Positions 1 through 64,000 of a DNA stretch of 64,000 nt are shown in pieces (within the stretch, counting starts at the first letter, position 1; every line of letters starts with the position of its first letter). Origin of the DNA: Bacteroidota bacterium. GTDB lineage: Bacteria; Bacteroidota; Rhodothermia; Balneolales; HLUCCA01. Location: the NCBI GenBank assembly GCA_020832235.1, contig JAFIEZ010000007.1, positions 248,001 through 312,000 on the forward strand, read 5' to 3'. The notes under the pieces are model-generated. The model was not told where the DNA came from, searched no databases, and worked only from the letters and a program-made list of their open reading frames with translations. The translations under genes and the position numbers were made by a program.

Positions 1-379
1 ACTGCAATCTTGATAGCAATCGCTCTAGTGATACGGTGTTTTGTGTTCGAATTTTAAGAATATGTGATCCGTCACCAGTAATAGAATGGCACTCCAACAC
101 TTCGGGTTCAAGTACAACCCGCTCTACAAAAGCAGGGTAATTGTTAGATCCATCAACTTCAACAAAGATAAAACCTGTAATATCAAGGTCGAATTGCTTG
201 GCATTTAAGATGGCATGATATCCCTCAATAAGATTTCTCTCCTCAAGTTTGCGCATACGTTCTGATACAGATGGAACGGACAATCCAACAATTTCAGCAA
301 GTTTATTGCGCTGTGCGCGTCCGTTTTCTTGTAAATGATTTAATATGAGAACATCTGTTTCGTCTAGGTGATGTTGCAT
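1..379 (-). CDS. Lrp/AsnC family transcriptional regulator (partial, C-terminus cut by window edge)
   Basis: Reading the minus strand from the ATG at 379 gives an open frame of 126 codons that runs off the left edge. The first ~50 residues form the winged helix-turn-helix of Lrp/AsnC proteins: a start like MQHHLDETDVLILNHL, then LAEIVGLSVPSVSERMRKLE as the recognition region, then IEGYHAILN leading into the RAM/effector domain, which includes a segment around CHSITGDGSHILKI. The full family length is about 150 residues, so only 25-30 are missing. Family members bind amino acids and regulate amino-acid or central metabolism genes. Citrate synthase lies upstream on the same strand, separated by a terminator, so co-regulation is only a guess. 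Confidence 0.88.
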   Translation of the reverse strand, partial: MQHHLDETDVLILNHLQENGRAQRNKLAEIVGLSVPSVSERMRKLEERNLIEGYHAILNAKQFDLDITGFIFVEVDGSNNYPAFVERVVLEPEVLECHSITGDGSHILKIRTQNTVSLERLLSRLQ

Positions 380-483
380 AGGTCTAACAATTTAAAAGCT
401 TAAGTTGATGCAGTAAAATCCTTAATAATTTAGGTGGATTTTGGTTCATTTAAAATACTTCTTTCGAAAAAGGATGTAATAAA

Positions 484-520
484 CAAAAAAAGCCCGAATG
501 CGGTTGCAAACGGGCTTTTT
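484..520 (-). terminator. Intrinsic terminator after citrate synthase
   Basis: A six-base stem AGCCCG (491-496) pairs with CGGGCT (511-516), with a 14-base loop. It is flanked by an A-run at 484-490 and a T-run at 516-520, so it can work in both directions. It lies 22 bases past the citrate synthase stop and should end that transcript before the Lrp-type gene. Confidence 0.8.
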
Positions 521-541
521 GCTAGTAAACTTTCGGAGAAG

Positions 542-1699
542 TTATCTGTCTTCGACTTTTACCCAAGGCAGGTTTTTCTCACCCAAATATAGTTGACGTG
601 GACGAACAAGTCGGTTATTTTCCATTTGCTCTATGTAGTGAGCCGTCCATCCCGATATCCTGGCCATTGCAAAGATACACGTATACATATCAGGCATAAT
701 ACCCATTGAGTAATATACTGTTGCTGAGAAAAAGTCAACATTCGGGTCAATGTTCTTTTCTTCTTTCATTACAGTAAGTATCGTTTCAGACCACTCGTAC
801 AAGTATTCCATTTCAACTTCTTTAGCGAGGTCTTTGGCCATAACACGAATGAGTTTGGCGCGTGGGTCAAATGTTTTGTAAACACGATGTCCAAAACCCA
901 TAACCTTTTCTTTACGCTCAAGTTTACCCTTAATAAATGCACGAATGTCAGTGTCTTTATCCAGACCTTTAAGCATATTCATTACCGCAGTATTGGCTCC
1001 GCCATGTAGGGGGCCTTTAAGCGAACCGATTGCTCCTGTTATGGAGGAGTGCATATCGGAAAGTGTTGAACCAATTGCTCTGGCAGAGAAGGTGGATGCA
1101 TTCATTCCGTGCTCTGCATGTGTAACAAGAAGCAGGTCCATTACACGCTCTGCTTTTGGACCCGGTTCCTCGTTGTTGATCATATACAGGAAGTTGAACG
1201 CTGTACTTCCCTTAGAAGCTGGTTTAACAATTTCGAGTCCCTTACGTGAGCGATCGTAGGCAGCTATGATCGTAGGCATCTTTGCGGTTAGTCGAATTGC
1301 TTTGCGCAGGTTCGCTTCCGGGGTATTGACTTCAGCGTCGGGGTCTGAATCAGCTAGCATAGATGTAGCTGTTCGCAAAACTGCCATCGGCTCCGATTTT
1401 TTATCAGTTGAGCTGATATAATTATAGACCGTCTCAGGTAGGTCGCGCTCGGCAACAAGCTTTTCGTGGAGTTCTGTAAGTTCATCTTTGTTTGGTAAGC
1501 GCTCGTTCCACAGCAGGAAACAAACTTCTTCGAAAGTTGCCTTCTCGGCAAGCAGCTCAATGTTATACCCGGCGTAAATGAGCTCTCCTTTTGCTCCGTC
1601 AATAAAACTTTTCTTAGAAGAAAAGGCGACGATGCCCTCTAATCCTTTATCCAGATATGGATATTCATTGACATCCTGGCCTGTTGTTTGGTTATTCAT
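542..1699 (-). CDS. gltA: Citrate synthase
   Basis: 385-residue type citrate synthase, condensing acetyl-CoA with oxaloacetate to open the TCA cycle in the cytoplasm. The catalytic residues can be read directly: His232 in PLHGGANTA, His271 in GFGHRVYK and Asp322 in NVDFFSATVYY; His197 in AEHGMNAST is the conserved oxaloacetate-site histidine. I chose the ATG at 1699 (protein start MNNQTTGQDV). The frame stays open 53 codons further to 1858, but that extension is cysteine-rich, unlike the family, and overlaps likely leader DNA. The gene is monocistronic, with a terminator just downstream. A 2-methylcitrate synthase role cannot be excluded from sequence alone, but no prp genes are nearby. Confidence 0.94.
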   Translation of the reverse strand: MNNQTTGQDVNEYPYLDKGLEGIVAFSSKKSFIDGAKGELIYAGYNIELLAEKATFEEVCFLLWNERLPNKDELTELHEKLVAERDLPETVYNYISSTDKKSEPMAVLRTATSMLADSDPDAEVNTPEANLRKAIRLTAKMPTIIAAYDRSRKGLEIVKPASKGSTAFNFLYMINNEEPGPKAERVMDLLLVTHAEHGMNASTFSARAIGSTLSDMHSSITGAIGSLKGPLHGGANTAVMNMLKGLDKDTDIRAFIKGKLERKEKVMGFGHRVYKTFDPRAKLIRVMAKDLAKEVEMEYLYEWSETILTVMKEEKNIDPNVDFFSATVYYSMGIMPDMYTCIFAMARISGWTAHYIEQMENNRLVRPRQLYLGEKNLPWVKVEDR

Positions 1700-1803
1700 C
1701 TTTCGTTCTATAGGTTGTAATGATTTCTGTTCTAAATAATATTGTGTGGAGCTGCAATCACATAGGTAACTCCATAAAAATTGTACTCTAAAAGAGAGAG
1801 TTG

Positions 1804-1811
1804 CAAAGTTA
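1804..1811 (-). promoter_or_regulatory. Possible -7 element upstream of gltA
   Basis: On the minus strand this reads TAACTTTG, an exact match to the Bacteroidota -7 consensus TAnnTTTG. It would give a leader of roughly 95 bases before the gltA ATG. I found no TTTG at the expected 19-21 base distance upstream, so support is partial. The rest of the 1700-1958 gap shows nothing else I can name. Confidence 0.3.
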
Positions 1812-1958
1812 GTGATTTTGCATGTGTATACCGAATCGGTAGGTGCGAAGTTACACAAGATTACGATTTAACGTTGTAACTAACACTTCGTTCCGCGCCA
1901 AAAAAGCGATTCCCGCAAGTCATCGCTCCCGTTAGACGTAGGATGAAGCGTTAATTCG

Positions 1959-2768
1959 TTACCGTTTTTCTTTTTCTATATGTTTGGCCTCATTCCAAAG
2001 TGAATCCATCGTTTCTAAATTTACCTCCCCCGGCTTCTTCCCCTTCTTTTTCAGCTCCCTTTCGATGTACTCAAAACGAGACTGAAACTTATTGTTTGTC
2101 AGGCGTAAACTGTCTTCAGCATTCAACTTCAGCAATCGACCTACATTAACAATGGAGAACAACACGTCACCAAACTCACCGGCCAGCTCTTCCTTAGAGT
2201 TCGAGCCAACCAGTTCGCGAAACTCAAGTAGTTCCTCCTCCAGTTTATCCCATGCCGGCTTCCACTCACTCCAGTCAAAACCAACCCCACCTGCTTTCTC
2301 CTGCATCCGTTGTGCGCGTAAGAGTGCAGGTAGCGTGTGGGGTACTCCACTGAGTACCGACTGGTTGCCATTCTTTTCAGCCTGCTTAATTTTCTCCCAG
2401 TTTTTCATCACGGTTCCTTCTTCATCGGCTACCGTATCTGCAAAAACATGAGGATGTCGGCGTATTAATTTTTCCTGAATACCAAAAATCACATCCTCAA
2501 TGGTAAAGGTGCTTTTCTCACTGGCCATCTGGGCATGAAATACTACATGCAACAACATATCACCCAGCTCTTTGCATAGATCTTCATAATCTTGATTATC
2601 AATAGCATCAATTGCTTCGTAAACCTCCTCAACCATCAGATCTTTAATGCTTTCATGTGTTTGCTTTCGGTCCCAGGGACACTCTTTGCGCAGTATCTCC
2701 ATAATCCGTACCAGATCTGAAAAGCTGTTGGTGGGCTTAATATTGGAATATAAATCACTCATAGACAT
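1959..2768 (-). CDS. mazG: Nucleoside triphosphate pyrophosphohydrolase MazG
   Basis: 269 residues with two tandem MazG folds, as in E. coli MazG. The N-terminal unit has the metal-binding pattern EEVYE (47-51) followed by ELGD (67-70). The C-terminal unit repeats it as EEELLEF and GEFGD. The segment KECPWDRKQTHESI is the usual N-terminal signature. The enzyme hydrolyses (d)NTPs to NMP and pyrophosphate, a house-cleaning role against aberrant nucleotides, and in some species affects ppGpp levels. A second in-frame ATG two codons in (MSMSDL) is an equally good start. The gene is divergent from the MFS gene, with 126 bases between them. No mazEF toxin genes are adjacent. Confidence 0.93.
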   Translation of the reverse strand: MSMSDLYSNIKPTNSFSDLVRIMEILRKECPWDRKQTHESIKDLMVEEVYEAIDAIDNQDYEDLCKELGDMLLHVVFHAQMASEKSTFTIEDVIFGIQEKLIRRHPHVFADTVADEEGTVMKNWEKIKQAEKNGNQSVLSGVPHTLPALLRAQRMQEKAGGVGFDWSEWKPAWDKLEEELLEFRELVGSNSKEELAGEFGDVLFSIVNVGRLLKLNAEDSLRLTNNKFQSRFEYIERELKKKGKKPGEVNLETMDSLWNEAKHIEKEKR

Positions 2769-2872
2769 TGGTTTTTTGCTTGAAAAAAATAAACTACGAT
2801 TTTAATAAAGGGGAATCATGTAAAAGTATGAGGGGATGTCAATTTGTTACGAACCAATGAAACAATATTGTG

Positions 2873-2880
2873 TACTTTTG
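2873..2880 (+). promoter_or_regulatory. Possible -7 element for the MFS-uvrC operon
   Basis: TACTTTTG matches TAnnTTTG and lies 15 bases before the ATG at 2895, giving a nearly leaderless transcript. A TTTG at 2843-2846 is 26 bases upstream, longer than the usual spacing, so this is a weak call. Confidence 0.3.
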
Positions 2881-2894
2881 TTGTTTAAACATAG

Positions 2895-4163
2895 ATGAGT
2901 ATGCAAACGAACGGACTTGCCGGCCGTGAGGCCCGTCCAAATTTAATTTTATTCGCTCTTTGGTTGCTAATTTTTTCCGCGAGCAGTCAAATTATCATTA
3001 TTGCGCCAATCTTGCCTGTTATTGGTGAGCAGCTGTCCATGCCAGAGTCATTGCAGGGGATACTGGTAACGTCTTATGCCGTAATGGTTGGTATATTTGC
3101 TCTTATCATTGGACCCATTTCCGATAAGATTGGCAGACGCAGAGTCCTGCTTATAGGAACTTTGTTTATGGCCATTGCACTGAGTTTGCATGGGTTAGCA
3201 CAAACCTGGCAGCAGCTCCTTGTAATGCGCGCAGTGGCAGGTGTGGCAGGTGGAATACTTAGCGGATCGGCCGTTTCATTTGTAGGGGATTATTTTCCGG
3301 TGGAGCGACGCGGTTGGGCTACCGGCTGGATTATGAGCGGGGCGGCCACCGGCCAGATTGTGGGTATTCCGCTTGGAACAGTGATGGCAGACTATTTTGG
3401 CTTTCGGGTTCCGTTCCTGCTCTTTGGTTTAACAATGTTTGCAACCTACTTCCTTGTATGGCGTTACGTTCCTCAGCCCAATGTTACTCTGAATACATCC
3501 CGAATTACAATATTGGGAAGTATAAAAAATTACTATCAGCTTCTAAGGGTATCAAAAATTAGGGCCGCAACCGGTTCTTTTTTTATGACCTTTATCAGCG
3601 TAGGACTCTTTGTTGTGTACTTTCCTACCTGGCTTCAGCAAACCTTCGATGTTGATGGAGTATACATAGCGTCTTTGTTTCTGGTTGGGGGTATTGCCAA
3701 TGTGATAATCGGTCCCAAGGCTGGAAAGCTTTCAGATACTATCGGCAGAAAGGGCCTTGTTATGATATCTTGTCTGATTTCATCTGTAATCTTCGCCATA
3801 ACAACATTCACAATTATACGTCCCTGGATTGCCTATCCTTTTTTCTTTCTGGTAATGAGCCTGGTAGCAATGAGAGTAAGCCCCTTCCAGGCATTGCTCA
3901 CCGAACTGGTACCCGCGGAAAGGCGTGGTTCGCTATTGAGCTTAAATGCAGCTCTCGGGCAGGCAGGTCTGGGTCTTGGAGGAGCTGTAGCAGGAGTACT
4001 CTTTACCGTTCAAGGTTATGCCAGTAACAGTATGCTGGCAGGGTTCACGCTTCTTATTACCGGTTTAATAATTTGGAAGTATGTACCTGAATCGGCTCAT
4101 CTGCGCAAAAAACAAGTGTTGCAGAGGCAGAAAACACGCAAACGTGGTATTTTACAACCATGA
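2895..4163 (+). CDS. MFS transporter, probable drug/metabolite efflux
   Basis: 422 residues, strongly hydrophobic, consistent with 12 membrane helices of the major facilitator superfamily. The conserved loop-2/3 motif A is visible as GPISDKIGRRRVLLIG near residue 80, and its second-half copy as GKLSDTIGRKGL near 275. The N-terminal half contains the antiporter-like helix with GAATGQIVGIPLG. These features suit a proton-coupled exporter of the DHA1 type, but the substrate cannot be inferred. Its TGA overlaps the uvrC ATG by four bases, so the two are translationally coupled, an unexpected pairing of export with DNA repair. The C-terminus is basic (KKQVLQRQKTRKRG). Confidence 0.85.
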   Translation: MSMQTNGLAGREARPNLILFALWLLIFSASSQIIIIAPILPVIGEQLSMPESLQGILVTSYAVMVGIFALIIGPISDKIGRRRVLLIGTLFMAIALSLHGLAQTWQQLLVMRAVAGVAGGILSGSAVSFVGDYFPVERRGWATGWIMSGAATGQIVGIPLGTVMADYFGFRVPFLLFGLTMFATYFLVWRYVPQPNVTLNTSRITILGSIKNYYQLLRVSKIRAATGSFFMTFISVGLFVVYFPTWLQQTFDVDGVYIASLFLVGGIANVIIGPKAGKLSDTIGRKGLVMISCLISSVIFAITTFTIIRPWIAYPFFFLVMSLVAMRVSPFQALLTELVPAERRGSLLSLNAALGQAGLGLGGAVAGVLFTVQGYASNSMLAGFTLLITGLIIWKYVPESAHLRKKQVLQRQKTRKRGILQP

Positions 4164-6022
4164 ACGACAAGCTCTCGGAAAAACTATCCAATCTGCCAGT
4201 AAATCCCGGCGTTTATATGTTTAAAGATGCCAGGGATCAGGTCATTTATGTCGGTAAAGCCAAACGCATACGCAACAGGGTAAAATCATACTTTCAGGAT
4301 ACTCGAAATCATTCGGGTAAAACACTCGCTCTGGTCCGTAAAATTCAGGATGTTGAACTTTTTGTAACCGATACGGAAGCCGAAGCCCTTATTCTTGAGA
4401 ATAACCTCATCAAAAAGTTTCGTCCCCGGTACAATATTTCTTACCGCGACGATAAAACACTTCCTTACATATGTGTCACTCCGGGAGAACGCCCCCGAGT
4501 CTTTCCAACACGTACTGTGATTAAAGACGGAAGTCGGTATTTTGGTCCATACGATCACGTGGGAAAAATGCGCAATATGCTCGAAGTTATCCGGAAAGCA
4601 TTTAACCTTTGTACCTGTGCCGTATCTATCCGAACAATCGACCGATCACGAGGCCTGCCCAAATGGCATTCATGCTTTGAAGAATATGTGAGCACGTGTT
4701 CGGCGGAGCTTCCGGATGATATATACACCACAACACTTCAGAAAGTGGTTCGGTTATTAAATGGTAAAACGGAGGGACTCATACGGGAACTGCGTGATGA
4801 AATGGATATGGCGGCTACGGAGCTACAGTTTGAGGAAGCCGCCAGGCTTCGGGATGGTATTGTGGCACTAGAGAAGTACAGTGAAAAAATGAAGGTCGTA
4901 AGTGCCGATATTGTAGACCGTGATATTTTCGCCCTGGAAGTTGATAATGATGAGGGGGTTGCCTGTGGGGTGATGTTTCGTGTACGAGATGGCCGTTTGC
5001 TTGGTCGTCTTCATAAGTTTCTTTACGATATCGACTCCCGCGAGAGCTCTGAAATGCTGCAGGCTTTTGTGGAAGACTACTATACGGGAGAGTTGGGAGC
5101 AATTATTCCGGATGAAGTTCACGTAAGTCACGATTTAACCGATCCGGAGCCATTAACTGCCTATCTGTGGCAGGAACACGGTAAAAAAGTACCCCTGATC
5201 GTTCCAAAAATAGGGGAAAAAGCGCAGATGATTCGAATGGCGCAGTCAAACGCCCGTCTTCTCATTGGTGAACTCGCATTGCAAAGAAAAAAAGCCGAGG
5301 CCGACCGCATCCCTCACAGTGTGAGAAACCTGCAGCAGGAGTTGCGTTTGAGCCAGGCTCCCAGACGCATTGAGTGTTTCGATAACAGCAACCTTCAGGG
5401 TACCGATCCTGTAGCTTCCATGGTGGTTTTTGTAGACGGGGTACCCAAAAAAAGTGATTATAAACGCTTTAAAATTCGCACGGTCACGGGTGCTGATGAC
5501 TTTGCTTCTATGAGGGAGGTGCTGACTCGCAGGTACGGCCGCTTGAAACGCGAAGGAGGACACTTACCTGATCTAATCGTAGTTGACGGAGGGAAGGGGC
5601 AGCTGTCTAGCAGTGTGGAAGCCCTGAAAGATGTGGGTGTGTTTGGTGAAATACCCATCATTGGACTGGCTAAAAGATTGGAAGAAGTTTTCGTGCCTTA
5701 TAACAGCGATGCGTTAATGCTCCCTAAAACTTCTAGCGGACTAAAACTTTTGCAGCGGGTAAGAGATGAAGCGCATCGCTTTGCAATAAATTTTCATCGG
5801 GATTTGAGAAGTAAACGAACCTTTACGTCGTCATTAACAGAAATTGAAGGGGTTGGGACAAAAAGTGCTCAAAAATTACTTAAGCACTTTGGTTCGGCTA
5901 AGCGCATAGCTGAAGCTACACAGGAGGAGTTGATAAACGAAGCTGGCAAACATATCGGATCCAGAGTCTATGCTTATTTTCACCACGACGATGAGCATAC
6001 CAAAATTGAGTATGACGAATAA
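4160..6022 (+). CDS. uvrC: UvrABC excinuclease subunit C
   Basis: 620 residues with the whole UvrC layout. The GIY-YIG nuclease (1-95), with GVYMF at 17-21 and YVGKAKRIRNRV from 30, makes the 3' incision. The UvrB-binding UVR motif (MDMAATELQFEEAARLRDGI) lies near residue 215. The RNase H-like endonuclease has RIECFDNSNLQGTDPVASMV and PDLIVVDGGKGQL and makes the 5' incision. C-terminal helix-hairpin-helix motifs (LTEIEGVGTKSAQKLL) bind DNA. It acts with UvrA and UvrB in nucleotide excision repair. Oddity: the cysteine cluster that holds the iron-sulfur centre in other UvrCs has altered spacing here (C151, C153, C172, C180) and lacks the usual last cysteine. The start codon overlaps the MFS stop. 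Confidence 0.95.
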   Translation: MNDKLSEKLSNLPVNPGVYMFKDARDQVIYVGKAKRIRNRVKSYFQDTRNHSGKTLALVRKIQDVELFVTDTEAEALILENNLIKKFRPRYNISYRDDKTLPYICVTPGERPRVFPTRTVIKDGSRYFGPYDHVGKMRNMLEVIRKAFNLCTCAVSIRTIDRSRGLPKWHSCFEEYVSTCSAELPDDIYTTTLQKVVRLLNGKTEGLIRELRDEMDMAATELQFEEAARLRDGIVALEKYSEKMKVVSADIVDRDIFALEVDNDEGVACGVMFRVRDGRLLGRLHKFLYDIDSRESSEMLQAFVEDYYTGELGAIIPDEVHVSHDLTDPEPLTAYLWQEHGKKVPLIVPKIGEKAQMIRMAQSNARLLIGELALQRKKAEADRIPHSVRNLQQELRLSQAPRRIECFDNSNLQGTDPVASMVVFVDGVPKKSDYKRFKIRTVTGADDFASMREVLTRRYGRLKREGGHLPDLIVVDGGKGQLSSSVEALKDVGVFGEIPIIGLAKRLEEVFVPYNSDALMLPKTSSGLKLLQRVRDEAHRFAINFHRDLRSKRTFTSSLTEIEGVGTKSAQKLLKHFGSAKRIAEATQEELINEAGKHIGSRVYAYFHHDDEHTKIEYDE

Positions 6023-6237
6023 TTAAATGAATCCGCGTTTTATTTCGTCGGATAGGTATCTCGGTTTGTTACCGTGTATTTGTAAGTAGTTGAAAATCAT
6101 AAGATTTTACATTACCGACACTAAATTTAACAGCAAAGTAAACCAGCTAACATTAAGATGTTATTGTCGGGCGACACAACAAGTCTTACAATAGTGAAGC
6201 AATAAGGCATTTCCTATCACGTTTAATTTAAAACGCT

Positions 6238-6861
6238 ATGATTAAGAACTCAATACCTACAACCAACTACACACAGATAGACGACGATCGATTGGTGAAA
6301 ATGTTCCGTAGGGACAACGACCAAGTGGCATTTCGTACGCTGCTTGAACGTCATCAATCAAAAATATATTCGTACATCTACAGTATGGTTGGAAGTGGTG
6401 ATGTGGCAAACGACATCTTTCAGGATACTTTCACGAAAGTAATCACGAAGATGGATGACACTTATAACGAGCAGGGCAAGTGGATTGCCTGGGTTATGAG
6501 AATTGCACACAACGCTACAATAGACTATTTGAGAAAACAAAAGCGTTTCGTTGACGTTAATGCTAAAGATGACCCGGATTTTGATTTTTATGAGCGAATT
6601 CCCGACACGGAGATATCTGCACAAGAAGGTATGGAACAGGGTGAATCTCATAAGAGTCTGATGAAGCATGTTGCTTCATTGCCCCCGGAGCAAAGAGAAG
6701 TGGTGATGCTACGACATTATTATGAAATGTCGTTCAAAGAAATTGCTGATTTAACAGGAGTTTCCATCAATACAGCTCTGGGGCGAATGCGATATGCTTT
6801 AATAAATCTCAGAAAAATGTTTGAACAGGAAAATGCCAATGAAATCAATGTTACCGAATAA
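6238..6861 (+). CDS. ECF (RpoE-like) sigma-70 factor
   Basis: 207 residues. Region 2 spans about 29-103 (LERHQSKIYSYIYSMVG, then NDIFQDTFTKV and WIAWVMRIAHNATIDYLRK), and region 4 about 146-195 (LPPEQREVVMLRHYYEMSF, then EIADLTGVSINTALGRMRYA). Regions 1 and 3 are absent, as in group 4 (ECF) factors, which direct RNA polymerase to stress or envelope regulons. The downstream gene overlaps its end and encodes a single-pass membrane protein typical of a cognate anti-sigma. The 215-base upstream gap shows no promoter I can name with confidence; autoregulated ECF promoters are common but have no recognisable consensus here. Confidence 0.92.
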   Translation: MIKNSIPTTNYTQIDDDRLVKMFRRDNDQVAFRTLLERHQSKIYSYIYSMVGSGDVANDIFQDTFTKVITKMDDTYNEQGKWIAWVMRIAHNATIDYLRKQKRFVDVNAKDDPDFDFYERIPDTEISAQEGMEQGESHKSLMKHVASLPPEQREVVMLRHYYEMSFKEIADLTGVSINTALGRMRYALINLRKMFEQENANEINVTE

Positions 6862-7420
6862 AGATGAACTAATCATTCGCTACGTAATGGATGAGCTTGA
6901 CCCCTCGGAAAAAATGCTCGTTGAATCGGCAATGGCCGAAGACGAGAATATTCTGATTGAGGTTGAGGCGCTGCGCAGCACATTTAAACGTTGCGTAGAA
7001 AACATGCCCGGGGTAAGTGCCCCTCCGGATGTCCTGGATACGGTAGTCAGTAAAGCTCAGGAGTTCAGCGCTGCCAACAGGAAGCAAGCACCAGTTCGGT
7101 ATTTGGTGTTTCGCAGAATATCGTATGCTGCAGCAGCAACGGTCTTGCTAAGCGCAGGTTTTAGCTGGTATGCCTCTACCGGAACATCTGATGTCTTGAA
7201 CCAGACAGAAACGGTAGAGCTCATGGCGAGTCCGACAGAGGTTCAGCCGGCAGCCAATACGCCATGGATAGACCATCAAAATATATTGCACATCAATACG
7301 GCAGGCTTTGGCAGCGTTGCTACCACACCAGACTCAACACCGACCCGGTTGCGACCGATTGAAGAAGTTACCGCAGGAAACAGACCTGCCCGGCAGTTGC
7401 ACCTCACGGGTACGCAGTAA
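6839..7420 (+). CDS. Putative anti-sigma factor, single-pass membrane protein
   Basis: 193 residues from the ATG at 6839, picked because AGGA sits about 8 bases upstream; ATGs at 6833 and 6848 are alternatives. The gene starts inside the last 23 bases of the sigma gene, which implies translational coupling. The N-terminal ~90 residues are cytoplasmic and acidic, with the pattern ELIIRYVMDELDPSEKMLVE seen in zinc-less anti-sigma domains. One helix follows at ~94-112 (ISYAAAATVLLSAGFSWYAS), then an ~80-residue presumably periplasmic tail rich in T, P and Q with no domain I recognise. It probably holds the ECF factor at the membrane until a periplasmic signal arrives. No HxxxCxxC zinc motif is present. 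Function is inferred from position and topology. Confidence 0.72.
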   Translation: MKSMLPNKDELIIRYVMDELDPSEKMLVESAMAEDENILIEVEALRSTFKRCVENMPGVSAPPDVLDTVVSKAQEFSAANRKQAPVRYLVFRRISYAAAATVLLSAGFSWYASTGTSDVLNQTETVELMASPTEVQPAANTPWIDHQNILHINTAGFGSVATTPDSTPTRLRPIEEVTAGNRPARQLHLTGTQ

Positions 7421-7441
7421 CTATTCTAAATTATAAGCTTA

Positions 7442-7484
7442 AAAAGGCTTGTGCTCTATCTGGGTACAAGCCTTTTATATTTTT
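7442..7484 (+). terminator. Intrinsic terminator after the sigma/anti-sigma pair
   Basis: An 11-base perfect stem AAAAGGCTTGT (7442-7452) pairs with ACAAGCCTTTT (7466-7476), with a 13-base loop and a T-rich tail to 7484. It separates the sigma operon from parA. Confidence 0.88.
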
Positions 7485-7592
7485 GTTTGCCACCCAATTC
7501 CCGTTATATTTCGACTTATCCGAAATGTACGATTAACGATATTCGGTATCATTTTTTGAGTCATTATTCTATAACCCAAATACTTGTTCTTA

Positions 7593-8396
7593 ATGGGTAA
7601 AGTAATTTCAATTGCCAATCAGAAGGGTGGCGTAGGTAAAACAACTACTTCTATAAATTTGGCCGCTTCGCTGGCCGCATTGGAACATCCGACGCTGCTC
7701 ATAGATATAGACCCGCAGAGTAACTCTACCTCTGGCTTTGGAATTGAAAGTCAGTCTGTAGATAAATCTGTCTACGAGGTGCTCATAGATGATGTCTCAC
7801 TAGAAGACGCTATCCTAAAAACGGAACTGCCCTATCTCGACGTGGTACCATCGCACATTAATCTGGTAGGTGCCGAAATCGAGATGATTGAACGTGCAAG
7901 TCGGGAGCAGATTCTTAAAAAAGCCATAGCAACCGCCAGGAATCAGTACGATTTTATCATAATTGATTGTCCACCCTCTCTGGGATTGCTCACCATTAAT
8001 TCCCTTACAGCCTCAGACTCGGTCCTAATACCTGTTCAATGCGAATACTTTGCGCTTGAAGGGTTAGGGCAGCTATTAAATACAATCAAAATAGTGCGGC
8101 AGCATTTGAATACCGAGCTGGAGATTGAAGGCGTTGCACTCACCATGTACGACACCAGAACCCGCCTGTCTAACCAGGTAGCAGAAGAAGTGCAGCGATA
8201 TTTCGGGGACAAAGTTTTTGATGCGGTTATTACACGCAATGTTCGCCTTGCCGAGGCACCTAGCTTTGGAAAACCTGTAATTCTATATGACTCCATCAGC
8301 ATGGGATCTAAGAATTACCTCGCACTTGCAAGGGAGCTCATTATGCGAAACCGAGAGTTATATAAAAACTCATCTGTTTTTGCACAGAAATCTTAG
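7593..8396 (+). CDS. parA: Chromosome partitioning ATPase ParA/Soj
   Basis: 267 residues from the ATG at 7593 ([10 protein letters not shown]). The deviant Walker A KGGVGKTT is at 11-18, switch I lies around [13 protein letters not shown], and the Walker B region is [19 protein letters not shown]. ParA forms ATP-dependent dimers on DNA that are released by ParB, moving origins apart and often influencing DnaA. The short N-terminus without a helix-turn-helix marks it as the chromosomal type. A TTG at 7584 could add three residues but has no support. It is followed 11 bases later by parB. I looked for the ParB site (TGTTTCACGTGAAACA-like) and saw no convincing copy in this window. Confidence 0.95.
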
Positions 8397-8407
8397 GAAG
8401 AAGAACA

Positions 8408-9328
8408 ATGGCAAAAAAAGTACTGGGAAGAGGCCTGGGAGCCTACTTTCAGGATGTAGAAGGTAAAACAGAGAAAGAACCTGCAGTTGCTACAGAAGAT
8501 GTGTTGCAAAAAATGGATTCCCGTGAAAAGGTTAATGTTATCCTTCACGTACCAGTAGCCAGTATCAGGGCTAACCCTTTCCAGCCACGAAAAGATTTCG
8601 ATGAGATAAAACTGCAGGAACTCGCTGATTCTATCCGTGAACTTGGTCTAATTCAGCCCATTACGGTACGCCATATTGGTGAAGAACGATACGAGCTCAT
8701 ATCAGGCGAGCGCCGCTTGCGCGCCAGCAGAATGTCTGGCATCGATCATATTCCCGCATATATAAGGGATGTTAATGATGACGAAATCATCGCAATGGCA
8801 CTCGTTGAGAATATTCAACGCGAACAATTAAATCCGATTGAAACGGCTTTAGGTTACCAGCGCCTTCTCGAAGAGTGTGATCTCACGCAAGAGGATGTTG
8901 CCAAACGTGTAGGTAAAAATCGTACTACCGTTACCAATATGCTTCGCTTACTGAACCTGCCGGCATTTTTACAGGCAGCTCTCAAGCAGAATAGAATTTC
9001 GATCGGTCATGCAAGAGCTCTTATCAGCGTAGAAAATGAGCGGATACAATCTCAGTTACTCGATAAAATTATCGAAAATGATATGTCTGTTCGCCAGGTC
9101 GAGGAAGCGGTAAAGTCACTTGCCAACCGTAAGAAAGGCGGTGGCAAAGCCCTGACCAAAAAAGATCAGAAAGATATTGAAATGATCCAGCTGGCCGCAT
9201 CTCTGCAAAACCGTTTGAGTACTAGAGTACACATCAAACGGAAATCTCAGGGCGGAGAAATCAAAATAGAATACTACTCAGATGAAGAGCTGGACCGCTT
9301 ACTTAACCTGTTCGATTCGCTGTCTTAA
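8408..9328 (+). CDS. parB: ParB/Spo0J partition protein (CTP-dependent clamp)
   Basis: 306 residues. A short ParA-stimulating N-terminus (KKVLGRGLGAYF) comes first. The ParB/Srx CTPase fold follows at ~48-140, with the CTP-binding motifs GERRLRAS (100-107) and ENIQREQLNPIE (134-145). A helix-turn-helix at ~159-182 (TQEDVAKRVGKNRTTVTNML) recognises parS, and the C-terminal region is a dimerisation domain. ParB loads at parS, slides as a clamp, spreads and stimulates ParA. The gene is in one operon with parA and overlaps the start of the following DUF5683 gene by 47 bases. Confidence 0.95.
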   Translation: MAKKVLGRGLGAYFQDVEGKTEKEPAVATEDVLQKMDSREKVNVILHVPVASIRANPFQPRKDFDEIKLQELADSIRELGLIQPITVRHIGEERYELISGERRLRASRMSGIDHIPAYIRDVNDDEIIAMALVENIQREQLNPIETALGYQRLLEECDLTQEDVAKRVGKNRTTVTNMLRLLNLPAFLQAALKQNRISIGHARALISVENERIQSQLLDKIIENDMSVRQVEEAVKSLANRKKGGGKALTKKDQKDIEMIQLAASLQNRLSTRVHIKRKSQGGEIKIEYYSDEELDRLLNLFDSLS

Positions 9329-9890
9329 CAGGGTTAGCTGTTTTATACTGCTTTGCCTGACATTGTATTGCGCTACTGTATCAGCGCAGATACAGCAGGA
9401 TGTTGAACGTATCGCTTTGCGCGACACCGTTCCCGAACCCCGATCGGTTATGCATCAATCTATGATTTTGCCCGGCTGGGGACAGGTTACAAATGAACAG
9501 ACGTGGAAAGTTCCAATTATATATGGACTGTTCGCCGGTGTCGTTACCTATGGTGTCTATGCACATCGAATGTACAGTGGCTATAGAGCAGCTTATTATA
9601 ATAGCTTTTCAGACAATACAGATTTTCGATTCGGACAAACACCAGCTTTTATACCAGATGGCCAACCCGCTGAAGTCTACCGATTCAACCGAAATCAATT
9701 CCGTAACCGTCGTGATCTCACTGTAGTAGGAGTGTTGCTTGTTTACGGACTCAATATTGCAGATGCCTACATCTTTGCGCATCTCAGAGACTTTGATGTC
9801 AGTGATGATTTAAGCGCAAATATTGAATATTTACCTCATCCATACTACGGTAACCCTCAACCCGTTTTAACTGTCAGATTAAACTTCTAA
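9282..9890 (+). CDS. DUF5683 domain protein (parAB-linked, secreted/membrane)
   Basis: 202 residues. The only ATG in frame is at 9282, inside parB. It gives an N-terminus with a hydrophobic signal segment (VSCFILLCLTLYCATVSAQ) ending near residue 36. The mature part begins with PRSVMHQSMILPGWGQVTN, where SMILPGWGQ is typical of DUF5683, followed by hydrophobic stretches around WKVPIIYGLFAGVVTYGVYA and LTVVGVLLVYGLNIADAYI. This family is regularly placed right after parAB in Bacteroidota-related genomes; its molecular role is unknown to me. The usual neighbours dapB and lepB are absent here. The 47-base overlap with parB implies coupled expression. Confidence 0.75.
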   Translation: MKSWTAYLTCSIRCLNRVSCFILLCLTLYCATVSAQIQQDVERIALRDTVPEPRSVMHQSMILPGWGQVTNEQTWKVPIIYGLFAGVVTYGVYAHRMYSGYRAAYYNSFSDNTDFRFGQTPAFIPDGQPAEVYRFNRNQFRNRRDLTVVGVLLVYGLNIADAYIFAHLRDFDVSDDLSANIEYLPHPYYGNPQPVLTVRLNF

Positions 9891-9900
9891 ATAAAAAAAT

Positions 9901-10590
9901 ATGACGCCTGAAAGAATTGCACCAGACTCTTATAGTAGAGATACCAGCCAGGACTTGTGGAGTGTTTTCCGCATTATGGGCGAGTTTGTGGAAGGGTATG
10001 ATAAAATGCTTAAAATCGGTCCGTGCGTTTCTATTTTCGGATCTGCACGACTCAAACCAGACAATCCGTATTATAAGATGGCAGTTGAACTCTCCAGCCA
10101 GATAACAGAACTCGGTTTTGGGGTGATTACGGGCGGTGGTCCGGGAATTATGGAAGCTGGTAACAAAGGCGCACGAGAGTCGAACGGAAAATCGGTTGGT
10201 CTAACCATCAGCCTTCCTTTTGAAGAGCAGGCAAATCCATACGTAGACCCACGCTACCTTATTAATTTTAATTACTTTTTTGCCCGCAAAGTAATGTTCA
10301 TCAAGTATGCACAATGCTTTGTTGCTTTTCCGGGAGGATTCGGAACATTAGATGAACTGTTTGAGGCACTTACACTTATACAAACACAAAAGATTACACG
10401 CTTTCCGGTCATTTTGGTTGGTACCGAATTTTGGGGTGGAATGGTAGATTGGTTGAAAGACCAACTCGTAGCCAATGGCACCATTAGCCCAGATGACATG
10501 GACCTCTTTACTCTGACCGACAGTGTTGACGAAGTTGTTGAAATTATTGAGAAATTTTATACAAATAAGGACATCCAACCCAATTTTTAA
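9901..10590 (+). CDS. LOG family protein (nucleotide 5'-monophosphate phosphoribohydrolase-like)
   Basis: 229 residues, matching the LOG/TIGR00730 family. A Rossmann-like core carries GGGPGIMEAGNKGA (78-91) and the signature PGGFGTLDE (144-152), with the catalytic-site Arg-Lys in FFARKVMF (129-130). Characterised members cleave the N-glycosidic bond of AMP or cytokinin riboside monophosphates; some bacterial members (PpnN type) act on purine nucleotides. The ~30-residue N-terminal extension (SQDLWSVFRIMGEFVEGYD) is common in longer LOG proteins. It begins 10 bases after the DUF5683 stop and is probably in the parAB operon, though no partition role is implied. Confidence 0.88.
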   Translation: MTPERIAPDSYSRDTSQDLWSVFRIMGEFVEGYDKMLKIGPCVSIFGSARLKPDNPYYKMAVELSSQITELGFGVITGGGPGIMEAGNKGARESNGKSVGLTISLPFEEQANPYVDPRYLINFNYFFARKVMFIKYAQCFVAFPGGFGTLDELFEALTLIQTQKITRFPVILVGTEFWGGMVDWLKDQLVANGTISPDDMDLFTLTDSVDEVVEIIEKFYTNKDIQPNF

Positions 10591-10591
10591 C

Positions 10592-10621
10592 TTGTTTGGG
10601 CGGGAATTCCTCTTATCTTTG
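10592..10621 (+). promoter_or_regulatory. Bacteroidota-type promoter for the TPR gene
   Basis: TTG (10592-10594), a 19-base spacer and TATCTTTG (10614-10621) match the -33/-7 consensus. The predicted transcript begins near 10627, leaving a leader of about 135 bases before the ATG at 10764. The 10591-10763 gap shows no other feature. Confidence 0.5.
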
Positions 10622-10763
10622 TCATGCTATAAACTAAAATGGTTTGCTTTTGGGTCATCGTGTTAATGTGTCGCATGTTTATGCAAGTGGTCCGATAATA
10701 CTAAGACGCGAAACCAGACCGTTTTTCTAATACAGTCCAAAATCGAAACAGACAAATTCTATT

Positions 10764-11750
10764 ATGAAGCGATTTACAATTTTAGCAAGCTTGGTCGTAA
10801 CGTTGGTTGCGTTTACTTCGGCTAACGCACAAACACACGAAGATGTGATAATTGCTTTTAACCAGGCTACTGAGCTTGCTCAACAGGGCAACCATACCGG
10901 TGCAATAACGGCATTTGAGAACGTCATTACGTTAGCTGATCAGGTGGGTGGTGAATCTGATGAAATCAAAACAAGGGCACAGAATCAATTGCCCACACTC
11001 CATTTCATCATTGCCCGCGACTTATTCAGCGCGCAGCAGCTGATGGAAGCTGCACAGGCTTTTAAAGTGGCTGCTGAGGTTGCCGAACAGTTCGGAAATC
11101 AGCAGATCGCTCAGCGATCGCTTCAGGCAGTGCCACAAATTTACTTGCGCCAGGGTAATATTCACCTGAATAACGAAGAGTTTGATTTAGCTTTGAGCAT
11201 GTACGATCAGGCGTTGAGCTACCAGCCTGCATATGCGGCGGCTATCTATCAGAAAGGGTTGGTATTTCGCCGGCAAGAAGATCTTGAGAACGCACTTACC
11301 TACTTCGACAGAGCTATTCAGGTAGCCTCTCAGACACGCGATACGGATATCGGGGCCCGTGCTACACAAGCTGCCCGGAACTTCCTGCTTCTTCGTGGTG
11401 TAGATGCAATGGAAAATAACCGTCTGCGTCCTGCAACCCAACTGCTTCGACAGGCGCTGGAATATGACAACGATAACGCGGAAGTTAACTACAGACTCTC
11501 TGAAGTTTATAACAAACAGGCCATGTGGACGAACGCTATTGAGCACGCTAATCGTGCATTGCAATTGGAGCAGGGAGGTAGAACCGACCGTGCTAGAATT
11601 TACTTCGAGCTTGGCTATGCTTACAAAAACCAAGGAAACGAGTCAGCCGCTTGTGATGCTTTTACCAATGCTGCTTTTGGTAGCTTCCGAAATGCTGCAG
11701 AGCACTTTATGGAGCACGAGTTGCGATGCCCGGGTTTTAACCGCAGATAA
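10764..11750 (+). CDS. Exported tetratricopeptide-repeat protein
   Basis: 328 residues. A clear signal peptide (MKRFTILASLVVTLVAFTSA, cleavage after AQ-type NAQ near 23) is followed by alpha-helical TPR units over most of the mature chain. Examples are LALSMYDQALSYQPAYAAAI, then YQKGLVFRRQEDLENALTYF and RATQLLRQALEYDNDNAEV-like repeats with the usual A/G-A-Y-P spacing. TPRs are protein-docking scaffolds, here in the periplasm. There is no barrel or enzyme domain. It is monocistronic, with its own promoter and a strong terminator. The partner is unknown. Confidence 0.8.
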   Translation: MKRFTILASLVVTLVAFTSANAQTHEDVIIAFNQATELAQQGNHTGAITAFENVITLADQVGGESDEIKTRAQNQLPTLHFIIARDLFSAQQLMEAAQAFKVAAEVAEQFGNQQIAQRSLQAVPQIYLRQGNIHLNNEEFDLALSMYDQALSYQPAYAAAIYQKGLVFRRQEDLENALTYFDRAIQVASQTRDTDIGARATQAARNFLLLRGVDAMENNRLRPATQLLRQALEYDNDNAEVNYRLSEVYNKQAMWTNAIEHANRALQLEQGGRTDRARIYFELGYAYKNQGNESAACDAFTNAAFGSFRNAAEHFMEHELRCPGFNRR

Positions 11751-11780
11751 TATCTGGCAGCCTATTACTCGCATTTATTT

Positions 11781-11815
11781 AAGGTCTGGTGTTTAAAAAC
11801 ACCAGACCTTTTTTG
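11781..11815 (+). terminator. Strong intrinsic terminator after the TPR gene
   Basis: AAGGTCTGGTGTTT (11781-11794) is perfectly complementary to AAACACCAGACCTT (11797-11810) and is followed by T-runs to 11814. It is the longest perfect stem in the window. Confidence 0.93.
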
Positions 11816-11881
11816 TTTAATTTTGAGATTACTTGGTCGTATCTTCCCCTCTACAAATATTGAAACAACTAATTGAATTTC

Positions 11882-13858
11882 ATGAGCTCTCTCGAACAAC
11901 GCTGTGTAAATACAATCCGAACCCTCTCTATCGATGGAGTACAAAGTGCTAATTCCGGTCACCCGGGTATGCCTATGGGTATGGCCGATGCGGCCTTCGT
12001 TTTATGGACCGAATTTTTAAAACATAACCCAACGAATCCCTCTTGGACGAACCGTGATCGGTTTGTTCTCTCAGCAGGACATGGATCCATGTTGATTTAT
12101 AGTTTGCTGCATTTAACCGGTTATGATTTACCCATAGAAGAGCTCAAGAATTTTCGTCAATGGGGTAGCAAAACACCGGGGCATCCCGAGTTTGGCTTAA
12201 CCTCCGGTGTTGAAACTACTACCGGTCCGCTCGGACAGGGTTTTGCCACTGCTGTAGGTATGGCCGTTGCCACCTTAAAGCTTGGTGCTGCTGTAAACAC
12301 CACCGATAATAACCTCATTGATCATACCATCTATGGTATTTGCAGTGATGGAGACTTGATGGAAGGTGTCTCCCACGAAGCAGCATCATTGGCTGGTCAT
12401 CTCAAGTTAGGTAATCTTGTTTTCTTGTATGACGATAACAGTATTACTATTGATGGATCTACCGAATTATCTTTCTCGGAAGATGTTCAGGCACGGTTTC
12501 GTGCCTATGGCTGGCACACTATTCAGGTAGATGGTCACAACCGCGATCAGATCCGTAAAGCACTAACTGAGGCAGAATCCGTCAAAGACAAGCCGGTTCT
12601 TATTTCCTGTAAGACCAAAATAGGTTACGGAAGTCCAAATAAGGAGGGTACCTCCGGTGTTCATGGTGCTCCGCTTGGTGCAGACGAAGTTACAAAAACG
12701 AAACAGGCATACGGAATGCCCGACGTACCGTTTCATATTGATGAGGATGTACTGAATTATTTCAGGCAAGCCATCGAAAAAGGACAGCTTGCTGAAGCAA
12801 CGTGGAACAAGCAAAGAGATACGCTGCCAACTCAGCAGCGTTCAGCACTGGATGCCTGTACGAGCGGACACGTTTCCATTGATTTTGATGCATTATTACC
12901 TGTTTTCCCCGCAAATGAGAAGGGGATGGCTACGCGTAAATCGTCCAGCATCGTTTTGGATGCTCTGGCACCACATATTCCCGGTGTAGTAGGTGGCTCA
13001 GCTGATTTGAGTGCATCGAATCTTACAGATTTCAAAGGAAATGTGCCCTTTACAGCGGAAAACAGAAACGGTAATTATATCAATTATGGTATCCGTGAGC
13101 ATGCAATGGGGGCCATAATGAATGGTATGTCACTGCATGGCAGCGTGAGACCCTATGGAGGAACATTCCTTGTTTTCTTTGACTACTGCAAACCTGCCAT
13201 ACGATTAGCTGCGTTGATGCATCAGCCAGTGGTTTATGTATTTACACATGATAGTATCGGTCTTGGCGAAGACGGACCAACTCATCAGCCTATAGAACAC
13301 ATTGCTTCACTGCGGTGTATACCTAATGTTCACGTAATTCGCCCGGCAGATGGCAATGAAACTGCAGCCGCCTGGAAGGCTGCATTGCAACGTAATGATG
13401 GTCCTACAGCGCTTATATTAACCCGACAGAACCTGCCCGAAATGGAGCGTTCTACCGAAAACAGCGCTGCAAATCTCGCAAAGGGTGCTTATGTATTCAA
13501 AGACTCAGAGCATGGTGAGGCCGAGGCAATCATTATTGCAACGGGTTCTGAGCTCAGTATAGCATACAAAGCCTGGGAAAGTCTCACTGCCAATGGTAAG
13601 GCCGTACGTCTGGTGAGTATGCCCAGCTGGGAGCTGTTCCGTGCCCAAGATAATATCTACAGAGATAAAGTACTCCCGCCACATATTACACGCAGAGTTG
13701 CCATAGAAGCCGGTACTACGTTTGGGTGGCATCAATGGGTTGGAGATAAAGGTAACGTAATCGGTATCGACAGGTTTGGAGAATCTGCCCCTTATCAACG
13801 ATTATTTCAAGAGTTCGGACTTACATCCGAAGCTATTATTAACGCATTAAACTGGTAA
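11882..13858 (+). CDS. tkt: Transketolase
   Basis: 658 residues from the ATG at 11882; the TTG nine bases upstream is unnecessary. The thiamine-diphosphate enzyme moves two-carbon ketol units in the non-oxidative pentose phosphate pathway. Visible motifs are [11 protein letters not shown] (His27), AGHGSM (His67), the ThDP/Mg region [15 protein letters not shown], and in the pyrimidine domain GIREHAMGA and [15 protein letters not shown], with the C-terminal domain starting around GAYVFKD. Length and order are those of the bacterial single-chain enzyme. It stands alone, and its transcription terminator lies inside the convergent downstream gene (13894-13929). Confidence 0.96.
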
Positions 13859-13869
13859 TAGACAGGGTT

Positions 13870-15048
13870 TTATACCTCCTGTGCTGATTCTGGAACCCGT
13901 GCAAGCATAGTCTTGCCCGGGTTTTTTTTGATACAACTGAATGTAATATCGTCCCCTTGACTGGCAGATCCGATAAATTGTTCTAAGCCAATCTGAAGCT
14001 TATGAATCATCGTTTTTGCCTCAAGTGAACCATATAATTCAACTAAACTCCTGATTTTTGTATCTCCAAATTCTTCCCCAAAAGGATTCCTGGCCTCATT
14101 TAGACCGTCGGTATACATGAGTAAGGAATCTCCTTCTTTGAAGGATACCCGCATCTGCTTCATGAAGGCCTCCAGCCGTTTTGTAGTGGTCATCCCCAAA
14201 GCAAAACCCGTTGTTTTAAGATCAAGAACGGCATCTTTACTCATAGAGTATAATATAGGAGAGTTGTGCCCGGCCCGAACCATTTCAAAGTAATCTTCCC
14301 CGTCCGGGAAAAATGCCACACAGGCTGTAACAAATGTTTTATCCCTGCGATCGTTTTTTATGTACTCATTAAGCTCCAGGCATAACTGCTTGGGTGTAGG
14401 CTCAAATTTGTTAATTAACAAATGTACCAGCGCCTGCATCCTTACCATATATAAGGCTGCCGATAACCCCTTACCCGAAACATCGGCAATGATATAATAA
14501 AATCCTTTTTCTGTTTTTATGATGTCTACATAATCGCCTCCAACTTCACTGGCCGTATTGGCAAACGAAACAATGTCGATGGATTCATGGCGGATACTGG
14601 CTGCCGGAAGCAAACTCAGCTGAATATCGCGAGCGAGGTCAATTTCTTTCTTGGCATCCAGTTTTTCAAGCAGTTCTACCAGCAGAAGCATAACCATACC
14701 TGCAAATGACACAAAGGGAATGAGTATACTGATTTGAAAACCAAAAAATCCCATAACGTAGTGACTGATAAAGCCAATCATTGAAACGCCAAAAATGAGT
14801 CTCCTTACCGGACTCATTCGTAGTGCCAACGCTCGAGTGAGTCGGTCAAATTTGGTCATCAGGCTTATGTCTTGCCCGCGTGGGTCGGAAGGCGTTACTC
14901 CAATAGCTTCACGATACAACGCTTTAAGGCGATTTGAATCGGCACTAAAATCCCTGCCAAGCGTTTCTCGATTCATATCGCGTGTGTAATCTTGATACAG
15001 CGATCGAGTGTGCTGGTAGGCTTGCCTGGCTTCGTTCTTTAAACTCAT
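13870..15048 (-). CDS. PP2C-like SpoIIE/RsbU-type serine phosphatase, membrane-anchored
   Basis: 392 residues. Soluble N-terminal ~80 residues are followed by about two membrane helices (LIFGVSMIGFISHYVMGFFG, then ISILIPFVSFAGMVMLLLVE, ~88-135). A short coiled linker (LLEKLDAKKEIDLARDIQ) leads into the SpoIIE domain with ANTASEVGGDYVDI, FYYIIADVSGKGLSAALYM and LLMYTDGLNEARN. These acidic positions bind Mn/Mg in PP2C enzymes. RsbU-type enzymes dephosphorylate anti-anti-sigma proteins in partner-switching. No STAS or HATPase partner is adjacent, so the target is unknown. The 3' end carries, on the opposite strand, the transketolase terminator. Confidence 0.85.
   Translation of the reverse strand: MSLKNEARQAYQHTRSLYQDYTRDMNRETLGRDFSADSNRLKALYREAIGVTPSDPRGQDISLMTKFDRLTRALALRMSPVRRLIFGVSMIGFISHYVMGFFGFQISILIPFVSFAGMVMLLLVELLEKLDAKKEIDLARDIQLSLLPAASIRHESIDIVSFANTASEVGGDYVDIIKTEKGFYYIIADVSGKGLSAALYMVRMQALVHLLINKFEPTPKQLCLELNEYIKNDRRDKTFVTACVAFFPDGEDYFEMVRAGHNSPILYSMSKDAVLDLKTTGFALGMTTTKRLEAFMKQMRVSFKEGDSLLMYTDGLNEARNPFGEEFGDTKIRSLVELYGSLEAKTMIHKLQIGLEQFIGSASQGDDITFSCIKKNPGKTMLARVPESAQEV
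13894..13930 (+). terminator. Transketolase terminator lying inside the convergent phosphatase gene
   Basis: On plus, AACCCGTGCAAG (13894-13905) pairs with CTTGCCCGGGTT (13912-13923) with one mismatch and a six-base loop, then T-run to 13929. It sits 36 bases past the transketolase stop, within the last ~20 codons of the minus-strand phosphatase. It has a T tail only in the plus direction. Confidence 0.75.
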
Positions 15049-15176
15049 AATTGCATTCTTTAAAGGTATTACTCTGCTTATTCGAGTATATTCAGAAAAA
15101 GTTATCCGGGATGCGATTTATCTTGTGCCCTAATGAAGATTACCCATTATAATTGCCTCAAAAACTAGTTAGAGAA

Positions 15177-17954
15177 ATGAGTAAAAACACACTGCTGCTG
15201 CTCGATGGTACCGCATTGGCATACAGGTCTTACTTTGCCATGATCAACAGCAATTTACGAAATTCCGAGGGACTGCCTACAGGTACGGTGTTTGGTTTTG
15301 CCAACGCGATTGTACGGCTATTGGAAGCCCATCAACCCACCCATATGGCTGTAGCCTGGGATACCCACGCTCCTACGTTTCGACACGAAATGGATGTGAA
15401 TTACAAGGCGAACCGACCTCCGCAGCCCGATGAAATCCGCGCATCTATGCCCATTATTAAAGAAATGCTTGGGTATTTCAATATTCCAAGCCTGGAGCGA
15501 GATGGATTTGAAGCCGATGATATTGTAGGTTCACTGGCTGAGTCGGCCAGAGGTAAGGATGTGCAGGTCTTTATGGTTACACCCGATAAAGATTTCATGC
15601 AGCTGGTACATGACAATATTGCCATGATGAAACCACTGAATAATGGCGACGGTTTTGAAATTATCGACCGCGAGGGTGTTGAGAAATTCTTTGGCGTACC
15701 TCCTGAAAAAGTAATCGATGTTCTCACCATTATTGGCGATTCTTCCGATAATATCCCCGGAATCTCCGGAATCGGCAAAAAAACAGCCCCTCAGCTTATT
15801 CAAGAGTTTGGGTCTTTGGAGAAGCTTATTGAGGCGGCTCCGTCTCATAAGTCGAAACGAGTTCGAGATGGTATTGTGGGTAACGAAGAGCGTATTCGTC
15901 TTTCCCGTGAGATGATTGTAATTAAAACAGATATGGAAGATTTCAGCGACTGGTCTATTCTGAAATGGGGTGGAGCCAACGATAAACTACTCAGTGAGTT
16001 CTTCCAGCGCATGCAGTTTCGCACATTGGCCCGAAAGTATGATGCCTTGCCTCAGGAGGCCAAGAAGTCTGCACTTCCCGGTCAGTCTGACTTGTTTGGA
16101 AGCAATGATCCGGAGCAACCCGAAGCGGATATGGCCGCAAGTCTATATGAGGTTTACAACGCCGAAAAAGTATCGTACGAGCTTATAGACTCCATGGAAG
16201 CCGTTCAGCAACTCACCGATTCATACATGAATGCCGGGGTGATTTGTTATGATACAGAAACCACTGGTGTTGATCCTATGCATGCCGCATTGGTGGGCAT
16301 AGCGTTGAGCAAGGAGGCCGGAAAAGCCAGCTATATTGCGCTGAACGCTGAAGGCATTAACCCCCAGGAGGTCCTTAAACTACTCGAACCGGTACTCACG
16401 CAACCCGACACCCTGTATGTTGGTCACAACATTAAATATGATTATATCATGCTGCACAGGGCTGGCCTCACGCCTTCCGATTCCATATTTGATACCATGA
16501 TAGCCGCTTACCTGCTCGATCCCTCACAGCAGCTTAAAATGGATTCCATAGCCATGAAGTATCTTGGCTATGAGCCGGTATCCATCGAGAAACTCATCGG
16601 CTCCGGGAAAAAACAGAAGTCTATAGCCGATATACCTCTCGAGGAGGTTAGCGTTTATGCGTGTGAAGATGCAGACATCACCTTCCGACTTTATCAGTCC
16701 TTGCACGGCAAACTGCAGGACGATGGCCTCACTGAAATCGCTCAAACGGTTGAGTTTCCCCTCGTAACGGTATTGGCAAGAATGGAATTGGCCGGTATCC
16801 GAATAGATGAGGGTATGTTGGCTGCATTTTCGAAAGAACTTGCCGACGATATGCACCGGTTGGAGAAAGAAATTTTCGAGGAAGCCGGTGCGGAGTTTAA
16901 TATCAACTCGCCGGCTCAGCTAGGCGACATCCTGTTCAACAAGCTGAAACTGCCATCCGGTAAGAAAACAGCCACGGGGAAATACTCTACCTCGGAGGCC
17001 GTTCTGTCAGATCTTGCTGTGCGATATCCTTTACCAGCCAAAATTCTGGACTATCGATCGCTCTCGAAACTCCGATCAACCTATGTAGAGGCCCTTCCGC
17101 CACTTGTACACCCACAAACCCAGCGTATCCATACGAGTTACAACCAAAATGTAGCAGCGACAGGCCGACTTTCTTCATCTAATCCCAATTTGCAGAACAT
17201 TCCCATTCGAACCGAACGGGGTAGAGAGATTCGAAAGGCGTTTATTCCAGCTGAGGGATGTAAACTGGTGGCGGCTGACTACTCGCAAATTGAACTCAGA
17301 GTTATTGCCTCTATGGCAGATGATGAAGCCATGAAAGAAGCCTTTCGAAACGAAGAAGATATACATGCCCGAACGGCGAAAGAAATTTTCGGCTTAGATA
17401 GTCTGGAACATGTTGATCGGGACCAGCGACGTAAAGCTAAGGAAGTCAATTTCGGTATTCCTTACGGGGTGAGTTCGTTTGGGCTGGCCCAACGCCTTGG
17501 AATCGGTAACAACGAAGGTAAACAGATTATTGATGCATATTTTGAGCGTTTTCCAGGCATCGCCCGATATATTGAACAGACGAAAGAATATGCCAGACAA
17601 AACGGCTATGTGAAAACGTTGTTAGGACGTAGAAGATACATACCCGATATCAATGCCCGAAACTTTAATGTAAGAGGGTTTGCTGAGCGTACCGCTATCA
17701 ATATGCCCATTCAGGGTACAGCGGCCGACATGATTAAACTGGCGATGATCCGTATCGATACGATGCTTCGAACCTCATCCTTCAAAACCAGGATGCTCTT
17801 ACAAGTTCATGATGAATTGGTTTTTGAAGTGCCCGACGATGAAGTTGATCGTGTAGTACCGCAAATTGTAAAGGCAATGGAAGATGCTATGCAGCTGGAT
17901 GTCCCTGTTAAAGTAGAGGCGGGGGTTGCGGGTAACTGGCTGGATGCTCACTAA
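15177..17954 (+). CDS. polA: DNA polymerase I (5'-3' exo, 3'-5' exo and polymerase domains)
   Basis: 925 residues from the ATG at 15177 (MSKNTLLLLDGTALAYRS). The 5'-3' nuclease (~1-290) shows GFEADDIVG, TPDKDFMQL and the H3TH SDNIPGISGIGKKTA. The proofreading domain (~330-500) is intact: DTETTG (Exo I), GHNIKYDYIM (Exo II) and YACEDADITFRLY (Exo III) keep the metal-binding acids. The polymerase domain (~530-925) has motif A VAADYSQIELR, motif B RRKAKEVNFGIPYG with the Phe at the ddNTP-selectivity site, and motif C QVHDELVFEVP. It processes Okazaki fragments and fills repair gaps, including after UvrABC. It is monocistronic with a terminator at 18041. The TTG at 15153 is not favoured. Confidence 0.96.
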   Translation: MSKNTLLLLDGTALAYRSYFAMINSNLRNSEGLPTGTVFGFANAIVRLLEAHQPTHMAVAWDTHAPTFRHEMDVNYKANRPPQPDEIRASMPIIKEMLGYFNIPSLERDGFEADDIVGSLAESARGKDVQVFMVTPDKDFMQLVHDNIAMMKPLNNGDGFEIIDREGVEKFFGVPPEKVIDVLTIIGDSSDNIPGISGIGKKTAPQLIQEFGSLEKLIEAAPSHKSKRVRDGIVGNEERIRLSREMIVIKTDMEDFSDWSILKWGGANDKLLSEFFQRMQFRTLARKYDALPQEAKKSALPGQSDLFGSNDPEQPEADMAASLYEVYNAEKVSYELIDSMEAVQQLTDSYMNAGVICYDTETTGVDPMHAALVGIALSKEAGKASYIALNAEGINPQEVLKLLEPVLTQPDTLYVGHNIKYDYIMLHRAGLTPSDSIFDTMIAAYLLDPSQQLKMDSIAMKYLGYEPVSIEKLIGSGKKQKSIADIPLEEVSVYACEDADITFRLYQSLHGKLQDDGLTEIAQTVEFPLVTVLARMELAGIRIDEGMLAAFSKELADDMHRLEKEIFEEAGAEFNINSPAQLGDILFNKLKLPSGKKTATGKYSTSEAVLSDLAVRYPLPAKILDYRSLSKLRSTYVEALPPLVHPQTQRIHTSYNQNVAATGRLSSSNPNLQNIPIRTERGREIRKAFIPAEGCKLVAADYSQIELRVIASMADDEAMKEAFRNEEDIHARTAKEIFGLDSLEHVDRDQRRKAKEVNFGIPYGVSSFGLAQRLGIGNNEGKQIIDAYFERFPGIARYIEQTKEYARQNGYVKTLLGRRRYIPDINARNFNVRGFAERTAINMPIQGTAADMIKLAMIRIDTMLRTSSFKTRMLLQVHDELVFEVPDDEVDRVVPQIVKAMEDAMQLDVPVKVEAGVAGNWLDAH

Positions 17955-18040
17955 GGCTGCCACTCGCTAATCGTAAGCCTGTACCGGACTTCAAGGATTC
18001 TGATTAGAGTATAACCCTGAATGGAACGCTCATAAAATGA

Positions 18041-18074
18041 AAAAGGCTGATTGTTGTAACACAATCAGCCTTTT
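18041..18074. terminator. Bidirectional terminator between polA and the convergent minus-strand gene
   Basis: AAAAGGCTGATTGT (18041-18054) pairs perfectly with ACAATCAGCCTTTT (18061-18074) around a six-base loop. A/T runs at both ends serve both converging genes. Confidence 0.92.
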
Positions 18075-18112
18075 CTAAATTGTTTAGATTCGTGTGTTAA
18101 GCGTCACCAGGG

Positions 18113-19189
18113 TTATCGAAAACTGATTCCCACACCAACACTACCAACGGTTACATTAGAGACCACTACATCGGCGCTTATGGTCAGTAAAAAGAATTTC
18201 AGTCGTGCACCGGCCAGAGCCCGAACGCTGTTACTGCCGTCGAACGACAAGTCCAGTGGATTGGAAATACTTTCTATTTCCCGCAGCCCAACACTGTTTA
18301 TGCTTTCAACGGGATAGTTTCCCTCAACCTTTATGCTGGTATTTGATATTTCATAGCCAATGCCTGCATAGGCACTGATTATAGGTAAACCCCTGCCAAC
18401 CAGTAAGTTGAAATTTGTACCTGTTGCTGTCATTTTAATGGCCTGATCGTCCCAATGGCTGTTTGGGAAGGTATTAATTGCTGTAGTATTGCCCGGACGT
18501 ACATCTAAATCAGAGTTGGCGGTAAACGATGTGAATCCGGCAGCAAATGAAATGTCGATGGGAACATACTGCACAACGGGAATCCATTGTTTAATATCAT
18601 GCTTTATACCAAAGCCGTATAAACCGGCATCCAGACCGAGTGAACCGACAGATACCGTAGGCATATAGCGGATAGAAATGTCGGTGTTTTTGATGATACC
18701 AACGCTAAGTTGTGCCATCGCAGTAGGGATGAGGGAGAAATTGATGCCTCCGGGAATATCAAAGCGCGCTATTTCTTCTTCGGCATTGGTGATCGGATTG
18801 GTCCCAAAAATACCCATGGTTGTGCTGTTATCCGCACCGATTACCGTAGAGGCCATGGTAGATCCATCGATAGGTCTACTATTTTGTAACGGAAGACTAG
18901 TGAGCTCAAATGTTTTCAAGTTCGACGGCATGGCAGCAACGTTCGCCCGGAAGGTAAGATCAAAACCAAGTAAGCTGTGTGTTCCGGCAGTATTAAACCA
19001 ACCGGTATTTAGTCCTACAGCAAAGCCTTCTGCGGCCGGACGAATATATTCACCAAAAACTATTTCGGCATCACTTGCTCCTGCACGCAGAATATCACCG
19101 GCGTCGCTGAACTGCGCCTTGACGGTCTGAGTGCCGAATAACAAAGCTGAAGTTAATCCCAATGTGTAGAGAAATTTGTTGCGTTTCAT
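18113..19189 (-). CDS. Exported outer-membrane-type protein, probably DUF6588 family
   Basis: 358 residues with a signal peptide (MKRNKFLYTLGLTSALLFG, cleavage near VKA-Q26). The mature part opens with EYIRPAAEGFAVGLNTGWFN, then THSLLGFDLTFRANVAAMPS, a layout I associate with DUF6588. Alternating hydrophobic strands follow (ISIRYMPTVSVGSLGLDAGL and so on), suggesting a beta-barrel or beta-rich outer-membrane protein. The chain ends VGVGISFR rather than the usual terminal Phe, but a near-terminal Phe is present. No function is known. It is downstream of rsgA on the same strand with 115 bases between, so probably separately transcribed. Confidence 0.65.
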   Translation of the reverse strand: MKRNKFLYTLGLTSALLFGTQTVKAQFSDAGDILRAGASDAEIVFGEYIRPAAEGFAVGLNTGWFNTAGTHSLLGFDLTFRANVAAMPSNLKTFELTSLPLQNSRPIDGSTMASTVIGADNSTTMGIFGTNPITNAEEEIARFDIPGGINFSLIPTAMAQLSVGIIKNTDISIRYMPTVSVGSLGLDAGLYGFGIKHDIKQWIPVVQYVPIDISFAAGFTSFTANSDLDVRPGNTTAINTFPNSHWDDQAIKMTATGTNFNLLVGRGLPIISAYAGIGYEISNTSIKVEGNYPVESINSVGLREIESISNPLDLSFDGSNSVRALAGARLKFFLLTISADVVVSNVTVGSVGVGISFR

Positions 19190-19304
19190 ATGGTCGTATT
19201 TTTTGGTGTGTGGTTTGACGATTTGACCTGATAAACCTTGACGGCCCAGAATTGTTCCTCAGTGTTTTCGGATATTCGAAACAATATTAGGTAATTATAT
19301 CCGT

Positions 19305-20219
19305 CTATGAAAGGCTTTCAATAATTTGAAGGTACGACATATAACGTTCCGGATGAATTTCTCCCTTATCGTAGGCTTCCATCACAGCACATCCAGGCTC
19401 GTGAACATGCGTACAATTGTAATACTTACACTGTGTTCTAAGTTCTTTCATCTCAACGTAGAAGTTAGATAACCCTGCTGCATCGATATCAACTAGCCCA
19501 AACTCACGTATTCCAGGTGTATCCACAACGTAGCTGGAGTCTCCTATAGGTAAAAGCTCCGCAAATGTAGTAGTGTGCTTACCTTTGTTAGAAAATCCAG
19601 ACACTTCCGCGGTGGTTCGCTTTAAATCCGGATTCAAGGTGTTAAGTATGGTTGTTTTACCCGTTCCTGAAGGCCCCATAAGTGTTACCGTTTTGCCTGA
19701 TATATGCTCTTTGAGCATGTTTATAGACACATCATCAGCAACCGAAACTAACATGAGTTCATACCCGAGTGATTCATATAATCTACGAATTTCATCGAGT
19801 CGCGTCAGGTCGTCTTTACGGGCAAGATCCAGCTTATTGATCAGAATCAACGGATGCACATTGTTAGCTTCGCATGTAATTAGAAAACGATCAATAAAAC
19901 CGGTTTTGAACTGAGGCTGCCGAACGGATTGTACCACAATGCCGATGTCTATATTAGCCGCAATAATTTGCTCACCTCGTTTGCCATGCGTCGCCTGCCG
20001 GGTGAGGTAATTCTCTCTGGGATGAATATGCTTAATGATTCCGGTATCGTCTTCCTGAATCTCCATGTCAACCCGATCTCCAACAGCTACAGGATTCGTC
20101 TGTTTCAGACCTTCCAGCCTCATTTTTCCGGGAATTCTGGCCGCAATGGTACCTTCGTTATGTGCTTTTTCAACGGTATACCAACTACCTGTAGACTTTA
20201 TTACGCGACCTGAAACCAT
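19305..20219 (-). CDS. rsgA: Ribosome small-subunit-dependent GTPase A (RsgA)
   Basis: 304 residues: an N-terminal OB fold (~1-70), a circularly permuted GTPase (~90-240) and a C-terminal zinc finger. The G-motif order is that of the permuted family: G4 NKLD (128-131), then G1 GPSGTGKTT (182-190), then G3 DTPG (233-236). Zinc ligands are C264, C269, H271 and C277 in CKYYNCTHVHEPGC. The protein checks late 30S assembly and releases RbfA. The P-loop differs from the usual GxSGVGKSS of the family, although the invariant Gly-Lys-Thr/Ser is kept, so activity is expected. It lies 63 bases after lon, beyond a hairpin. Confidence 0.94.
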   Translation of the reverse strand: MVSGRVIKSTGSWYTVEKAHNEGTIAARIPGKMRLEGLKQTNPVAVGDRVDMEIQEDDTGIIKHIHPRENYLTRQATHGKRGEQIIAANIDIGIVVQSVRQPQFKTGFIDRFLITCEANNVHPLILINKLDLARKDDLTRLDEIRRLYESLGYELMLVSVADDVSINMLKEHISGKTVTLMGPSGTGKTTILNTLNPDLKRTTAEVSGFSNKGKHTTTFAELLPIGDSSYVVDTPGIREFGLVDIDAAGLSNFYVEMKELRTQCKYYNCTHVHEPGCAVMEAYDKGEIHPERYMSYLQIIESLS

Positions 20220-20242
20220 ACGGCATTATGATGTTATAAATA

Positions 20243-20277
20243 AAATAACACTCCTCCCTGCGAGTACAAGGAGGAGT
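20243..20277 (-). terminator. Probable terminator after lon
   Basis: On minus, the eight-base stem ACTCCTCC pairs with GGAGGAGT (20270-20277 and 20250-20257, 12-base loop) and is followed by a T-rich stretch (TGTTATTTTATTT). The tail is interrupted, so termination may be partial, leaving some lon-rsgA read-through. Confidence 0.6.
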
Positions 20278-20282
20278 TCATG

Positions 20283-22790
20283 TTAATTTACTGTAATAAC
20301 CTCATTTTCTTCACGGGATATTTCATTCTTTCTGGACTTAAACTTTTCATTGGGGTCTTCCAGTTGATCTTTTTCTAACATCAGGGAAAACACCTGATCC
20401 ATTCGGTCAAGATATGAAATTTCAATACCGTCGATAACCTCGGCTTCAATTTCGGCAACATCTTTTTTATTGCGTGTTGGTAAAAGTACGTGTTTAATTC
20501 CGGCCCTTCTGGCTGCCAGTACTTTTTCTTTGATGCCGCCCACGGGCAAAACGAGTCCGCGAAGCGTAATTTCGCCGGTTAATGCCACCGAACTCTTTAC
20601 ATTTCGCTGAGTGAATATGGATGTCATCGCTGAAAGAATGGATACACCGGCCGATGGACCATCTTTCGGAACGGATCCGGCAGGTACATGGAGATGGATA
20701 TCCCATTCAGTGAAAGCCGACTGGGGTATGTTCAGTTCTCCGGCATGGCTACGAAGATATGACAGTGCAAGTACGGCGGATTCTTTCATCACATCCCCAA
20801 GCTGACCGGTAATGGTCATTTTTCCAGTTCCCTGCGAAACGCTGGCTTCAATGAACAGAATGTCTCCACCGTAGGGTGTCCAGGCTAGCCCCGTAGCAAC
20901 ACCTGGCACGGTTGTGCGCTCAGCTACGTCCGAGAAGAATTTCTGTTGTCCAAGATACCCCGCTACGTCTTTCACACCAACGGAATCCCGTTCAATTTCC
21001 TCAGATGCAATCCGACTGGCAACACCTCTGACCACCGAGCCTAGTTCTCTGTTAAGGTTTCTGACACCGGATTCACGCGTGTATTGGTCGATAACGGTTT
21101 CAATGGCAGGATCAGAAATTTTAAACTGCTTTTTTGTTAATCCGTTTTCTGAAAGTTGCTCAGGTACCAGATATTTTTTGGCAATTTGCAGCTTTTCTTC
21201 GAGTGTATAACCGCTGATGTGAATGATTTCCATCCGGTCGCGCAGAGGTGCAGGTATGGTATCTAAACTGTTGGCGGTAGCTATGAACAACACTTTAGAC
21301 AGGTCGTATTCAAGTTCCAGATAATTATCATAGAATGCATTGTTCTGTTCCGGATCGAGTACTTCCAGAAGAGCCGAAGTAGGATCACCTCTATAGCTCA
21401 TTCCAACCTTGTCTATTTCATCGAGCATCATAACGGGGTTACTGGTTCCTGCCTTCTTAAGGTTCTGCATGATTCGACCTGGCAATGCACCTATATACGT
21501 ACGTCGATGCCCTCGTATTTCAGCTTCATCCTGCAATCCACCCAAACTTAATCGGGCAAACTCTCGACCCAGTGACCGCGCGATTGATTTGCCAAGGGAT
21601 GTTTTACCCACACCAGGAGGACCATAAAAGCACAAAATGGGTGCTTTCATATCATTTTTAAGTTTCAGTACCGACAAGTATTCGATGATACGTTTTTTGA
21701 CCTTTTCAAGACCGTAATGGTCTTCGTCCAATACTTTTCGAGCCTTTTTAAGATCTATTTTATCGGTTGTATAGGTATTCCAGGGCAGGTCTAGCAGCCA
21801 CTCAACATAATTATATATAACACCATAGTTTGGTGCAGACGCGGGAGTACGTTCCAGGCGCTGAAACTCTTTGTCGAGCACCTTATTTACAGCCTCCGGG
21901 AAATCTCTTCCTTTGGCGCGTTGACGCAACTTCTTTACATCCTCTTGCTCACTATCTTCACCAAGGGCTTCTTGTATGGCCTTCAGCTGGTGACGCAGAT
22001 AATAATCGCGTTGCTGCTGGTCGATGTCTGTTTTTACCTTCGACCTGATTTCCTGGCTTAGATTTAAAACCTGAAGTTCTTTGTTCAAGTGTGCAATAAC
22101 CCGTTCCAGACGCTCTGAGAAAATCTGTGTCTCCAGAATCAGCTGCTTATCTTCAATGCTGATATTCAGATTTGATGAAATGAAATTCAACAGAAATGTG
22201 GGAGAATTGATGTTATTTAAAGCAATGGCTGCTTCCGATGGTAACTGTGGCGAAAGGTTGATAATCTGAGTGGCAGTTTCCCTCAAAGAATGCATGGCAG
22301 CGTCTAGTGCCAGTCCCTTTTTGTCCTGAATATTTCTGTGTGGGTCAACTTCAGCCAGAAAGTACGGGTCTTTCTGTACGTATTGCTTGATTTTAAATAC
22401 GCTTTTACCTTGAATTACAATGCTTTTACTGCCATCTGGCATTTTGATAAGCTTTATAATCTGAGCAACTGTACCAATTTCATAGAGATCCTGAGGTTCC
22501 GGGTCTTCTTGATCTTTCTTTTTTTGGGTGATAATACCGATAGTACGATGGGTTTCGTAAGCCTGTTTAACGAGGGCCAGCGACCGGTCTCTGCCAACGG
22601 TTATTGGTATTACAACACCGGGAAATAAGACGGTGTTTTTTAGAGGGAGTATGGGCAGGTGTTCGGGAATTTCCGACTCACTCATACGCCTTTCTTCCTC
22701 TTCTGAAAGTAAGGGTATAGCCTGTTCAAAGTCCTGGAAGTCTTCTTCAGATAAAATAACATCAGACTTTTCGGGATTAAAAAATTTCAT
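20283..22790 (-). CDS. lon: ATP-dependent protease Lon
   Basis: 835 residues. An N-terminal substrate-recognition LAN domain (LPILPLKNTVLFPGVVIPIT, ~43-62) and coiled helices are followed by the AAA+ module with Walker A GPPGVGKTSLGKSIA and Walker B VMMLDEIDKVG. The C-terminal Ser-Lys protease has Ser713 in KDGPSAGVS and Lys756 in GGIKEKVLAARRAG, the 43-residue spacing of the family. It degrades misfolded and regulatory proteins. The acidic N-terminal extension (~40 residues) and polar tail (~25 residues) are slightly longer than in E. coli, as is common in this group. No HAIR-type inverted repeat or clear promoter is visible in the 22791-22990 gap. Confidence 0.96.
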   Translation of the reverse strand: MKFFNPEKSDVILSEEDFQDFEQAIPLLSEEEERRMSESEIPEHLPILPLKNTVLFPGVVIPITVGRDRSLALVKQAYETHRTIGIITQKKKDQEDPEPQDLYEIGTVAQIIKLIKMPDGSKSIVIQGKSVFKIKQYVQKDPYFLAEVDPHRNIQDKKGLALDAAMHSLRETATQIINLSPQLPSEAAIALNNINSPTFLLNFISSNLNISIEDKQLILETQIFSERLERVIAHLNKELQVLNLSQEIRSKVKTDIDQQQRDYYLRHQLKAIQEALGEDSEQEDVKKLRQRAKGRDFPEAVNKVLDKEFQRLERTPASAPNYGVIYNYVEWLLDLPWNTYTTDKIDLKKARKVLDEDHYGLEKVKKRIIEYLSVLKLKNDMKAPILCFYGPPGVGKTSLGKSIARSLGREFARLSLGGLQDEAEIRGHRRTYIGALPGRIMQNLKKAGTSNPVMMLDEIDKVGMSYRGDPTSALLEVLDPEQNNAFYDNYLELEYDLSKVLFIATANSLDTIPAPLRDRMEIIHISGYTLEEKLQIAKKYLVPEQLSENGLTKKQFKISDPAIETVIDQYTRESGVRNLNRELGSVVRGVASRIASEEIERDSVGVKDVAGYLGQQKFFSDVAERTTVPGVATGLAWTPYGGDILFIEASVSQGTGKMTITGQLGDVMKESAVLALSYLRSHAGELNIPQSAFTEWDIHLHVPAGSVPKDGPSAGVSILSAMTSIFTQRNVKSSVALTGEITLRGLVLPVGGIKEKVLAARRAGIKHVLLPTRNKKDVAEIEAEVIDGIEISYLDRMDQVFSLMLEKDQLEDPNEKFKSRKNEISREENEVITVN

Positions 22791-22990
22791 TGATGAAAAC
22801 GTTTAGTAATGTTAGGGTGCCGCACTGTATGTTGCTGTGAATTCCTTGGCGCCACACCGTTTTTATTAATAATACACAATAAGAGTTCTACACAAACATG
22901 TTGCCACAAGTACAGATGCTAACATATCGTCATAAGAATCTGTTGATGTATGGCAATATTACAGTAGGTTCACGCAGTTATGACAGGTTG

Positions 22991-24496
22991 TCAAAATCTG
23001 AGGTGAAGTCCTGCTACAGATGTAATTACGGGTAACATGGCCTCGTTTGTACCGGTTGCTTGTACAACAGCGGCTACATTAAAGGTTAACGAACGAAAGT
23101 CGAGTCCGGTTCCAGCATGGTAACGAACAGGCCTGCTTTTTTCCAATTGCATTCCGGCTCGTAAGGGTAAGGTACGAATTATGCGAAGCTCGCCACCAAC
23201 ATGAAAGGAGGTGTTTTCTAACTGATCGGTGAGTGATTGTAAAGGATGCTGTATTTCGGCTCCTATGATAAGGCGATTGAGCTGAATTGCTGCACCGGCA
23301 TTTACACGGGCTGGCAACAATATACGAAATGTAGAAGCAGATTCGATGGGGGCTGTATGGATGAGATCGGATTCCATGTCGCTGGTTACGAAACGAAACA
23401 GATCTGCAGGGTTGCCGGAATATTCGCCTTGACTATCTGGTGGAGAAACTCGGGCGCTATTGATTATGGTATTTCTGGAAGGGTTTGTTGCCTGCCGCAG
23501 GTTTCTGCTGTAACTGATGAAGCCAATATCTGTAACTGAGGCAGCAATGCGCAATGAATTCCTTGTAGGTACACGGTTTCTGGAGGTCAGAGAAACATCG
23601 CCTCCGAAGCCAAGGATGTAGGTAACTCCAAAATCAAATCCTCCACCAAACCCGGAAATATCGAATAAATTCGCCGGATTATTGCGGTTGAGCCCGGCTG
23701 AAGCATAAGTTTCGCTCAGGTTGCCTGCTGTGAGAGTTGAAAATGTGCCTGTATGTGTATGTACATCTGCACCTTCGCTGCCGGCATAAATAGATGTTAA
23801 GCTAGTATTGCTGTACGCAAGTGGTAGTATGATTCTTGCATGAATACCGATATAGATTTTACTTAAATCGCTTAACCATCCGCTTATCAAATCATACTCA
23901 CTAGCCATTGCTAAACCAAATTCATGACGAAGATTGTAGCGCTGGTCGAATGAACGGTCGGTAATCAGCAGGTTGTCAACACGTACAGGGCTGTCGCTAT
24001 ACCACCCTCTGCCTATTCGAAAGCTATTATCTCCTCGCAGGAAATGCGTAAAAGCAACACCTATATTTTGCCCGGTGTATGTAAGGCCGAACAACATTGC
24101 GTCGATATGCTGTACGCTTAAATGTGTACGTTCAGCTGCACCGAATCGGTTAGCCAGCAGATCTTGCCTTGAGCTATTATATGGATAGTTCGATCGTGGC
24201 ATATTGAGATCTATTGGACGGAGAAAGCGAGGAAAATCCTCAAAGTTTTCTAAGCGTTTACCGTCACTGAAGGCGTAACCAATCTGACCAATAACCAGAT
24301 TCCAGCGCTGAGGGCGTTCAAAAAGCATGAGATTTGCAGGGTTGTGTCTTACTGCTGCGGTACCGGTTGCTGTAGTCACACCAATTCCACCCATACCCAA
24401 TGTGCGGGAATCATGATGAAATTGTGCTACGACCGGATGTATATCCGCCATAATCAATATCATCGCGCCGAACAAAACAAGCCTCAATGTATTCAC
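22991..24496 (-). CDS. Outer-membrane protein, PorV/FadL-like
   Basis: 501 residues with a signal peptide (MNTLRLVLFGAMILIMADIH, cleavage near VVA-Q25). The mature start RTLGMGGIGVTTATGTAAVR with HNPANLMLF is the hallmark of PorV/UPF0164/FadL-type barrels, where a glycine-rich N-terminus precedes an NPA motif. The rest is a series of amphipathic strands ending LHLRF, with the terminal Phe expected for BAM insertion. It may be a transporter or a gliding/secretion accessory protein like PorV, but no type IX genes are present here, so a specific role is not supported. It follows uvrD by 54 bases on the same strand. Confidence 0.7.
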   Translation of the reverse strand: MNTLRLVLFGAMILIMADIHPVVAQFHHDSRTLGMGGIGVTTATGTAAVRHNPANLMLFERPQRWNLVIGQIGYAFSDGKRLENFEDFPRFLRPIDLNMPRSNYPYNSSRQDLLANRFGAAERTHLSVQHIDAMLFGLTYTGQNIGVAFTHFLRGDNSFRIGRGWYSDSPVRVDNLLITDRSFDQRYNLRHEFGLAMASEYDLISGWLSDLSKIYIGIHARIILPLAYSNTSLTSIYAGSEGADVHTHTGTFSTLTAGNLSETYASAGLNRNNPANLFDISGFGGGFDFGVTYILGFGGDVSLTSRNRVPTRNSLRIAASVTDIGFISYSRNLRQATNPSRNTIINSARVSPPDSQGEYSGNPADLFRFVTSDMESDLIHTAPIESASTFRILLPARVNAGAAIQLNRLIIGAEIQHPLQSLTDQLENTSFHVGGELRIIRTLPLRAGMQLEKSRPVRYHAGTGLDFRSLTFNVAAVVQATGTNEAMLPVITSVAGLHLRF

Positions 24497-24550
24497 AGAA
24501 GATAAATTGCAGTAATTAGACCACTACACAAAACAATAGACACATCAAAA

Positions 24551-26923
24551 TCACGATAAAATACGCAGTTTGGCGAACTTGAGAGCCAGCTTTTTTTGCC
24601 CGTGATTTTGAAAAAACACCACTAGCTTAGTATCGGCGCCCTGGCCTTCGCGCTGAAGTATTTTACCGGCACCGAACTTCTCATGCATAACGAATACGCC
24701 GGGCTTTAAGTGCTCTGTTTCAGCCGATTCATAGGAAATACCCATATTTGTACTTGGGGCATTGGTTGCACCCTGACCGTTACGGGTATATATCGTACGA
24801 CGTTTGGGTGAGGATGAGGCTGCAGAGTCAGGTGGAGGGGTTGCTCCCGGATAACCAGCATTTAGTGGCTTGGTATAATCATACTCAATAAACGAGCCGG
24901 AAGGTCTGTGATCGGTTGTATCTGACTTCTGCTTGATTGTAGAACCATTTTCGTTCCGCACCACAGCCGGGTCCACCTCATCCAAAAAACGGCTGCGTAT
25001 GCCGGGTTTTTCCTCTCCAAATCGATATCGGCTTCGTGCGAAGCTGAAATAAAGCTCTTTCTGTGCTCGGGTAATGGCCACGTAGAATAATCGGCGTTCT
25101 TCCTCGATATCGGCCTCTTCTCCGTTTCTGCCCCCCATCGGGAACAGTTCCTCCTCCATACCAACGACGAACACCACCGGAAATTCAAGTCCTTTGGAAG
25201 CATGTACCGTCATGAGCGTAACAGCCGGTACATTTTCTTCCATATTATCCACATCCGAAACCAGGCTAACCTCCTGCAGAAAAGCACTCAGCGATGCGTT
25301 TTCCCGTGATCTTTCGAAATAAGATATAGCGTTGAGTAATTCCATCACGTTTTCTCGTCGACCCAGGGATTCGGCTGTATTTTCTTCAACAAACTGCTTT
25401 ACATACCCGGTTTTTTCGAGTAAATCACGCGTGGTATCGACCAAGGCTTTGTGTGGCAACTGTTCTCGGCTTTCATTCATGAGCTCAATAAACTCACGAA
25501 TCTTGGCCTGAGCCGGTTTGTACACATCGGCCACATAAACCGGATTGCTGAGAACCTCCCAAACCGGTATTTCTTTAACCCGTGCTGTAGATACCAATGT
25601 CTGCAGCGATTTCATCCCGATTCCACGAGCCGGCTCATTGATAACCCTGAGTACAGCTTCTTCATCGTTTGGATTTACCAGTAGCCGCAGATAGGCAATA
25701 ACGTCTTTAACTTCTTTACGTTGATAAAACGACACCCCGCCCACCAGTTGGTAGGGGACATCTTTGCGTCGTAACGATTCTTCGAAAACACGGCTCTGAT
25801 AGTTGGTTCTGTAGAGAATGGCGATTTCGTTAAAGCGATATCCTTCGGTGAGATGAATCTTTCTGATGTGATCGGCAACACGCTGTGCTTCCTCCCGCTC
25901 CGAAAAATTGTCGAGCAGTGTGATCGGGTTTCCCTTGTTATTCTGGGTCCACAAGGTCTTCTCGAGTTGTTTCTTATTCTGCTTGATGACAGCATCAGCA
26001 CACTTCAGAATGGACTGCGTTGAGCGGTAATTCTGTTCCAGAGAAATCTGTGTGGCAGTGGCATAATCGTCTTTAAAACTCAGAATATTCGAGATATCGG
26101 CTCCCCGGAAGGAGTAAATACTTTGTGCATCATCGCCTACCACGCAGATATTTTCGTGTTTAGCAGCGAGCATTTTCGTTACGATGTACTGCGCCCGGTT
26201 GGTATCCTGATACTCATCAATCATGATGTACTTGAATCGGTCTTGGTATTTCTCCAGGATTTCGGGATGTGTTTCGAACAACTCAATGGGTTTAATCAGC
26301 AAATCATCGAAATCCATCGCATTGCTTTGCTTAAGTCTGTTATTGTAAATTTTGTATACCTGAGCGGTGATGTCATCGATACTACTTTGTACCCACTTTG
26401 TAGCATACTCCTCCGGACCAATCATCTGATTTTTTGCACTACTGATGCGGAAGCGAATTTGTTTGGGCTTTATCTCCCGTGGATCCATCCCGAGCTCTTG
26501 TAGAATACCTTTTACGACACGGTCGCTGTCGTCACTGTCGTATATGCTGAAATCTGCCTGAAAACCGATATGTTCGGCTTCCATCCTCAAAATACGTGTG
26601 AACAGGGAGTGAAAGGTACCCATCCATAGTCTGTTGGCTTCTTCACCAATGATATGCTCAATACGTTCCCGCATTTCACGGGCTGCCTTGTTGGTAAAGG
26701 TGAGGGCGAGGATTTGCGATGCCCATGCTTTTTTTGAGGCAAGGAGCTGAGCAATACGGTAGGTGAGTACGCGTGTTTTTCCACTTCCAGCCCCGGCAAT
26801 GATGAGCAAGGGGCCGTCGGCATGTAAAACGGCTTCGGCTTGTCGTTCGTTTAGTTCGGCCAGGTAGTCAGACATATCTTTCCCGCCGAACAGGTCAGGT
26901 ACGTTTGGATTAGATGTGTTCAT
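24551..26923 (-). CDS. pcrA: UvrD/PcrA-type superfamily 1A DNA helicase
   Basis: 790 residues. Motifs in order: Q motif ELNERQAEAVLHADGP (Gln28), Walker A AGAGSGKTR (43-51), Ia ILALTFTNKAAREMRERI, Walker B YIMIDEYQDTNRAQY, III VVGDDAQSIYSFRGAD, IV LEQNYRSTQSIL, V TLMTVHASKGLEFPVVFVVG, and VI ERRLFYVAITRAQKEL. It is a 3'-5' helicase in nucleotide excision and mismatch repair and in removing replication-blocking complexes. After residue ~690 comes a low-complexity linker and then a C-terminal Tudor-like RNA polymerase-interaction module (KPGVFVMHEKFGAGKILQRE, then LVVFFQNHGQKKLALKFAKL), as in PcrA. It works in the same pathway as uvrC and polA of this window. Confidence 0.95.
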   Translation of the reverse strand: MNTSNPNVPDLFGGKDMSDYLAELNERQAEAVLHADGPLLIIAGAGSGKTRVLTYRIAQLLASKKAWASQILALTFTNKAAREMRERIEHIIGEEANRLWMGTFHSLFTRILRMEAEHIGFQADFSIYDSDDSDRVVKGILQELGMDPREIKPKQIRFRISSAKNQMIGPEEYATKWVQSSIDDITAQVYKIYNNRLKQSNAMDFDDLLIKPIELFETHPEILEKYQDRFKYIMIDEYQDTNRAQYIVTKMLAAKHENICVVGDDAQSIYSFRGADISNILSFKDDYATATQISLEQNYRSTQSILKCADAVIKQNKKQLEKTLWTQNNKGNPITLLDNFSEREEAQRVADHIRKIHLTEGYRFNEIAILYRTNYQSRVFEESLRRKDVPYQLVGGVSFYQRKEVKDVIAYLRLLVNPNDEEAVLRVINEPARGIGMKSLQTLVSTARVKEIPVWEVLSNPVYVADVYKPAQAKIREFIELMNESREQLPHKALVDTTRDLLEKTGYVKQFVEENTAESLGRRENVMELLNAISYFERSRENASLSAFLQEVSLVSDVDNMEENVPAVTLMTVHASKGLEFPVVFVVGMEEELFPMGGRNGEEADIEEERRLFYVAITRAQKELYFSFARSRYRFGEEKPGIRSRFLDEVDPAVVRNENGSTIKQKSDTTDHRPSGSFIEYDYTKPLNAGYPGATPPPDSAASSSPKRRTIYTRNGQGATNAPSTNMGISYESAETEHLKPGVFVMHEKFGAGKILQREGQGADTKLVVFFQNHGQKKLALKFAKLRILS

Positions 26924-27026
26924 GAATCAATTACGGTCGGTTTATGATGGATGCTGTTTTAAATCTGCATCCGTTGACGGTTAGGCCGGGCAGGGTAGAT
27001 CCGACACCGTCGTATACATTTTGGTC

Positions 27027-27053
27027 AGGTAGTAAAAAAATGCTTTACTACCT
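27027..27053 (-). terminator. Perfect hairpin just after valS
   Basis: AGGTAGTAAA (27027-27036) and TTTACTACCT (27044-27053) form a perfect 10-base stem with a seven-base loop that begins 10 bases after the valS stop. The usual T tail is missing on minus, so this may be a weak terminator or a 3'-end stabiliser. The rest of 26924-27062 shows nothing. Confidence 0.5.
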
Positions 27054-27062
27054 ACGTAGAAT

Positions 27063-29744
27063 TTAGCCTAAAGCGGCCAGCTGCTCCCGAAGTTTTTCAA
27101 GGTTGGCAGTAGCGTCGCGCAGCTTGTTTTTCTCATTCTGAACCACGCTATCTGGCGCTCTGGAAACAAAGCTTTCATTATTGAGCTTTGCCGCTACACT
27201 TTTTTTGAACCCTTCGAATCGCTCTATTTCTTTCTGAATGCGCTGGCGTTCTTTATCCAGATCGATGAGACCTTCCATAGGCACGAAGATTTCAATACCG
27301 GAAACTACAGCCGTTGAGCATAGGCCTGGTTTTTCAACCTCGGCAGCTATGGTGAGAGACTCCGTTTTCTGAAGTTTGTTGAGTATCCAGCTGCCCTCTT
27401 GAACAATTTTGGCAACCTCTTCGCTGTGTGTAGCAATGAGCACATGTATAGGTTTTCCGGGAGCTATGCCTGCTTCTGCGCGGATGTTTCGCAAAGCGGA
27501 AACCAATTGTTGCATGAGCCCGAATGTTTTTTCAGCCTCACTGTTCATGTGAGCTGCGTTTGCTACAGGCCAGGATGTAATCGTAAGGGCCTCGGCCTGG
27601 TTTCGTTCACGTATATAATGCCAGATTTCCTCAGATATAAATGGCATGAAGGGATGCAGTAGTTTCATAAGCTCTTCAAAAATGCCCAGAGCTGCCTCCA
27701 ACCGTTCAGCCGGAACCTTCTCGCCCGGAACGTCGCTCTTACAAAGCTCGATGTACCAGTCGCAGAAGTCATCCCACACCAATGCATATACTTTTTGCAA
27801 GGCTTCATTAAGCCGATATCGGTCGAAATCTTCGTTTAAGGCCTCAATAGTAGTGTGCAGTCTGCTCATCATCCAACGATCAACCAGAGAATCACTGTTG
27901 CTTGGTACCCGGGGCGTGTAGGTGCGATCTTCTTCCATATTCATGACCAGAAAGCGGAAAGCATTCCAGATTTTATTGGAAAAGTTTCGCCCTTGTTCGC
28001 ATAGCGCTTCATCGAAGAGTAAATCATTACCGGCGGGAGAGGAGAACAACATGCCAACCCGGGTTCCGTCGGCGCCGTATGTGGCAATGAGATCGAGCGG
28101 ATCGGGGGAGTTTCCTAGTGATTTAGACATCTTGCGCCGCTGTTTGTCGCGTACGATGCCGTGGTAGTACACATTGGAGAATGGTTTTTCTCCGCGGAAG
28201 GCATATCCGGCCATAATCATACGCGCGACCCAGAAAAACATGATTTCCGGTGCCGTAACCAGGTCTTGTGTAGGGTAGTAGTACCGGATGTCTTTATTCT
28301 CAGGGTCTTTCATGCCATCGAATACGGTGATGGGCCACAACCACGATGAAAACCAGGTGTCGAGTACATCCTCATCTTGTTGTACATCATCGGTACCCAA
28401 CGAGCTGTTGCCGGTTTTTTTGCGGGCTTTTTCGAGGGCTTCATCCTTTGTTTTTGCAATGACAAAATCATGTTCTCCATCCCCGAAATACCAGGCGGGA
28501 ATGCGATGTCCCCACCATAACTGACGTGATATACACCAGTCTTGAATGTTTTCCATCCAGTTTCGATACGAATTCTTAAACTTTGCCGGATGAAACCGAA
28601 TACTGTCATTTTCAACGTTTTCGAGAGCTGGTTTGGCGAGTTCTTGCATGTTCAGGAACCACTGCAACGATAAGCGTGGCTCAATGACCACATCGGTACG
28701 TTCGCTGTAGCCAACCTTATTTTGCATTTCCTCTGTTTTAACAAGAAATCCGGCTTCTTCCAGATCTTTTGCAATGAGCTTGCGTACTTCAAAACGATCT
28801 TTGCCGATATAATGTCCTGCCGCAGCACTCAACGTACCGTCGGCCTCCAGCATATCAATTATGGGAAGGTTGTGCTTCTGCCCCAGATCATAATCGTTTC
28901 GGTCGTGGGCGGGGGTAATCTTCAGGCAACCTGTTCCGAATTCCATTTCAACATATTCATCGGCAATTACCGGTACGGATCGATTTGCTATGGGAACAAT
29001 GACCTGCTTGCCGATGAGGTGTTTGTATCGTTCGTCGTTTGGGTTTACGCACACGGCTGTGTCGGCCAGAATGGTTTCCGGACGGGTTGTCGCTATGGTG
29101 AGGTATTCATCGGAGTCGGTAAACCGATATTTAATGTGATAAAAACGGGAGTTCTGTTCTTTGAAGATTACTTCTTCATCGGAAAGCGCTGTTTTGGCTT
29201 CGGGATCCCAGTTAATCATACGCAGACCGCGATAGATGAGACCTCGTTCGTGGAGGTCAATGAAACAGTCGATTACAGCCTCGTATAAATCATCTTCCAA
29301 TGTAAAACGCGTGCGGTCCCAGTCGCAGGAGGCACCCAATTTTTTTAACTGCTCGAGAATGATGCCTCCGTGCTCATCGGTCCACTCCCAGGCGTGTTTC
29401 ATAAACTCGTCACGCGAAAGATCCGATTTCTTGATTCCTTTTTTTCGTAGTCGCTGCACTACTTTGGCTTCGGTAGCGATGGAGGCATGGTCGGTGCCCG
29501 GAACCCAGCAGGCATTTTTCCCAAGCATACGGGCTCGTCGCACCAGTACATCCTGAATAGTATTGTTGAGCATATGGCCCATGTGCAATACACCGGTTAC
29601 GTTGGGGGGAGGTATAACAACAGTAAACGGTTCTCTTTCGTCCGGCTCAGAATGGAAATATTGATTTTTCGTCCAATAGGAGTACCATTTTGTTTCAATG
29701 GCAGATGGGTCGAATTGCTTGGGTAGTTCGTTAATAGAAGACAT
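27063..29744 (-). CDS. valS: Valyl-tRNA synthetase
   Basis: 893 residues, class Ia synthetase charging tRNA-Val. The HIGH-type motif HMGH is at 54-57 (PPPNVTGVLHMGHMLNN). The editing (CP1) domain includes TTRPETILADTAVCVNP and GTGCLKITPAHDRNDYDLG. KMSKS is at 538-542, and the anticodon-binding domain includes DDFCDWYIELCK. A C-terminal coiled-coil arm (DLDKERQRIQKEIERFEG to LREQLAALG) is typical of ValS. No T-box or leader peptide is visible upstream; 29745-29790 is short and featureless before the rsmB terminator. Confidence 0.97.
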   Translation of the reverse strand: MSSINELPKQFDPSAIETKWYSYWTKNQYFHSEPDEREPFTVVIPPPNVTGVLHMGHMLNNTIQDVLVRRARMLGKNACWVPGTDHASIATEAKVVQRLRKKGIKKSDLSRDEFMKHAWEWTDEHGGIILEQLKKLGASCDWDRTRFTLEDDLYEAVIDCFIDLHERGLIYRGLRMINWDPEAKTALSDEEVIFKEQNSRFYHIKYRFTDSDEYLTIATTRPETILADTAVCVNPNDERYKHLIGKQVIVPIANRSVPVIADEYVEMEFGTGCLKITPAHDRNDYDLGQKHNLPIIDMLEADGTLSAAAGHYIGKDRFEVRKLIAKDLEEAGFLVKTEEMQNKVGYSERTDVVIEPRLSLQWFLNMQELAKPALENVENDSIRFHPAKFKNSYRNWMENIQDWCISRQLWWGHRIPAWYFGDGEHDFVIAKTKDEALEKARKKTGNSSLGTDDVQQDEDVLDTWFSSWLWPITVFDGMKDPENKDIRYYYPTQDLVTAPEIMFFWVARMIMAGYAFRGEKPFSNVYYHGIVRDKQRRKMSKSLGNSPDPLDLIATYGADGTRVGMLFSSPAGNDLLFDEALCEQGRNFSNKIWNAFRFLVMNMEEDRTYTPRVPSNSDSLVDRWMMSRLHTTIEALNEDFDRYRLNEALQKVYALVWDDFCDWYIELCKSDVPGEKVPAERLEAALGIFEELMKLLHPFMPFISEEIWHYIRERNQAEALTITSWPVANAAHMNSEAEKTFGLMQQLVSALRNIRAEAGIAPGKPIHVLIATHSEEVAKIVQEGSWILNKLQKTESLTIAAEVEKPGLCSTAVVSGIEIFVPMEGLIDLDKERQRIQKEIERFEGFKKSVAAKLNNESFVSRAPDSVVQNEKNKLRDATANLEKLREQLAALG

Positions 29745-29790
29745 CGATGTTGTTCAATGTGTTATCTGGTGGATGGGAACAGCGTAAAAC

Positions 29791-29820
29791 AGAAAAGCCT
29801 TCATGTGGGAAGGCTTTTCA
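29791..29820. terminator. Terminator after rsmB
   Basis: GAAAAGCCTTC (29792-29802) pairs perfectly with GAAGGCTTTTC (29809-29819) around a six-base loop, 20 bases after the rsmB stop on minus. The U-tract on minus is the TTTTC of the stem followed by TGTTTTA. Confidence 0.8.
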
Positions 29821-29838
29821 ATAGATTCAAATTCGGGA

Positions 29839-31164
29839 CTATTTAACCCGTTTCAGCAACACGCCAAAGTGGCCGTCGCAACCGTGAACATGAGGAAGTG
29901 TCTGGTAGGAAAGCAGATCTTCGGATAATACATCTTCAGGAAGATAATCATCGAGTGGCTGGAGCTCGAAGTTATCGTACTCTTGCAAGAACTTCTGCAC
30001 TTGTTCCATGTTTTCCTCAGGCTCAATAGAGCAGGTAGCGTACACCAGTCTGCCACCTTTTTTGACCATGTTGGCTGCAGCATCCAGCAATTCGGCCTGC
30101 TTTTCGATGATAGCGCTTAATTCTTCAGGTGTACGCTTCCATCGCAGGTCAGCCCGTTTGCTCAAAACACCCGTACCTGAGCAAGGAGCGTCAAGCAGCA
30201 CAGCATCAGCCAGTTTGAATCGTTCTTCAATAATGTCGGCACGTTGAATTTTTACGTTTTCAGCACCATAGTGCTCCGCATTTTCAGCGATTTTGCCAAT
30301 GCGATCTTGAGCGATATCAACGGAAAGTATGGTACCCTCGTTTTGCATCATACCGGACAGTACAATCGTTTTAGTTCCGGGAGCGGCACACAAATCGTAG
30401 ACGAGTTCGTTGGGCTGGGGGTCAAGCACTGCTGGAGCAAAACCCGCGGCAATGTCCTGAACCTGACATAATCCTTTTTCAAACCAACCTTTTGCTCGTA
30501 CTTCAGCAACACTGTCAACTTTGAAATATCCCGGCAGCCAATCGCTTTCTTCAAATGCGATGCCGCTTTTTTCCAGACGCAGTCTGAAATTGTCGGTTTG
30601 CGTGCGCAGATTATTCACGCGGAGGTAGAAGTCGGGACGCTTATTATTGGCCTGAAATAATTGAAAAGCTTCACGTTCGCCCATGCGTTTTACGTATCGT
30701 TCAACCATCCATTCAGGGTGTGAAAAGGTGGTAGCAATGAGCTGGGTTCGGTCGGCCATGGTAGGCTTTGGTAATTGATTGGCTTCTCTTTCACGCTGCG
30801 CTCTGCGGAGTATAGCGTTTACCATGTCGCCGGAACGTGAGCTGATTTGTCGCTTCGCGATTTCAACAGGCTCGTTTATTGCCGCGTGGTCTGGTGTTCC
30901 ATCCATGAACAATAAACCGTACAGCCCCAGACGTAAAATGTTTTTGAACATTGCTTCCAGTTCTTCTAATGGTACAGAACTGTATTCGGCAATCATGAAA
31001 TCTAGAAATGAACGCCGACGCAATATACCCTGAATGTATTCATTGGCCTGAGCACGCTCTCTGGTATCCAGCTCGTCAAGAAGACGGTTGTCCAGGTAGT
31101 TGGAAGTGTCAAATTGTGTCAGCACCTTTATGCTCGCCAGACGGGCAGTGAGTGTAGTATCCAA
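29839..31164 (-). CDS. rsmB: 16S rRNA (cytosine-967-C5)-methyltransferase RsmB
   Basis: 441 residues. The N-terminal NusB-like RNA-binding fold (~1-140; FLDFMIAEYSSVPLEELEAM) is followed by an SAM-dependent Rossmann methyltransferase with DLCAAPGTKTIVLSGMMQ. The two cysteines of the m5C mechanism are Cys328 in LLDAPCSGTGVL and Cys378 in VYATCSIEPEENM. The start is a TTG (31162-31164): an in-frame stop lies five codons upstream and no ATG is near, so non-AUG initiation is the only option that keeps the N-terminal domain. It is divergent from atpD across a 281-base gap. Confidence 0.93.
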   Translation of the reverse strand: MDTTLTARLASIKVLTQFDTSNYLDNRLLDELDTRERAQANEYIQGILRRRSFLDFMIAEYSSVPLEELEAMFKNILRLGLYGLLFMDGTPDHAAINEPVEIAKRQISSRSGDMVNAILRRAQREREANQLPKPTMADRTQLIATTFSHPEWMVERYVKRMGEREAFQLFQANNKRPDFYLRVNNLRTQTDNFRLRLEKSGIAFEESDWLPGYFKVDSVAEVRAKGWFEKGLCQVQDIAAGFAPAVLDPQPNELVYDLCAAPGTKTIVLSGMMQNEGTILSVDIAQDRIGKIAENAEHYGAENVKIQRADIIEERFKLADAVLLDAPCSGTGVLSKRADLRWKRTPEELSAIIEKQAELLDAAANMVKKGGRLVYATCSIEPEENMEQVQKFLQEYDNFELQPLDDYLPEDVLSEDLLSYQTLPHVHGCDGHFGVLLKRVK

Positions 31165-31325
31165 AGTAATTTCGCTGTTTTAGAATGAAAGATTTCAAAA
31201 AACGAGATGAACCAGCATAACGCTGATTACTTCTTAACGTTTACAATCACATAAAATACGCAAACATAGCGATTCATTATAGTGTAATTATCAACTATGG
31301 TCTGGAATTTTGACATTTCTTCTGC

Positions 31326-31357
31326 TTTGCGTTTCCTGAAGTTTATGTCTAACTTTA
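31326..31357 (+). promoter_or_regulatory. Candidate promoter of atpD-atpC
   Basis: TTTG (31326-31329), a 20-base spacer and TAACTTTA (31350-31357) match the Bacteroidota consensus with one mismatch at the last base. It would give an ~80-base leader. The remainder of the 281-base gap before it (31165-31325) shows no other recognisable element. Confidence 0.4.
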
Positions 31358-31436
31358 ACAGCTATATTTTATCTGTTAAATTTTCATGCATGAGCCCGCT
31401 TTGCGAGGTCTTGAAACTCCACAAATCATTAAATAA

Positions 31437-32930
<1,494 letters not shown>

Positions 32931-32942
32931 TTCTGAGAAGAT

Positions 32943-33356
32943 ATGAAAACATTTGAAACACAGATTTTAACTCCCGATGGAGCTGTTTTCAAGGGGATGG
33001 TTGAGTCGGTAAATCTGCCTGGTACTGAAGGGAATTTTCAGATACTTGGCGATCATGCCAGCTTGATGTCTGCTCTGGAACCCGGTGAAATCAAGCTGAG
33101 TGGCGGATCAACTGCTTCCGAAACACGTTTTGCGATGTCAGTGGGTTTTGTAGAGGTGCACGAAAACAACGTCACCGTTCTTGCCGAGGCTGCAGAGAGA
33201 GTTGAGAAGATTGATGTTGAACGGGCTAAGTTAGCTTTGAAAAGAGCCGAAGAGCGTTTGCAAAAGGCTAATAACTCACCCGATATCGATTTGCTCAGGG
33301 CTGAAGCTGCGTTGCAAAGAGCGCAGAACCGTCTGAAGCTCACAAAAACAAATTAA
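32943..33356 (+). CDS. atpC: F1F0 ATP synthase subunit epsilon
   Basis: 137 residues, 12 bases after atpD. The N-terminal beta-sandwich (MKTFETQILTPDGAVFKGMV, then LPGTEGNFQILGDHASLMSA) is followed by a two-helix C-terminal domain (ERAKLALKRAEERLQKANNS and DLLRAEAALQRAQNRLKLTK). Both regions are full length, so the ATP-hydrolysis-inhibiting C-terminal hairpin is present. It forms the central stalk with gamma. Confidence 0.95.
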   Translation: MKTFETQILTPDGAVFKGMVESVNLPGTEGNFQILGDHASLMSALEPGEIKLSGGSTASETRFAMSVGFVEVHENNVTVLAEAAERVEKIDVERAKLALKRAEERLQKANNSPDIDLLRAEAALQRAQNRLKLTKTN

Positions 33357-33386
33357 GTCTTATTTTAGGATTGAACAGGTATTATA

Positions 33387-33421
33387 AAAAAAGGCTGAAT
33401 GGTTTCATTCAGCCTTTTTTT
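33387..33421. terminator. Bidirectional terminator between atpC and the convergent PBP gene
   Basis: AAGGCTGAATG (33391-33401) pairs with CATTCAGCCTT (33406-33416), extended by A-run at 33387-33390 and T-run at 33417-33421, with a four-base loop. Confidence 0.92.
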
Positions 33422-33427
33422 ATGCCT

Positions 33428-33457
33428 TTTGAATGTAGTTTGAATGTAGTTTGAATG
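33428..33457. repeat. Short tandem repeat, 11-base unit, 2.7 copies
   Basis: TTTGAATGTAG occurs at 33428-33438 and 33439-33449, and its first eight bases again at 33450-33457. It lies between the atpC terminator and the PBP stop codon, in the untranslated 3' end of the PBP message. Confidence 0.85.
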
Positions 33458-33464
33458 GGTTTGT

Positions 33465-35813
33465 CTACCAGCCTGTTCTCCGAGTATTGCGCTGCGATTG
33501 GTCAATTTGACTGGCATCTGGAATATCCTCGACAAATCCGGCAGGTTGCTCAAACCCTTCTGTGCTCCAGTTATCCGCGTTATTGCGACGATTATCTAAG
33601 ATGAAGTCAGCTACAATAGGTAAAGCGGTTCTCGCTCCCTGACCAATACCCGAACTGCTAGGAAAACGTATCCTTCGGTCGTCACCTCCAACCCATGATC
33701 CAATAGCTATATGGGGCATAACAGCTATGAACCAATTATCGGCGCTGTTCTGAGTGGTACCGGTTTTTCCGGCAACATCCTGAGTTACTCCCATTACACG
33801 CATACGTACCCCAGTTCCGGCTCCCCACTCTCCGCCACGAATTACACCTCGCATCATATCTACCATGATATACGCTGTTTCAGGGCTTATCACCTCTTCG
33901 CGACGCTGAGGAAAATATTCTACCAGTACATTTCCGGCTTTGTCTTCAATCCGCGTAACGGCAATTGGCTCAATATAAACACCTTGATTTGCAAACGTGC
34001 TGTAGGCGCTGGTCATCTCAAGCAATGTAAGTTCGGCCGTACCCAGGGCAATTGATGGATATGTTAAAATAGGAGACTGGCGTACACCCAGATTATAGGC
34101 CATTTCAGCAATCTTCCGACCAGCCGGCATCAGGTCTTCTAGTCTATTTGTGCCCGGTGCACCGGCAAGTTCAGGTAACAGTCGAACGGTTACATTGTTA
34201 AGAGACCGGGCAAGAGCCTCGCTCATCGATACCATTTCAGGCCCGGGTGATACGGTCGCATCTTTAGGGTCCCAAACCTGATTGCGACTATCAATAAAAC
34301 TTACCGGAAACCTCGAAAAGCGATGGTAGGGTTTGTACCCGTTATCTATCGCAACAGCGTACACGAAGGGTTTCATGGTTGACCCTACCTGCTTCCTGGC
34401 CATAAACACCTGGTCGAACTGGCGCCTGCCGTAGTCTGTACCTCCAACCCAAGCCAGTACATGTCCTGTACGAGGATCGAGTGCTACAAAGCTCGATTCC
34501 AGTTGTGTCCGGGCTCGTTTTACACGTTCTAAAAACGCAGCATCTTGCTTGATGTAATCGAGCGCCTCCTGCCTGGTTCTGCCCTGAGCTACTGCTGCTG
34601 CAAATTCCGTTGTTTCAGCCAGGAACTGATCCAGGTGTGTTGGAAAACGTTGCCAGTACCTGTCCATATAGCTGCCACCCGGAGATGTCCATTCTCGTTC
34701 AAACGCAACCTGGTGTTCTGCAAGTCTTTCCCTTACTATACGCTCTGCAATTCGCTGCATGTTCGATTCAACGGTGGTATAGATTACAAGACCGTCTGTA
34801 AAAAGGTCGTAGCCATTCTGGTCCGCCCAGTCCTGTATTTGAAGCCTTACATACTCGCCGAAATATCGACTTTCTCTGCGTGCGCGGAAAGGTGGGTTAT
34901 AGTTTAATGCAATGGGTTCGGTGATTAGCTGCGCATAATAATCTTGCGAAATAAACCCTCTTCTAGCCATCTGGCTAAGTACCACATTGCGTCTGCGTGT
35001 AGAAGACTCCGCACGAGTTCTGGGGTTGAAAAGCGTTGGATTATTAAGACTTCCTATGAGTGTCGCAGCTTCGATAGGTGTGAGGTCACTTGCTGACTTT
35101 CCAAAGTGCGTAAAAGCCGCCGCCTCAATTCCATGCGAGCTATTACTGAACTCTACCGTGTTCAGATACATTTCCAGGATTTCCCGCTTCGTATAATTCC
35201 GCTCAATTTGAATAGCTGTGAGCATTTCGCGAAGTTTACGTACAACACTCACGTCACGCCCTATTTTTCGGTATAAATTTCTTGCCAGCTGCTGTGTAAT
35301 AGTAGATCCGCCTTGAAGATTGCCTCGTAGCAGGTGAATGGGTACTGCAGCGGTTCTGTATAAATCAATACCCCAGTGATCGTAAAACCGGTGATCTTCT
35401 ACAGCTATAAGCGCGTCTATGACATGATGTGAAATTTGGTTGTACGGAACATAGGTTCTGTTCTCGGTGAAGTATTTATCTAATACCTCGCCATCTCTGC
35501 TAAGTACGAAAGAGGCGATGTCTGTTTGTGGGTTTTCCAGCTCTTCAATGGAGGGTAATCCCTGCATTAAGTAAAAAAGAAAACCTACGCCCCCAATTAG
35601 GCCCACCAGTAGAAGGATCCCCGTCCATCTGAACATGAAACCATAAAGTGACTCAGGTTTGCCAGGACTACTTTTCTTACCCTTGCGGATTTCTCCACTC
35701 TGAGTTCCCTTAAACTGAGCCTTAGCCTGACGTTCGGCCATTTTTTTCTTCCTGAACTCCGGGTCGTTCAAATATTTTTCGTAATCGTCGTTGTTGAAAT
35801 CAGAGTTGCTCAT
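33465..35813 (-). CDS. mrcA: Bifunctional penicillin-binding protein 1A-type (glycosyltransferase/transpeptidase)
   Basis: 782 residues from the ATG at 35813 (MSNSDFNNDDYEKY); the upstream extension would overlap the previous gene. A basic cytoplasmic tail (~60 residues) and one helix (~61-83) come first. The GT51 lipid-II polymerase has Glu139 in VEDHRFYDHWGID and GGSTITQQLARNL. The transpeptidase has the S-x-x-K nucleophile Ser478-Lys481 (GSTMKPF), an SLNN box and KTGTT near the C-terminus. It builds and cross-links peptidoglycan from the periplasmic face. It sits 12 bases after the LpxH-like gene on the same strand, so lipid A, polyprenyl and peptidoglycan genes form one envelope cluster. 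Confidence 0.94.
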   Translation of the reverse strand: MSNSDFNNDDYEKYLNDPEFRKKKMAERQAKAQFKGTQSGEIRKGKKSSPGKPESLYGFMFRWTGILLLVGLIGGVGFLFYLMQGLPSIEELENPQTDIASFVLSRDGEVLDKYFTENRTYVPYNQISHHVIDALIAVEDHRFYDHWGIDLYRTAAVPIHLLRGNLQGGSTITQQLARNLYRKIGRDVSVVRKLREMLTAIQIERNYTKREILEMYLNTVEFSNSSHGIEAAAFTHFGKSASDLTPIEAATLIGSLNNPTLFNPRTRAESSTRRRNVVLSQMARRGFISQDYYAQLITEPIALNYNPPFRARRESRYFGEYVRLQIQDWADQNGYDLFTDGLVIYTTVESNMQRIAERIVRERLAEHQVAFEREWTSPGGSYMDRYWQRFPTHLDQFLAETTEFAAAVAQGRTRQEALDYIKQDAAFLERVKRARTQLESSFVALDPRTGHVLAWVGGTDYGRRQFDQVFMARKQVGSTMKPFVYAVAIDNGYKPYHRFSRFPVSFIDSRNQVWDPKDATVSPGPEMVSMSEALARSLNNVTVRLLPELAGAPGTNRLEDLMPAGRKIAEMAYNLGVRQSPILTYPSIALGTAELTLLEMTSAYSTFANQGVYIEPIAVTRIEDKAGNVLVEYFPQRREEVISPETAYIMVDMMRGVIRGGEWGAGTGVRMRVMGVTQDVAGKTGTTQNSADNWFIAVMPHIAIGSWVGGDDRRIRFPSSSGIGQGARTALPIVADFILDNRRNNADNWSTEGFEQPAGFVEDIPDASQIDQSQRNTRRTGW

Positions 35814-35824
35814 CCGCAATGGTA

Positions 35825-36646
35825 TTAATTCGGCTTGTGTAAAATATGGTTGAGTCCATCCCATTTAACGAGATGGAACAAACCCTTAGTATAAAGACAT
35901 GCACTACGGTCTATGTAGAAAGCTCCGGTATTCATGTAGCGTTTCTGGCCCGCAGTTATATCACGAACCTCGTGATGGTGCCCGCAAATGATTACATCTA
36001 GCTCAAATTCATGTAGCATACGCACGACATTAGAGTCCAGATGAACCTTGTCACTTTTATCTGCACGGTCATTCTTTCGGCTCCATGCAGAAAATCTGCG
36101 CATTATGCTGTTCCCGGCTTTCCCTGTAGTTAACGCTTTAAACATTTTTACAAAATACGGGTTTCTTAAAAAGCGATGAAATAATGGTCGAGGAAAACCA
36201 AATTTAGGTTCATACAGGCCGTCTCCATGCATGAGCATCAGAATACATTCATTTTCTGTTCGGAAAAGGCGGTATTCGTGTTCGGTATCAAAACCTGCCT
36301 CATCAAGCGCTCCGAAATCCCAGTTATCGTGATTACCGGTTATGTAGAGTGTGGATGGGTTTCCTGACTGATGGTAATGTTTAAACCAGTGTAAAATGGT
36401 ATGGCTCACTTCAGGCGTGTACTTGCCATATTGCATGTAATAATCAAAAACATCCCCAAGAAGTATTACTTGGGTTTGGTTTTGTTGGCACCATTTCATC
36501 AGCGCAATGAAATCTCGTTCAAGAGCAGCATTCGTGTCCGAATCAAATCCGCCAAGGTGTACATCACTCACGAATAACACGCAATTGGGTAGTTGCGGGA
36601 TATTTAATGGTTCTCCCGTCAGCTTATTTTTTTCGGGTGACCACAA
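35825..36646 (-). CDS. lpxH: UDP-2,3-diacylglucosamine diphosphatase-like metallophosphoesterase (LpxH type)
   Basis: Up to 273 residues. All calcineurin-like metal motifs are present in order: FVSDVHLGG, ILLGDVFDYY, ITGNHDNWD, an HGD (LMLMHGDGLY) and ICGHHHE. The spacing suits LpxH, which cleaves UDP-2,3-diacylglucosamine to lipid X at the cytoplasmic membrane in lipid A synthesis. The start is uncertain: a TTG at 36646 overlaps the previous gene by 23 bases and gives a 20-residue leader, while a GTG at 36580 would start just before the first motif. No ATG is available near either. The mid-region RRFSAWSRKNDRADKSDK is basic, as in membrane-associating LpxH proteins. Confidence 0.83.
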   Translation of the reverse strand: MWSPEKNKLTGEPLNIPQLPNCVLFVSDVHLGGFDSDTNAALERDFIALMKWCQQNQTQVILLGDVFDYYMQYGKYTPEVSHTILHWFKHYHQSGNPSTLYITGNHDNWDFGALDEAGFDTEHEYRLFRTENECILMLMHGDGLYEPKFGFPRPLFHRFLRNPYFVKMFKALTTGKAGNSIMRRFSAWSRKNDRADKSDKVHLDSNVVRMLHEFELDVIICGHHHEVRDITAGQKRYMNTGAFYIDRSACLYTKGLFHLVKWDGLNHILHKPN

Positions 36647-37649
36647 AATTCAAAAAGTCTTTCAGTGTATTCTTTGCGTCGGACTCAGGAAATGTTTGCA
36701 AGCTATCATATGCATTCTTTGTGTATTCTTGCATTTTTGATTCTGCGTAAACAATTCCATTGTTTTTTATCACAAACTGTATGATTTCTGATATATCTTG
36801 GGGGCTTTTGTCGCGCTTTTTGTAAAGTTTGCGATACTTTCTACGTTCTATATATCCTGCTTTTGAAAGAGCGTATATGAAAGGCAGCGTCATTTTTCGT
36901 TCTTTAATATCATTAGCTACGGACTTTCCGGCGTCGTCTGTACCATAATCGAACAGGTCATCGCGTATTTGAAATGCAATACCCATATTTTCTCCGAAGT
37001 TGCGCAAAGCTATCTGTTTTTCTTCATCATCTGTGGCACTTACCGCACCACATTCGCAGCAAGCAGCGATTAAACTAGCCGTTTTTTCCGATATGACCTT
37101 GAAGTAACGTTCTTCTGTCATATTCTGCAACTTAGATGCTTTGAGCTGGCGTAATTCGCCCTCGCTCATTTTGCGTACGGCCTCAGAAACAACCTTTAGC
37201 AATTTAAACTCATCTCGATTTAACGCAACCAGCAAGCCTTTAGCCAGAAGGAAATCGCCTAATAGAACACTTGCTTTATTTTTCCATATGTAGTTAATAG
37301 ACAAGAAACCTCGTCGCTCATCGGCCTCGTCTACCACGTCATCATGTATTAATGTTGCCGTGTGCAATAATTCAATCATTGTGGCGGCAACATAAGTGCG
37401 CTCATTAATTTCCCCACATATTCGTGCAGTATGGAATACGAGAGCAGGACGAAGCTCCTTACCTTTAGATTTCAGTAAATAGCGTACAAGCTGATCGAGC
37501 AGAAAAACATCGGACTTTACGGCCTTGCGGAAAAAAGATCGAAACTCACTAAGGTTTGGAGCTATGGGCTGCTGAATATCTTCCAGCTTTACTCGTTGTG
37601 TTCGATTTTGGTTTGATTTAATGGTATTTTGTATGGCGTTTGCCATCAT
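36624..37649 (-). CDS. ispB: Polyprenyl diphosphate synthase (octaprenyl/solanesyl type)
   Basis: 341 residues, trans-isoprenyl diphosphate synthase. The first aspartate-rich motif LIHDDVVDEAD contains DDxxD at 103-107, and the second is FQIRDDLFDYGTD; GKELRPALVFHTA carries the substrate-binding Lys/Arg. The chain length and the residues before the first motif (MIELLHTATL, small and non-bulky) suit long-chain products for the menaquinone side chain. The ATG at 37649 and the next codon are both Met. It overlaps the start region of the LpxH-like gene, implying coupling. The upstream gap to pfkA (147 bases) is divergent. Confidence 0.92.
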   Translation of the reverse strand: MMANAIQNTIKSNQNRTQRVKLEDIQQPIAPNLSEFRSFFRKAVKSDVFLLDQLVRYLLKSKGKELRPALVFHTARICGEINERTYVAATMIELLHTATLIHDDVVDEADERRGFLSINYIWKNKASVLLGDFLLAKGLLVALNRDEFKLLKVVSEAVRKMSEGELRQLKASKLQNMTEERYFKVISEKTASLIAACCECGAVSATDDEEKQIALRNFGENMGIAFQIRDDLFDYGTDDAGKSVANDIKERKMTLPFIYALSKAGYIERRKYRKLYKKRDKSPQDISEIIQFVIKNNGIVYAESKMQEYTKNAYDSLQTFPESDAKNTLKDFLNFVVTRKK

Positions 37650-37796
37650 GTTGCAATTTTAGATAATAAATTTTCAGTATGGTACCGATGCCTTCAGGCT
37701 TAACGGTATTCAAAGTGCTTAAGGCTTTGTTTACTATATGTTATTCAGTTCTGATACATTGATTTAAGTAAACTTATAAACATAACATTTATACCA

Positions 37797-38774
37797 TTGA
37801 AAACGATCAAAAGAATCGGAGTTTTTACAAGTGGAGGGGATTCACCTGGTATGAACGCTGCCGTACGTGCCGTAGTGCGAACAGCCCGAGCCAATGACCT
37901 GACTGTAATGGGTATTCGCTTCGGATATCAGGGTATGATTAAAGGTGATTTTGTAGAAATGGACGGCTCGTCTGTATCCAATATCATTCAACAGGGGGGG
38001 ACAATTCTCAAATCGGCACGCTCCGAGGAATTCAGAACTCCTGAAGGTCGATCAAAAGCCGCAGAAAATATCAAAAACCACGGTATCGATGCTTTGGTTG
38101 CTATTGGTGGGGATGGCACATTTCAGGGAGCTACCAAGCTCAATGAGGAGTATGGGTTTCAGATTGTAGGTATACCCGGCACAATCGACAACGATCTGTC
38201 TGGCACGGATGAAACCATCGGCTACGATACGGCTCTGAATACAGCTATGGATGCCATCGACAAAATTCGTGATACAGCCGACGCACACGAGCGACTATTT
38301 TTGGTTGAAGTTATGGGGCGCGAAGCTGGTTTCATCGCACTTGAAACAGGTATAGGTAGTGGGGCAGAGTTAATTATTCTCCCGGAAACCCTTAATGACC
38401 TGGAAGATATCAAGGCAAACCTCAATGAAGTATTCAGGGCACAGCGCAGGAGTAGTCTGGTTATTGTTGCCGAGGGGGGTGAAACAGGTGGTGCCTTCAA
38501 ATTAGGAGAAGATCTTAAGGAGGATTTTTCAAAGTACGAGATGCGTGTGTGTATTCTTGGTCACATTCAGCGGGGAGGATCACCAACTGCACGCGATCGT
38601 GTTCTTGCCAGCCGATTAGGTTATGCTGCAGTGAATGCGCTCATAGATGGTCATTCCAATGCTATGGTTGGCGTCATCAATAACGAAGTTAAAATTACCC
38701 CGATCAAAAACACCTGGTCGAAGAAAAAAAGTATTAATTACGAGTTACTCGAACTTGTTAAAACACTAAGCTGA
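37797..38774 (+). CDS. pfkA: ATP-dependent 6-phosphofructokinase
   Basis: 325 residues, phosphorylating fructose 6-phosphate at the committed step of glycolysis. Key sites are TSGGDSPGMNAAVRAVVRT (11-29, ATP loop), GGDGT (104-108) and PGTIDND (127-133) with catalytic Asp131. The Gly in GGDG and the Gly in PGTIDND mark the ATP-using rather than the PPi-using form. LGHIQRGGSPTARDR carries substrate and effector residues. The start must be TTG at 37797: no ATG precedes it in frame, and the next Met (residue 19) is inside the ATP loop. It is followed two bases later by pgi, a glycolytic operon. Confidence 0.95.
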   Translation: MKTIKRIGVFTSGGDSPGMNAAVRAVVRTARANDLTVMGIRFGYQGMIKGDFVEMDGSSVSNIIQQGGTILKSARSEEFRTPEGRSKAAENIKNHGIDALVAIGGDGTFQGATKLNEEYGFQIVGIPGTIDNDLSGTDETIGYDTALNTAMDAIDKIRDTADAHERLFLVEVMGREAGFIALETGIGSGAELIILPETLNDLEDIKANLNEVFRAQRRSSLVIVAEGGETGGAFKLGEDLKEDFSKYEMRVCILGHIQRGGSPTARDRVLASRLGYAAVNALIDGHSNAMVGVINNEVKITPIKNTWSKKKSINYELLELVKTLS

Positions 38775-38776
38775 TT

Positions 38777-40072
38777 ATGATTAAACTGGATATTACCTCT
38801 GCGAGGTCTTTTTTGGAAGAGGCCGACCTCAATAAAGCATTTCAACTGTCAAATGAATCGCTTGTTCATGTTCACAATAAAACCGGAAAGGGCCCTGAAT
38901 GGACAGGTTGGGTAGATTTGATGAAGTCACCTAATGACGCTCTCCTCAATGAAATCAGCGAGCTTGCCCAGGCAATACGATCCGATGCCGATGTATTTGT
39001 TGTTTGTGGAATAGGTGGTTCTTATCTGGGTGCCAAAGCTGTAATCGATGCGCTTGCGCCTTTTTTTCCTGGCAGCTTCCCGGAGATAGTTTATGCCGGT
39101 CATCATATGAGTGCCCGATACCTGAACGAACTGGTAGCCTATCTTTCAAAACCGCGTAATGATGGGAAGTCTAAAAGCGTGTATGTGAATGTTATTTCTA
39201 AATCGGGTACAACTACCGAAACGGCCCTTGCATTTCGTATGCTGCGCGACTGGATGAAAACGACCTATGGCGATGAGGCTCGAAAGCGAATTATTTGCAC
39301 AACAAGTGCTTCTGGCGGGGCTTTAAATAAGATTATTGATGCCGATGGCTATAAGAAATATGTATTGCCAGACAATATCGGTGGTCGCTTCTCTGTACTC
39401 ACTCCGGTAGGTCTACTGCCAATCGCCGTGGCCGGATACGATATTCGTGCATTATTTTATGGAGCGGTATCGGAATATGAAAGAATTGCGCACGATCCCG
39501 AAACGCTTGTAGAGTATGTATCTACTCGCTATGCTCTCTATAAGGCTGGTTATAAAGTAGATGTGATTGCTTCTTTTGAGCCCGAGCTACGCTCTTTTGG
39601 TGGATGGATGCAACAGCTTATGGGTGAGAGTGAAGGTAAAAATCATAAAGGATTGTACCCTGCAGTACATGCTTACTCAACCGATCTTCACAGTCTTGGC
39701 CAGATGGTTCAGGACGGAGAAAGGAATATGATAGAGACTTTTCTGGTCGTAGATCAACCCATTGATGATGCGCTGCTTCCTGCTGATCCAGAAAATTACG
39801 ACGGGTTGAACTATCTAGCAGGCAGATCAATTCATGATATAAACACCAAAGCGTTGCTTGGAACAAGTCAGGCTCATCACGATGGCGGTGTTCCTGTACT
39901 GAGTTTGACCATACCCAAGATTAACGAGGAATCTTTAGGATCAATGATATTCTTTTTTGAACTCGCAACAGCAGTATATGTGTATAATCTGGGCGAAAAT
40001 CCGTTTGATCAACCAGGTGTTGAAGACTATAAAAAAGCAATGTTTAAACTTCTAGGGAAGGATAACGCCTAA
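38777..40072 (+). CDS. pgi: Glucose-6-phosphate isomerase
   Basis: 431 residues, the shorter form resembling B. subtilis Pgi. The signature segments are GIGGSYLGAKAVIDAL, VISKSGTTTETALAFRML and GGRFSVLTPVGLLPIAVAG; the catalytic Glu lies in the LMGESEGKNHKG stretch, and the C-terminal lysine is in NPFDQPGVEDYKKAMF. It interconverts glucose 6-phosphate and fructose 6-phosphate, directly before the phosphofructokinase step. It lies two bases after pfkA, and its TAA overlaps the ATG of the kinase gene by one base. Confidence 0.95.
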   Translation: MIKLDITSARSFLEEADLNKAFQLSNESLVHVHNKTGKGPEWTGWVDLMKSPNDALLNEISELAQAIRSDADVFVVCGIGGSYLGAKAVIDALAPFFPGSFPEIVYAGHHMSARYLNELVAYLSKPRNDGKSKSVYVNVISKSGTTTETALAFRMLRDWMKTTYGDEARKRIICTTSASGGALNKIIDADGYKKYVLPDNIGGRFSVLTPVGLLPIAVAGYDIRALFYGAVSEYERIAHDPETLVEYVSTRYALYKAGYKVDVIASFEPELRSFGGWMQQLMGESEGKNHKGLYPAVHAYSTDLHSLGQMVQDGERNMIETFLVVDQPIDDALLPADPENYDGLNYLAGRSIHDINTKALLGTSQAHHDGGVPVLSLTIPKINEESLGSMIFFFELATAVYVYNLGENPFDQPGVEDYKKAMFKLLGKDNA

Positions 40073-40725
40073 TGGCAAATGGACGCGATAACTTCGGGGG
40101 ATTCAGATATATAGCGCTGGCTGGTAATATTGGGGCCGGGAAATCATCGTTAACCGGACTGCTATCTAAACATTTTGGGTGGCAGGCGTATTACGAATCA
40201 GTAGATGACAATCCATATTTAGCGGATTTCTACGAAGATATGAGAAGGTGGAGCTTTAACCTGCAGATTTACTTCTTATCGGCCCGTTTCCGTAGTCAGA
40301 AGGAAATGCTGGGTGATCGGAACAGCTTTATCCAAGACCGTACCATTTACGAAGATGTTGAGATCTTTGCAAAAAACCTCTATGAGATGAATCTCATGAG
40401 TGAGCGGGACTATGAAAACTATCGTGCTCTTTTTCAAGAAATGAGTGATTATCTCAGGCCCCCCGATCTGTTAATTTACCTTCGGGCCAAGGTGCCGACT
40501 TTGGTAAACCAGATACAGCAACGTGGCCGGGATTATGAGAACTCTATTCGAATAGATTATCTGGAACGTCTGAATGTACTCTATGAGGACTGGATTGACA
40601 GATATCCTCATGAAAAACTCATTATTGAAACGGATACGCTGGACTTTGTGAATAACAAAGAAGACCTGGGCAAAGTAATCAGCCTTATTGAGCAGCGAAT
40701 GTTCGGTCTTTTTTCAAATCCTTGA
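40072..40725 (+). CDS. Deoxynucleoside kinase (dGK/dAK family)
   Basis: 217 residues. The P-loop GNIGAGKSS is at 18-26; the substrate-binding ESVDDNPYLADFYEDMRRWS, then QIYFLSARFRSQKEM and the DRT of FIQDRTIYEDVEIFAKN follow. The lid region RGRDYENSIRIDYLERLNVL is typical of the family. It phosphorylates purine or pyrimidine deoxynucleosides for salvage. Specificity (dG, dA or dC) cannot be read from sequence. One-base overlap with pgi (TAATG) means re-initiation coupling. The same window carries thymidylate synthase and DHFR, so deoxynucleotide supply is well represented. Confidence 0.92.
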   Translation: MANGRDNFGGFRYIALAGNIGAGKSSLTGLLSKHFGWQAYYESVDDNPYLADFYEDMRRWSFNLQIYFLSARFRSQKEMLGDRNSFIQDRTIYEDVEIFAKNLYEMNLMSERDYENYRALFQEMSDYLRPPDLLIYLRAKVPTLVNQIQQRGRDYENSIRIDYLERLNVLYEDWIDRYPHEKLIIETDTLDFVNNKEDLGKVISLIEQRMFGLFSNP

Positions 40726-40766
40726 GTTTGAGCAAGTTTTCTCTTATTTTATGAGGCTATATACAT

Positions 40767-41273
40767 ATGGCAAAGCTTCAATTCAAAATAAATGAAATCC
40801 CTAAAGGGAAGTCGGCTACTCAACTAAAGTTAACTACGGAAGATTTGGGTATCGATTCGATGGAATATCGCGATTTGATGTTGCGCGTTGAATTTGAAAA
40901 ACGCGAGGCGCTAATCACGGTAAGTTTTCAGATATCTGGTGAAGCTTTGCTTGTTTGCGATCGTTCACTGGATACATTTTGGTCCGAAATCGACGCTGAG
41001 TATACCATTTTGTTTAAAGAGTCGGCTGATTTTGAATCAGAAGACGATAAGACAGCAGTACGCCGTTTAGATATATCGGGAAATATTATTAAAATAGACA
41101 CCGAAGTACGCGACACTGTGATGCTGTCATTACCGGCACGCCGCATACATCCACGATATTTCGATGAATCTGGTGAGCTAAAAGAATTTGAAAATATAAA
41201 AGAAGAGCGTGAAGTTACCGACCCTCGTTGGGAAGCTTTACGTGCACTAAAAGAAAATCCAAGTAACAATTAA
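40767..41273 (+). CDS. yceD: DUF177/YceD family protein
   Basis: 168 residues, directly upstream of rpmF as in most bacteria. The C-terminal half has the family pattern ERSLDTF-like acidic segment (here VCDRSLDTFWSEIDAEYTIL), then VRDTVMLSLPARRIHPRY and TDPRWEALRALKENPSN at the end, where DPRWE.L..L is diagnostic. The canonical CxG/C cysteines of some members are only partly kept (one Cys in VCDRS). In E. coli and plants this family is linked to 23S rRNA accumulation. It opens the lipid/ribosome operon with nine bases before rpmF. Confidence 0.88.
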   Translation: MAKLQFKINEIPKGKSATQLKLTTEDLGIDSMEYRDLMLRVEFEKREALITVSFQISGEALLVCDRSLDTFWSEIDAEYTILFKESADFESEDDKTAVRRLDISGNIIKIDTEVRDTVMLSLPARRIHPRYFDESGELKEFENIKEEREVTDPRWEALRALKENPSNN

Positions 41274-41281
41274 CATTAGCA

Positions 41282-41461
41282 ATGGCACATCCTAAACGCA
41301 AAACCTCGAAATCACGTCGCGACAAACGAAGAACACATCATAAAGTGGATCCCGTTACGCTGGCAACATGCACGAATTGCGGAGCAGTTCATAAAATGCA
41401 TACCGCTTGCGGCGCGTGTGGATACTATAGAGGACGTCAGGTTCTTGAAGTCAAATCGTAA
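41282..41461 (+). CDS. rpmF: 50S ribosomal protein L32
   Basis: 59 residues, in the gap between yceD and plsX. The start MAHPKRKTSKSRRDKRRTHH is characteristic of L32. The zinc-ribbon form is kept, with Cys30-x2-Cys33 (CTNC) and Cys43-x2-Cys46 (CGAC), ending YYRGRQVLEVKS. It is a large-subunit protein near the peptidyl-transferase region. The order yceD-rpmF-plsX-fabH is widely conserved and couples ribosome and lipid synthesis. Confidence 0.97.
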   Translation: MAHPKRKTSKSRRDKRRTHHKVDPVTLATCTNCGAVHKMHTACGACGYYRGRQVLEVKS

Positions 41462-41484
41462 GGTTTACCAAACATAATCTTACC

Positions 41485-42471
41485 ATGATAACTATTGCTC
41501 TTGACGCCGTTGGTGGCGATCACTACCCCAAAAACCCGATTGCAGGTGCAATCCAGGCTGTTCAGGAAAACAAAGATATTCAAGTACTATTAGTAGGACC
41601 TGAAGAGCTTTGCAAAAGCGAATTGGCTGCTCAGGGCTATGACGGTAATCGCATTCAAATCTTTCATGCACCTGATATCATATCAATGGAAGATGCACCT
41701 GCTCAGGCTGTCAAAAGCAAACCACAATCATCTATTCCGGTAGGTCTGACACTTCACGCCCGAAAGCAGTGCGACGCTTTTGTCAGTGCCGGGAACACAG
41801 GCGCTTTAATGGCTGCCTCCGCGTTTATTCTTGGCAGGTTAGAAGGCGTGCTCAGACCAACCATTTCTTCGGTATATCCTACAATACATGGCTTTCGTCT
41901 CATGGTAGATGTTGGTGCAAACCTGGAAGTTAAGCCCGAAATGCTTGTGCAATTTGCCAAGATGGGTGAGGTTTATGCGAGGGAAGTCATGAATATAGAG
42001 AGCCCGAGGATCGGATTGATCAATGTGGGTGAAGAGGAAGAGAAAGGTACTGAAGTAATCAAGAAAGCTCATGAACTACTTAAGAACCACCCCAATTTCG
42101 TAGGAAATATTGAGGGGCGTGATATACTCCATGACACAGCCGATGTATATGTTTGTGATGGGTTCACGGGTAATATTCTTCTGAAATTCGGTGAATCTAT
42201 TCCCGACGCTCTTCAATTTATGATAAAAGCTGTAGTAAAAAAGAATAACCTCCCACTTGAGCAGGTTCAGCCAGCACTTGGTGTGCTTAAAGAAGCCCTG
42301 GCACCGTTTGATTATCAGGTTGTGGGGGGTGTCCCATTTCTTGGTGTTAACGGAGTAAGTCTGGTAGGGCACGGCGGCAGCTCACCTTTGGCTATTAAGA
42401 ATATGATTTTTAATGCTGTGAAAATGGTAGAGCACCAGGTAAACGATAAGATTGTATCTTATCTGAACTGA
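41485..42471 (+). CDS. plsX: Phosphate acyltransferase PlsX
   Basis: 328 residues. It starts ITIALDAVGGDHYPKNPIAG, the family signature, with SAGNTGALMAAS, then LINVGEEEEKGTEVIKKAH, DVYVCDGFTGNILLKFGES and NGVSLVGHGGSS. The enzyme makes acyl-phosphate from acyl-ACP for PlsY at the membrane surface, the first step of phospholipid synthesis. It sits 23 bases after rpmF and 11 before fabH in the same operon. Confidence 0.96.
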   Translation: MITIALDAVGGDHYPKNPIAGAIQAVQENKDIQVLLVGPEELCKSELAAQGYDGNRIQIFHAPDIISMEDAPAQAVKSKPQSSIPVGLTLHARKQCDAFVSAGNTGALMAASAFILGRLEGVLRPTISSVYPTIHGFRLMVDVGANLEVKPEMLVQFAKMGEVYAREVMNIESPRIGLINVGEEEEKGTEVIKKAHELLKNHPNFVGNIEGRDILHDTADVYVCDGFTGNILLKFGESIPDALQFMIKAVVKKNNLPLEQVQPALGVLKEALAPFDYQVVGGVPFLGVNGVSLVGHGGSSPLAIKNMIFNAVKMVEHQVNDKIVSYLN

Positions 42472-42482
42472 AAAAACAACAC

Positions 42483-43466
42483 ATGTCTAAAAATAAAGCG
42501 CGTATTGTATCCGTAGGCCACTATTTGCCAGAAGATAGGCTTACTAACCCTGACCTCGAGAAGCTTGTTGAAACCAACGACGAGTGGATTCGCACCCGAA
42601 CGGGTATAACCGAACGTAGAATTTTAAAAGACCCCGAAAAAGGCACCTCTTTTATGGCCGTCAGAGCCGCTCAGCAGGCGTTGGATGCTGCAGGGGTTGA
42701 GGCTGAGAAAGTGGATGCAATTATTGTAGCCACAGTTACACCCGACTACATGTTTCCTGCAACGGCTTGTCTTGTACAGAAGCGCCTCGGAGCAGTGAAT
42801 GCCTTCGGTTATGACGTGCTTGCAGCGTGTTCCGGATTTGTTTATGCACTGAGTACCGGTGCGATGATGATAGAATCGGGCAGGTACAAGAATGTCTTGG
42901 TTATTGGAGCCGACAAAATGAGCTCGATTATTGATTACACAGACCGAACTACGTGTATTATTTTCGGTGATGGTGCCGGCGCTGTTTTATTGCAGCCCAG
43001 CTCTGATGAATCCGGTGTAATCGATTTTATTCAGCGTTGTGACGGTGACGAGGATGAATTGCTGTGCATGAAAGGTGGTGGGAGCCGATACCCGGCAAGT
43101 CATGCAACTGTTGACGCTAAAATGCACTACATTGCTCAAGATGGCAAAACCGTTTTCAAAAAAGCTACTGAGGCGATGGCAGACATCTCCCTTGAAATTA
43201 TGAAACGGAATAACCTCACTGCTGAAGATGTGGCCTGGCTAGTTCCCCACCAGGCTAATCAGCGTATTATTGATGCAACTGCCCGTAGAATGGGAGTGGG
43301 CAATGATAAGGTGATGACCAACATAGCCTACTATGGAAATACTACTGCGGCAACCATACCATTATGTCTTTACGACTGGAAAGACAAACTAAACCGAGGA
43401 GATAATCTTATATTGTCTGCATTCGGTGGCGGATTTACCGCCGGCGCTCTTTTTTTGAAATGGTAA
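42483..43466 (+). CDS. fabH: Beta-ketoacyl-ACP synthase III
   Basis: 327 residues. The Cys-His-Asn triad is Cys116 (LAACSGF), His256 (VPHQANQRI) and Asn286 (YYGNTTAA). The N-terminal TNDEWIRTRTGITERRI is typical. It condenses acetyl-CoA (or a branched starter) with malonyl-ACP to begin fatty acid synthesis. A branched-chain aminotransferase lies 4 kb downstream, so branched starters are possible but not shown. Confidence 0.96.
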   Translation: MSKNKARIVSVGHYLPEDRLTNPDLEKLVETNDEWIRTRTGITERRILKDPEKGTSFMAVRAAQQALDAAGVEAEKVDAIIVATVTPDYMFPATACLVQKRLGAVNAFGYDVLAACSGFVYALSTGAMMIESGRYKNVLVIGADKMSSIIDYTDRTTCIIFGDGAGAVLLQPSSDESGVIDFIQRCDGDEDELLCMKGGGSRYPASHATVDAKMHYIAQDGKTVFKKATEAMADISLEIMKRNNLTAEDVAWLVPHQANQRIIDATARRMGVGNDKVMTNIAYYGNTTAATIPLCLYDWKDKLNRGDNLILSAFGGGFTAGALFLKW

Positions 43467-43476
43467 TCTAGCAATT

Positions 43477-44361
43477 ATGGCTAAAGCATATCTTTTTCCC
43501 GGTCAGGGATCTCAATTTGTTGGAATGGGTAAAGATGCGTACGACAATACGCCAGCAGTAAAGGGCTTGTTCAATGCAGCCGATGAAATACTCGGTATAT
43601 CTTTGACAACTATAATGTTTGATGGCCCTGAAGATAAGCTTCGTCAGACAGAGTACACGCAACCGGCAATATTCTTACACTCGGTAGCTATCTTTCAAAG
43701 TTTGGGAGTTGTTCCAGATTCTGTAGCCGGCCATAGTTTGGGTGAGTTTTCAGCCCTTGTTGCCTGCGGTGCCGTTTCCTTCGAAGATGCGCTATTGATT
43801 GTGCGTAAAAGAGGTGAGTTAATGCAGCGTGCCGGAGCAATTCATCCGGGTACTATGGCTGCAGTAATCGGCGTAGAAGATGCCGTTGTAGAGCAGATTT
43901 GTGCTGATGTTTCTAATGAAAGTGAAATAGTTGTACCTGCCAACTATAATTGCCCGGGACAGCTGGTTATATCTGGACATGAAACAGCTATTGACAGGGC
44001 GCTTGTGGAATTGAAAAGTGCCGGATGTAAAATCGCAAAAAAATTACCTGTAAGTGGTGCATTTCATTCACCATTAATGAAGCCAGCTTATGATGGGTTA
44101 CAAGCCAGTTTGTTAAAACTACGTGTTAATGAGCCCACTTGCCCTATTTACAGTAATTATACGGCTCAACCTACCTCAGATCCCTCAATTATACAGGAAA
44201 ACTTGCTGCAACAGTTGATGAGTCCTGTAAAATGGACGCAGACATTACAGAATATGCACGCAAACGGCATGGAATCTTATACTGAGGTTGGCCCGGGCAA
44301 AGTGCTGCAAGGTCTTGTTAAAAGAACCCTAAGCCGTGTTGAAATTAATGGATACGAATAA
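43477..44361 (+). CDS. fabD: Malonyl-CoA:ACP transacylase
   Basis: 294 residues. The nucleophile is Ser87 in AGHSLGEFSA; the active-site His lies in SGAFHSPLMKPA, and QGSQFVGMG near the N-terminus forms the oxyanion region. It moves malonyl from CoA to ACP for elongation. Ten bases follow fabH. The fabG ribosome binding site (AAGGAG) overlaps the fabD stop codon. Confidence 0.95.
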   Translation: MAKAYLFPGQGSQFVGMGKDAYDNTPAVKGLFNAADEILGISLTTIMFDGPEDKLRQTEYTQPAIFLHSVAIFQSLGVVPDSVAGHSLGEFSALVACGAVSFEDALLIVRKRGELMQRAGAIHPGTMAAVIGVEDAVVEQICADVSNESEIVVPANYNCPGQLVISGHETAIDRALVELKSAGCKIAKKLPVSGAFHSPLMKPAYDGLQASLLKLRVNEPTCPIYSNYTAQPTSDPSIIQENLLQQLMSPVKWTQTLQNMHANGMESYTEVGPGKVLQGLVKRTLSRVEINGYE

Positions 44362-44365
44362 GGAG
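44360..44365 (+). promoter_or_regulatory. Shine-Dalgarno that fixes the fabG start
   Basis: AAGGAG with nine bases before the ATG at 44375, one of few strong Shine-Dalgarno sites in this window. It excludes the longer frame beginning at 44336. Confidence 0.75.
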
Positions 44366-44374
44366 AAAGAGCTT

Positions 44375-45121
44375 ATGTTTTCACTGGAAGGAAAAACGTG
44401 TTTAGTAACGGGTGCCAGTCGTGGGATTGGAAAAGCAATTGCATTGGCTCTTGGTGCTGCAGGTGCAGATGTAGCTATAACCTATGCAAGATCTCAGGAA
44501 GCCGCTAAAGAGGTGGAATCAGCTTTAACTGCAATGGGCAGAAAAGCCATGGCCTTTCAGGCTGATGCCGTAAACGGTAAACGTGCCGAGGAAGTCATAA
44601 CTGAAATTACCAAGGCATGGGGTAAGCTGGATATTCTGGTAAACAATGCTGGTATTACAAAAGATACACTGATCATGAGGATGAGCGAAGAACAATGGGA
44701 TGATGTCATTGAAACGAACCTCAAAAGCGTATTCAATTATTCCAAAGCAGCCGTACGACCCATGATGAAACAACGTGCAGGATCTATTGTTAATATTGGT
44801 TCTGTTGTTGGTGTTTCAGGTAATGCCGGTCAAACAAATTATTCCGCTTCTAAGGCAGGTATGATTGGTTTTACGAAGTCTCTTGCCAAAGAACTTGCAT
44901 CCAGAAATGTTCGCGTAAACCTGATTGCACCGGGGTATATTACCACCGATATGACCGATAAGCTGAATGAGGCAACTCTGGAAGCTATTAATAAGTCCAT
45001 ACCGATGGGTAAAGCTGGTCAGCCTGAAGATATTGCTCATGCAGTACAGTTTCTTGCTTGCGACGCATCTACTTACGTAACCGGAGCTGTTCTTCACGTT
45101 GACGGCGGGATGGCGATGTAA
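44375..45121 (+). CDS. fabG: 3-oxoacyl-ACP reductase
   Basis: 248 residues from the ATG at 44375, a short-chain dehydrogenase. The NADPH loop is TGASRGIGKA (12-21), NNAG is at 90-93, and the catalytic triad is Ser143, Tyr156 and Lys160 (QTNYSASKAG). It reduces beta-ketoacyl-ACP in each elongation round. The frame extends upstream into fabD, but the strong Shine-Dalgarno supports the shorter protein, which also matches the usual length. Confidence 0.95.
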   Translation: MFSLEGKTCLVTGASRGIGKAIALALGAAGADVAITYARSQEAAKEVESALTAMGRKAMAFQADAVNGKRAEEVITEITKAWGKLDILVNNAGITKDTLIMRMSEEQWDDVIETNLKSVFNYSKAAVRPMMKQRAGSIVNIGSVVGVSGNAGQTNYSASKAGMIGFTKSLAKELASRNVRVNLIAPGYITTDMTDKLNEATLEAINKSIPMGKAGQPEDIAHAVQFLACDASTYVTGAVLHVDGGMAM

Positions 45122-45130
45122 AGGCCTTTT

Positions 45131-45162
45131 TTTGCGTAAGGTCAACAGACTTGTTATTATTG
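45131..45162 (+). promoter_or_regulatory. Candidate internal promoter for acpP
   Basis: TTTG (45131-45134), a 20-base spacer and TATTATTG (45155-45162, one mismatch to TAnnTTTG). It would let acpP, which is needed in large amounts, be transcribed above the rest of the operon, from about 45169. Confidence 0.45.
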
Positions 45163-45176
45163 CATGTCTAACATGC
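45162..45176. promoter_or_regulatory. Palindrome at the predicted acpP transcription start
   Basis: GCATGT-CTA-ACATGC is a perfect six-base inverted repeat with a three-base centre, right at the expected +1. It could be an operator for a dimeric repressor or a short 5' stem on the mRNA. No regulator gene is adjacent. Confidence 0.4.
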
Positions 45177-45216
45177 GAAATTTATTCACTCAACCAAACA
45201 ACCAAATACATAAACC

Positions 45217-45456
45217 ATGGCAAAAGATATCGAAGCTAAAGTAAAAGCGATTATCGTAGACAAACTTGGTGTAGACGAAGCTGACGTAACAATGGAAGCT
45301 AACTTCACCAATGATCTCGGTGCTGACTCGCTTGACACCGTAGAGCTGATTATGGAATTCGAAAAAGAATTCGAAATCAGTATTCCGGATGAAGATGCTG
45401 AAAACATCTCTACTGTAGGCGCTGCTGTTAAGTACCTGACAGAAAAAATCGCTTAA
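45217..45456 (+). CDS. acpP: Acyl carrier protein
   Basis: 79 residues, strongly acidic, four-helix ACP fold. The phosphopantetheine attachment is Ser38 in [13 protein letters not shown]. It carries the growing acyl chain between the Fab enzymes. The 95-base gap from fabG holds a candidate promoter and palindrome. fabF follows after 25 bases. Confidence 0.97.
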
Positions 45457-45481
45457 TTACACGTATCTAAGATTACTTAAA

Positions 45482-46726
45482 ATGACCCCAAGAAGAGTTG
45501 TTGTAACGGGTTTAGGATCAATCACACCCTTAGGAAAAACAGTTTCAGAGTTCTGGGACGGTTTAATTCAGGGTAAAAGTGGTGCCAGACCAATTACACA
45601 CTTCGATATATCGGAGTTCCCAACCAAGTTTGCCTGTCAAATACCTGATTATAACTCAGCCGATTATTTTCCGGTAAAAGAGGCGCGTCGTTTAGATAAG
45701 TTTACGCAGTATGCTATTGTAGCATCTGATGAGGCTATCGTTGACTCAAAACTTGATCTAAATGAAATAGATAAAAACCGAGTTGCTGTTCTCATCGGTA
45801 CAGGAATTGGGGGATTTGAAGTTTTCTTCAGACAATGCCTGGAATTTTCAGAAAGGGGACCGAAGGCGGTTTCCCCTTTCTTTATTCCTATGCTCATACC
45901 TGACATTGCAGCAGGACATGTGTCTATTAAGCACGGATTCAGAGGACCAAATTTTTGCGCTGTATCCGCATGTGCAACCGGTTCTCATAACATAGGTCTG
46001 GCCTATGATGCGGTTAAATATGGAACGGCAGATTACGCTATTTGTGGCGGAACCGAAGCTCCGGTATTTGAAATGGGTGTTGCCGGCTTTAATGCTATTA
46101 AGGCAATGTCAACCCGCAATGACGATCCTGAAACGGCGTCACGACCTTTCGATGCTACTCGTGATGGATTTGTGTTGGGCGAAGGCTCCGGAATTCTCGT
46201 TCTCGAGACATTAGACTCAGCACTGGCACGAGGCGCCGAAATTTATGCTGAAATCGGTGGTTATGGATTCTCTGCAGATGCTCATCACATTACCGCACCA
46301 GACCCTGAAGGAAATGGTGTTATACTTGCAATGCACTCTGCTTTGCATTCTTCGGGAGTTAAGCCCGAACAAATTGATCATATTAATATGCATGGTACAT
46401 CCACACCGCTTGGCGATGTGGCAGAGACAAATTCTATCAAAAAGGTCTTTGGAGACCATGCTTATAAAATGAATTTAAACTCCACCAAGTCAATGACCGG
46501 TCATATGCTTGGTGCTGCAGGAGCTGCAGAGTCGTTAGCCACAATCATGGCAATTAAACATGATATAGTTCCGCCTACAATTAATTTTAGTACACCCGAT
46601 CCACGCTGCGACTTAGATTATACCTTTAATAAAGCTGTAGAAAGACCGGTGAACTTTGCCATAAATAATGCCTTCGGATTCGGAGGACATAATACATCCC
46701 TCGTTTTCAAGAAATTCATGGGATAA
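45482..46726 (+). CDS. fabF: Beta-ketoacyl-ACP synthase II
   Basis: 414 residues. The Cys-His-His triad is Cys164 (SACATGSHN), His304 (NMHGTSTPLGD) and His341 (MTGHMLGAAGA). Full-length condensing enzyme for elongation, including the temperature-responsive step to longer unsaturated chains in other bacteria. rnc starts four bases after its stop, and the first ~125 bases of rnc hold hairpins that may end or attenuate this transcript. Confidence 0.96.
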   Translation: MTPRRVVVTGLGSITPLGKTVSEFWDGLIQGKSGARPITHFDISEFPTKFACQIPDYNSADYFPVKEARRLDKFTQYAIVASDEAIVDSKLDLNEIDKNRVAVLIGTGIGGFEVFFRQCLEFSERGPKAVSPFFIPMLIPDIAAGHVSIKHGFRGPNFCAVSACATGSHNIGLAYDAVKYGTADYAICGGTEAPVFEMGVAGFNAIKAMSTRNDDPETASRPFDATRDGFVLGEGSGILVLETLDSALARGAEIYAEIGGYGFSADAHHITAPDPEGNGVILAMHSALHSSGVKPEQIDHINMHGTSTPLGDVAETNSIKKVFGDHAYKMNLNSTKSMTGHMLGAAGAAESLATIMAIKHDIVPPTINFSTPDPRCDLDYTFNKAVERPVNFAINNAFGFGGHNTSLVFKKFMG

Positions 46727-46730
46727 TTGC

Positions 46731-47513
46731 ATGGCAAGGGTACTGAAATCCTGGTTGGCAAAAAAAAAACTGGATAGTACATCCAGAAAAAAGATTGAAG
46801 TAATTGAGGGGTTGACAGGCTGTAGAGTCTGTCAACCCTATCTTTTTTTACGTGCCCTACGCCATCGCTCCAAGCTCATCGAAACCAACATGCGTCACAA
46901 TGAGTCGTATGAACAGCTGGAGTTTCTGGGCGACGCTGTACTAGACTTGATTGTTACGGAGATTATTTTTGAGAAGTTTTCGACCAGAAATGAAGGGTTT
47001 ATGACTCAAATGAGGTCTCGTATTGTCAAGGGAGAAACGTTGGCCAAATTCTCAGAATATCTCAAGTTGGCCGAACTTATAGAGGTAGGGGACAGAGTAA
47101 AAGATCAGGGCATACAGTTCAGCTCTAGCGTCCTTGCTGACATATTCGAAGCCATCATTGGGGCGATGTACAAAGATTGTGGCTATGAAAAAGCAGCGGC
47201 ATTCGTCAGAAAGCTTATTCTGGAAAATGTTGAACTGGACCTGCTAGAACAGAAGCGAGACAATTATAAAAGCATTTTGTTAGAGTATACACAGTCTAAA
47301 AAAATGGACACACCTGTGTATCATATTGAGTCAATGAGTGGGCCTGATCACGACAGAACGTTTGTAATTCGTGTACTCCTTGGAACGAAAGCATTTGGCA
47401 GAGGAACAGGAAAGAATAAAAAGAAAGCAGAGCAGCTTGCGGCCCAGGAAACACTTGAAATGATCATGAAACTAGTAGATGAACAGCCAAAATCTACAGT
47501 TTCTGAAGTTTAG
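46731..47513 (+). CDS. rnc: Ribonuclease III
   Basis: 260 residues from the ATG at 46731 (MARVLKSWLAKKK). The catalytic domain has the signature NESYEQLEFLGDAVLDLI with Glu64 and Asp68, and a second acidic pair in LADIFEAIIGAMYKD. The C-terminal dsRNA-binding domain runs from NYKSILLEYTQSKK to KNKKKAEQLAAQETLEM. It cleaves double-stranded RNA in rRNA and mRNA processing. The first 40 codons contain an A10 run, a hairpin and a terminator-like hairpin (described separately). The protein alignment through this segment (GCRVCQPYLFLRALRHRS) shows it is genuinely coding. The fab-rnc linkage is common in many phyla. Confidence 0.95.
   Translation: MARVLKSWLAKKKLDSTSRKKIEVIEGLTGCRVCQPYLFLRALRHRSKLIETNMRHNESYEQLEFLGDAVLDLIVTEIIFEKFSTRNEGFMTQMRSRIVKGETLAKFSEYLKLAELIEVGDRVKDQGIQFSSSVLADIFEAIIGAMYKDCGYEKAAAFVRKLILENVELDLLEQKRDNYKSILLEYTQSKKMDTPVYHIESMSGPDHDRTFVIRVLLGTKAFGRGTGKNKKKAEQLAAQETLEMIMKLVDEQPKSTVSEV
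46760..46792. promoter_or_regulatory. A10 run and first hairpin inside rnc
   Basis: Ten A (46760-46769) precede CTGGAT (46770-46775), loop AGTAC and ATCCAG (46781-46786), then six A. On minus this would read as a six-base stem followed by T10. On plus it is a stem flanked by A-tracts, and the A10 itself is a possible polymerase slippage site. Confidence 0.5.
46808..46850 (+). terminator. Intrinsic terminator-like hairpin inside the rnc coding region
   Basis: GGGTTGACAG (46809-46818) pairs perfectly with CTGTCAACCC (46829-46838), with a ten-base loop, then TATC and a T7 run (46843-46849). By structure it is as good as the intergenic terminators of this window, yet it spans codons 27-40 of rnc. 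Confidence 0.65.
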
Positions 47514-47590
47514 AAATTGGTTCAGCCTTGTTTTTTCGTTACTTTTTGCCTTGTTAACGATATTATTATTACCACAAAACTGCGAACGTC

Positions 47591-48652
47591 GTGAAATTTT
47601 CTGTAACCAAAACCAGCTCATCCAAATTAACGGATATCAACTTTGAGACATTGAAATTTGGTGACACATTTGCCGATCATATGTTTGAAGTCAGATATAA
47701 GAACGGTGCGTGGGGAGATGGAGCTATTCTTCCGTATGGTCCTATCAAACTTGACCCTGCTTTTAGCGTACTGCATTATGGTCAGGCTGTATTTGAAGGT
47801 ATGAAAGCATTTCGCTACAAGGGAAACAAAGTAAATATTTTCCGATTAGATATGCATTATAAACGATTCATTCGCTCGTGTGACCGAATGAATATCGCTC
47901 ACGTTCCTCAGGAAATGTTTGTTGAGTCGATCAAACAACTTGTTGATGTAGACAGAGGCTGGGTTCCTGCAGATAAGTACAAATCACTTTATTTACGACC
48001 CTTCATTTTCGCATCAGATGAGTTTCTTGGTGTGCGCGTGGCAATGAATTATCGTTATATGGTTATCACAGGACCTGTTGGTAACTACTACTCAGAGGGA
48101 ATTAAACCAACTAAACTGACTACGTATCCACAGTATGTTCGTGCGGTAAAGGGCGGTACCGGAGAGGCTAAGGTACCGGGTAACTATGCTGCAACTATGC
48201 AACCCAATGCTCTGGCTGCAAAAGAAGGGTACGCACAGGTTCTATGGTTAGATGCTTTTGAGCATAAGTATATCGAAGAAGTTGGCACATCAAACATCTT
48301 TTTCAAGATAGGTGACGAATTGATAACACCACCTCTTGAAGGTACCATTCTGCCCGGTATAACCCGTGACTCTGTAATTTGGTTAGCTAAGAAATGGGGC
48401 ATGCATGTTGTAGAGAGAAAAATCAGTATTGATGAAGTATTCGAAGCGAGTAAAGCCGGTGATCTTCAAGAGATATTCGCTACCGGTACGGCTGCGGTAA
48501 TCTCCCCGGTTGGTTACATCCATCATGACGGGAAAGCCATCGACCTGAAACAAGATAAGATGGGAGAGCTTTCGCAGAAGCTCTACGACACCCTTACAGG
48601 CATACACCACGGTGATGTTGAAGATCCTGACGACTGGTGTACATTAATCTGA
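47591..48652 (+). CDS. ilvE: Branched-chain amino acid aminotransferase
   Basis: 353 residues, class IV PLP aminotransferase of the ~350-residue type (MKFSVTKTSSSKL, then FADHMFEVRYKNGAWGDGAI and LHYGQAVFEGMKAFR). The PLP lysine is Lys194 in GGTGEAKVPGNYA, and EEVGTSNIFFKI plus GTILPGITRDSVI complete the active site. It catalyses the last step of Leu/Ile/Val synthesis or the first of their breakdown. The start is GTG at 47591, with no in-frame ATG upstream that fits. thyA follows after 18 bases. Confidence 0.94.
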   Translation: MKFSVTKTSSSKLTDINFETLKFGDTFADHMFEVRYKNGAWGDGAILPYGPIKLDPAFSVLHYGQAVFEGMKAFRYKGNKVNIFRLDMHYKRFIRSCDRMNIAHVPQEMFVESIKQLVDVDRGWVPADKYKSLYLRPFIFASDEFLGVRVAMNYRYMVITGPVGNYYSEGIKPTKLTTYPQYVRAVKGGTGEAKVPGNYAATMQPNALAAKEGYAQVLWLDAFEHKYIEEVGTSNIFFKIGDELITPPLEGTILPGITRDSVIWLAKKWGMHVVERKISIDEVFEASKAGDLQEIFATGTAAVISPVGYIHHDGKAIDLKQDKMGELSQKLYDTLTGIHHGDVEDPDDWCTLI

Positions 48653-48670
48653 TTTTAACTACCCTTTACT

Positions 48671-49519
48671 ATGAAACAATATCACGACCTGGTTCAGCGC
48701 GTACTTGACAATGGCGTTCTGAAGAACAATCGAACTGGCACCGATACGATATCCAGTTTTGCAGAATCATATCGTGTTGATCTGGCCGATGGATTTCCCT
48801 TATTAACCACAAAGAAAGTCTTTTTCCGTTCGGTAATACTGGAGTTGCTGTGGTACCTGCGGGGAGAAGATCATATTCGGTGGTTGCGAGATGAGAATAA
48901 CTGTCATATCTGGGATGCATGGGCTGATGAGGACGGACATGTGGGTCCTATTTATCCCGTAATGTGGCGAAAGTTTCCGTACGCAGATTTCGAATCTGTG
49001 AGCTTTGATGGTAATGCCGCATCGTTGGAGAAGCAGGTTACTATTGTGAGGGAAGTTGACCAGATACAAAATGCAATCCACCTGCTGAAAACAAATCCAG
49101 AAAGCAGGCGTATAGTCGTCAGTGCCTGGCATCCAGGACTTCTGAGCAAAATGGCCCTGCCACCGTGTCATGTAATGTTTATTTTTAACGTAGCCAACGG
49201 AAGACTAAATTGCCATCTTACCCAACGATCTGGCGATATAGCCCTTGGAATTCCATTTAACTTGGCTTGCTATTCTGCGCTCACAATGGCTATTGCACAA
49301 GAAGTTAATCTTGAACCGGGCGTTTTTGCGCATACCATTGTAGATGCTCATATTTACGTAAATCACGTTGAAGGACTCAAAGAGCAGCTTACACGCAAAC
49401 CAAAGCCACTTCCAACGTTAACAATTAATTCAAAACCAGTTGATCAGTTATCATTGGAAGATTTCAAGCTGGAGGGTTACGACCCGGATCCGGTGATCAA
49501 GTTTGAAGTTGCCGTATAA
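48671..49519 (+). CDS. thyA: Thymidylate synthase
   Basis: 282 residues. The nucleophile is Cys166 in LPPCHVMFIF. SRRIVVSAWHPG, QRSGDIALGIPFNLACYS and HIYVNHVEGLKEQLTRKP are all diagnostic. It methylates dUMP to dTMP with methylene-tetrahydrofolate, yielding dihydrofolate, which the next gene reduces. Its stop overlaps folA by one base (TAATG). Confidence 0.96.
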   Translation: MKQYHDLVQRVLDNGVLKNNRTGTDTISSFAESYRVDLADGFPLLTTKKVFFRSVILELLWYLRGEDHIRWLRDENNCHIWDAWADEDGHVGPIYPVMWRKFPYADFESVSFDGNAASLEKQVTIVREVDQIQNAIHLLKTNPESRRIVVSAWHPGLLSKMALPPCHVMFIFNVANGRLNCHLTQRSGDIALGIPFNLACYSALTMAIAQEVNLEPGVFAHTIVDAHIYVNHVEGLKEQLTRKPKPLPTLTINSKPVDQLSLEDFKLEGYDPDPVIKFEVAV

Positions 49520-49995
49520 TGGAACTGCATCTCATTGTCGCTCACGACCGAAACCTGGTGATTGGAAATGACGGGAAACTGCCCTGGCATCTACCTGAAG
49601 ATCTCAAGCATTTCAAATCTGTTACTATGGGTTCTCCAATACTAATGGGGCGCGGTGTATTTGAGGAAATTGGCTGTAAACCGTTGCCTGGCAGACGAAA
49701 TATTGTGCTTACTTCACGGCACTACAATAACGTTGAAGTTTACGCCTCTATTGATGAAGCGTTACGTAAACTTTCAGATGAATCCAGGGTTTTTGTGATT
49801 GGAGGTGGGCAAGTATATAGCCAAATGATATCTATGTGTACCTATATGTATGTCACATTGGTTCATGGCGATTTTAAAGGGGATGTTTTTTTTCCAGAAT
49901 ACCGAGATGACATCGGTACAAAATGGAGGCTTACCCGTTCCACACCCGGAGACAAGTTCGATTTGCTGGAATATCAGAGAATCACGGTTCCCTGA
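49519..49995 (+). CDS. folA: Dihydrofolate reductase
   Basis: 158 residues. The N-terminal LIVAHDRNLVIGNDGKLPWH carries the Met20-loop tryptophan-type region, and the catalytic acid is the Glu of LPEDLKHFKSVT; GRRNIVLTS and VFVIGGGQVYSQMI bind NADPH. It regenerates tetrahydrofolate. Tight coupling to thyA is the classical arrangement. After its stop a 94-base gap (49996-50089) leads to the kinase genes, with no terminator visible. Confidence 0.95.
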   Translation: MELHLIVAHDRNLVIGNDGKLPWHLPEDLKHFKSVTMGSPILMGRGVFEEIGCKPLPGRRNIVLTSRHYNNVEVYASIDEALRKLSDESRVFVIGGGQVYSQMISMCTYMYVTLVHGDFKGDVFFPEYRDDIGTKWRLTRSTPGDKFDLLEYQRITVP

Positions 49996-50089
49996 CGTAA
50001 ATACCGTTATATTAGAACAGTTGCTTTTTTCAAAATGCTGATGCTTCCCCTGATATATGAGGGAAGGAATCATATATTATTATGTAGCC

Positions 50090-53000
50090 ATGTCAGAGTT
50101 CAACTCCCCAATTACATTTCTAACCGTTGAAAAAGACAGTGCCAGTCAGGAGCTGCTTCCCGAAATTCTATCCCCCTTTTTCCCGTCAATAAACATTGTT
50201 TCGGCCCGTTCTATCGAGGAAGTCAGAATAAATATTAAGGGGAAAATTCGACCAGATGTTGTATTTGCTGATTACGAGCTTTCTGATGGCAGTGCTGCTG
50301 ATTTGATTTCTTTTTGTGATGAAGTTCCTGTTATTGTCGCTTTGCAGGACAATAATCCCGCCGTTGCCGAAGAGTTGATGAAATCGGGTGCTTTTGATTA
50401 CATAGTAAAAAGCCCGAATCGCTCTTATCTGCAAATATTGCCATACATTGTAGAAAAAGCGGTTCACAAAAAAAGAATTACAGATAACGAAAAGCTACTC
50501 TCAAAAGTCGTTACCCACATCCGAGATGCGGTTATTGTTATAGATGAAAATCTGAAGATCGTATTTACAAATCCTGCATTTTCTTCAATTTATGGCTACT
50601 CTCAAGACGAAGTTACAGGTTGTTCGGTTAGCATTTTACTGCCCGATAATCAGAAAGATGATATTAGCTGGCAGAGTCACAAGGGTGTAGAAAAAAGGCA
50701 TCGAAAAAAGGATGGAGCCGATTTATATGTCTCAGAAGCTATATCTGAGATATCAATGCACCACGGCAACGACAATTTTAGAATCATTGTGTGTCGTGAT
50801 ATTACAGACAGGGTACAGATTGAAAAAAGCCTGGCTGCCACAACCGTACGATTGGACGGGGTGTTATCGTCAATTGATGATGTTGTTTACTCAATGGATA
50901 GTAAAACCAGGGAAGTTTTTTATGTAAATAAAGCTACTGAAATTGTTTTCAATATGTCGGAAGACGAGTTTCGTCAAAACACAATTTCCTGGAAAAAAAT
51001 GGTTCACGGAGGGGATCTATATAAGCTTGAAGTTGCCTCAATGAACTTGCAAAAAAATGGTTACGCGGAGGCTGAATATCGGCTGATTACTCCTAAAGGA
51101 GATATAAAGTGGCTTCGCGACAGGGCCTGGATTGTAGGGGATGAGGGGAGCAGTCGTATTGACGGTATCATCACAGATGTATCCGAAAGAAAGTTTGCAG
51201 AACAAGCCTACAGGGACTCAGAGGAGCGTTATCGAACTGCCATTCAAAGTTCAGTTGAAGCCATCTATATGATGAACCCGGCTAATCTGGCGGTCACTGA
51301 GGTTAATGAAGCGTTCTGCAACCTGCTTGGCTACACCCGCGACGAAGCTTTGCAGCTGAAGATGACGGATTTTGTAGATCAGCATGAGAGAAGAACTACA
51401 CGCTACATTGAACAGGTAATTGAAGACGGGAAGAGTATTCTAGATAAGAGAATATGGAAAACTAGAGATGGACGTCTGTTAACAGTTGAAATTACAGCGA
51501 ATAAAATTGTTCAACGAGATCAAGAAATTATTTTTGTAGTAGCTCGTGATGTAACTGCTCAAATGGAGATAGAACGTCAGCTCGATAACGAAAGACAGTT
51601 ACTTAGAGAAGTAGTAGCTAACGCCCCGGTTCCCATGGCTATTTTAGATGATCAGCTCAAGTTTCTGATTTTCAGCAGAACGTGGTTACAGGCATACGGT
51701 CCCTCAAAAAAGAGTATTCAAGGTAAAAAACTCTTTGAAGTCTACGATATGCTTCCGTCATCTTGGGAAAAACTTTGCATTCGAGGCGTTGACGGCGAGG
51801 TACTTCACATTGCTGAGGAGGAGCTAAAGCTTAAGAACGGGGAACATATTTATTTGCGATTGGCTATACACCCTTGGGGTAATGTTGAAGGACACCGAAG
51901 AGGTATAATACTTGTTGCAGAACGAATTGACGAACTTGTAAATGCCCGTAAAGCAGCTGAAGAGGCAAATAAGGCGAAATCGGGTTTCCTGGCTCGTATA
52001 ACTCACGAGCTTAGAACCCCATTAAATGCGATTTTAGGATACTCCCAGATTATGTCGAATGATGATGATCTGGCTGAGGTGCACAAAGGTTATGTTGACA
52101 ATATGTACCGAAGTGGTAATTATTTGCTCAACATGATTAACGATATTCTAGATATCTCGAAAATCGAAGCTTCAAAACTTGAACTGCAGCATGAACCGGC
52201 CGACCTGCACGAGATTATCAGGGATGTTGTGGAAATGTTCAAGCTTAAAGCCGGCGTAAAAGGCATTGAGTTACTCGCAGAAGTGAATCCTGCCATTTCA
52301 CAGTCTGTCAAGATCGACCGTTCAAAATTTAGCCAGGTACTTATTAACTTAATTGGGAATGCTGTCAAGTTTACCCAAAAAGGGACCGTAAAACTATCTA
52401 TAAACCTCGACTCCACAGATAGTGCGAGTACAACCGAGCAACTGGTTACCATAGAAGTGAAGGACTCTGGAAGGGGCATACCACCAGAAGACTTACACCT
52501 TATATTCGAGCCATTTCATCAGGCCAGCAATACCGACATTCAGGGTACTGGCCTGGGACTTGCTATTACAAAACGCATTATTAATCTGATGGGTGGTGAC
52601 ATAACGGTAGCCAGTACACTAGGTGAGGGTTCTACATTTACATTCACGGTGCCTATAGTTAAAAATCTGGAAGAGCTGGCGAAAAGAGTCGACAGGTTTA
52701 CCGGTGTATCCTCAGTGAGGGATCCTCAGCCACTCAATATATTGGTTGTTGATGATGTAGAACTCAATCGAACAGTTGCCAGATTAATCCTCGAGCGTGT
52801 TGGAGCAACTATAACTGAAGCAAAAGATGGACAGGAAGCTGTAGATATATTCAAGTCTGGTCAGTTTCATGCAGTAGTTATGGATATTATAATGCCCGTC
52901 ATGGATGGTGTTAAGTCTATGAAAACCATCCGGAAAACGCGTAAGGGGAAGAACGTTCCCATAATCGCATTAACAGCCAGTGGCTTTGATGATAAACGTG

Positions 53001-53371
53001 ACGCCCTTATACAAGCTGGTTTTGATGAATATATCTTGAAACCATTTAAAGAGGCAGAATTACTCAAGGCCTTGTATGATCATGCCGGTGTAGAATTTAA
53101 TTTTAAGAATAAAGTCATATCAAAAACGACGATAAATGAAGAAGCGGATGCGACTACTATCTGCGTTACACTCGTGAAATCTCTTCCGAAAACGTTGAGA
53201 GGAGAGCTGGAAGAACTAATAGCGGTACAGGATATAGACGAGATTGAGAAATTTGTGCAAAATAATTTAAGACACACTGACTACAATAAACTTGCAGAAA
53301 TTCTACATAAGGTAACTAACGATTACGATTTGTATTTTCTATCTAACGTTTCGAAACGACTTTCGGATTAA
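50090..53371 (+). CDS. Hybrid sensor histidine kinase (REC-4xPAS-HisKA-HATPase-REC)
   Basis: 1093 residues from the ATG at 50090 (MSEFNSPITF); an ATG at 50057 adds 11. The N-terminal receiver (8-125) has Asp61 in FADYELSDG and Lys in DYIVKSP. Four PAS-type sensor domains follow, starting around VVTHIRDAVIVIDENLKIVF, VLSSIDDVVYSMDSKTREVF, AIQSSVEAIYMMNPANLAV and VVANAPVPMAILDDQLKFL. The HisKA has His639 (RITHELRTPLNAIL). The HATPase has N, G1 and G2 boxes (LINLIGNAVKFT, KDSGRGIP, GTGLGLAITKRI). A C-terminal receiver has Asp932 (VVMDIIMPVMDG), and a ~70-residue helical tail ends the chain. There is no membrane segment, so sensing is cytoplasmic (redox, ligand or partner). It starts the accessory operon. 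Confidence 0.92.
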   Translation: MSEFNSPITFLTVEKDSASQELLPEILSPFFPSINIVSARSIEEVRINIKGKIRPDVVFADYELSDGSAADLISFCDEVPVIVALQDNNPAVAEELMKSGAFDYIVKSPNRSYLQILPYIVEKAVHKKRITDNEKLLSKVVTHIRDAVIVIDENLKIVFTNPAFSSIYGYSQDEVTGCSVSILLPDNQKDDISWQSHKGVEKRHRKKDGADLYVSEAISEISMHHGNDNFRIIVCRDITDRVQIEKSLAATTVRLDGVLSSIDDVVYSMDSKTREVFYVNKATEIVFNMSEDEFRQNTISWKKMVHGGDLYKLEVASMNLQKNGYAEAEYRLITPKGDIKWLRDRAWIVGDEGSSRIDGIITDVSERKFAEQAYRDSEERYRTAIQSSVEAIYMMNPANLAVTEVNEAFCNLLGYTRDEALQLKMTDFVDQHERRTTRYIEQVIEDGKSILDKRIWKTRDGRLLTVEITANKIVQRDQEIIFVVARDVTAQMEIERQLDNERQLLREVVANAPVPMAILDDQLKFLIFSRTWLQAYGPSKKSIQGKKLFEVYDMLPSSWEKLCIRGVDGEVLHIAEEELKLKNGEHIYLRLAIHPWGNVEGHRRGIILVAERIDELVNARKAAEEANKAKSGFLARITHELRTPLNAILGYSQIMSNDDDLAEVHKGYVDNMYRSGNYLLNMINDILDISKIEASKLELQHEPADLHEIIRDVVEMFKLKAGVKGIELLAEVNPAISQSVKIDRSKFSQVLINLIGNAVKFTQKGTVKLSINLDSTDSASTTEQLVTIEVKDSGRGIPPEDLHLIFEPFHQASNTDIQGTGLGLAITKRIINLMGGDITVASTLGEGSTFTFTVPIVKNLEELAKRVDRFTGVSSVRDPQPLNILVVDDVELNRTVARLILERVGATITEAKDGQEAVDIFKSGQFHAVVMDIIMPVMDGVKSMKTIRKTRKGKNVPIIALTASGFDDKRDALIQAGFDEYILKPFKEAELLKALYDHAGVEFNFKNKVISKTTINEEADATTICVTLVKSLPKTLRGELEELIAVQDIDEIEKFVQNNLRHTDYNKLAEILHKVTNDYDLYFLSNVSKRLSD

Positions 53372-53384
53372 TGGGGTACCCGAT

Positions 53385-54524
53385 ATGGAAAAGTTAGGCA
53401 CTATTTTGGTGGTGGATGATACACAGCAAAACGTGCAGGTTTTGTCTCAGATGTTGCGTGATGCAGGCTACGCTGTGATGGCTAGTTTTAACGGGCAAGA
53501 TGCTATAAACATCCTGGAAAGGCGAACTCCAGACCTCATTCTCATGGACGTGATGATGCCAGAGATGGATGGATTTGTTGCTACACGGCACATAAAGTCC
53601 AATCCGGACTATGCATTAATACCCATCATATTTTTGTCTGCTTTAAGTGACACGGAATCAAAGCTAAGAGCGTTTGAGTCGGGCGGTGTTGATTACATTA
53701 CGAAGCCTTTTCAGCAACAGGAAGTTCTCGCTAGAATTGCCCTGCATTTATCTTTGAGGAAACTCCAACAAGAAAAAGAACAATATATTGGCCAGCTTAA
53801 AGAAAAGCAGCTCCACCTGGAAAAACTGAATAAAGAGAAAGACGAAGTACTCTCGGTACTTAGCCATGATATGAGAAATCCACTTGGCGGTATAATCGGC
53901 ATTGTTGATTTACTCAAAAGCGAGCCGATTGATTCTCAGGAAGAACTCTTTTCTATGCTCGAACTTATAGATGTGTCAGCTAATCGATTGTTGAGTATGG
54001 TTAACGATATGCTGGATATAGCAATCATTGAAACAAGTACTGCAAAACTAGTACGAACGCAGGTCTCCATACCCACGCTAATTGATGATGTTGTAAGCAT
54101 GCATGCACCGGCGGCAAAAAACAAAGGAATTTCAATCCAAACTAAGGCTGACGAGAAGCTGCCAATGATTCAGGCAGATCAATCAAAAATTGCTCAGGTA
54201 TTTGGAAACTTAATTTCAAATGCAATTAAGTTTACACCTACTGGAGGTGCGGTAAGAATCGGTGTCGAAGTGAATGATGAGTATCCGGGTTATCTCGTTT
54301 GTACTGTTTCTGATACAGGTATCGGAATACCCGATGACATCTTGCCCGTATTATTTGATAAGATGGGTAACCATCAGCGCCAAGGTACTCAGGGAGAAGT
54401 GGGCACCGGGCTTGGTATGCCAATTGTTAAACGTTATATAGAAGTACACGATGGCGTGATCGACGTGGCTACAGAAGAAGGTAAAGGAACCGTATTTACT
54501 ATATTATTGCCGTTGAATATTTGA
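53385..54524 (+). CDS. Receiver-histidine kinase hybrid
   Basis: 379 residues: an N-terminal receiver with VVDD at 9-12 and Asp55 in LILMDVMMPEMDG, a coiled-coil linker (~120-150, LQQEKEQYIGQLKEKQLHLE), a HisKA with His161 (SVLSHDMRNPLGGI), and an HATPase with VFGNLISNAIKFTPTGG, VSDTGIGIPDD and GEVGTGLGMPIVKRY. This receiver-first kinase has no sensor domain of its own and would be switched by an upstream phosphodonor, most simply the hybrid kinase 14 bases before it. It is cytoplasmic. Confidence 0.92.
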   Translation: MEKLGTILVVDDTQQNVQVLSQMLRDAGYAVMASFNGQDAINILERRTPDLILMDVMMPEMDGFVATRHIKSNPDYALIPIIFLSALSDTESKLRAFESGGVDYITKPFQQQEVLARIALHLSLRKLQQEKEQYIGQLKEKQLHLEKLNKEKDEVLSVLSHDMRNPLGGIIGIVDLLKSEPIDSQEELFSMLELIDVSANRLLSMVNDMLDIAIIETSTAKLVRTQVSIPTLIDDVVSMHAPAAKNKGISIQTKADEKLPMIQADQSKIAQVFGNLISNAIKFTPTGGAVRIGVEVNDEYPGYLVCTVSDTGIGIPDDILPVLFDKMGNHQRQGTQGEVGTGLGMPIVKRYIEVHDGVIDVATEEGKGTVFTILLPLNI

Positions 54525-54585
54525 ATTCTTATCTCAATCTTATATTCTTATATTTAGGCTATAAGTATGTTTAGCTAAAGATATT

Positions 54586-54957
54586 TTGAATAAAAAAACT
54601 GTTTTACTGGTTGAGGACAATCCTAGTATTTCTAAATTAGTGGAGTATAAGTTACTAAAGGATGGTTATACTGTTGTAGCTAAAACCAACGGGCTAGAAG
54701 GTTATGAAGCTGCAAAAGAAATGCAACCAGACATTTTGATTTTGGATGTCATGATGCCCGGTATGAATGGTTTTGAGCTGTTGGAAAAGTTCAAAAAAGA
54801 ATTCCCAGATTCAAATACGAAGGTTATTATGCTCACATCCAAAAGCAGGGAAGAAGACATACAGAGAGGCTTTAGTTTGGGAGTATTGGAGTATATGGGA
54901 AAGCCATTTAAAGTGGCAGAACTATCGATGCGAGTAAAGAAAGTCGCCGATTTGTAA
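54586..54957 (+). CDS. Single-domain response regulator (CheY-like)
   Basis: 123 residues and only a receiver: acidic pair ED at 10-11, Asp54 in LILDVMMPGMNG, Thr in VIMLTSKS and Lys in YMGKPFK. No output domain is present, so it acts by protein contact or as a phosphate relay. The start must be TTG (54586), because an in-frame stop lies eight codons upstream and no ATG is available. It sits between the two kinases and the HEAT/glycosyltransferase pair, and is the likely link between them. Confidence 0.9.
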   Translation: MNKKTVLLVEDNPSISKLVEYKLLKDGYTVVAKTNGLEGYEAAKEMQPDILILDVMMPGMNGFELLEKFKKEFPDSNTKVIMLTSKSREEDIQRGFSLGVLEYMGKPFKVAELSMRVKKVADL

Positions 54958-55004
54958 CTACTGCATAATCTGCAGCTTTTGGTTCTAATTTTATTTGGGA
55001 ATCT

Positions 55005-56102
55005 GTGGAGACATTAGCATTTCAGTTTATCTTATCGACTACACTGGTTTTGATAACCATCACCATGTATCTTTTTGCTTCATCGGTGCTTGTGAGGAAT
55101 GCGCACAAGAGAGAAGAATATCTAATAGAGAGAAAAAAAGAAGAGCTATATCCTATTATTCTATCCTATATGATTGAAGATAGTGACGATATGCAACAGC
55201 TTGAAGAGCATGTGAAAGGCAAAGTTGATATTCATGTTTTGCTCACTATCATGTATGAAATAATGGATAGTGTAGAAGGTGATGAAATTGATCGCCTTAA
55301 AGATATACTGGCCATTGATGTTGTACGTCAGGATCGCCGTAAACTGCTAAGAAGTAAGAATGTTGAGAATCGTATACAAGCTTGTGCATACTATTCCCGT
55401 CTTGCCCGCTTTGATGAAGAAGAATTCATTTTTTTTGAGCGATTTTTGTATTCCGACAAACTCATGCTGGCTCATACAGCTGCAACAGCGCTAATGAGTG
55501 CTGAAAATATTGATTACAGGTTTCTGGCTTTATCAGCTATGATGAAAAGAAAGCGGGTCTCCAGAATGGCTATTCTGGATTTACTATATCAGTTTCATAA
55601 TCGACATAATGATCAGATGGATGAAGAGGCTGAAAAACTCCTTGCCATCATTCACGACCGTTCTCTACCCACCGATAACATAGCTGTGTGCATCAAAGCT
55701 ATCTGTGAAATCGGATATGTAACCATAGCGATGGATCTATTTGAACTGCTGGAGTCGGGTTACTGGAACAAATCGGGCAATGTTACTGAAGCTCTTATTT
55801 ATGCAATGGGCAGGTTTGAGCTGGGCTTTACGGCTGATTCTATTGCAGAACGCTATCTTTCAGACCCACGTGTGCAGGTGAGGCGAGCTGCAGTTGAAGC
55901 ACTAGAGCGATTTCAGGATGAATCTCTTATTAACTCATTTCACAAAGCAGCAAAAGACACAGAATTCATTGTGCGGCTTAAGTCGATTTATGCCCTGGCT
56001 GGATTCGGGGAAATAGCCAAACCTATTCTTAATCAGCTTGCTCAGGAGACAGACGAGATGCGTCTGTTAATCAGGGGTGTACGCGCCGAGGTTGAGGGTT
56101 GA
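55005..56102 (+). CDS. Membrane-anchored HEAT-repeat protein
   Basis: 365 residues from the GTG at 55005. One N-terminal membrane helix (~7-29, QFILSTTLVLITITMYLFAS) is followed by a basic, charged coil (RNAHKREEYLIERKKEEL) and then a helical solenoid. HEAT-like units are clearest in VQVRRAAVEALERFQDESL and FIVRLKSIYALAGFGEIAKP near the C-terminus, with weaker copies before (NRIQACAYYSRLARFDEEE). The basic residues after the helix put the solenoid in the cytoplasm (positive-inside). HEAT arrays are docking platforms. The glycosyltransferase begins two bases after its stop, so the two are made together. No enzyme motif is seen. Confidence 0.8.
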   Translation: METLAFQFILSTTLVLITITMYLFASSVLVRNAHKREEYLIERKKEELYPIILSYMIEDSDDMQQLEEHVKGKVDIHVLLTIMYEIMDSVEGDEIDRLKDILAIDVVRQDRRKLLRSKNVENRIQACAYYSRLARFDEEEFIFFERFLYSDKLMLAHTAATALMSAENIDYRFLALSAMMKRKRVSRMAILDLLYQFHNRHNDQMDEEAEKLLAIIHDRSLPTDNIAVCIKAICEIGYVTIAMDLFELLESGYWNKSGNVTEALIYAMGRFELGFTADSIAERYLSDPRVQVRRAAVEALERFQDESLINSFHKAAKDTEFIVRLKSIYALAGFGEIAKPILNQLAQETDEMRLLIRGVRAEVEG

Positions 56103-56103
56103 A

Positions 56104-58665
56104 ATGACAGAACAGCTACTTGGTATCATCAACAGTATTTTCGCTCAGTATACGGTGTTTATCATTGCCTATTTTGTAGCTTTGAACTCCATTTATTTGC
56201 TGTTAATAGTATTCTCTTTTTTACATATCCGAAAGCAGATTAAAGAAAAAGACGTCTACAAGATGCACGGATTGTTCGCCTCAAACCTATACAATCCTAT
56301 CAGTATTCTTGCTCCTGCATACAATGAAGAGGCGACGGTTGTTGAATCGGTTAATTCCTTGTTGCAATTACGCTATCCAAATTTTGAGGTAATTGTAATC
56401 AATGATGGCAGCAATGATCAGACATTGCAGGTACTCATCGATAAGTTTGACCTTGAACGAATAGAGCGCTACATCCCTCTTGTTCTTGATCATAAACCCA
56501 TCCGTGGTATATATCGATCTCGACGATTCAGTGAGCTGATTGTAGTGGATAAAGAAAACGGTCGGAAAGCTGATGCTTTAAATGCCGGTATTAATGTTTG
56601 TAGAAATGATTTGTTTTGTGCCATCGATGCCGACTGTGTACTCGAGCCGGATGTACTGCAAAATATGCTTCGCTGTTTTATTGAAGATGAAACAACTATT
56701 GCGGTAGGGGGAATTGTCAGGGTTGCTAATAACTGTGTTATAGAGGGTAATGAAATCAAAGAAATACGAATGCCAAAGTCGTTTCTGGCACGTATACAAG
56801 TGGTGGAATACCTCAGGGCATTCCTTTTTGGCAGGGTCGGGTGGGATTATATGGACTCGTTGCTAATCATTTCCGGAGCATTTGGAATCTTCGATCGAAA
56901 TGCAGTACTCAGGGTTGGCGGATACCTGCACGATACGGTTGGCGAAGATATGGAGCTTGTTGTGCGTATGCATCGCTATCACCGAGAAAATAAGATTCCT
57001 TATCGTGTTCGCTTCTTGCCTGAACCTGTCTGCTGGACAGAGGTACCCGAAGATGTGAATGTTTTATCACGACAACGGAATCGATGGCATCGAGGACTTG
57101 CCGATACGATATGGCGACATCGAAAAATGATTGGGAATCCGAAATATGGCAGATTGGGTACGTTTGCCATGCCGTTTTTCCTTTTTTTTGAATTACTATC
57201 ACCTGTAATCGAGCTTCTTGGGTATCTGGCAGTTATACTCATGGTTATACTTGGCGTATTTAACTCTACGTTTGCCATACTTATTTTTAGTGCTACTGTA
57301 CTATTAGGGGTGGTCTTATCTGTTGCGTCTGTACTTTGTGAAGAATATACCTTTCGCAGGTATACAAAGGTTAAGGATGTGCTCACAATGGTTGCTTTTG
57401 CATTTATTGAGAACTTCGGATATCGTCAGGTTCATGCTTTGTGGAGATTTAAGGGACTGGTTGATTTCCTCAGAGGGAACAAAGAGTGGGGTGTGATGAC
57501 ACGTAAAGGCTTTGGCGGTAGTACTGCAGAGGAGCAGGACAAAACTCAGCCGGCGCAGGTTGCACCAGTTGTGAGTGTGGTTGATGGAACGCCAGAGTAT
57601 AAGATTGGGCAGAAAATTGAAAATTTTGATCTATATAGTCGCAGAGCGGAACAAATTGTAGGAAAGTACGCAGGCAAGCAAACCGATGACGGCGAATATC
57701 TCGAAGATGATACGTTTCAGGATGCTTACAACCGCAGATCCTGGACCAAAACAGTACTTCCTGTTTCGGTATTGCTGGGTTCCTTATTACTAATGGGGAT
57801 TTGGATTAATGCCAACACGGGACAACGACTTACTTTAACTCAGACCGATTACCATCAGGTTGAGTTGTCTCCAACCCTTAGCGCTGATATATCTGGCGTA
57901 CGTTTACCACTATTCGCATATGGGGTTTTAGCTACAGGCTCTGACATTCACTTGGTTACGGAGCTTACAAGTCAAAGTGCACCCTCCTATCTAGCTGACA
58001 TCTCTGCAATTTCCGATCCTCGCGTGCAAGAAGGAGTAGGCCAATCACCCCCGGCAGCGAGTAGTATTGAAAGCTCATCCCATATTCTTTACGATGGACG
58101 GTCACTCGAGGAGGTGCTTTCTCGTATTTATCAGCGGCCTACTGTGGGACATTATTTCATATCGGAGCATTTGTTTACAAGTAACCAGCGCCTAGATCAC
58201 CTACGGAGCTACCGCACAAAGGCTGCCACCTTGGGATTCAGATTTTTTGCTCGACCTACGTTGCTTTCTGAATACAGCTATATTGCATGGAGCGTAGGCT
58301 TTGGTCCTTTTTCTACTGCTCGACAAGCCATACATTATGCCATGCTTCATGACTACGATATAGGGTCAATTCAAATCATCAACAGTGCTGTACAAGATTT
58401 GAGGGTATTCAGCTCACAGCCAGAAGAAGCCATATATACCATCCACCTGATTCATTCGGGTAGTGCCAGCAATCAGAAATTGTATATAAATCATCTCGAG
58501 GAGCTCGGTTTTAACAATTTTAAACGAGGTAGCTCACCGCATTTCGGAGTGTACATTGGTGCTTTTTCATCGCAACAGGAAGCAGAACTCATCATTGAAC
58601 ATACCCTTTCGGCTTACGGTATCACTGATGCTGTCGTTTTGCCCATCAAAAGGCAGCACGAATAG
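56104..58665 (+). CDS. Processive family-2 glycosyltransferase with C-terminal tandem SPOR-like domains
   Basis: 853 residues from the ATG at 56104. A helix (~15-42) precedes the GT-A domain (~63-330): ISILAPAYNEEATVVESVNS, Asp101 (INDGSND), DAD at 175-177, GED at 280-282 and QRNRW at 324-328, the D,D,D,QxxRW set of processive synthases such as PgaC/BcsA. Membrane helices follow at ~356-385 and ~388-412. A cytoplasmic linker contains no PilZ domain. A further helix (~551-570, LPVSVLLGSLLLMGIWI) leads to a periplasmic tail with two SPOR-like units, ~681-760 (core IAWSVGFGPFSTARQA) and ~777-848 (core HFGVYIGAFSSQQEA). SPOR domains bind glycan strands lacking stem peptides. Its 3' end overlaps the convergent YaiO-like gene by 20 bases. 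Confidence 0.85.
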   Translation: MTEQLLGIINSIFAQYTVFIIAYFVALNSIYLLLIVFSFLHIRKQIKEKDVYKMHGLFASNLYNPISILAPAYNEEATVVESVNSLLQLRYPNFEVIVINDGSNDQTLQVLIDKFDLERIERYIPLVLDHKPIRGIYRSRRFSELIVVDKENGRKADALNAGINVCRNDLFCAIDADCVLEPDVLQNMLRCFIEDETTIAVGGIVRVANNCVIEGNEIKEIRMPKSFLARIQVVEYLRAFLFGRVGWDYMDSLLIISGAFGIFDRNAVLRVGGYLHDTVGEDMELVVRMHRYHRENKIPYRVRFLPEPVCWTEVPEDVNVLSRQRNRWHRGLADTIWRHRKMIGNPKYGRLGTFAMPFFLFFELLSPVIELLGYLAVILMVILGVFNSTFAILIFSATVLLGVVLSVASVLCEEYTFRRYTKVKDVLTMVAFAFIENFGYRQVHALWRFKGLVDFLRGNKEWGVMTRKGFGGSTAEEQDKTQPAQVAPVVSVVDGTPEYKIGQKIENFDLYSRRAEQIVGKYAGKQTDDGEYLEDDTFQDAYNRRSWTKTVLPVSVLLGSLLLMGIWINANTGQRLTLTQTDYHQVELSPTLSADISGVRLPLFAYGVLATGSDIHLVTELTSQSAPSYLADISAISDPRVQEGVGQSPPAASSIESSSHILYDGRSLEEVLSRIYQRPTVGHYFISEHLFTSNQRLDHLRSYRTKAATLGFRFFARPTLLSEYSYIAWSVGFGPFSTARQAIHYAMLHDYDIGSIQIINSAVQDLRVFSSQPEEAIYTIHLIHSGSASNQKLYINHLEELGFNNFKRGSSPHFGVYIGAFSSQQEAELIIEHTLSAYGITDAVVLPIKRQHE

Positions 58666-60058
58666 TAAATTGTAGGCTTTGTCCCCAGAAATCGGCTACG
58701 TTGCTTTGTGTACTTACACCCACGAGGTTTGTATACCGATAAGCCAGTTCTGACGCAATATTTTCAAATGGCCTGTATCCGAATACCAGTGCTGTTTCAT
58801 ACTTAAGCGCGGGATCATCAGCCTGCGTGTTGTGTAGTTGAAATTGTTGCATCCCAATATCGCCTGAGAGCTGCAAAAAAATGAACTCCTGCCTGAATTC
58901 CCATCGTAGGGTTTGAGCTAGTGCAAACCAGAAGTGCCACTCGGGAGCAAAATATCCATTGTTTATTCCGCTTTTTTCAAAACTTCTGTAAGCTCCCGAT
59001 ATTCCTGGTGTGTAGGTAAGCTCAGCAAAGCGAAAGCCGTACTGGTAGCTGCCAGCAATAAAGATTCTTTTGTTATCATCAGATAGCCATCCGTGATTTG
59101 CTCTTAGTCCTATCTCATGGTCATTTATACTGAAGTTAGCATTCCCCTCCACATCTGTTTGGTAGATTGCATTTGATATTAGCGCAGGTGTATCGGTCAA
59201 CAGAATGCGAGAGGCACCAACCGAATAGTTAGTGTGCATGGTTCGAAATATCACGGCACCTGACGGGCTGAGTCTGACCGGGCTATCGGGCACATAGACA
59301 GTGGAAAGGGCTCCAATAGCCGACCAGTTTCTGTTAAATTGTTGTCGGGCACCTAATGAAAAAGAAACAGACTGTGCCTGTTGAGAAGTGAATGTGTTTC
59401 TGCTATTAACATAATCTGATCTGCCCGTTACTGCCGTTCCGGGCAACACACCAATGTGCACCGATTGCGTTAGAATATGTGTTCCAATATTTTCAGAATC
59501 CCACACGTAGGTATATCTGCTCAAGCTTTCTGTACTCATCCAATCGTTAACAGCCTGCTGTATGGTCAGAACATTGGGATCATCGGGTGCGTCTTCAGCC
59601 AGGCGGCGGGCTAGTTGATCTGCTCTGCGCAAGTTGCCATACCAGAATACCATTTGAACTTGCAGAGATCTAAGCTCAAGATTATCCGGATTTCGTTCCA
59701 GAACGGCTTCTGCCAACCTCAGAGCGTCAACAGTCCGGTCTTGCCATGCAATGACTCTAATAAGGGCTGCAGCTGCATCCCAATCGTTCGGGTTCTCATC
59801 ATAGAGTATGCTAAGAGCCGATTCGGCCTCCATATAATTGCCGGTCCAGCCTAGTAGTAAGGCGTGACGAAATCGGAATTCATAATTTTCGGGTTCTTCC
59901 TGAAGAAGCCGGTTATATGCCTGCAGGGCCTGATCATGTATACCTGTTCTAAAAAGAGAATCGGCGTAGGTGGAAGAAGGAACTCCAGTGTACTGGGCAT
60001 GTAGCACGGGTACGCTTAGACACAGTACCCAGATAATTAGAAGTAAAAAGCGTTTCAT
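58646..60058 (-). CDS. TPR plus outer-membrane beta-barrel protein (YaiO-like)
   Basis: 470 residues from the ATG at 60058 (MKRFLLLIIW). A signal peptide ends near LHA-Q22. About 150 residues of tetratricopeptide helices follow (SLFRTGIHDQALQAYNRLLQ, FRFRHALLLGWTGNYMEAES, then DALRLAEAVLERNPDNLEL), then ~280 residues of alternating beta strands with the terminal Phe (FTIRAAF) used for BAM insertion. This plan (periplasmic TPR, outer-membrane barrel) is that of YaiO and of the exopolysaccharide exporters PgaA and BcsC. E. coli yaiO is next to the family-2 transferase yaiP, so the pairing here repeats. It is the last gene of the HD-fecR-yaiO row, seven bases after fecR. Confidence 0.8.
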   Translation of the reverse strand: MKRFLLLIIWVLCLSVPVLHAQYTGVPSSTYADSLFRTGIHDQALQAYNRLLQEEPENYEFRFRHALLLGWTGNYMEAESALSILYDENPNDWDAAAALIRVIAWQDRTVDALRLAEAVLERNPDNLELRSLQVQMVFWYGNLRRADQLARRLAEDAPDDPNVLTIQQAVNDWMSTESLSRYTYVWDSENIGTHILTQSVHIGVLPGTAVTGRSDYVNSRNTFTSQQAQSVSFSLGARQQFNRNWSAIGALSTVYVPDSPVRLSPSGAVIFRTMHTNYSVGASRILLTDTPALISNAIYQTDVEGNANFSINDHEIGLRANHGWLSDDNKRIFIAGSYQYGFRFAELTYTPGISGAYRSFEKSGINNGYFAPEWHFWFALAQTLRWEFRQEFIFLQLSGDIGMQQFQLHNTQADDPALKYETALVFGYRPFENIASELAYRYTNLVGVSTQSNVADFWGQSLQFTIRAAF

Positions 60059-60065
60059 AAGTAAG

Positions 60066-61295
60066 CTATTGTGAAATGTCGATCTCTTCAACAAACAAGG
60101 CATTTGCCTGATTTATATTTGCTGTTACAGACTCAAAGACTATGTCTAATGGATTGATTACGACCCTGTATTGCGAGCTCTCGGTTACCGATATTTCCCA
60201 ATATCCATCTTCTGCCGGTATCGCACCTCTCAGACCGGTTGCAGACTGTAGGTACCAAACATCCCCCCGGCTGAAAACGCCAACATGCAGAGGAGTATCC
60301 GTATTTGGTACACACCCGTAAATATAAGTCTGTCCGCGAATCTGTGTATAAGAAGCATAATAGTTCGTAATGCTGCAATCAAGGGTGTCTTTAACCCGGC
60401 CGGAAACGGTAAAGCGAAAACCGTCTGACCAGCGTGAAACGCCGAAGCTGTGGTGTACACTGCCGATACTTATGGTGTATGTTCCCTCAGGTAACCCGCT
60501 CACCGTGTAAGCCGGTTCTTCGCTCATATGCTGGAAATAGGGAAGAAGGTTGTCACTTTTCTCTATTCGAACCATGTATTGTAGCGTGGGTTCCGTGGAC
60601 CTCCAGGTAATGGTGTATCCGCGAACCAGGTCACCGGGAAAATAAGTAGGTCCATCATCCTCGGGTGAAACAATCTGAACCGCTGCAGGCATTTCGGTCA
60701 ATTGGCGCTGTGAGGAGAACCTGCTAACTACCAGCTTACTTCCGCTTCGTATGGTCGTTGAACCCTCCTCCTCAGTCCATCTGATGGGACCATTCGGTAC
60801 AAGAATGTGCACATTTTCAGAAGTTACCTTTGTGTATATCTCGTTAAATGGGTACACCAACCAGCTGGAAGCATCCGGGCTGGTTGTAAGATTACCCACG
60901 GGGGTTTGAAAGGCTCCGGCAACACGAACATCAGAGATATGACGTTTAATATTCATCCAGCCAGCAGCAAGTTCAAATATGGGTAACCTGTAACCTTCAA
61001 CTCGATGGTAACCGGCTGAAAATGCTCCTCCGAAATGAATAAAACTGCGTTCACTGAGTTTCAAAATAAGCTGACTGTCATCACGGCCTGTGAATGAAGT
61101 ACCTACCTGAACGGTGTCGCCTCGGGAGAGCTGTAAACCTTGCCGGGTGTAAACATCTCCCTCAACCTGGTACACTATTACCGGAAGGGCATTGAGTTCT
61201 CGCAGCGTATTAACGGGACTAAGTACAATCCAAACGATAATGGCAATAGCGAGAATCGACAGAATCCATACCCAAATGTACTCGAAATAATTCAT
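60066..61295 (-). CDS. Membrane-anchored FecR-domain protein
   Basis: 409 residues. An N-terminal helix (~8-30, VWILSILAIAIIVWIVLSPV) is followed by a FecR-like beta domain (~42-190; GDVYTRQGLQLSRGDTVQVG, then SQLILKLSERSFIHFGGAFS and FELAAGWMNIKRHISDVRVA), then a fibronectin-III-like stretch (~205-300; YTITWRSTEPTLQYMVRIEK, LPEGTYTISIGSVHHSFGVS). The C-terminal ~110 residues are beta-rich and unassigned. The short N-terminus lacks the anti-sigma segment of true FecR regulators and no sigma factor is adjacent, so a structural periplasmic role is likelier. It starts directly after the HD gene stop. Confidence 0.75.
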   Translation of the reverse strand: MNYFEYIWVWILSILAIAIIVWIVLSPVNTLRELNALPVIVYQVEGDVYTRQGLQLSRGDTVQVGTSFTGRDDSQLILKLSERSFIHFGGAFSAGYHRVEGYRLPIFELAAGWMNIKRHISDVRVAGAFQTPVGNLTTSPDASSWLVYPFNEIYTKVTSENVHILVPNGPIRWTEEEGSTTIRSGSKLVVSRFSSQRQLTEMPAAVQIVSPEDDGPTYFPGDLVRGYTITWRSTEPTLQYMVRIEKSDNLLPYFQHMSEEPAYTVSGLPEGTYTISIGSVHHSFGVSRWSDGFRFTVSGRVKDTLDCSITNYYASYTQIRGQTYIYGCVPNTDTPLHVGVFSRGDVWYLQSATGLRGAIPAEDGYWEISVTESSQYRVVINPLDIVFESVTANINQANALFVEEIDISQ

Positions 61296-62549
61296 TTACA
61301 GAACAAGGTCCTTTAGGTGAACAATGTAAGGTTTTACTACCGCTTTGGTCAGGGCGCTGATATTGCCTGTTTCGCTTGCTCTTGAGAACTCTATTGCGGT
61401 GTTGTGGTCCTGAAGTATCCAAATCCCTTCACTTTCGTATCGATAGGCCTCATTCACCAGTTCGTCAAAAAACAGGTAATAGGATGCTGACTTTTCGTCA
61501 TGGGGCAGACGGGCATCTTTGAGTGCCTTCCGTGTTTTTTCAATTAAAATATTCTGCTCGTTTGCCGAGATGCGTTTTTTTACGAAGGTGGTGCGGAAGA
61601 AGCGTCTGTTAAGGAATCTGTTCGACAAGTCTGCGAGTATCGGATCTTTTGCATCTTGCCAGCATTTTATACTCAAGAGTACATCGTTATCATCGATGCG
61701 CAGGTAGTTTTCTGTAATGCGCGACGTGAGTCCTTTTTTGGCTGATGGGTAGGTTTTCAAAAAGAATCCCAGCGCAGGGGAGGGCATGGGAACAGTGCCT
61801 CCCTCGGTGTGAATGTCGCGAACGCGTCGGAAGATTGATGCCAGTAGCTTGTCACCACTCAGCACTGTTTTGTGCTGATAAACTTGCATGTACATGAGTC
61901 TGCGTGCCGTGATGTAGTTTTCTACGGCATAAATACCCTTCCCCTCAATGACGACATTACCCTGAAATACCCGCATGGTTTTTATGATGCGATCAATGCC
62001 GATAGAGCCCTCATTTACCCCGGTGTAAACACTGTCGCGCCTGAGGTAATCTAAACGGTCCATATCTAGCTGGGAGGATATAAGCTGATGTAAAAACGTT
62101 TTTGGATGCTGACCCGTAAAAATGTCGATGGCTGTAGAAAGGCCGCCGTCAAACTCTTCATTTAGTTTGCGCATTAACGCGAGGGTCATCATTTCGTGAT
62201 GAAAATCGCGTATGATGGTCTGTTCCAATGTGTGTGAAAACGGACCGTGGCCAATGTCATGCAGCAGGATACCTATGAGCACGGCCTCGTGTTCGGCCCT
62301 GGTTATGGTGGTATCTTTTTCTCGAAGACTATTAATGGCTCGCTGCATAAGCCCGAGCGCTCCGATAGCGTGAGAAAAACGGGAGTGTTCGGAGCCGGGG
62401 AACACCAGATAACCCAGACCAAGCTGCCTGATTCTGCGGAGGCGCTGCACGTAAGGGTGGTCCACCAGTTTGAGCACAATACCTTTAGGTACGCTTATAA
62501 ATCCGTGAATTGGATCGGTAAAAATTTTGTAATGCGTGCGTTTATCCAT
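61296..62549 (-). CDS. HD-domain phosphohydrolase (dNTPase/SAMHD1-like family)
   Basis: 417 residues. It starts with IFTDPIHGFISVPKGIVLKL and YVQRLRRIRQLGLGYLVFPG, then HSRFSHAIGALGLM (His55/His60), GILLHDIGHGPFSHTLE with His97-Asp98, and the downstream Asp in LISSQLDMDRLDYLRRDS. This order is that of the COG1078 HD family, related to SAMHD1 and dGTPases. Substrates may be dNTPs or other nucleotides. The start is at 62549 on an ATG. FecR begins at the very next base after its stop, so expression is coupled, but a shared function is not proven; the family is also found as a stand-alone house-keeping gene. Confidence 0.88.
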   Translation of the reverse strand: MDKRTHYKIFTDPIHGFISVPKGIVLKLVDHPYVQRLRRIRQLGLGYLVFPGSEHSRFSHAIGALGLMQRAINSLREKDTTITRAEHEAVLIGILLHDIGHGPFSHTLEQTIIRDFHHEMMTLALMRKLNEEFDGGLSTAIDIFTGQHPKTFLHQLISSQLDMDRLDYLRRDSVYTGVNEGSIGIDRIIKTMRVFQGNVVIEGKGIYAVENYITARRLMYMQVYQHKTVLSGDKLLASIFRRVRDIHTEGGTVPMPSPALGFFLKTYPSAKKGLTSRITENYLRIDDNDVLLSIKCWQDAKDPILADLSNRFLNRRFFRTTFVKKRISANEQNILIEKTRKALKDARLPHDEKSASYYLFFDELVNEAYRYESEGIWILQDHNTAIEFSRASETGNISALTKAVVKPYIVHLKDLVL

Positions 62550-62659
62550 GTATTAAAACCTTATTCAGCAATATACAGTTTTATTTGGCTATTATGGGGT
62601 AAGCTTAGTACTATTTAATCGTTAGAAATCATGCAAAATCAATTGAAATCAACGTATTT

Positions 62660-63736
62660 ATGACACTTAGCAAAGACGAATTTTCATTTCTTGAATCCCT
62701 GCTCATCACGCCTAGTCCTACCGGTTATGAGCAGGCCGGCCAGACGGTTTGGGTAGATTACCTCAAACCCATAGCCGATGAAGTACTTACAGACGCGTAC
62801 GGATCGGCTGCTGCGCGCCTGCAGGTAAACCCAGATGCTATTACGGTTATGATTGAGGCGCATTGCGATGAAATTGGTATGGTTGTACAGCACATAGACG
62901 ACCAAGGTTTTTTGTGGATTCAGCGCATCGGGGGCAGCGATCCAACAATCGCGCGTGCCCGCAAGGTATTTATTCATGGCGAGAAAGGAGTAGTAACGGG
63001 TACGATTGGTCATACGGCTATTCATCTGCAGGATCGTGACAATAACAAGCCTTTTGCCTGGAAAGATTTGTTTATTGACATCGGAGCAGCAAACAGGGAA
63101 GAAGCTGAAGCTATGGTACGCGTGGGAGACCCGATTACGTATTCCGATGATTTTGATTTCCTCACCGAAGATATGATCTGCGGTCGTGCTCTAGATAACA
63201 GAATTGGAGGATTTGTGATTGCACAAGCCTTTAAACGGCTTGCCGAACGCAAAGACGAGCTGAGGGTCAATGTGTTGGCACTTAACGCAGTACAGGAAGA
63301 AATAGGCGGTTTCGGCGCCCGTATGATGAGTTACAGGCTTATGCCGGATGTTGCCCTTGTTACCGATGTCACTCATGCTACAGATACGCCGGGAATTAAT
63401 CAAAAGGAGCACGGGCGTATACTTCTGGGAGGCGGCCCCTCCGTTACGCACGGGTCTTCATCACATCCGAAGGTGGTAAAGCATCTCACTGATGTTGCCA
63501 CAAAGCACGAAATTGCCATTCAGCACGAGGCCAGTAGCGTTCGAACCGGTACCGACACCGACAGTATTTACTTCACCCGACAGGGGATTCCAAGTGCGTT
63601 AACGAGCCTGCCCCTGCGCTATATGCATTCACCGGTAGAAACGGCTTCCCTTAAAGATGTATCAAAACTCATTGATCTGATGGAGGCTTTTGTTTTATCC
63701 CTTCAGGCAGATCAGCGATTCAATGCCTTACCATAA
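62660..63736 (+). CDS. M42 family metallopeptidase (glutamyl aminopeptidase-like)
   Basis: 358 residues. The di-metal site is spread over the usual motifs: MIEAHCDEIGMVVQHID (His68, Asp70), GRALDNRIGG, LNAVQEEIGGFGARM (the Glu pair), VTDVTHATDTPG and GPSVTHGSSSHPKV. The M42 dodecameric aminopeptidases trim peptides in the cytoplasm; some were first annotated as endoglucanases. It is divergent from the HD gene (110-base gap, no promoter consensus seen) and ends 45 bases before a terminator. Confidence 0.93.
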   Translation: MTLSKDEFSFLESLLITPSPTGYEQAGQTVWVDYLKPIADEVLTDAYGSAAARLQVNPDAITVMIEAHCDEIGMVVQHIDDQGFLWIQRIGGSDPTIARARKVFIHGEKGVVTGTIGHTAIHLQDRDNNKPFAWKDLFIDIGAANREEAEAMVRVGDPITYSDDFDFLTEDMICGRALDNRIGGFVIAQAFKRLAERKDELRVNVLALNAVQEEIGGFGARMMSYRLMPDVALVTDVTHATDTPGINQKEHGRILLGGGPSVTHGSSSHPKVVKHLTDVATKHEIAIQHEASSVRTGTDTDSIYFTRQGIPSALTSLPLRYMHSPVETASLKDVSKLIDLMEAFVLSLQADQRFNALP

Positions 63737-63777
63737 AACATTTAGGTTGAAAAAATCACCATCTCAGATAGCTTAAA

Positions 63778-63808
63778 TAAAAAAAGCCACAGCATAGTGG
63801 CTTTTTTT
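63778..63808. terminator. Bidirectional terminator between the M42 gene and the histone-like gene
   Basis: AAAAAGCCAC (63781-63790) pairs perfectly with GTGGCTTTTT (63797-63806) around a six-base loop, with A and T tracts on both sides. It serves both converging genes. Confidence 0.92.
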
Positions 63809-63829
63809 AATCTGTAGAAAATGTAACGA

Positions 63830-64000
63830 TTAGTCGTTTTTCTTCTCTTGGATTTCGACCCGAATTTCTTGAGCAATTTTCTTAAGATCTTGAAGGGTTT
63901 TGCGAGCACGGGTACCAGCTGTCTTGTTGCCCTTGTTATAGAACTTATCCATATCGCCTTCTAGAGAATCAACTAGACTTTTAACTTCTGCAAATCGACT
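63830..64000 (-). CDS. Histone H1-like nucleoid protein (partial, start cut by window edge)
   Basis: 56 codons plus stop are visible on minus, running in from the right edge. The chain begins SRFAEVKSLVDSLEGDMDKF, continues with YNKGNKTAGTRARKTLQDLK and ends KIAQEIRVEIQEKKND. This matches the short basic Hc1/histone H1-like proteins of Bacteroidota relatives, where the full protein is about 57-60 residues starting MSRF, so probably only the initiator Met is missing. It binds DNA and compacts the nucleoid. Confidence 0.82.
   Translation of the reverse strand, partial: SRFAEVKSLVDSLEGDMDKFYNKGNKTAGTRARKTLQDLKKIAQEIRVEIQEKKND

Follow-up and report, generated by a model that had tools for sequence, protein, structure and literature searches.

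Introduction

Matrix polymers made by bacterial GT2 enzymes are usually presented as being controlled by c-di-GMP, and c-di-GMP-responsive control is usual, although not universal, in synthase-dependent exopolysaccharide systems. The E. coli exopolysaccharide system NfrB-NfrA comprises an inner-membrane GT2 and a TPR-containing outer-membrane barrel (PMC8669469). Here, a group of eight genes at positions 50090-62549 of a 64-kb stretch of DNA, hereafter called the window, was compared with systems of this type. The system is real and recurrent, and its general type, synthase-dependent polysaccharide export, is a known one; its control module was found nowhere described. No description of a HEAT-GT2 or receiver-HEAT-GT2 unit was found in the literature searched, outside which most subscription papers lay, and such absence is not proof. 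The locus probably encodes a synthase-dependent system for polysaccharide synthesis and export, in which a HEAT-GT2 complex is switched by a phospho-receiver and the product exits through a TPR/barrel protein. The gene order, domains, catalytic residues, conservation and gene fusions described below were observed directly; from these we infer binding, phospho-gating, processivity, export and the nature of the polymer.

Gene order and domain content of the locus

The positions, order and strands of the eight ORFs were as given in an earlier sequence-only reading, which had described the genes as lying back to back (Table 1). The plus-strand genes are closely spaced, and the minus-strand genes for the HD, FecR-like and TPR/barrel proteins adjoin one another and converge on the GT2 gene. 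The ORF of the hybrid histidine kinase opens at 50057, the ATG at 50090 being also possible. For the GT2, whose ORF opens at GTG 56077, the ATG at 56104, one base past the HEAT stop codon, is the more likely start, as is the ATG at 60058 for the barrel gene, the ORF of which opens at 60103. Pfam searches bore out the domain labels given earlier to the kinases, the lone receiver, HEAT_2, GT2, TPR and HD, but those of SPOR, YaiO and FecR were not confirmed in the window.

Table 1. Features of the locus, in window coordinates
Feature	Position	Strand	Evidence
Hybrid histidine kinase, REC-PAS(n)-HisKA-HATPase-REC	50090..53371	+	Pfam; same-order orthologs in L046 and L048
Receiver-histidine kinase, REC-HisKA-HATPase	53385..54524	+	Pfam; kinase-like gene upstream in 27/78 loci
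Stand-alone receiver, D54/T84/K106 present	54586..54957	+	Pfam
Membrane-anchored HEAT solenoid	55005..56102	+	HEAT_2 over Pfam cut-off; AlphaFold
Processive-type GT2 synthase, family-specific C-terminal tail	56104..58665	+	Pfam; NCBIfam; invariant motifs
SPOR-like stretch at end of GT2 tail, with an additional hydrophobic segment before it	58456..58611	+	Subthreshold SPOR
TPR and outer-membrane beta-barrel, candidate exporter	58646..60058	-	TPR by Pfam; Foldseek; low-confidence strands
FecR-like/Fn3-like single-pass envelope protein	60066..61295	-	Subthreshold FecR and fn3 in ortholog L048
HD phosphohydrolase-like protein	61296..62549	-	Pfam HD, HD_assoc_2

Two further loci of the window's family, L046 from the same genus and L048, keep the order kinase-kinase-receiver-HEAT-GT2, and L048 also keeps HD-FecR-like-barrel. 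In the window (48671-49995) and in L046 the module adjoins thyA and/or a dihydrofolate reductase gene. Such neighbours were likewise seen in another family of the order (L049, L085), a placement reflecting either repeated insertion at this site or an old synteny.

The FecR domain (PF04773; cut-off 24 bits) claimed for the envelope protein was undetected in the window even at an E-value of 10, and the ortholog in L048 stayed below the cut-off with 19.5 bits, together with a subthreshold fn3 match. FecR proteins of the window's own genome aligned with it unconvincingly (weak hhalign matches), and its FecR identity was rejected. Both the HD and the FecR-like genes at the module were confined to the window's family, HD synteny being found only in L048. 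That FecR is a general part of the system is thus unsupported, and the HD protein, which had been proposed as a component, was rejected as such; it is treated as a neighbour and is probably no part of the module.

Linkage of the HEAT protein to the GT2 synthase

The HEAT protein matched PF13646 (HEAT_2) over the cut-off with 45.9 bits. Its AlphaFold model (pLDDT 96.7) is entirely helical, with a long N-terminal helix (residues 2-58) followed by about 19 helices, and its fold matches were alphaRep/HEAT. A single N-terminal hydrophobic segment was present in 76 of 78 HEAT sequences, followed by a conserved R31, and by the positive-inside rule this would place the solenoid in the cytoplasm, where the GT2 catalytic domain also lies.

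In 139 of 147 testable loci, pooled from all three locus sets (order, phylum and the best 80 loci beyond the phylum), a HEAT gene was the same-strand gene directly upstream of GT2, compared with 3 of 1,705 other ORFs. Since the HEAT profile had been made from the same gene set, this background rate is the fair control, and the gene arrangement is far beyond chance. The linkage spans Bacteroidota, Gemmatimonadota, Proteobacteria, Bdellovibrio, Spirochaetota and Bacillota. At least one natural fusion is clear: the GT2 of Sphaerochaeta (L170) carries a HEAT part at its N-terminus (HEAT profile E 1e-10; Pfam HEAT_2 30 bits, over the cut-off). L187, L193 and L215 are three weaker cases, with the same length and layout but lower HEAT scores. 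The HEAT-GT2-barrel unit was tandemly duplicated in one genome (L138:6237-16946), and a HEAT-GT2 pair (L194) was seen on a contig labelled as a Thermoplasmatota archaeon, probably owing to a binning error.

The order was represented by 98 genomes, 44 of which carried a GT2 homolog. Nearly all of 40 neighbourhood regions from the order, each up to 20 kb long, showed receiver-HEAT-GT2; some also had upstream kinases, and about half a YaiO-type barrel nearby. One genome of the window's genus (G150, 98% complete) was without GT2, indicating that some lineages of the genus have either acquired the locus or lost it. A scan of GTDB genomes beyond the phylum, from which the best 80 loci were taken and which is no census, revealed HEAT directly upstream of GT2 in Gemmatimonadota, Marinimicrobia, Myxococcota, Bdellovibrio, Alpha- and Gammaproteobacteria and Elusimicrobia, and in Bacillota including Clostridium, Paenibacillus, Brevibacillus and Sporosarcina; the HEAT-GT2 fusion of a spirochaete was also among these loci. 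The neighbourhood search that had been suggested earlier thus extended the HEAT-GT2 linkage far beyond the phylum, and the unit is larger than first guessed.

The receiver and control of the synthase

After HEAT, the receiver was the next most constant neighbour, usually at position -2 and in the same orientation. A stand-alone receiver lay at most five genes upstream of GT2 in 59 of 78 loci, in 52 of them at -2, while about a quarter of the loci had none close upstream. The window's receiver (123 aa) has Response_reg as its sole Pfam domain, with no DNA-binding or output domain, and the phosphorylation residues were retained in most of 82 upstream receivers. Receivers that were not stand-alone often formed a fusion with GGDEF or Hpt just ahead of HEAT, and these fusions point to the HEAT-GT2 unit as the receiver's output.

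The HEAT-GT2 complex could be real and the receiver and kinases nevertheless not be allosteric gates, acting elsewhere, for example on gene expression via other regulators, with HEAT as a structural subunit for assembly or localisation of the GT2. The linkage of HEAT to GT2 is indeed tighter than that of the receiver, and the HEAT-GT2 fusions exclude the receiver. We consider this unlikely, given the constancy, position and orientation of the receiver, its lack of a DNA-binding domain and the frequent receiver-GGDEF or receiver-Hpt fusions just before HEAT. Control of the synthase through HEAT and the receiver, as proposed from the window, is strongly supported by the conserved gene order, the natural HEAT-GT2 fusions and the lack of c-di-GMP enzymes in most carriers.

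None of the eight genes of the locus was recognised as encoding an Hpt protein, so that direct transfer from kinase to receiver is the simplest reading, and the receiver-histidine kinase is a candidate kinase for the lone receiver. The term phosphorelay, used in the sequence-only reading, was therefore too strong for this locus, although receiver/HEAT control itself was supported. An Hpt gene or an Hpt-receiver fusion was present in some relatives, and some Bacillota and Myxococcota carry Hpt-receiver-GGDEF fusions at the module.

GGDEF was undetectable in 38 of 45 module-bearing genomes, including the window's own, and PilZ was likewise absent from the latter (97% complete). The lack of PilZ and GGDEF noted for the window thus holds across its whole genome; c-di-GMP control of the window's module was rejected, and control by the receiver is the likelier alternative. 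None of the c-di-GMP-responsive elements PilZ, PgaCD and MshEN was found in the window's system, MshEN being absent from the Pfam matches of the GT2. Some relatives of the same class did show a receiver-GGDEF fusion or an upstream GGDEF protein at the module, and c-di-GMP may be an input in such lineages. In three genomes of that class (G008, G229 and G147; loci L107, L106 and L112) the sole GGDEF found in the genome lies at the module, and c-di-GMP would there be a private signal of this synthase. Because GGDEF occurs at the module only in some relatives, the receiver is the element that they share, and c-di-GMP has been added in particular lineages. Directly upstream of the Sphaerochaeta HEAT-GT2 fusion, a protein combining an ODP-type metallo-beta-lactamase fold with GGDEF and a receiver was observed (L170:4568-6580), which may serve the synthase as a sensor of oxygen or NO.

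The GT2 synthase and its product

The GT2 motifs D, DxD, ED and QxxRW were invariant among 27 aligned relatives (D110, D184/D186, E290-D291 and Q333-R334-W337 in ORF numbering). The best NCBIfam model was PgaC/IcaA (TIGR03937) with 147.7 bits, far below its cut-off of 422, and the CelA model gave 40 bits (cut-off 699). The strongest named matches were mostly processive synthases (PgaC, CelA, NodC), and these results point to a processive synthase closest to PgaC/IcaA, yet no member of that family. That the enzyme is no polymerase but loads single sugars onto a carrier lipid or protein would fit the breadth of the GT2 superfamily and the low PgaC/IcaA score; this is very improbable, since QxxRW and the other hallmarks of processive glycosyltransferases are invariant, the named matches favour processive enzymes and the GT2 is constantly paired with an exporter-type TPR/barrel.

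The SPOR domain (PF05036; cut-off 21 bits) proposed for the GT2 tail was over the cut-off in the same-genus ortholog L046 (25.7-29.5 bits), whereas the window itself remained subthreshold (14.2 bits; E 0.058). SPOR was limited to the window's genus among the loci compared, and a SPOR link to peptidoglycan was accordingly dropped as a general feature.

Sulfatase-fold transferases, with LtaS/MdoB-type best models, recurred beside or fused to GT2 in relatives, but not in the window, which suggests that they decorate the polymer in the lineages carrying them. Neighbours of GT2 of about 800-820 aa, first clustered with YaiO, turned out to be such transferases with a C-terminal TPR tail. GT2 proteins of about 1,140-1,190 aa were also observed (L119:6937-10374, L131:6297-9875, L168 and L171). 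Both long fusions that were scanned carry a C-terminal sulfatase/LtaS-fold transferase domain, possibly a polymer-modifying enzyme of the module, and the PgaB-like hydrolase/deacetylase domains considered for fused GT2s of 1,130-1,190 aa were rejected on the basis of these two.

The TPR/barrel protein and export

In a phylum sample of 395 genomes, the GT2 core was found in 95, YaiO (PF19413) in 93 and both in 92 (Fisher p 2e-85, shared ancestry being ignored), and 84 of 97 YaiO barrel genes were located no more than 10 kb from this GT2. In each of five genera of the order (g2, g3, g5, g6 and g10), species with both genes stood beside species with neither, and no listed genome had one alone, which means that the association does not trace to one inherited event. 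Separation of the GT2, HEAT and barrel genes in related genomes had been named beforehand as the result that would speak against the proposal; the genes were co-located across the phylum. The HEAT-GT2 pairs at the Bacillota loci examined had no YaiO barrel next to them, as would be expected if this protein crosses an outer membrane. A receiver-barrel-HEAT-GT2 layout occurred in L181 and L186.

The GT2 carriers of the phylum sample that showed no PF19413 match were three, namely the window's own genome, G140 and G377. Although described earlier as YaiO-like, the window's barrel matched neither YaiO model (TIGR04390 and PF19413; Pfam, NCBIfam and a PF19413 search of the genome) nor, by hhalign, the YaiO barrel profile, and was rejected as a YaiO member; syntenic barrels of relatives clearly matched the YaiO models. 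Its TPR part did align with YaiO-family proteins by profile-profile comparison (99.4% probability over 174 columns). The position of the barrel is YaiO-like, and the barrel itself has diverged or been replaced. Identity between the porins PgaA and BcsC is no more than 10.6% (PMC9384988), so that such barrels may become too different to be recognised. A TPR match in Pfam, low-confidence strands and a fold match to BcsC identified an outer-membrane barrel with a periplasmic TPR part alongside the GT2, and the C-terminal F of the barrel was invariant. The AlphaFold model was poor (pLDDT 59.9), so that the best Foldseek match, E. coli BcsC, rests largely on the TPR part and was used as weak support only.

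Were the convergent HD-FecR-TPR/barrel operon a separate envelope system, with the GT2 product exiting otherwise or staying cell-associated, the missing YaiO matches and the location of the barrel in a different operon on the opposite strand would be accounted for. True YaiO barrels elsewhere are, however, also often encoded on the opposite strand beside GT2, YaiO is present in all other GT2 carriers of the phylum sample and the TPR parts align, which makes a separate system quite improbable.

Proposed mechanism and significance

In the preferred reading, the GT2 and the membrane-anchored cytoplasmic HEAT solenoid would form an inner-membrane complex. One or more of the neighbouring kinases would phosphorylate the adjacent receiver, which would dock on or leave the HEAT scaffold and thereby activate or silence the GT2. 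As it grows, the polymer would cross the inner membrane via the GT2's own channel and leave through the convergently encoded TPR/beta-barrel protein. Against this reading speak the missing YaiO matches and poor model of the window's barrel, the GGDEF found at the module in some relatives, the quarter or so of loci with no stand-alone receiver close upstream and the absence of GT2 from G150. From the interpretation first given to the locus, the co-location of GT2, HEAT and barrel and the HEAT-receiver control were retained, while HD, FecR as a general part and a general SPOR link were not.

A broader generalisation is put forward tentatively, namely that of a widespread synthase class with a constant HEAT partner, gated without c-di-GMP by direct binding between (phospho)receiver and HEAT. 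In many diderms the polymer would leave through YaiO as a dedicated exit in the outer membrane, and in many lineages it would be decorated by LtaS/MdoB-like sulfatase-fold transferases. In most of the Bacteroidota carriers tested, enzymes of c-di-GMP synthesis went undetected, and the receiver-HEAT-GT2 module offers a concrete, testable answer as to how these bacteria control such synthases. The YaiO barrel family, for which no functional account was found in the literature searched, is matched with an enzyme and a likely role, and HEAT proteins adjoining this GT2 in Bacillota and Proteobacteria thereby gain a likely function.

Comparison with known systems

The E. coli yaiP-yaiO pair resembles the window in that a GT2 gene (28% identity over 239 aa) lies near a YaiO barrel, but no HEAT or receiver is found among its annotated neighbours, which include an acyltransferase remnant and a putative deacetylase, and the E. 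coli YaiO is short (about 257 aa), with little room for a TPR part. The cellulose system BcsA/BcsC likewise combines a GT2 synthase with a TPR/barrel, the window's exporter being closest to BcsC by Foldseek; the two GT2 enzymes are, however, only distantly related, and the window has no PilZ and no identified BcsB. With PgaABCD, which makes poly-beta-1,6-GlcNAc, the window shares the logic of a TPR/barrel exporter, and its GT2 is 27% identical to PgaC over 272 aa, although it scores far under the PgaC cut-off; neither a PgaB deacetylase nor PgaD was identified, and HEAT and the receiver stand instead of PgaD and c-di-GMP. The likeness to NfrB-NfrA lies in the combination of a GT2, a TPR/barrel and a control element that acts, or in the window would act, on the GT2. 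NfrB is gated by c-di-GMP via a fused MshEN domain (PMC8669469), whereas in the window's system, from a genome without detectable GGDEF or PilZ, this place is taken by a separate, in some relatives fused, HEAT protein together with a receiver.
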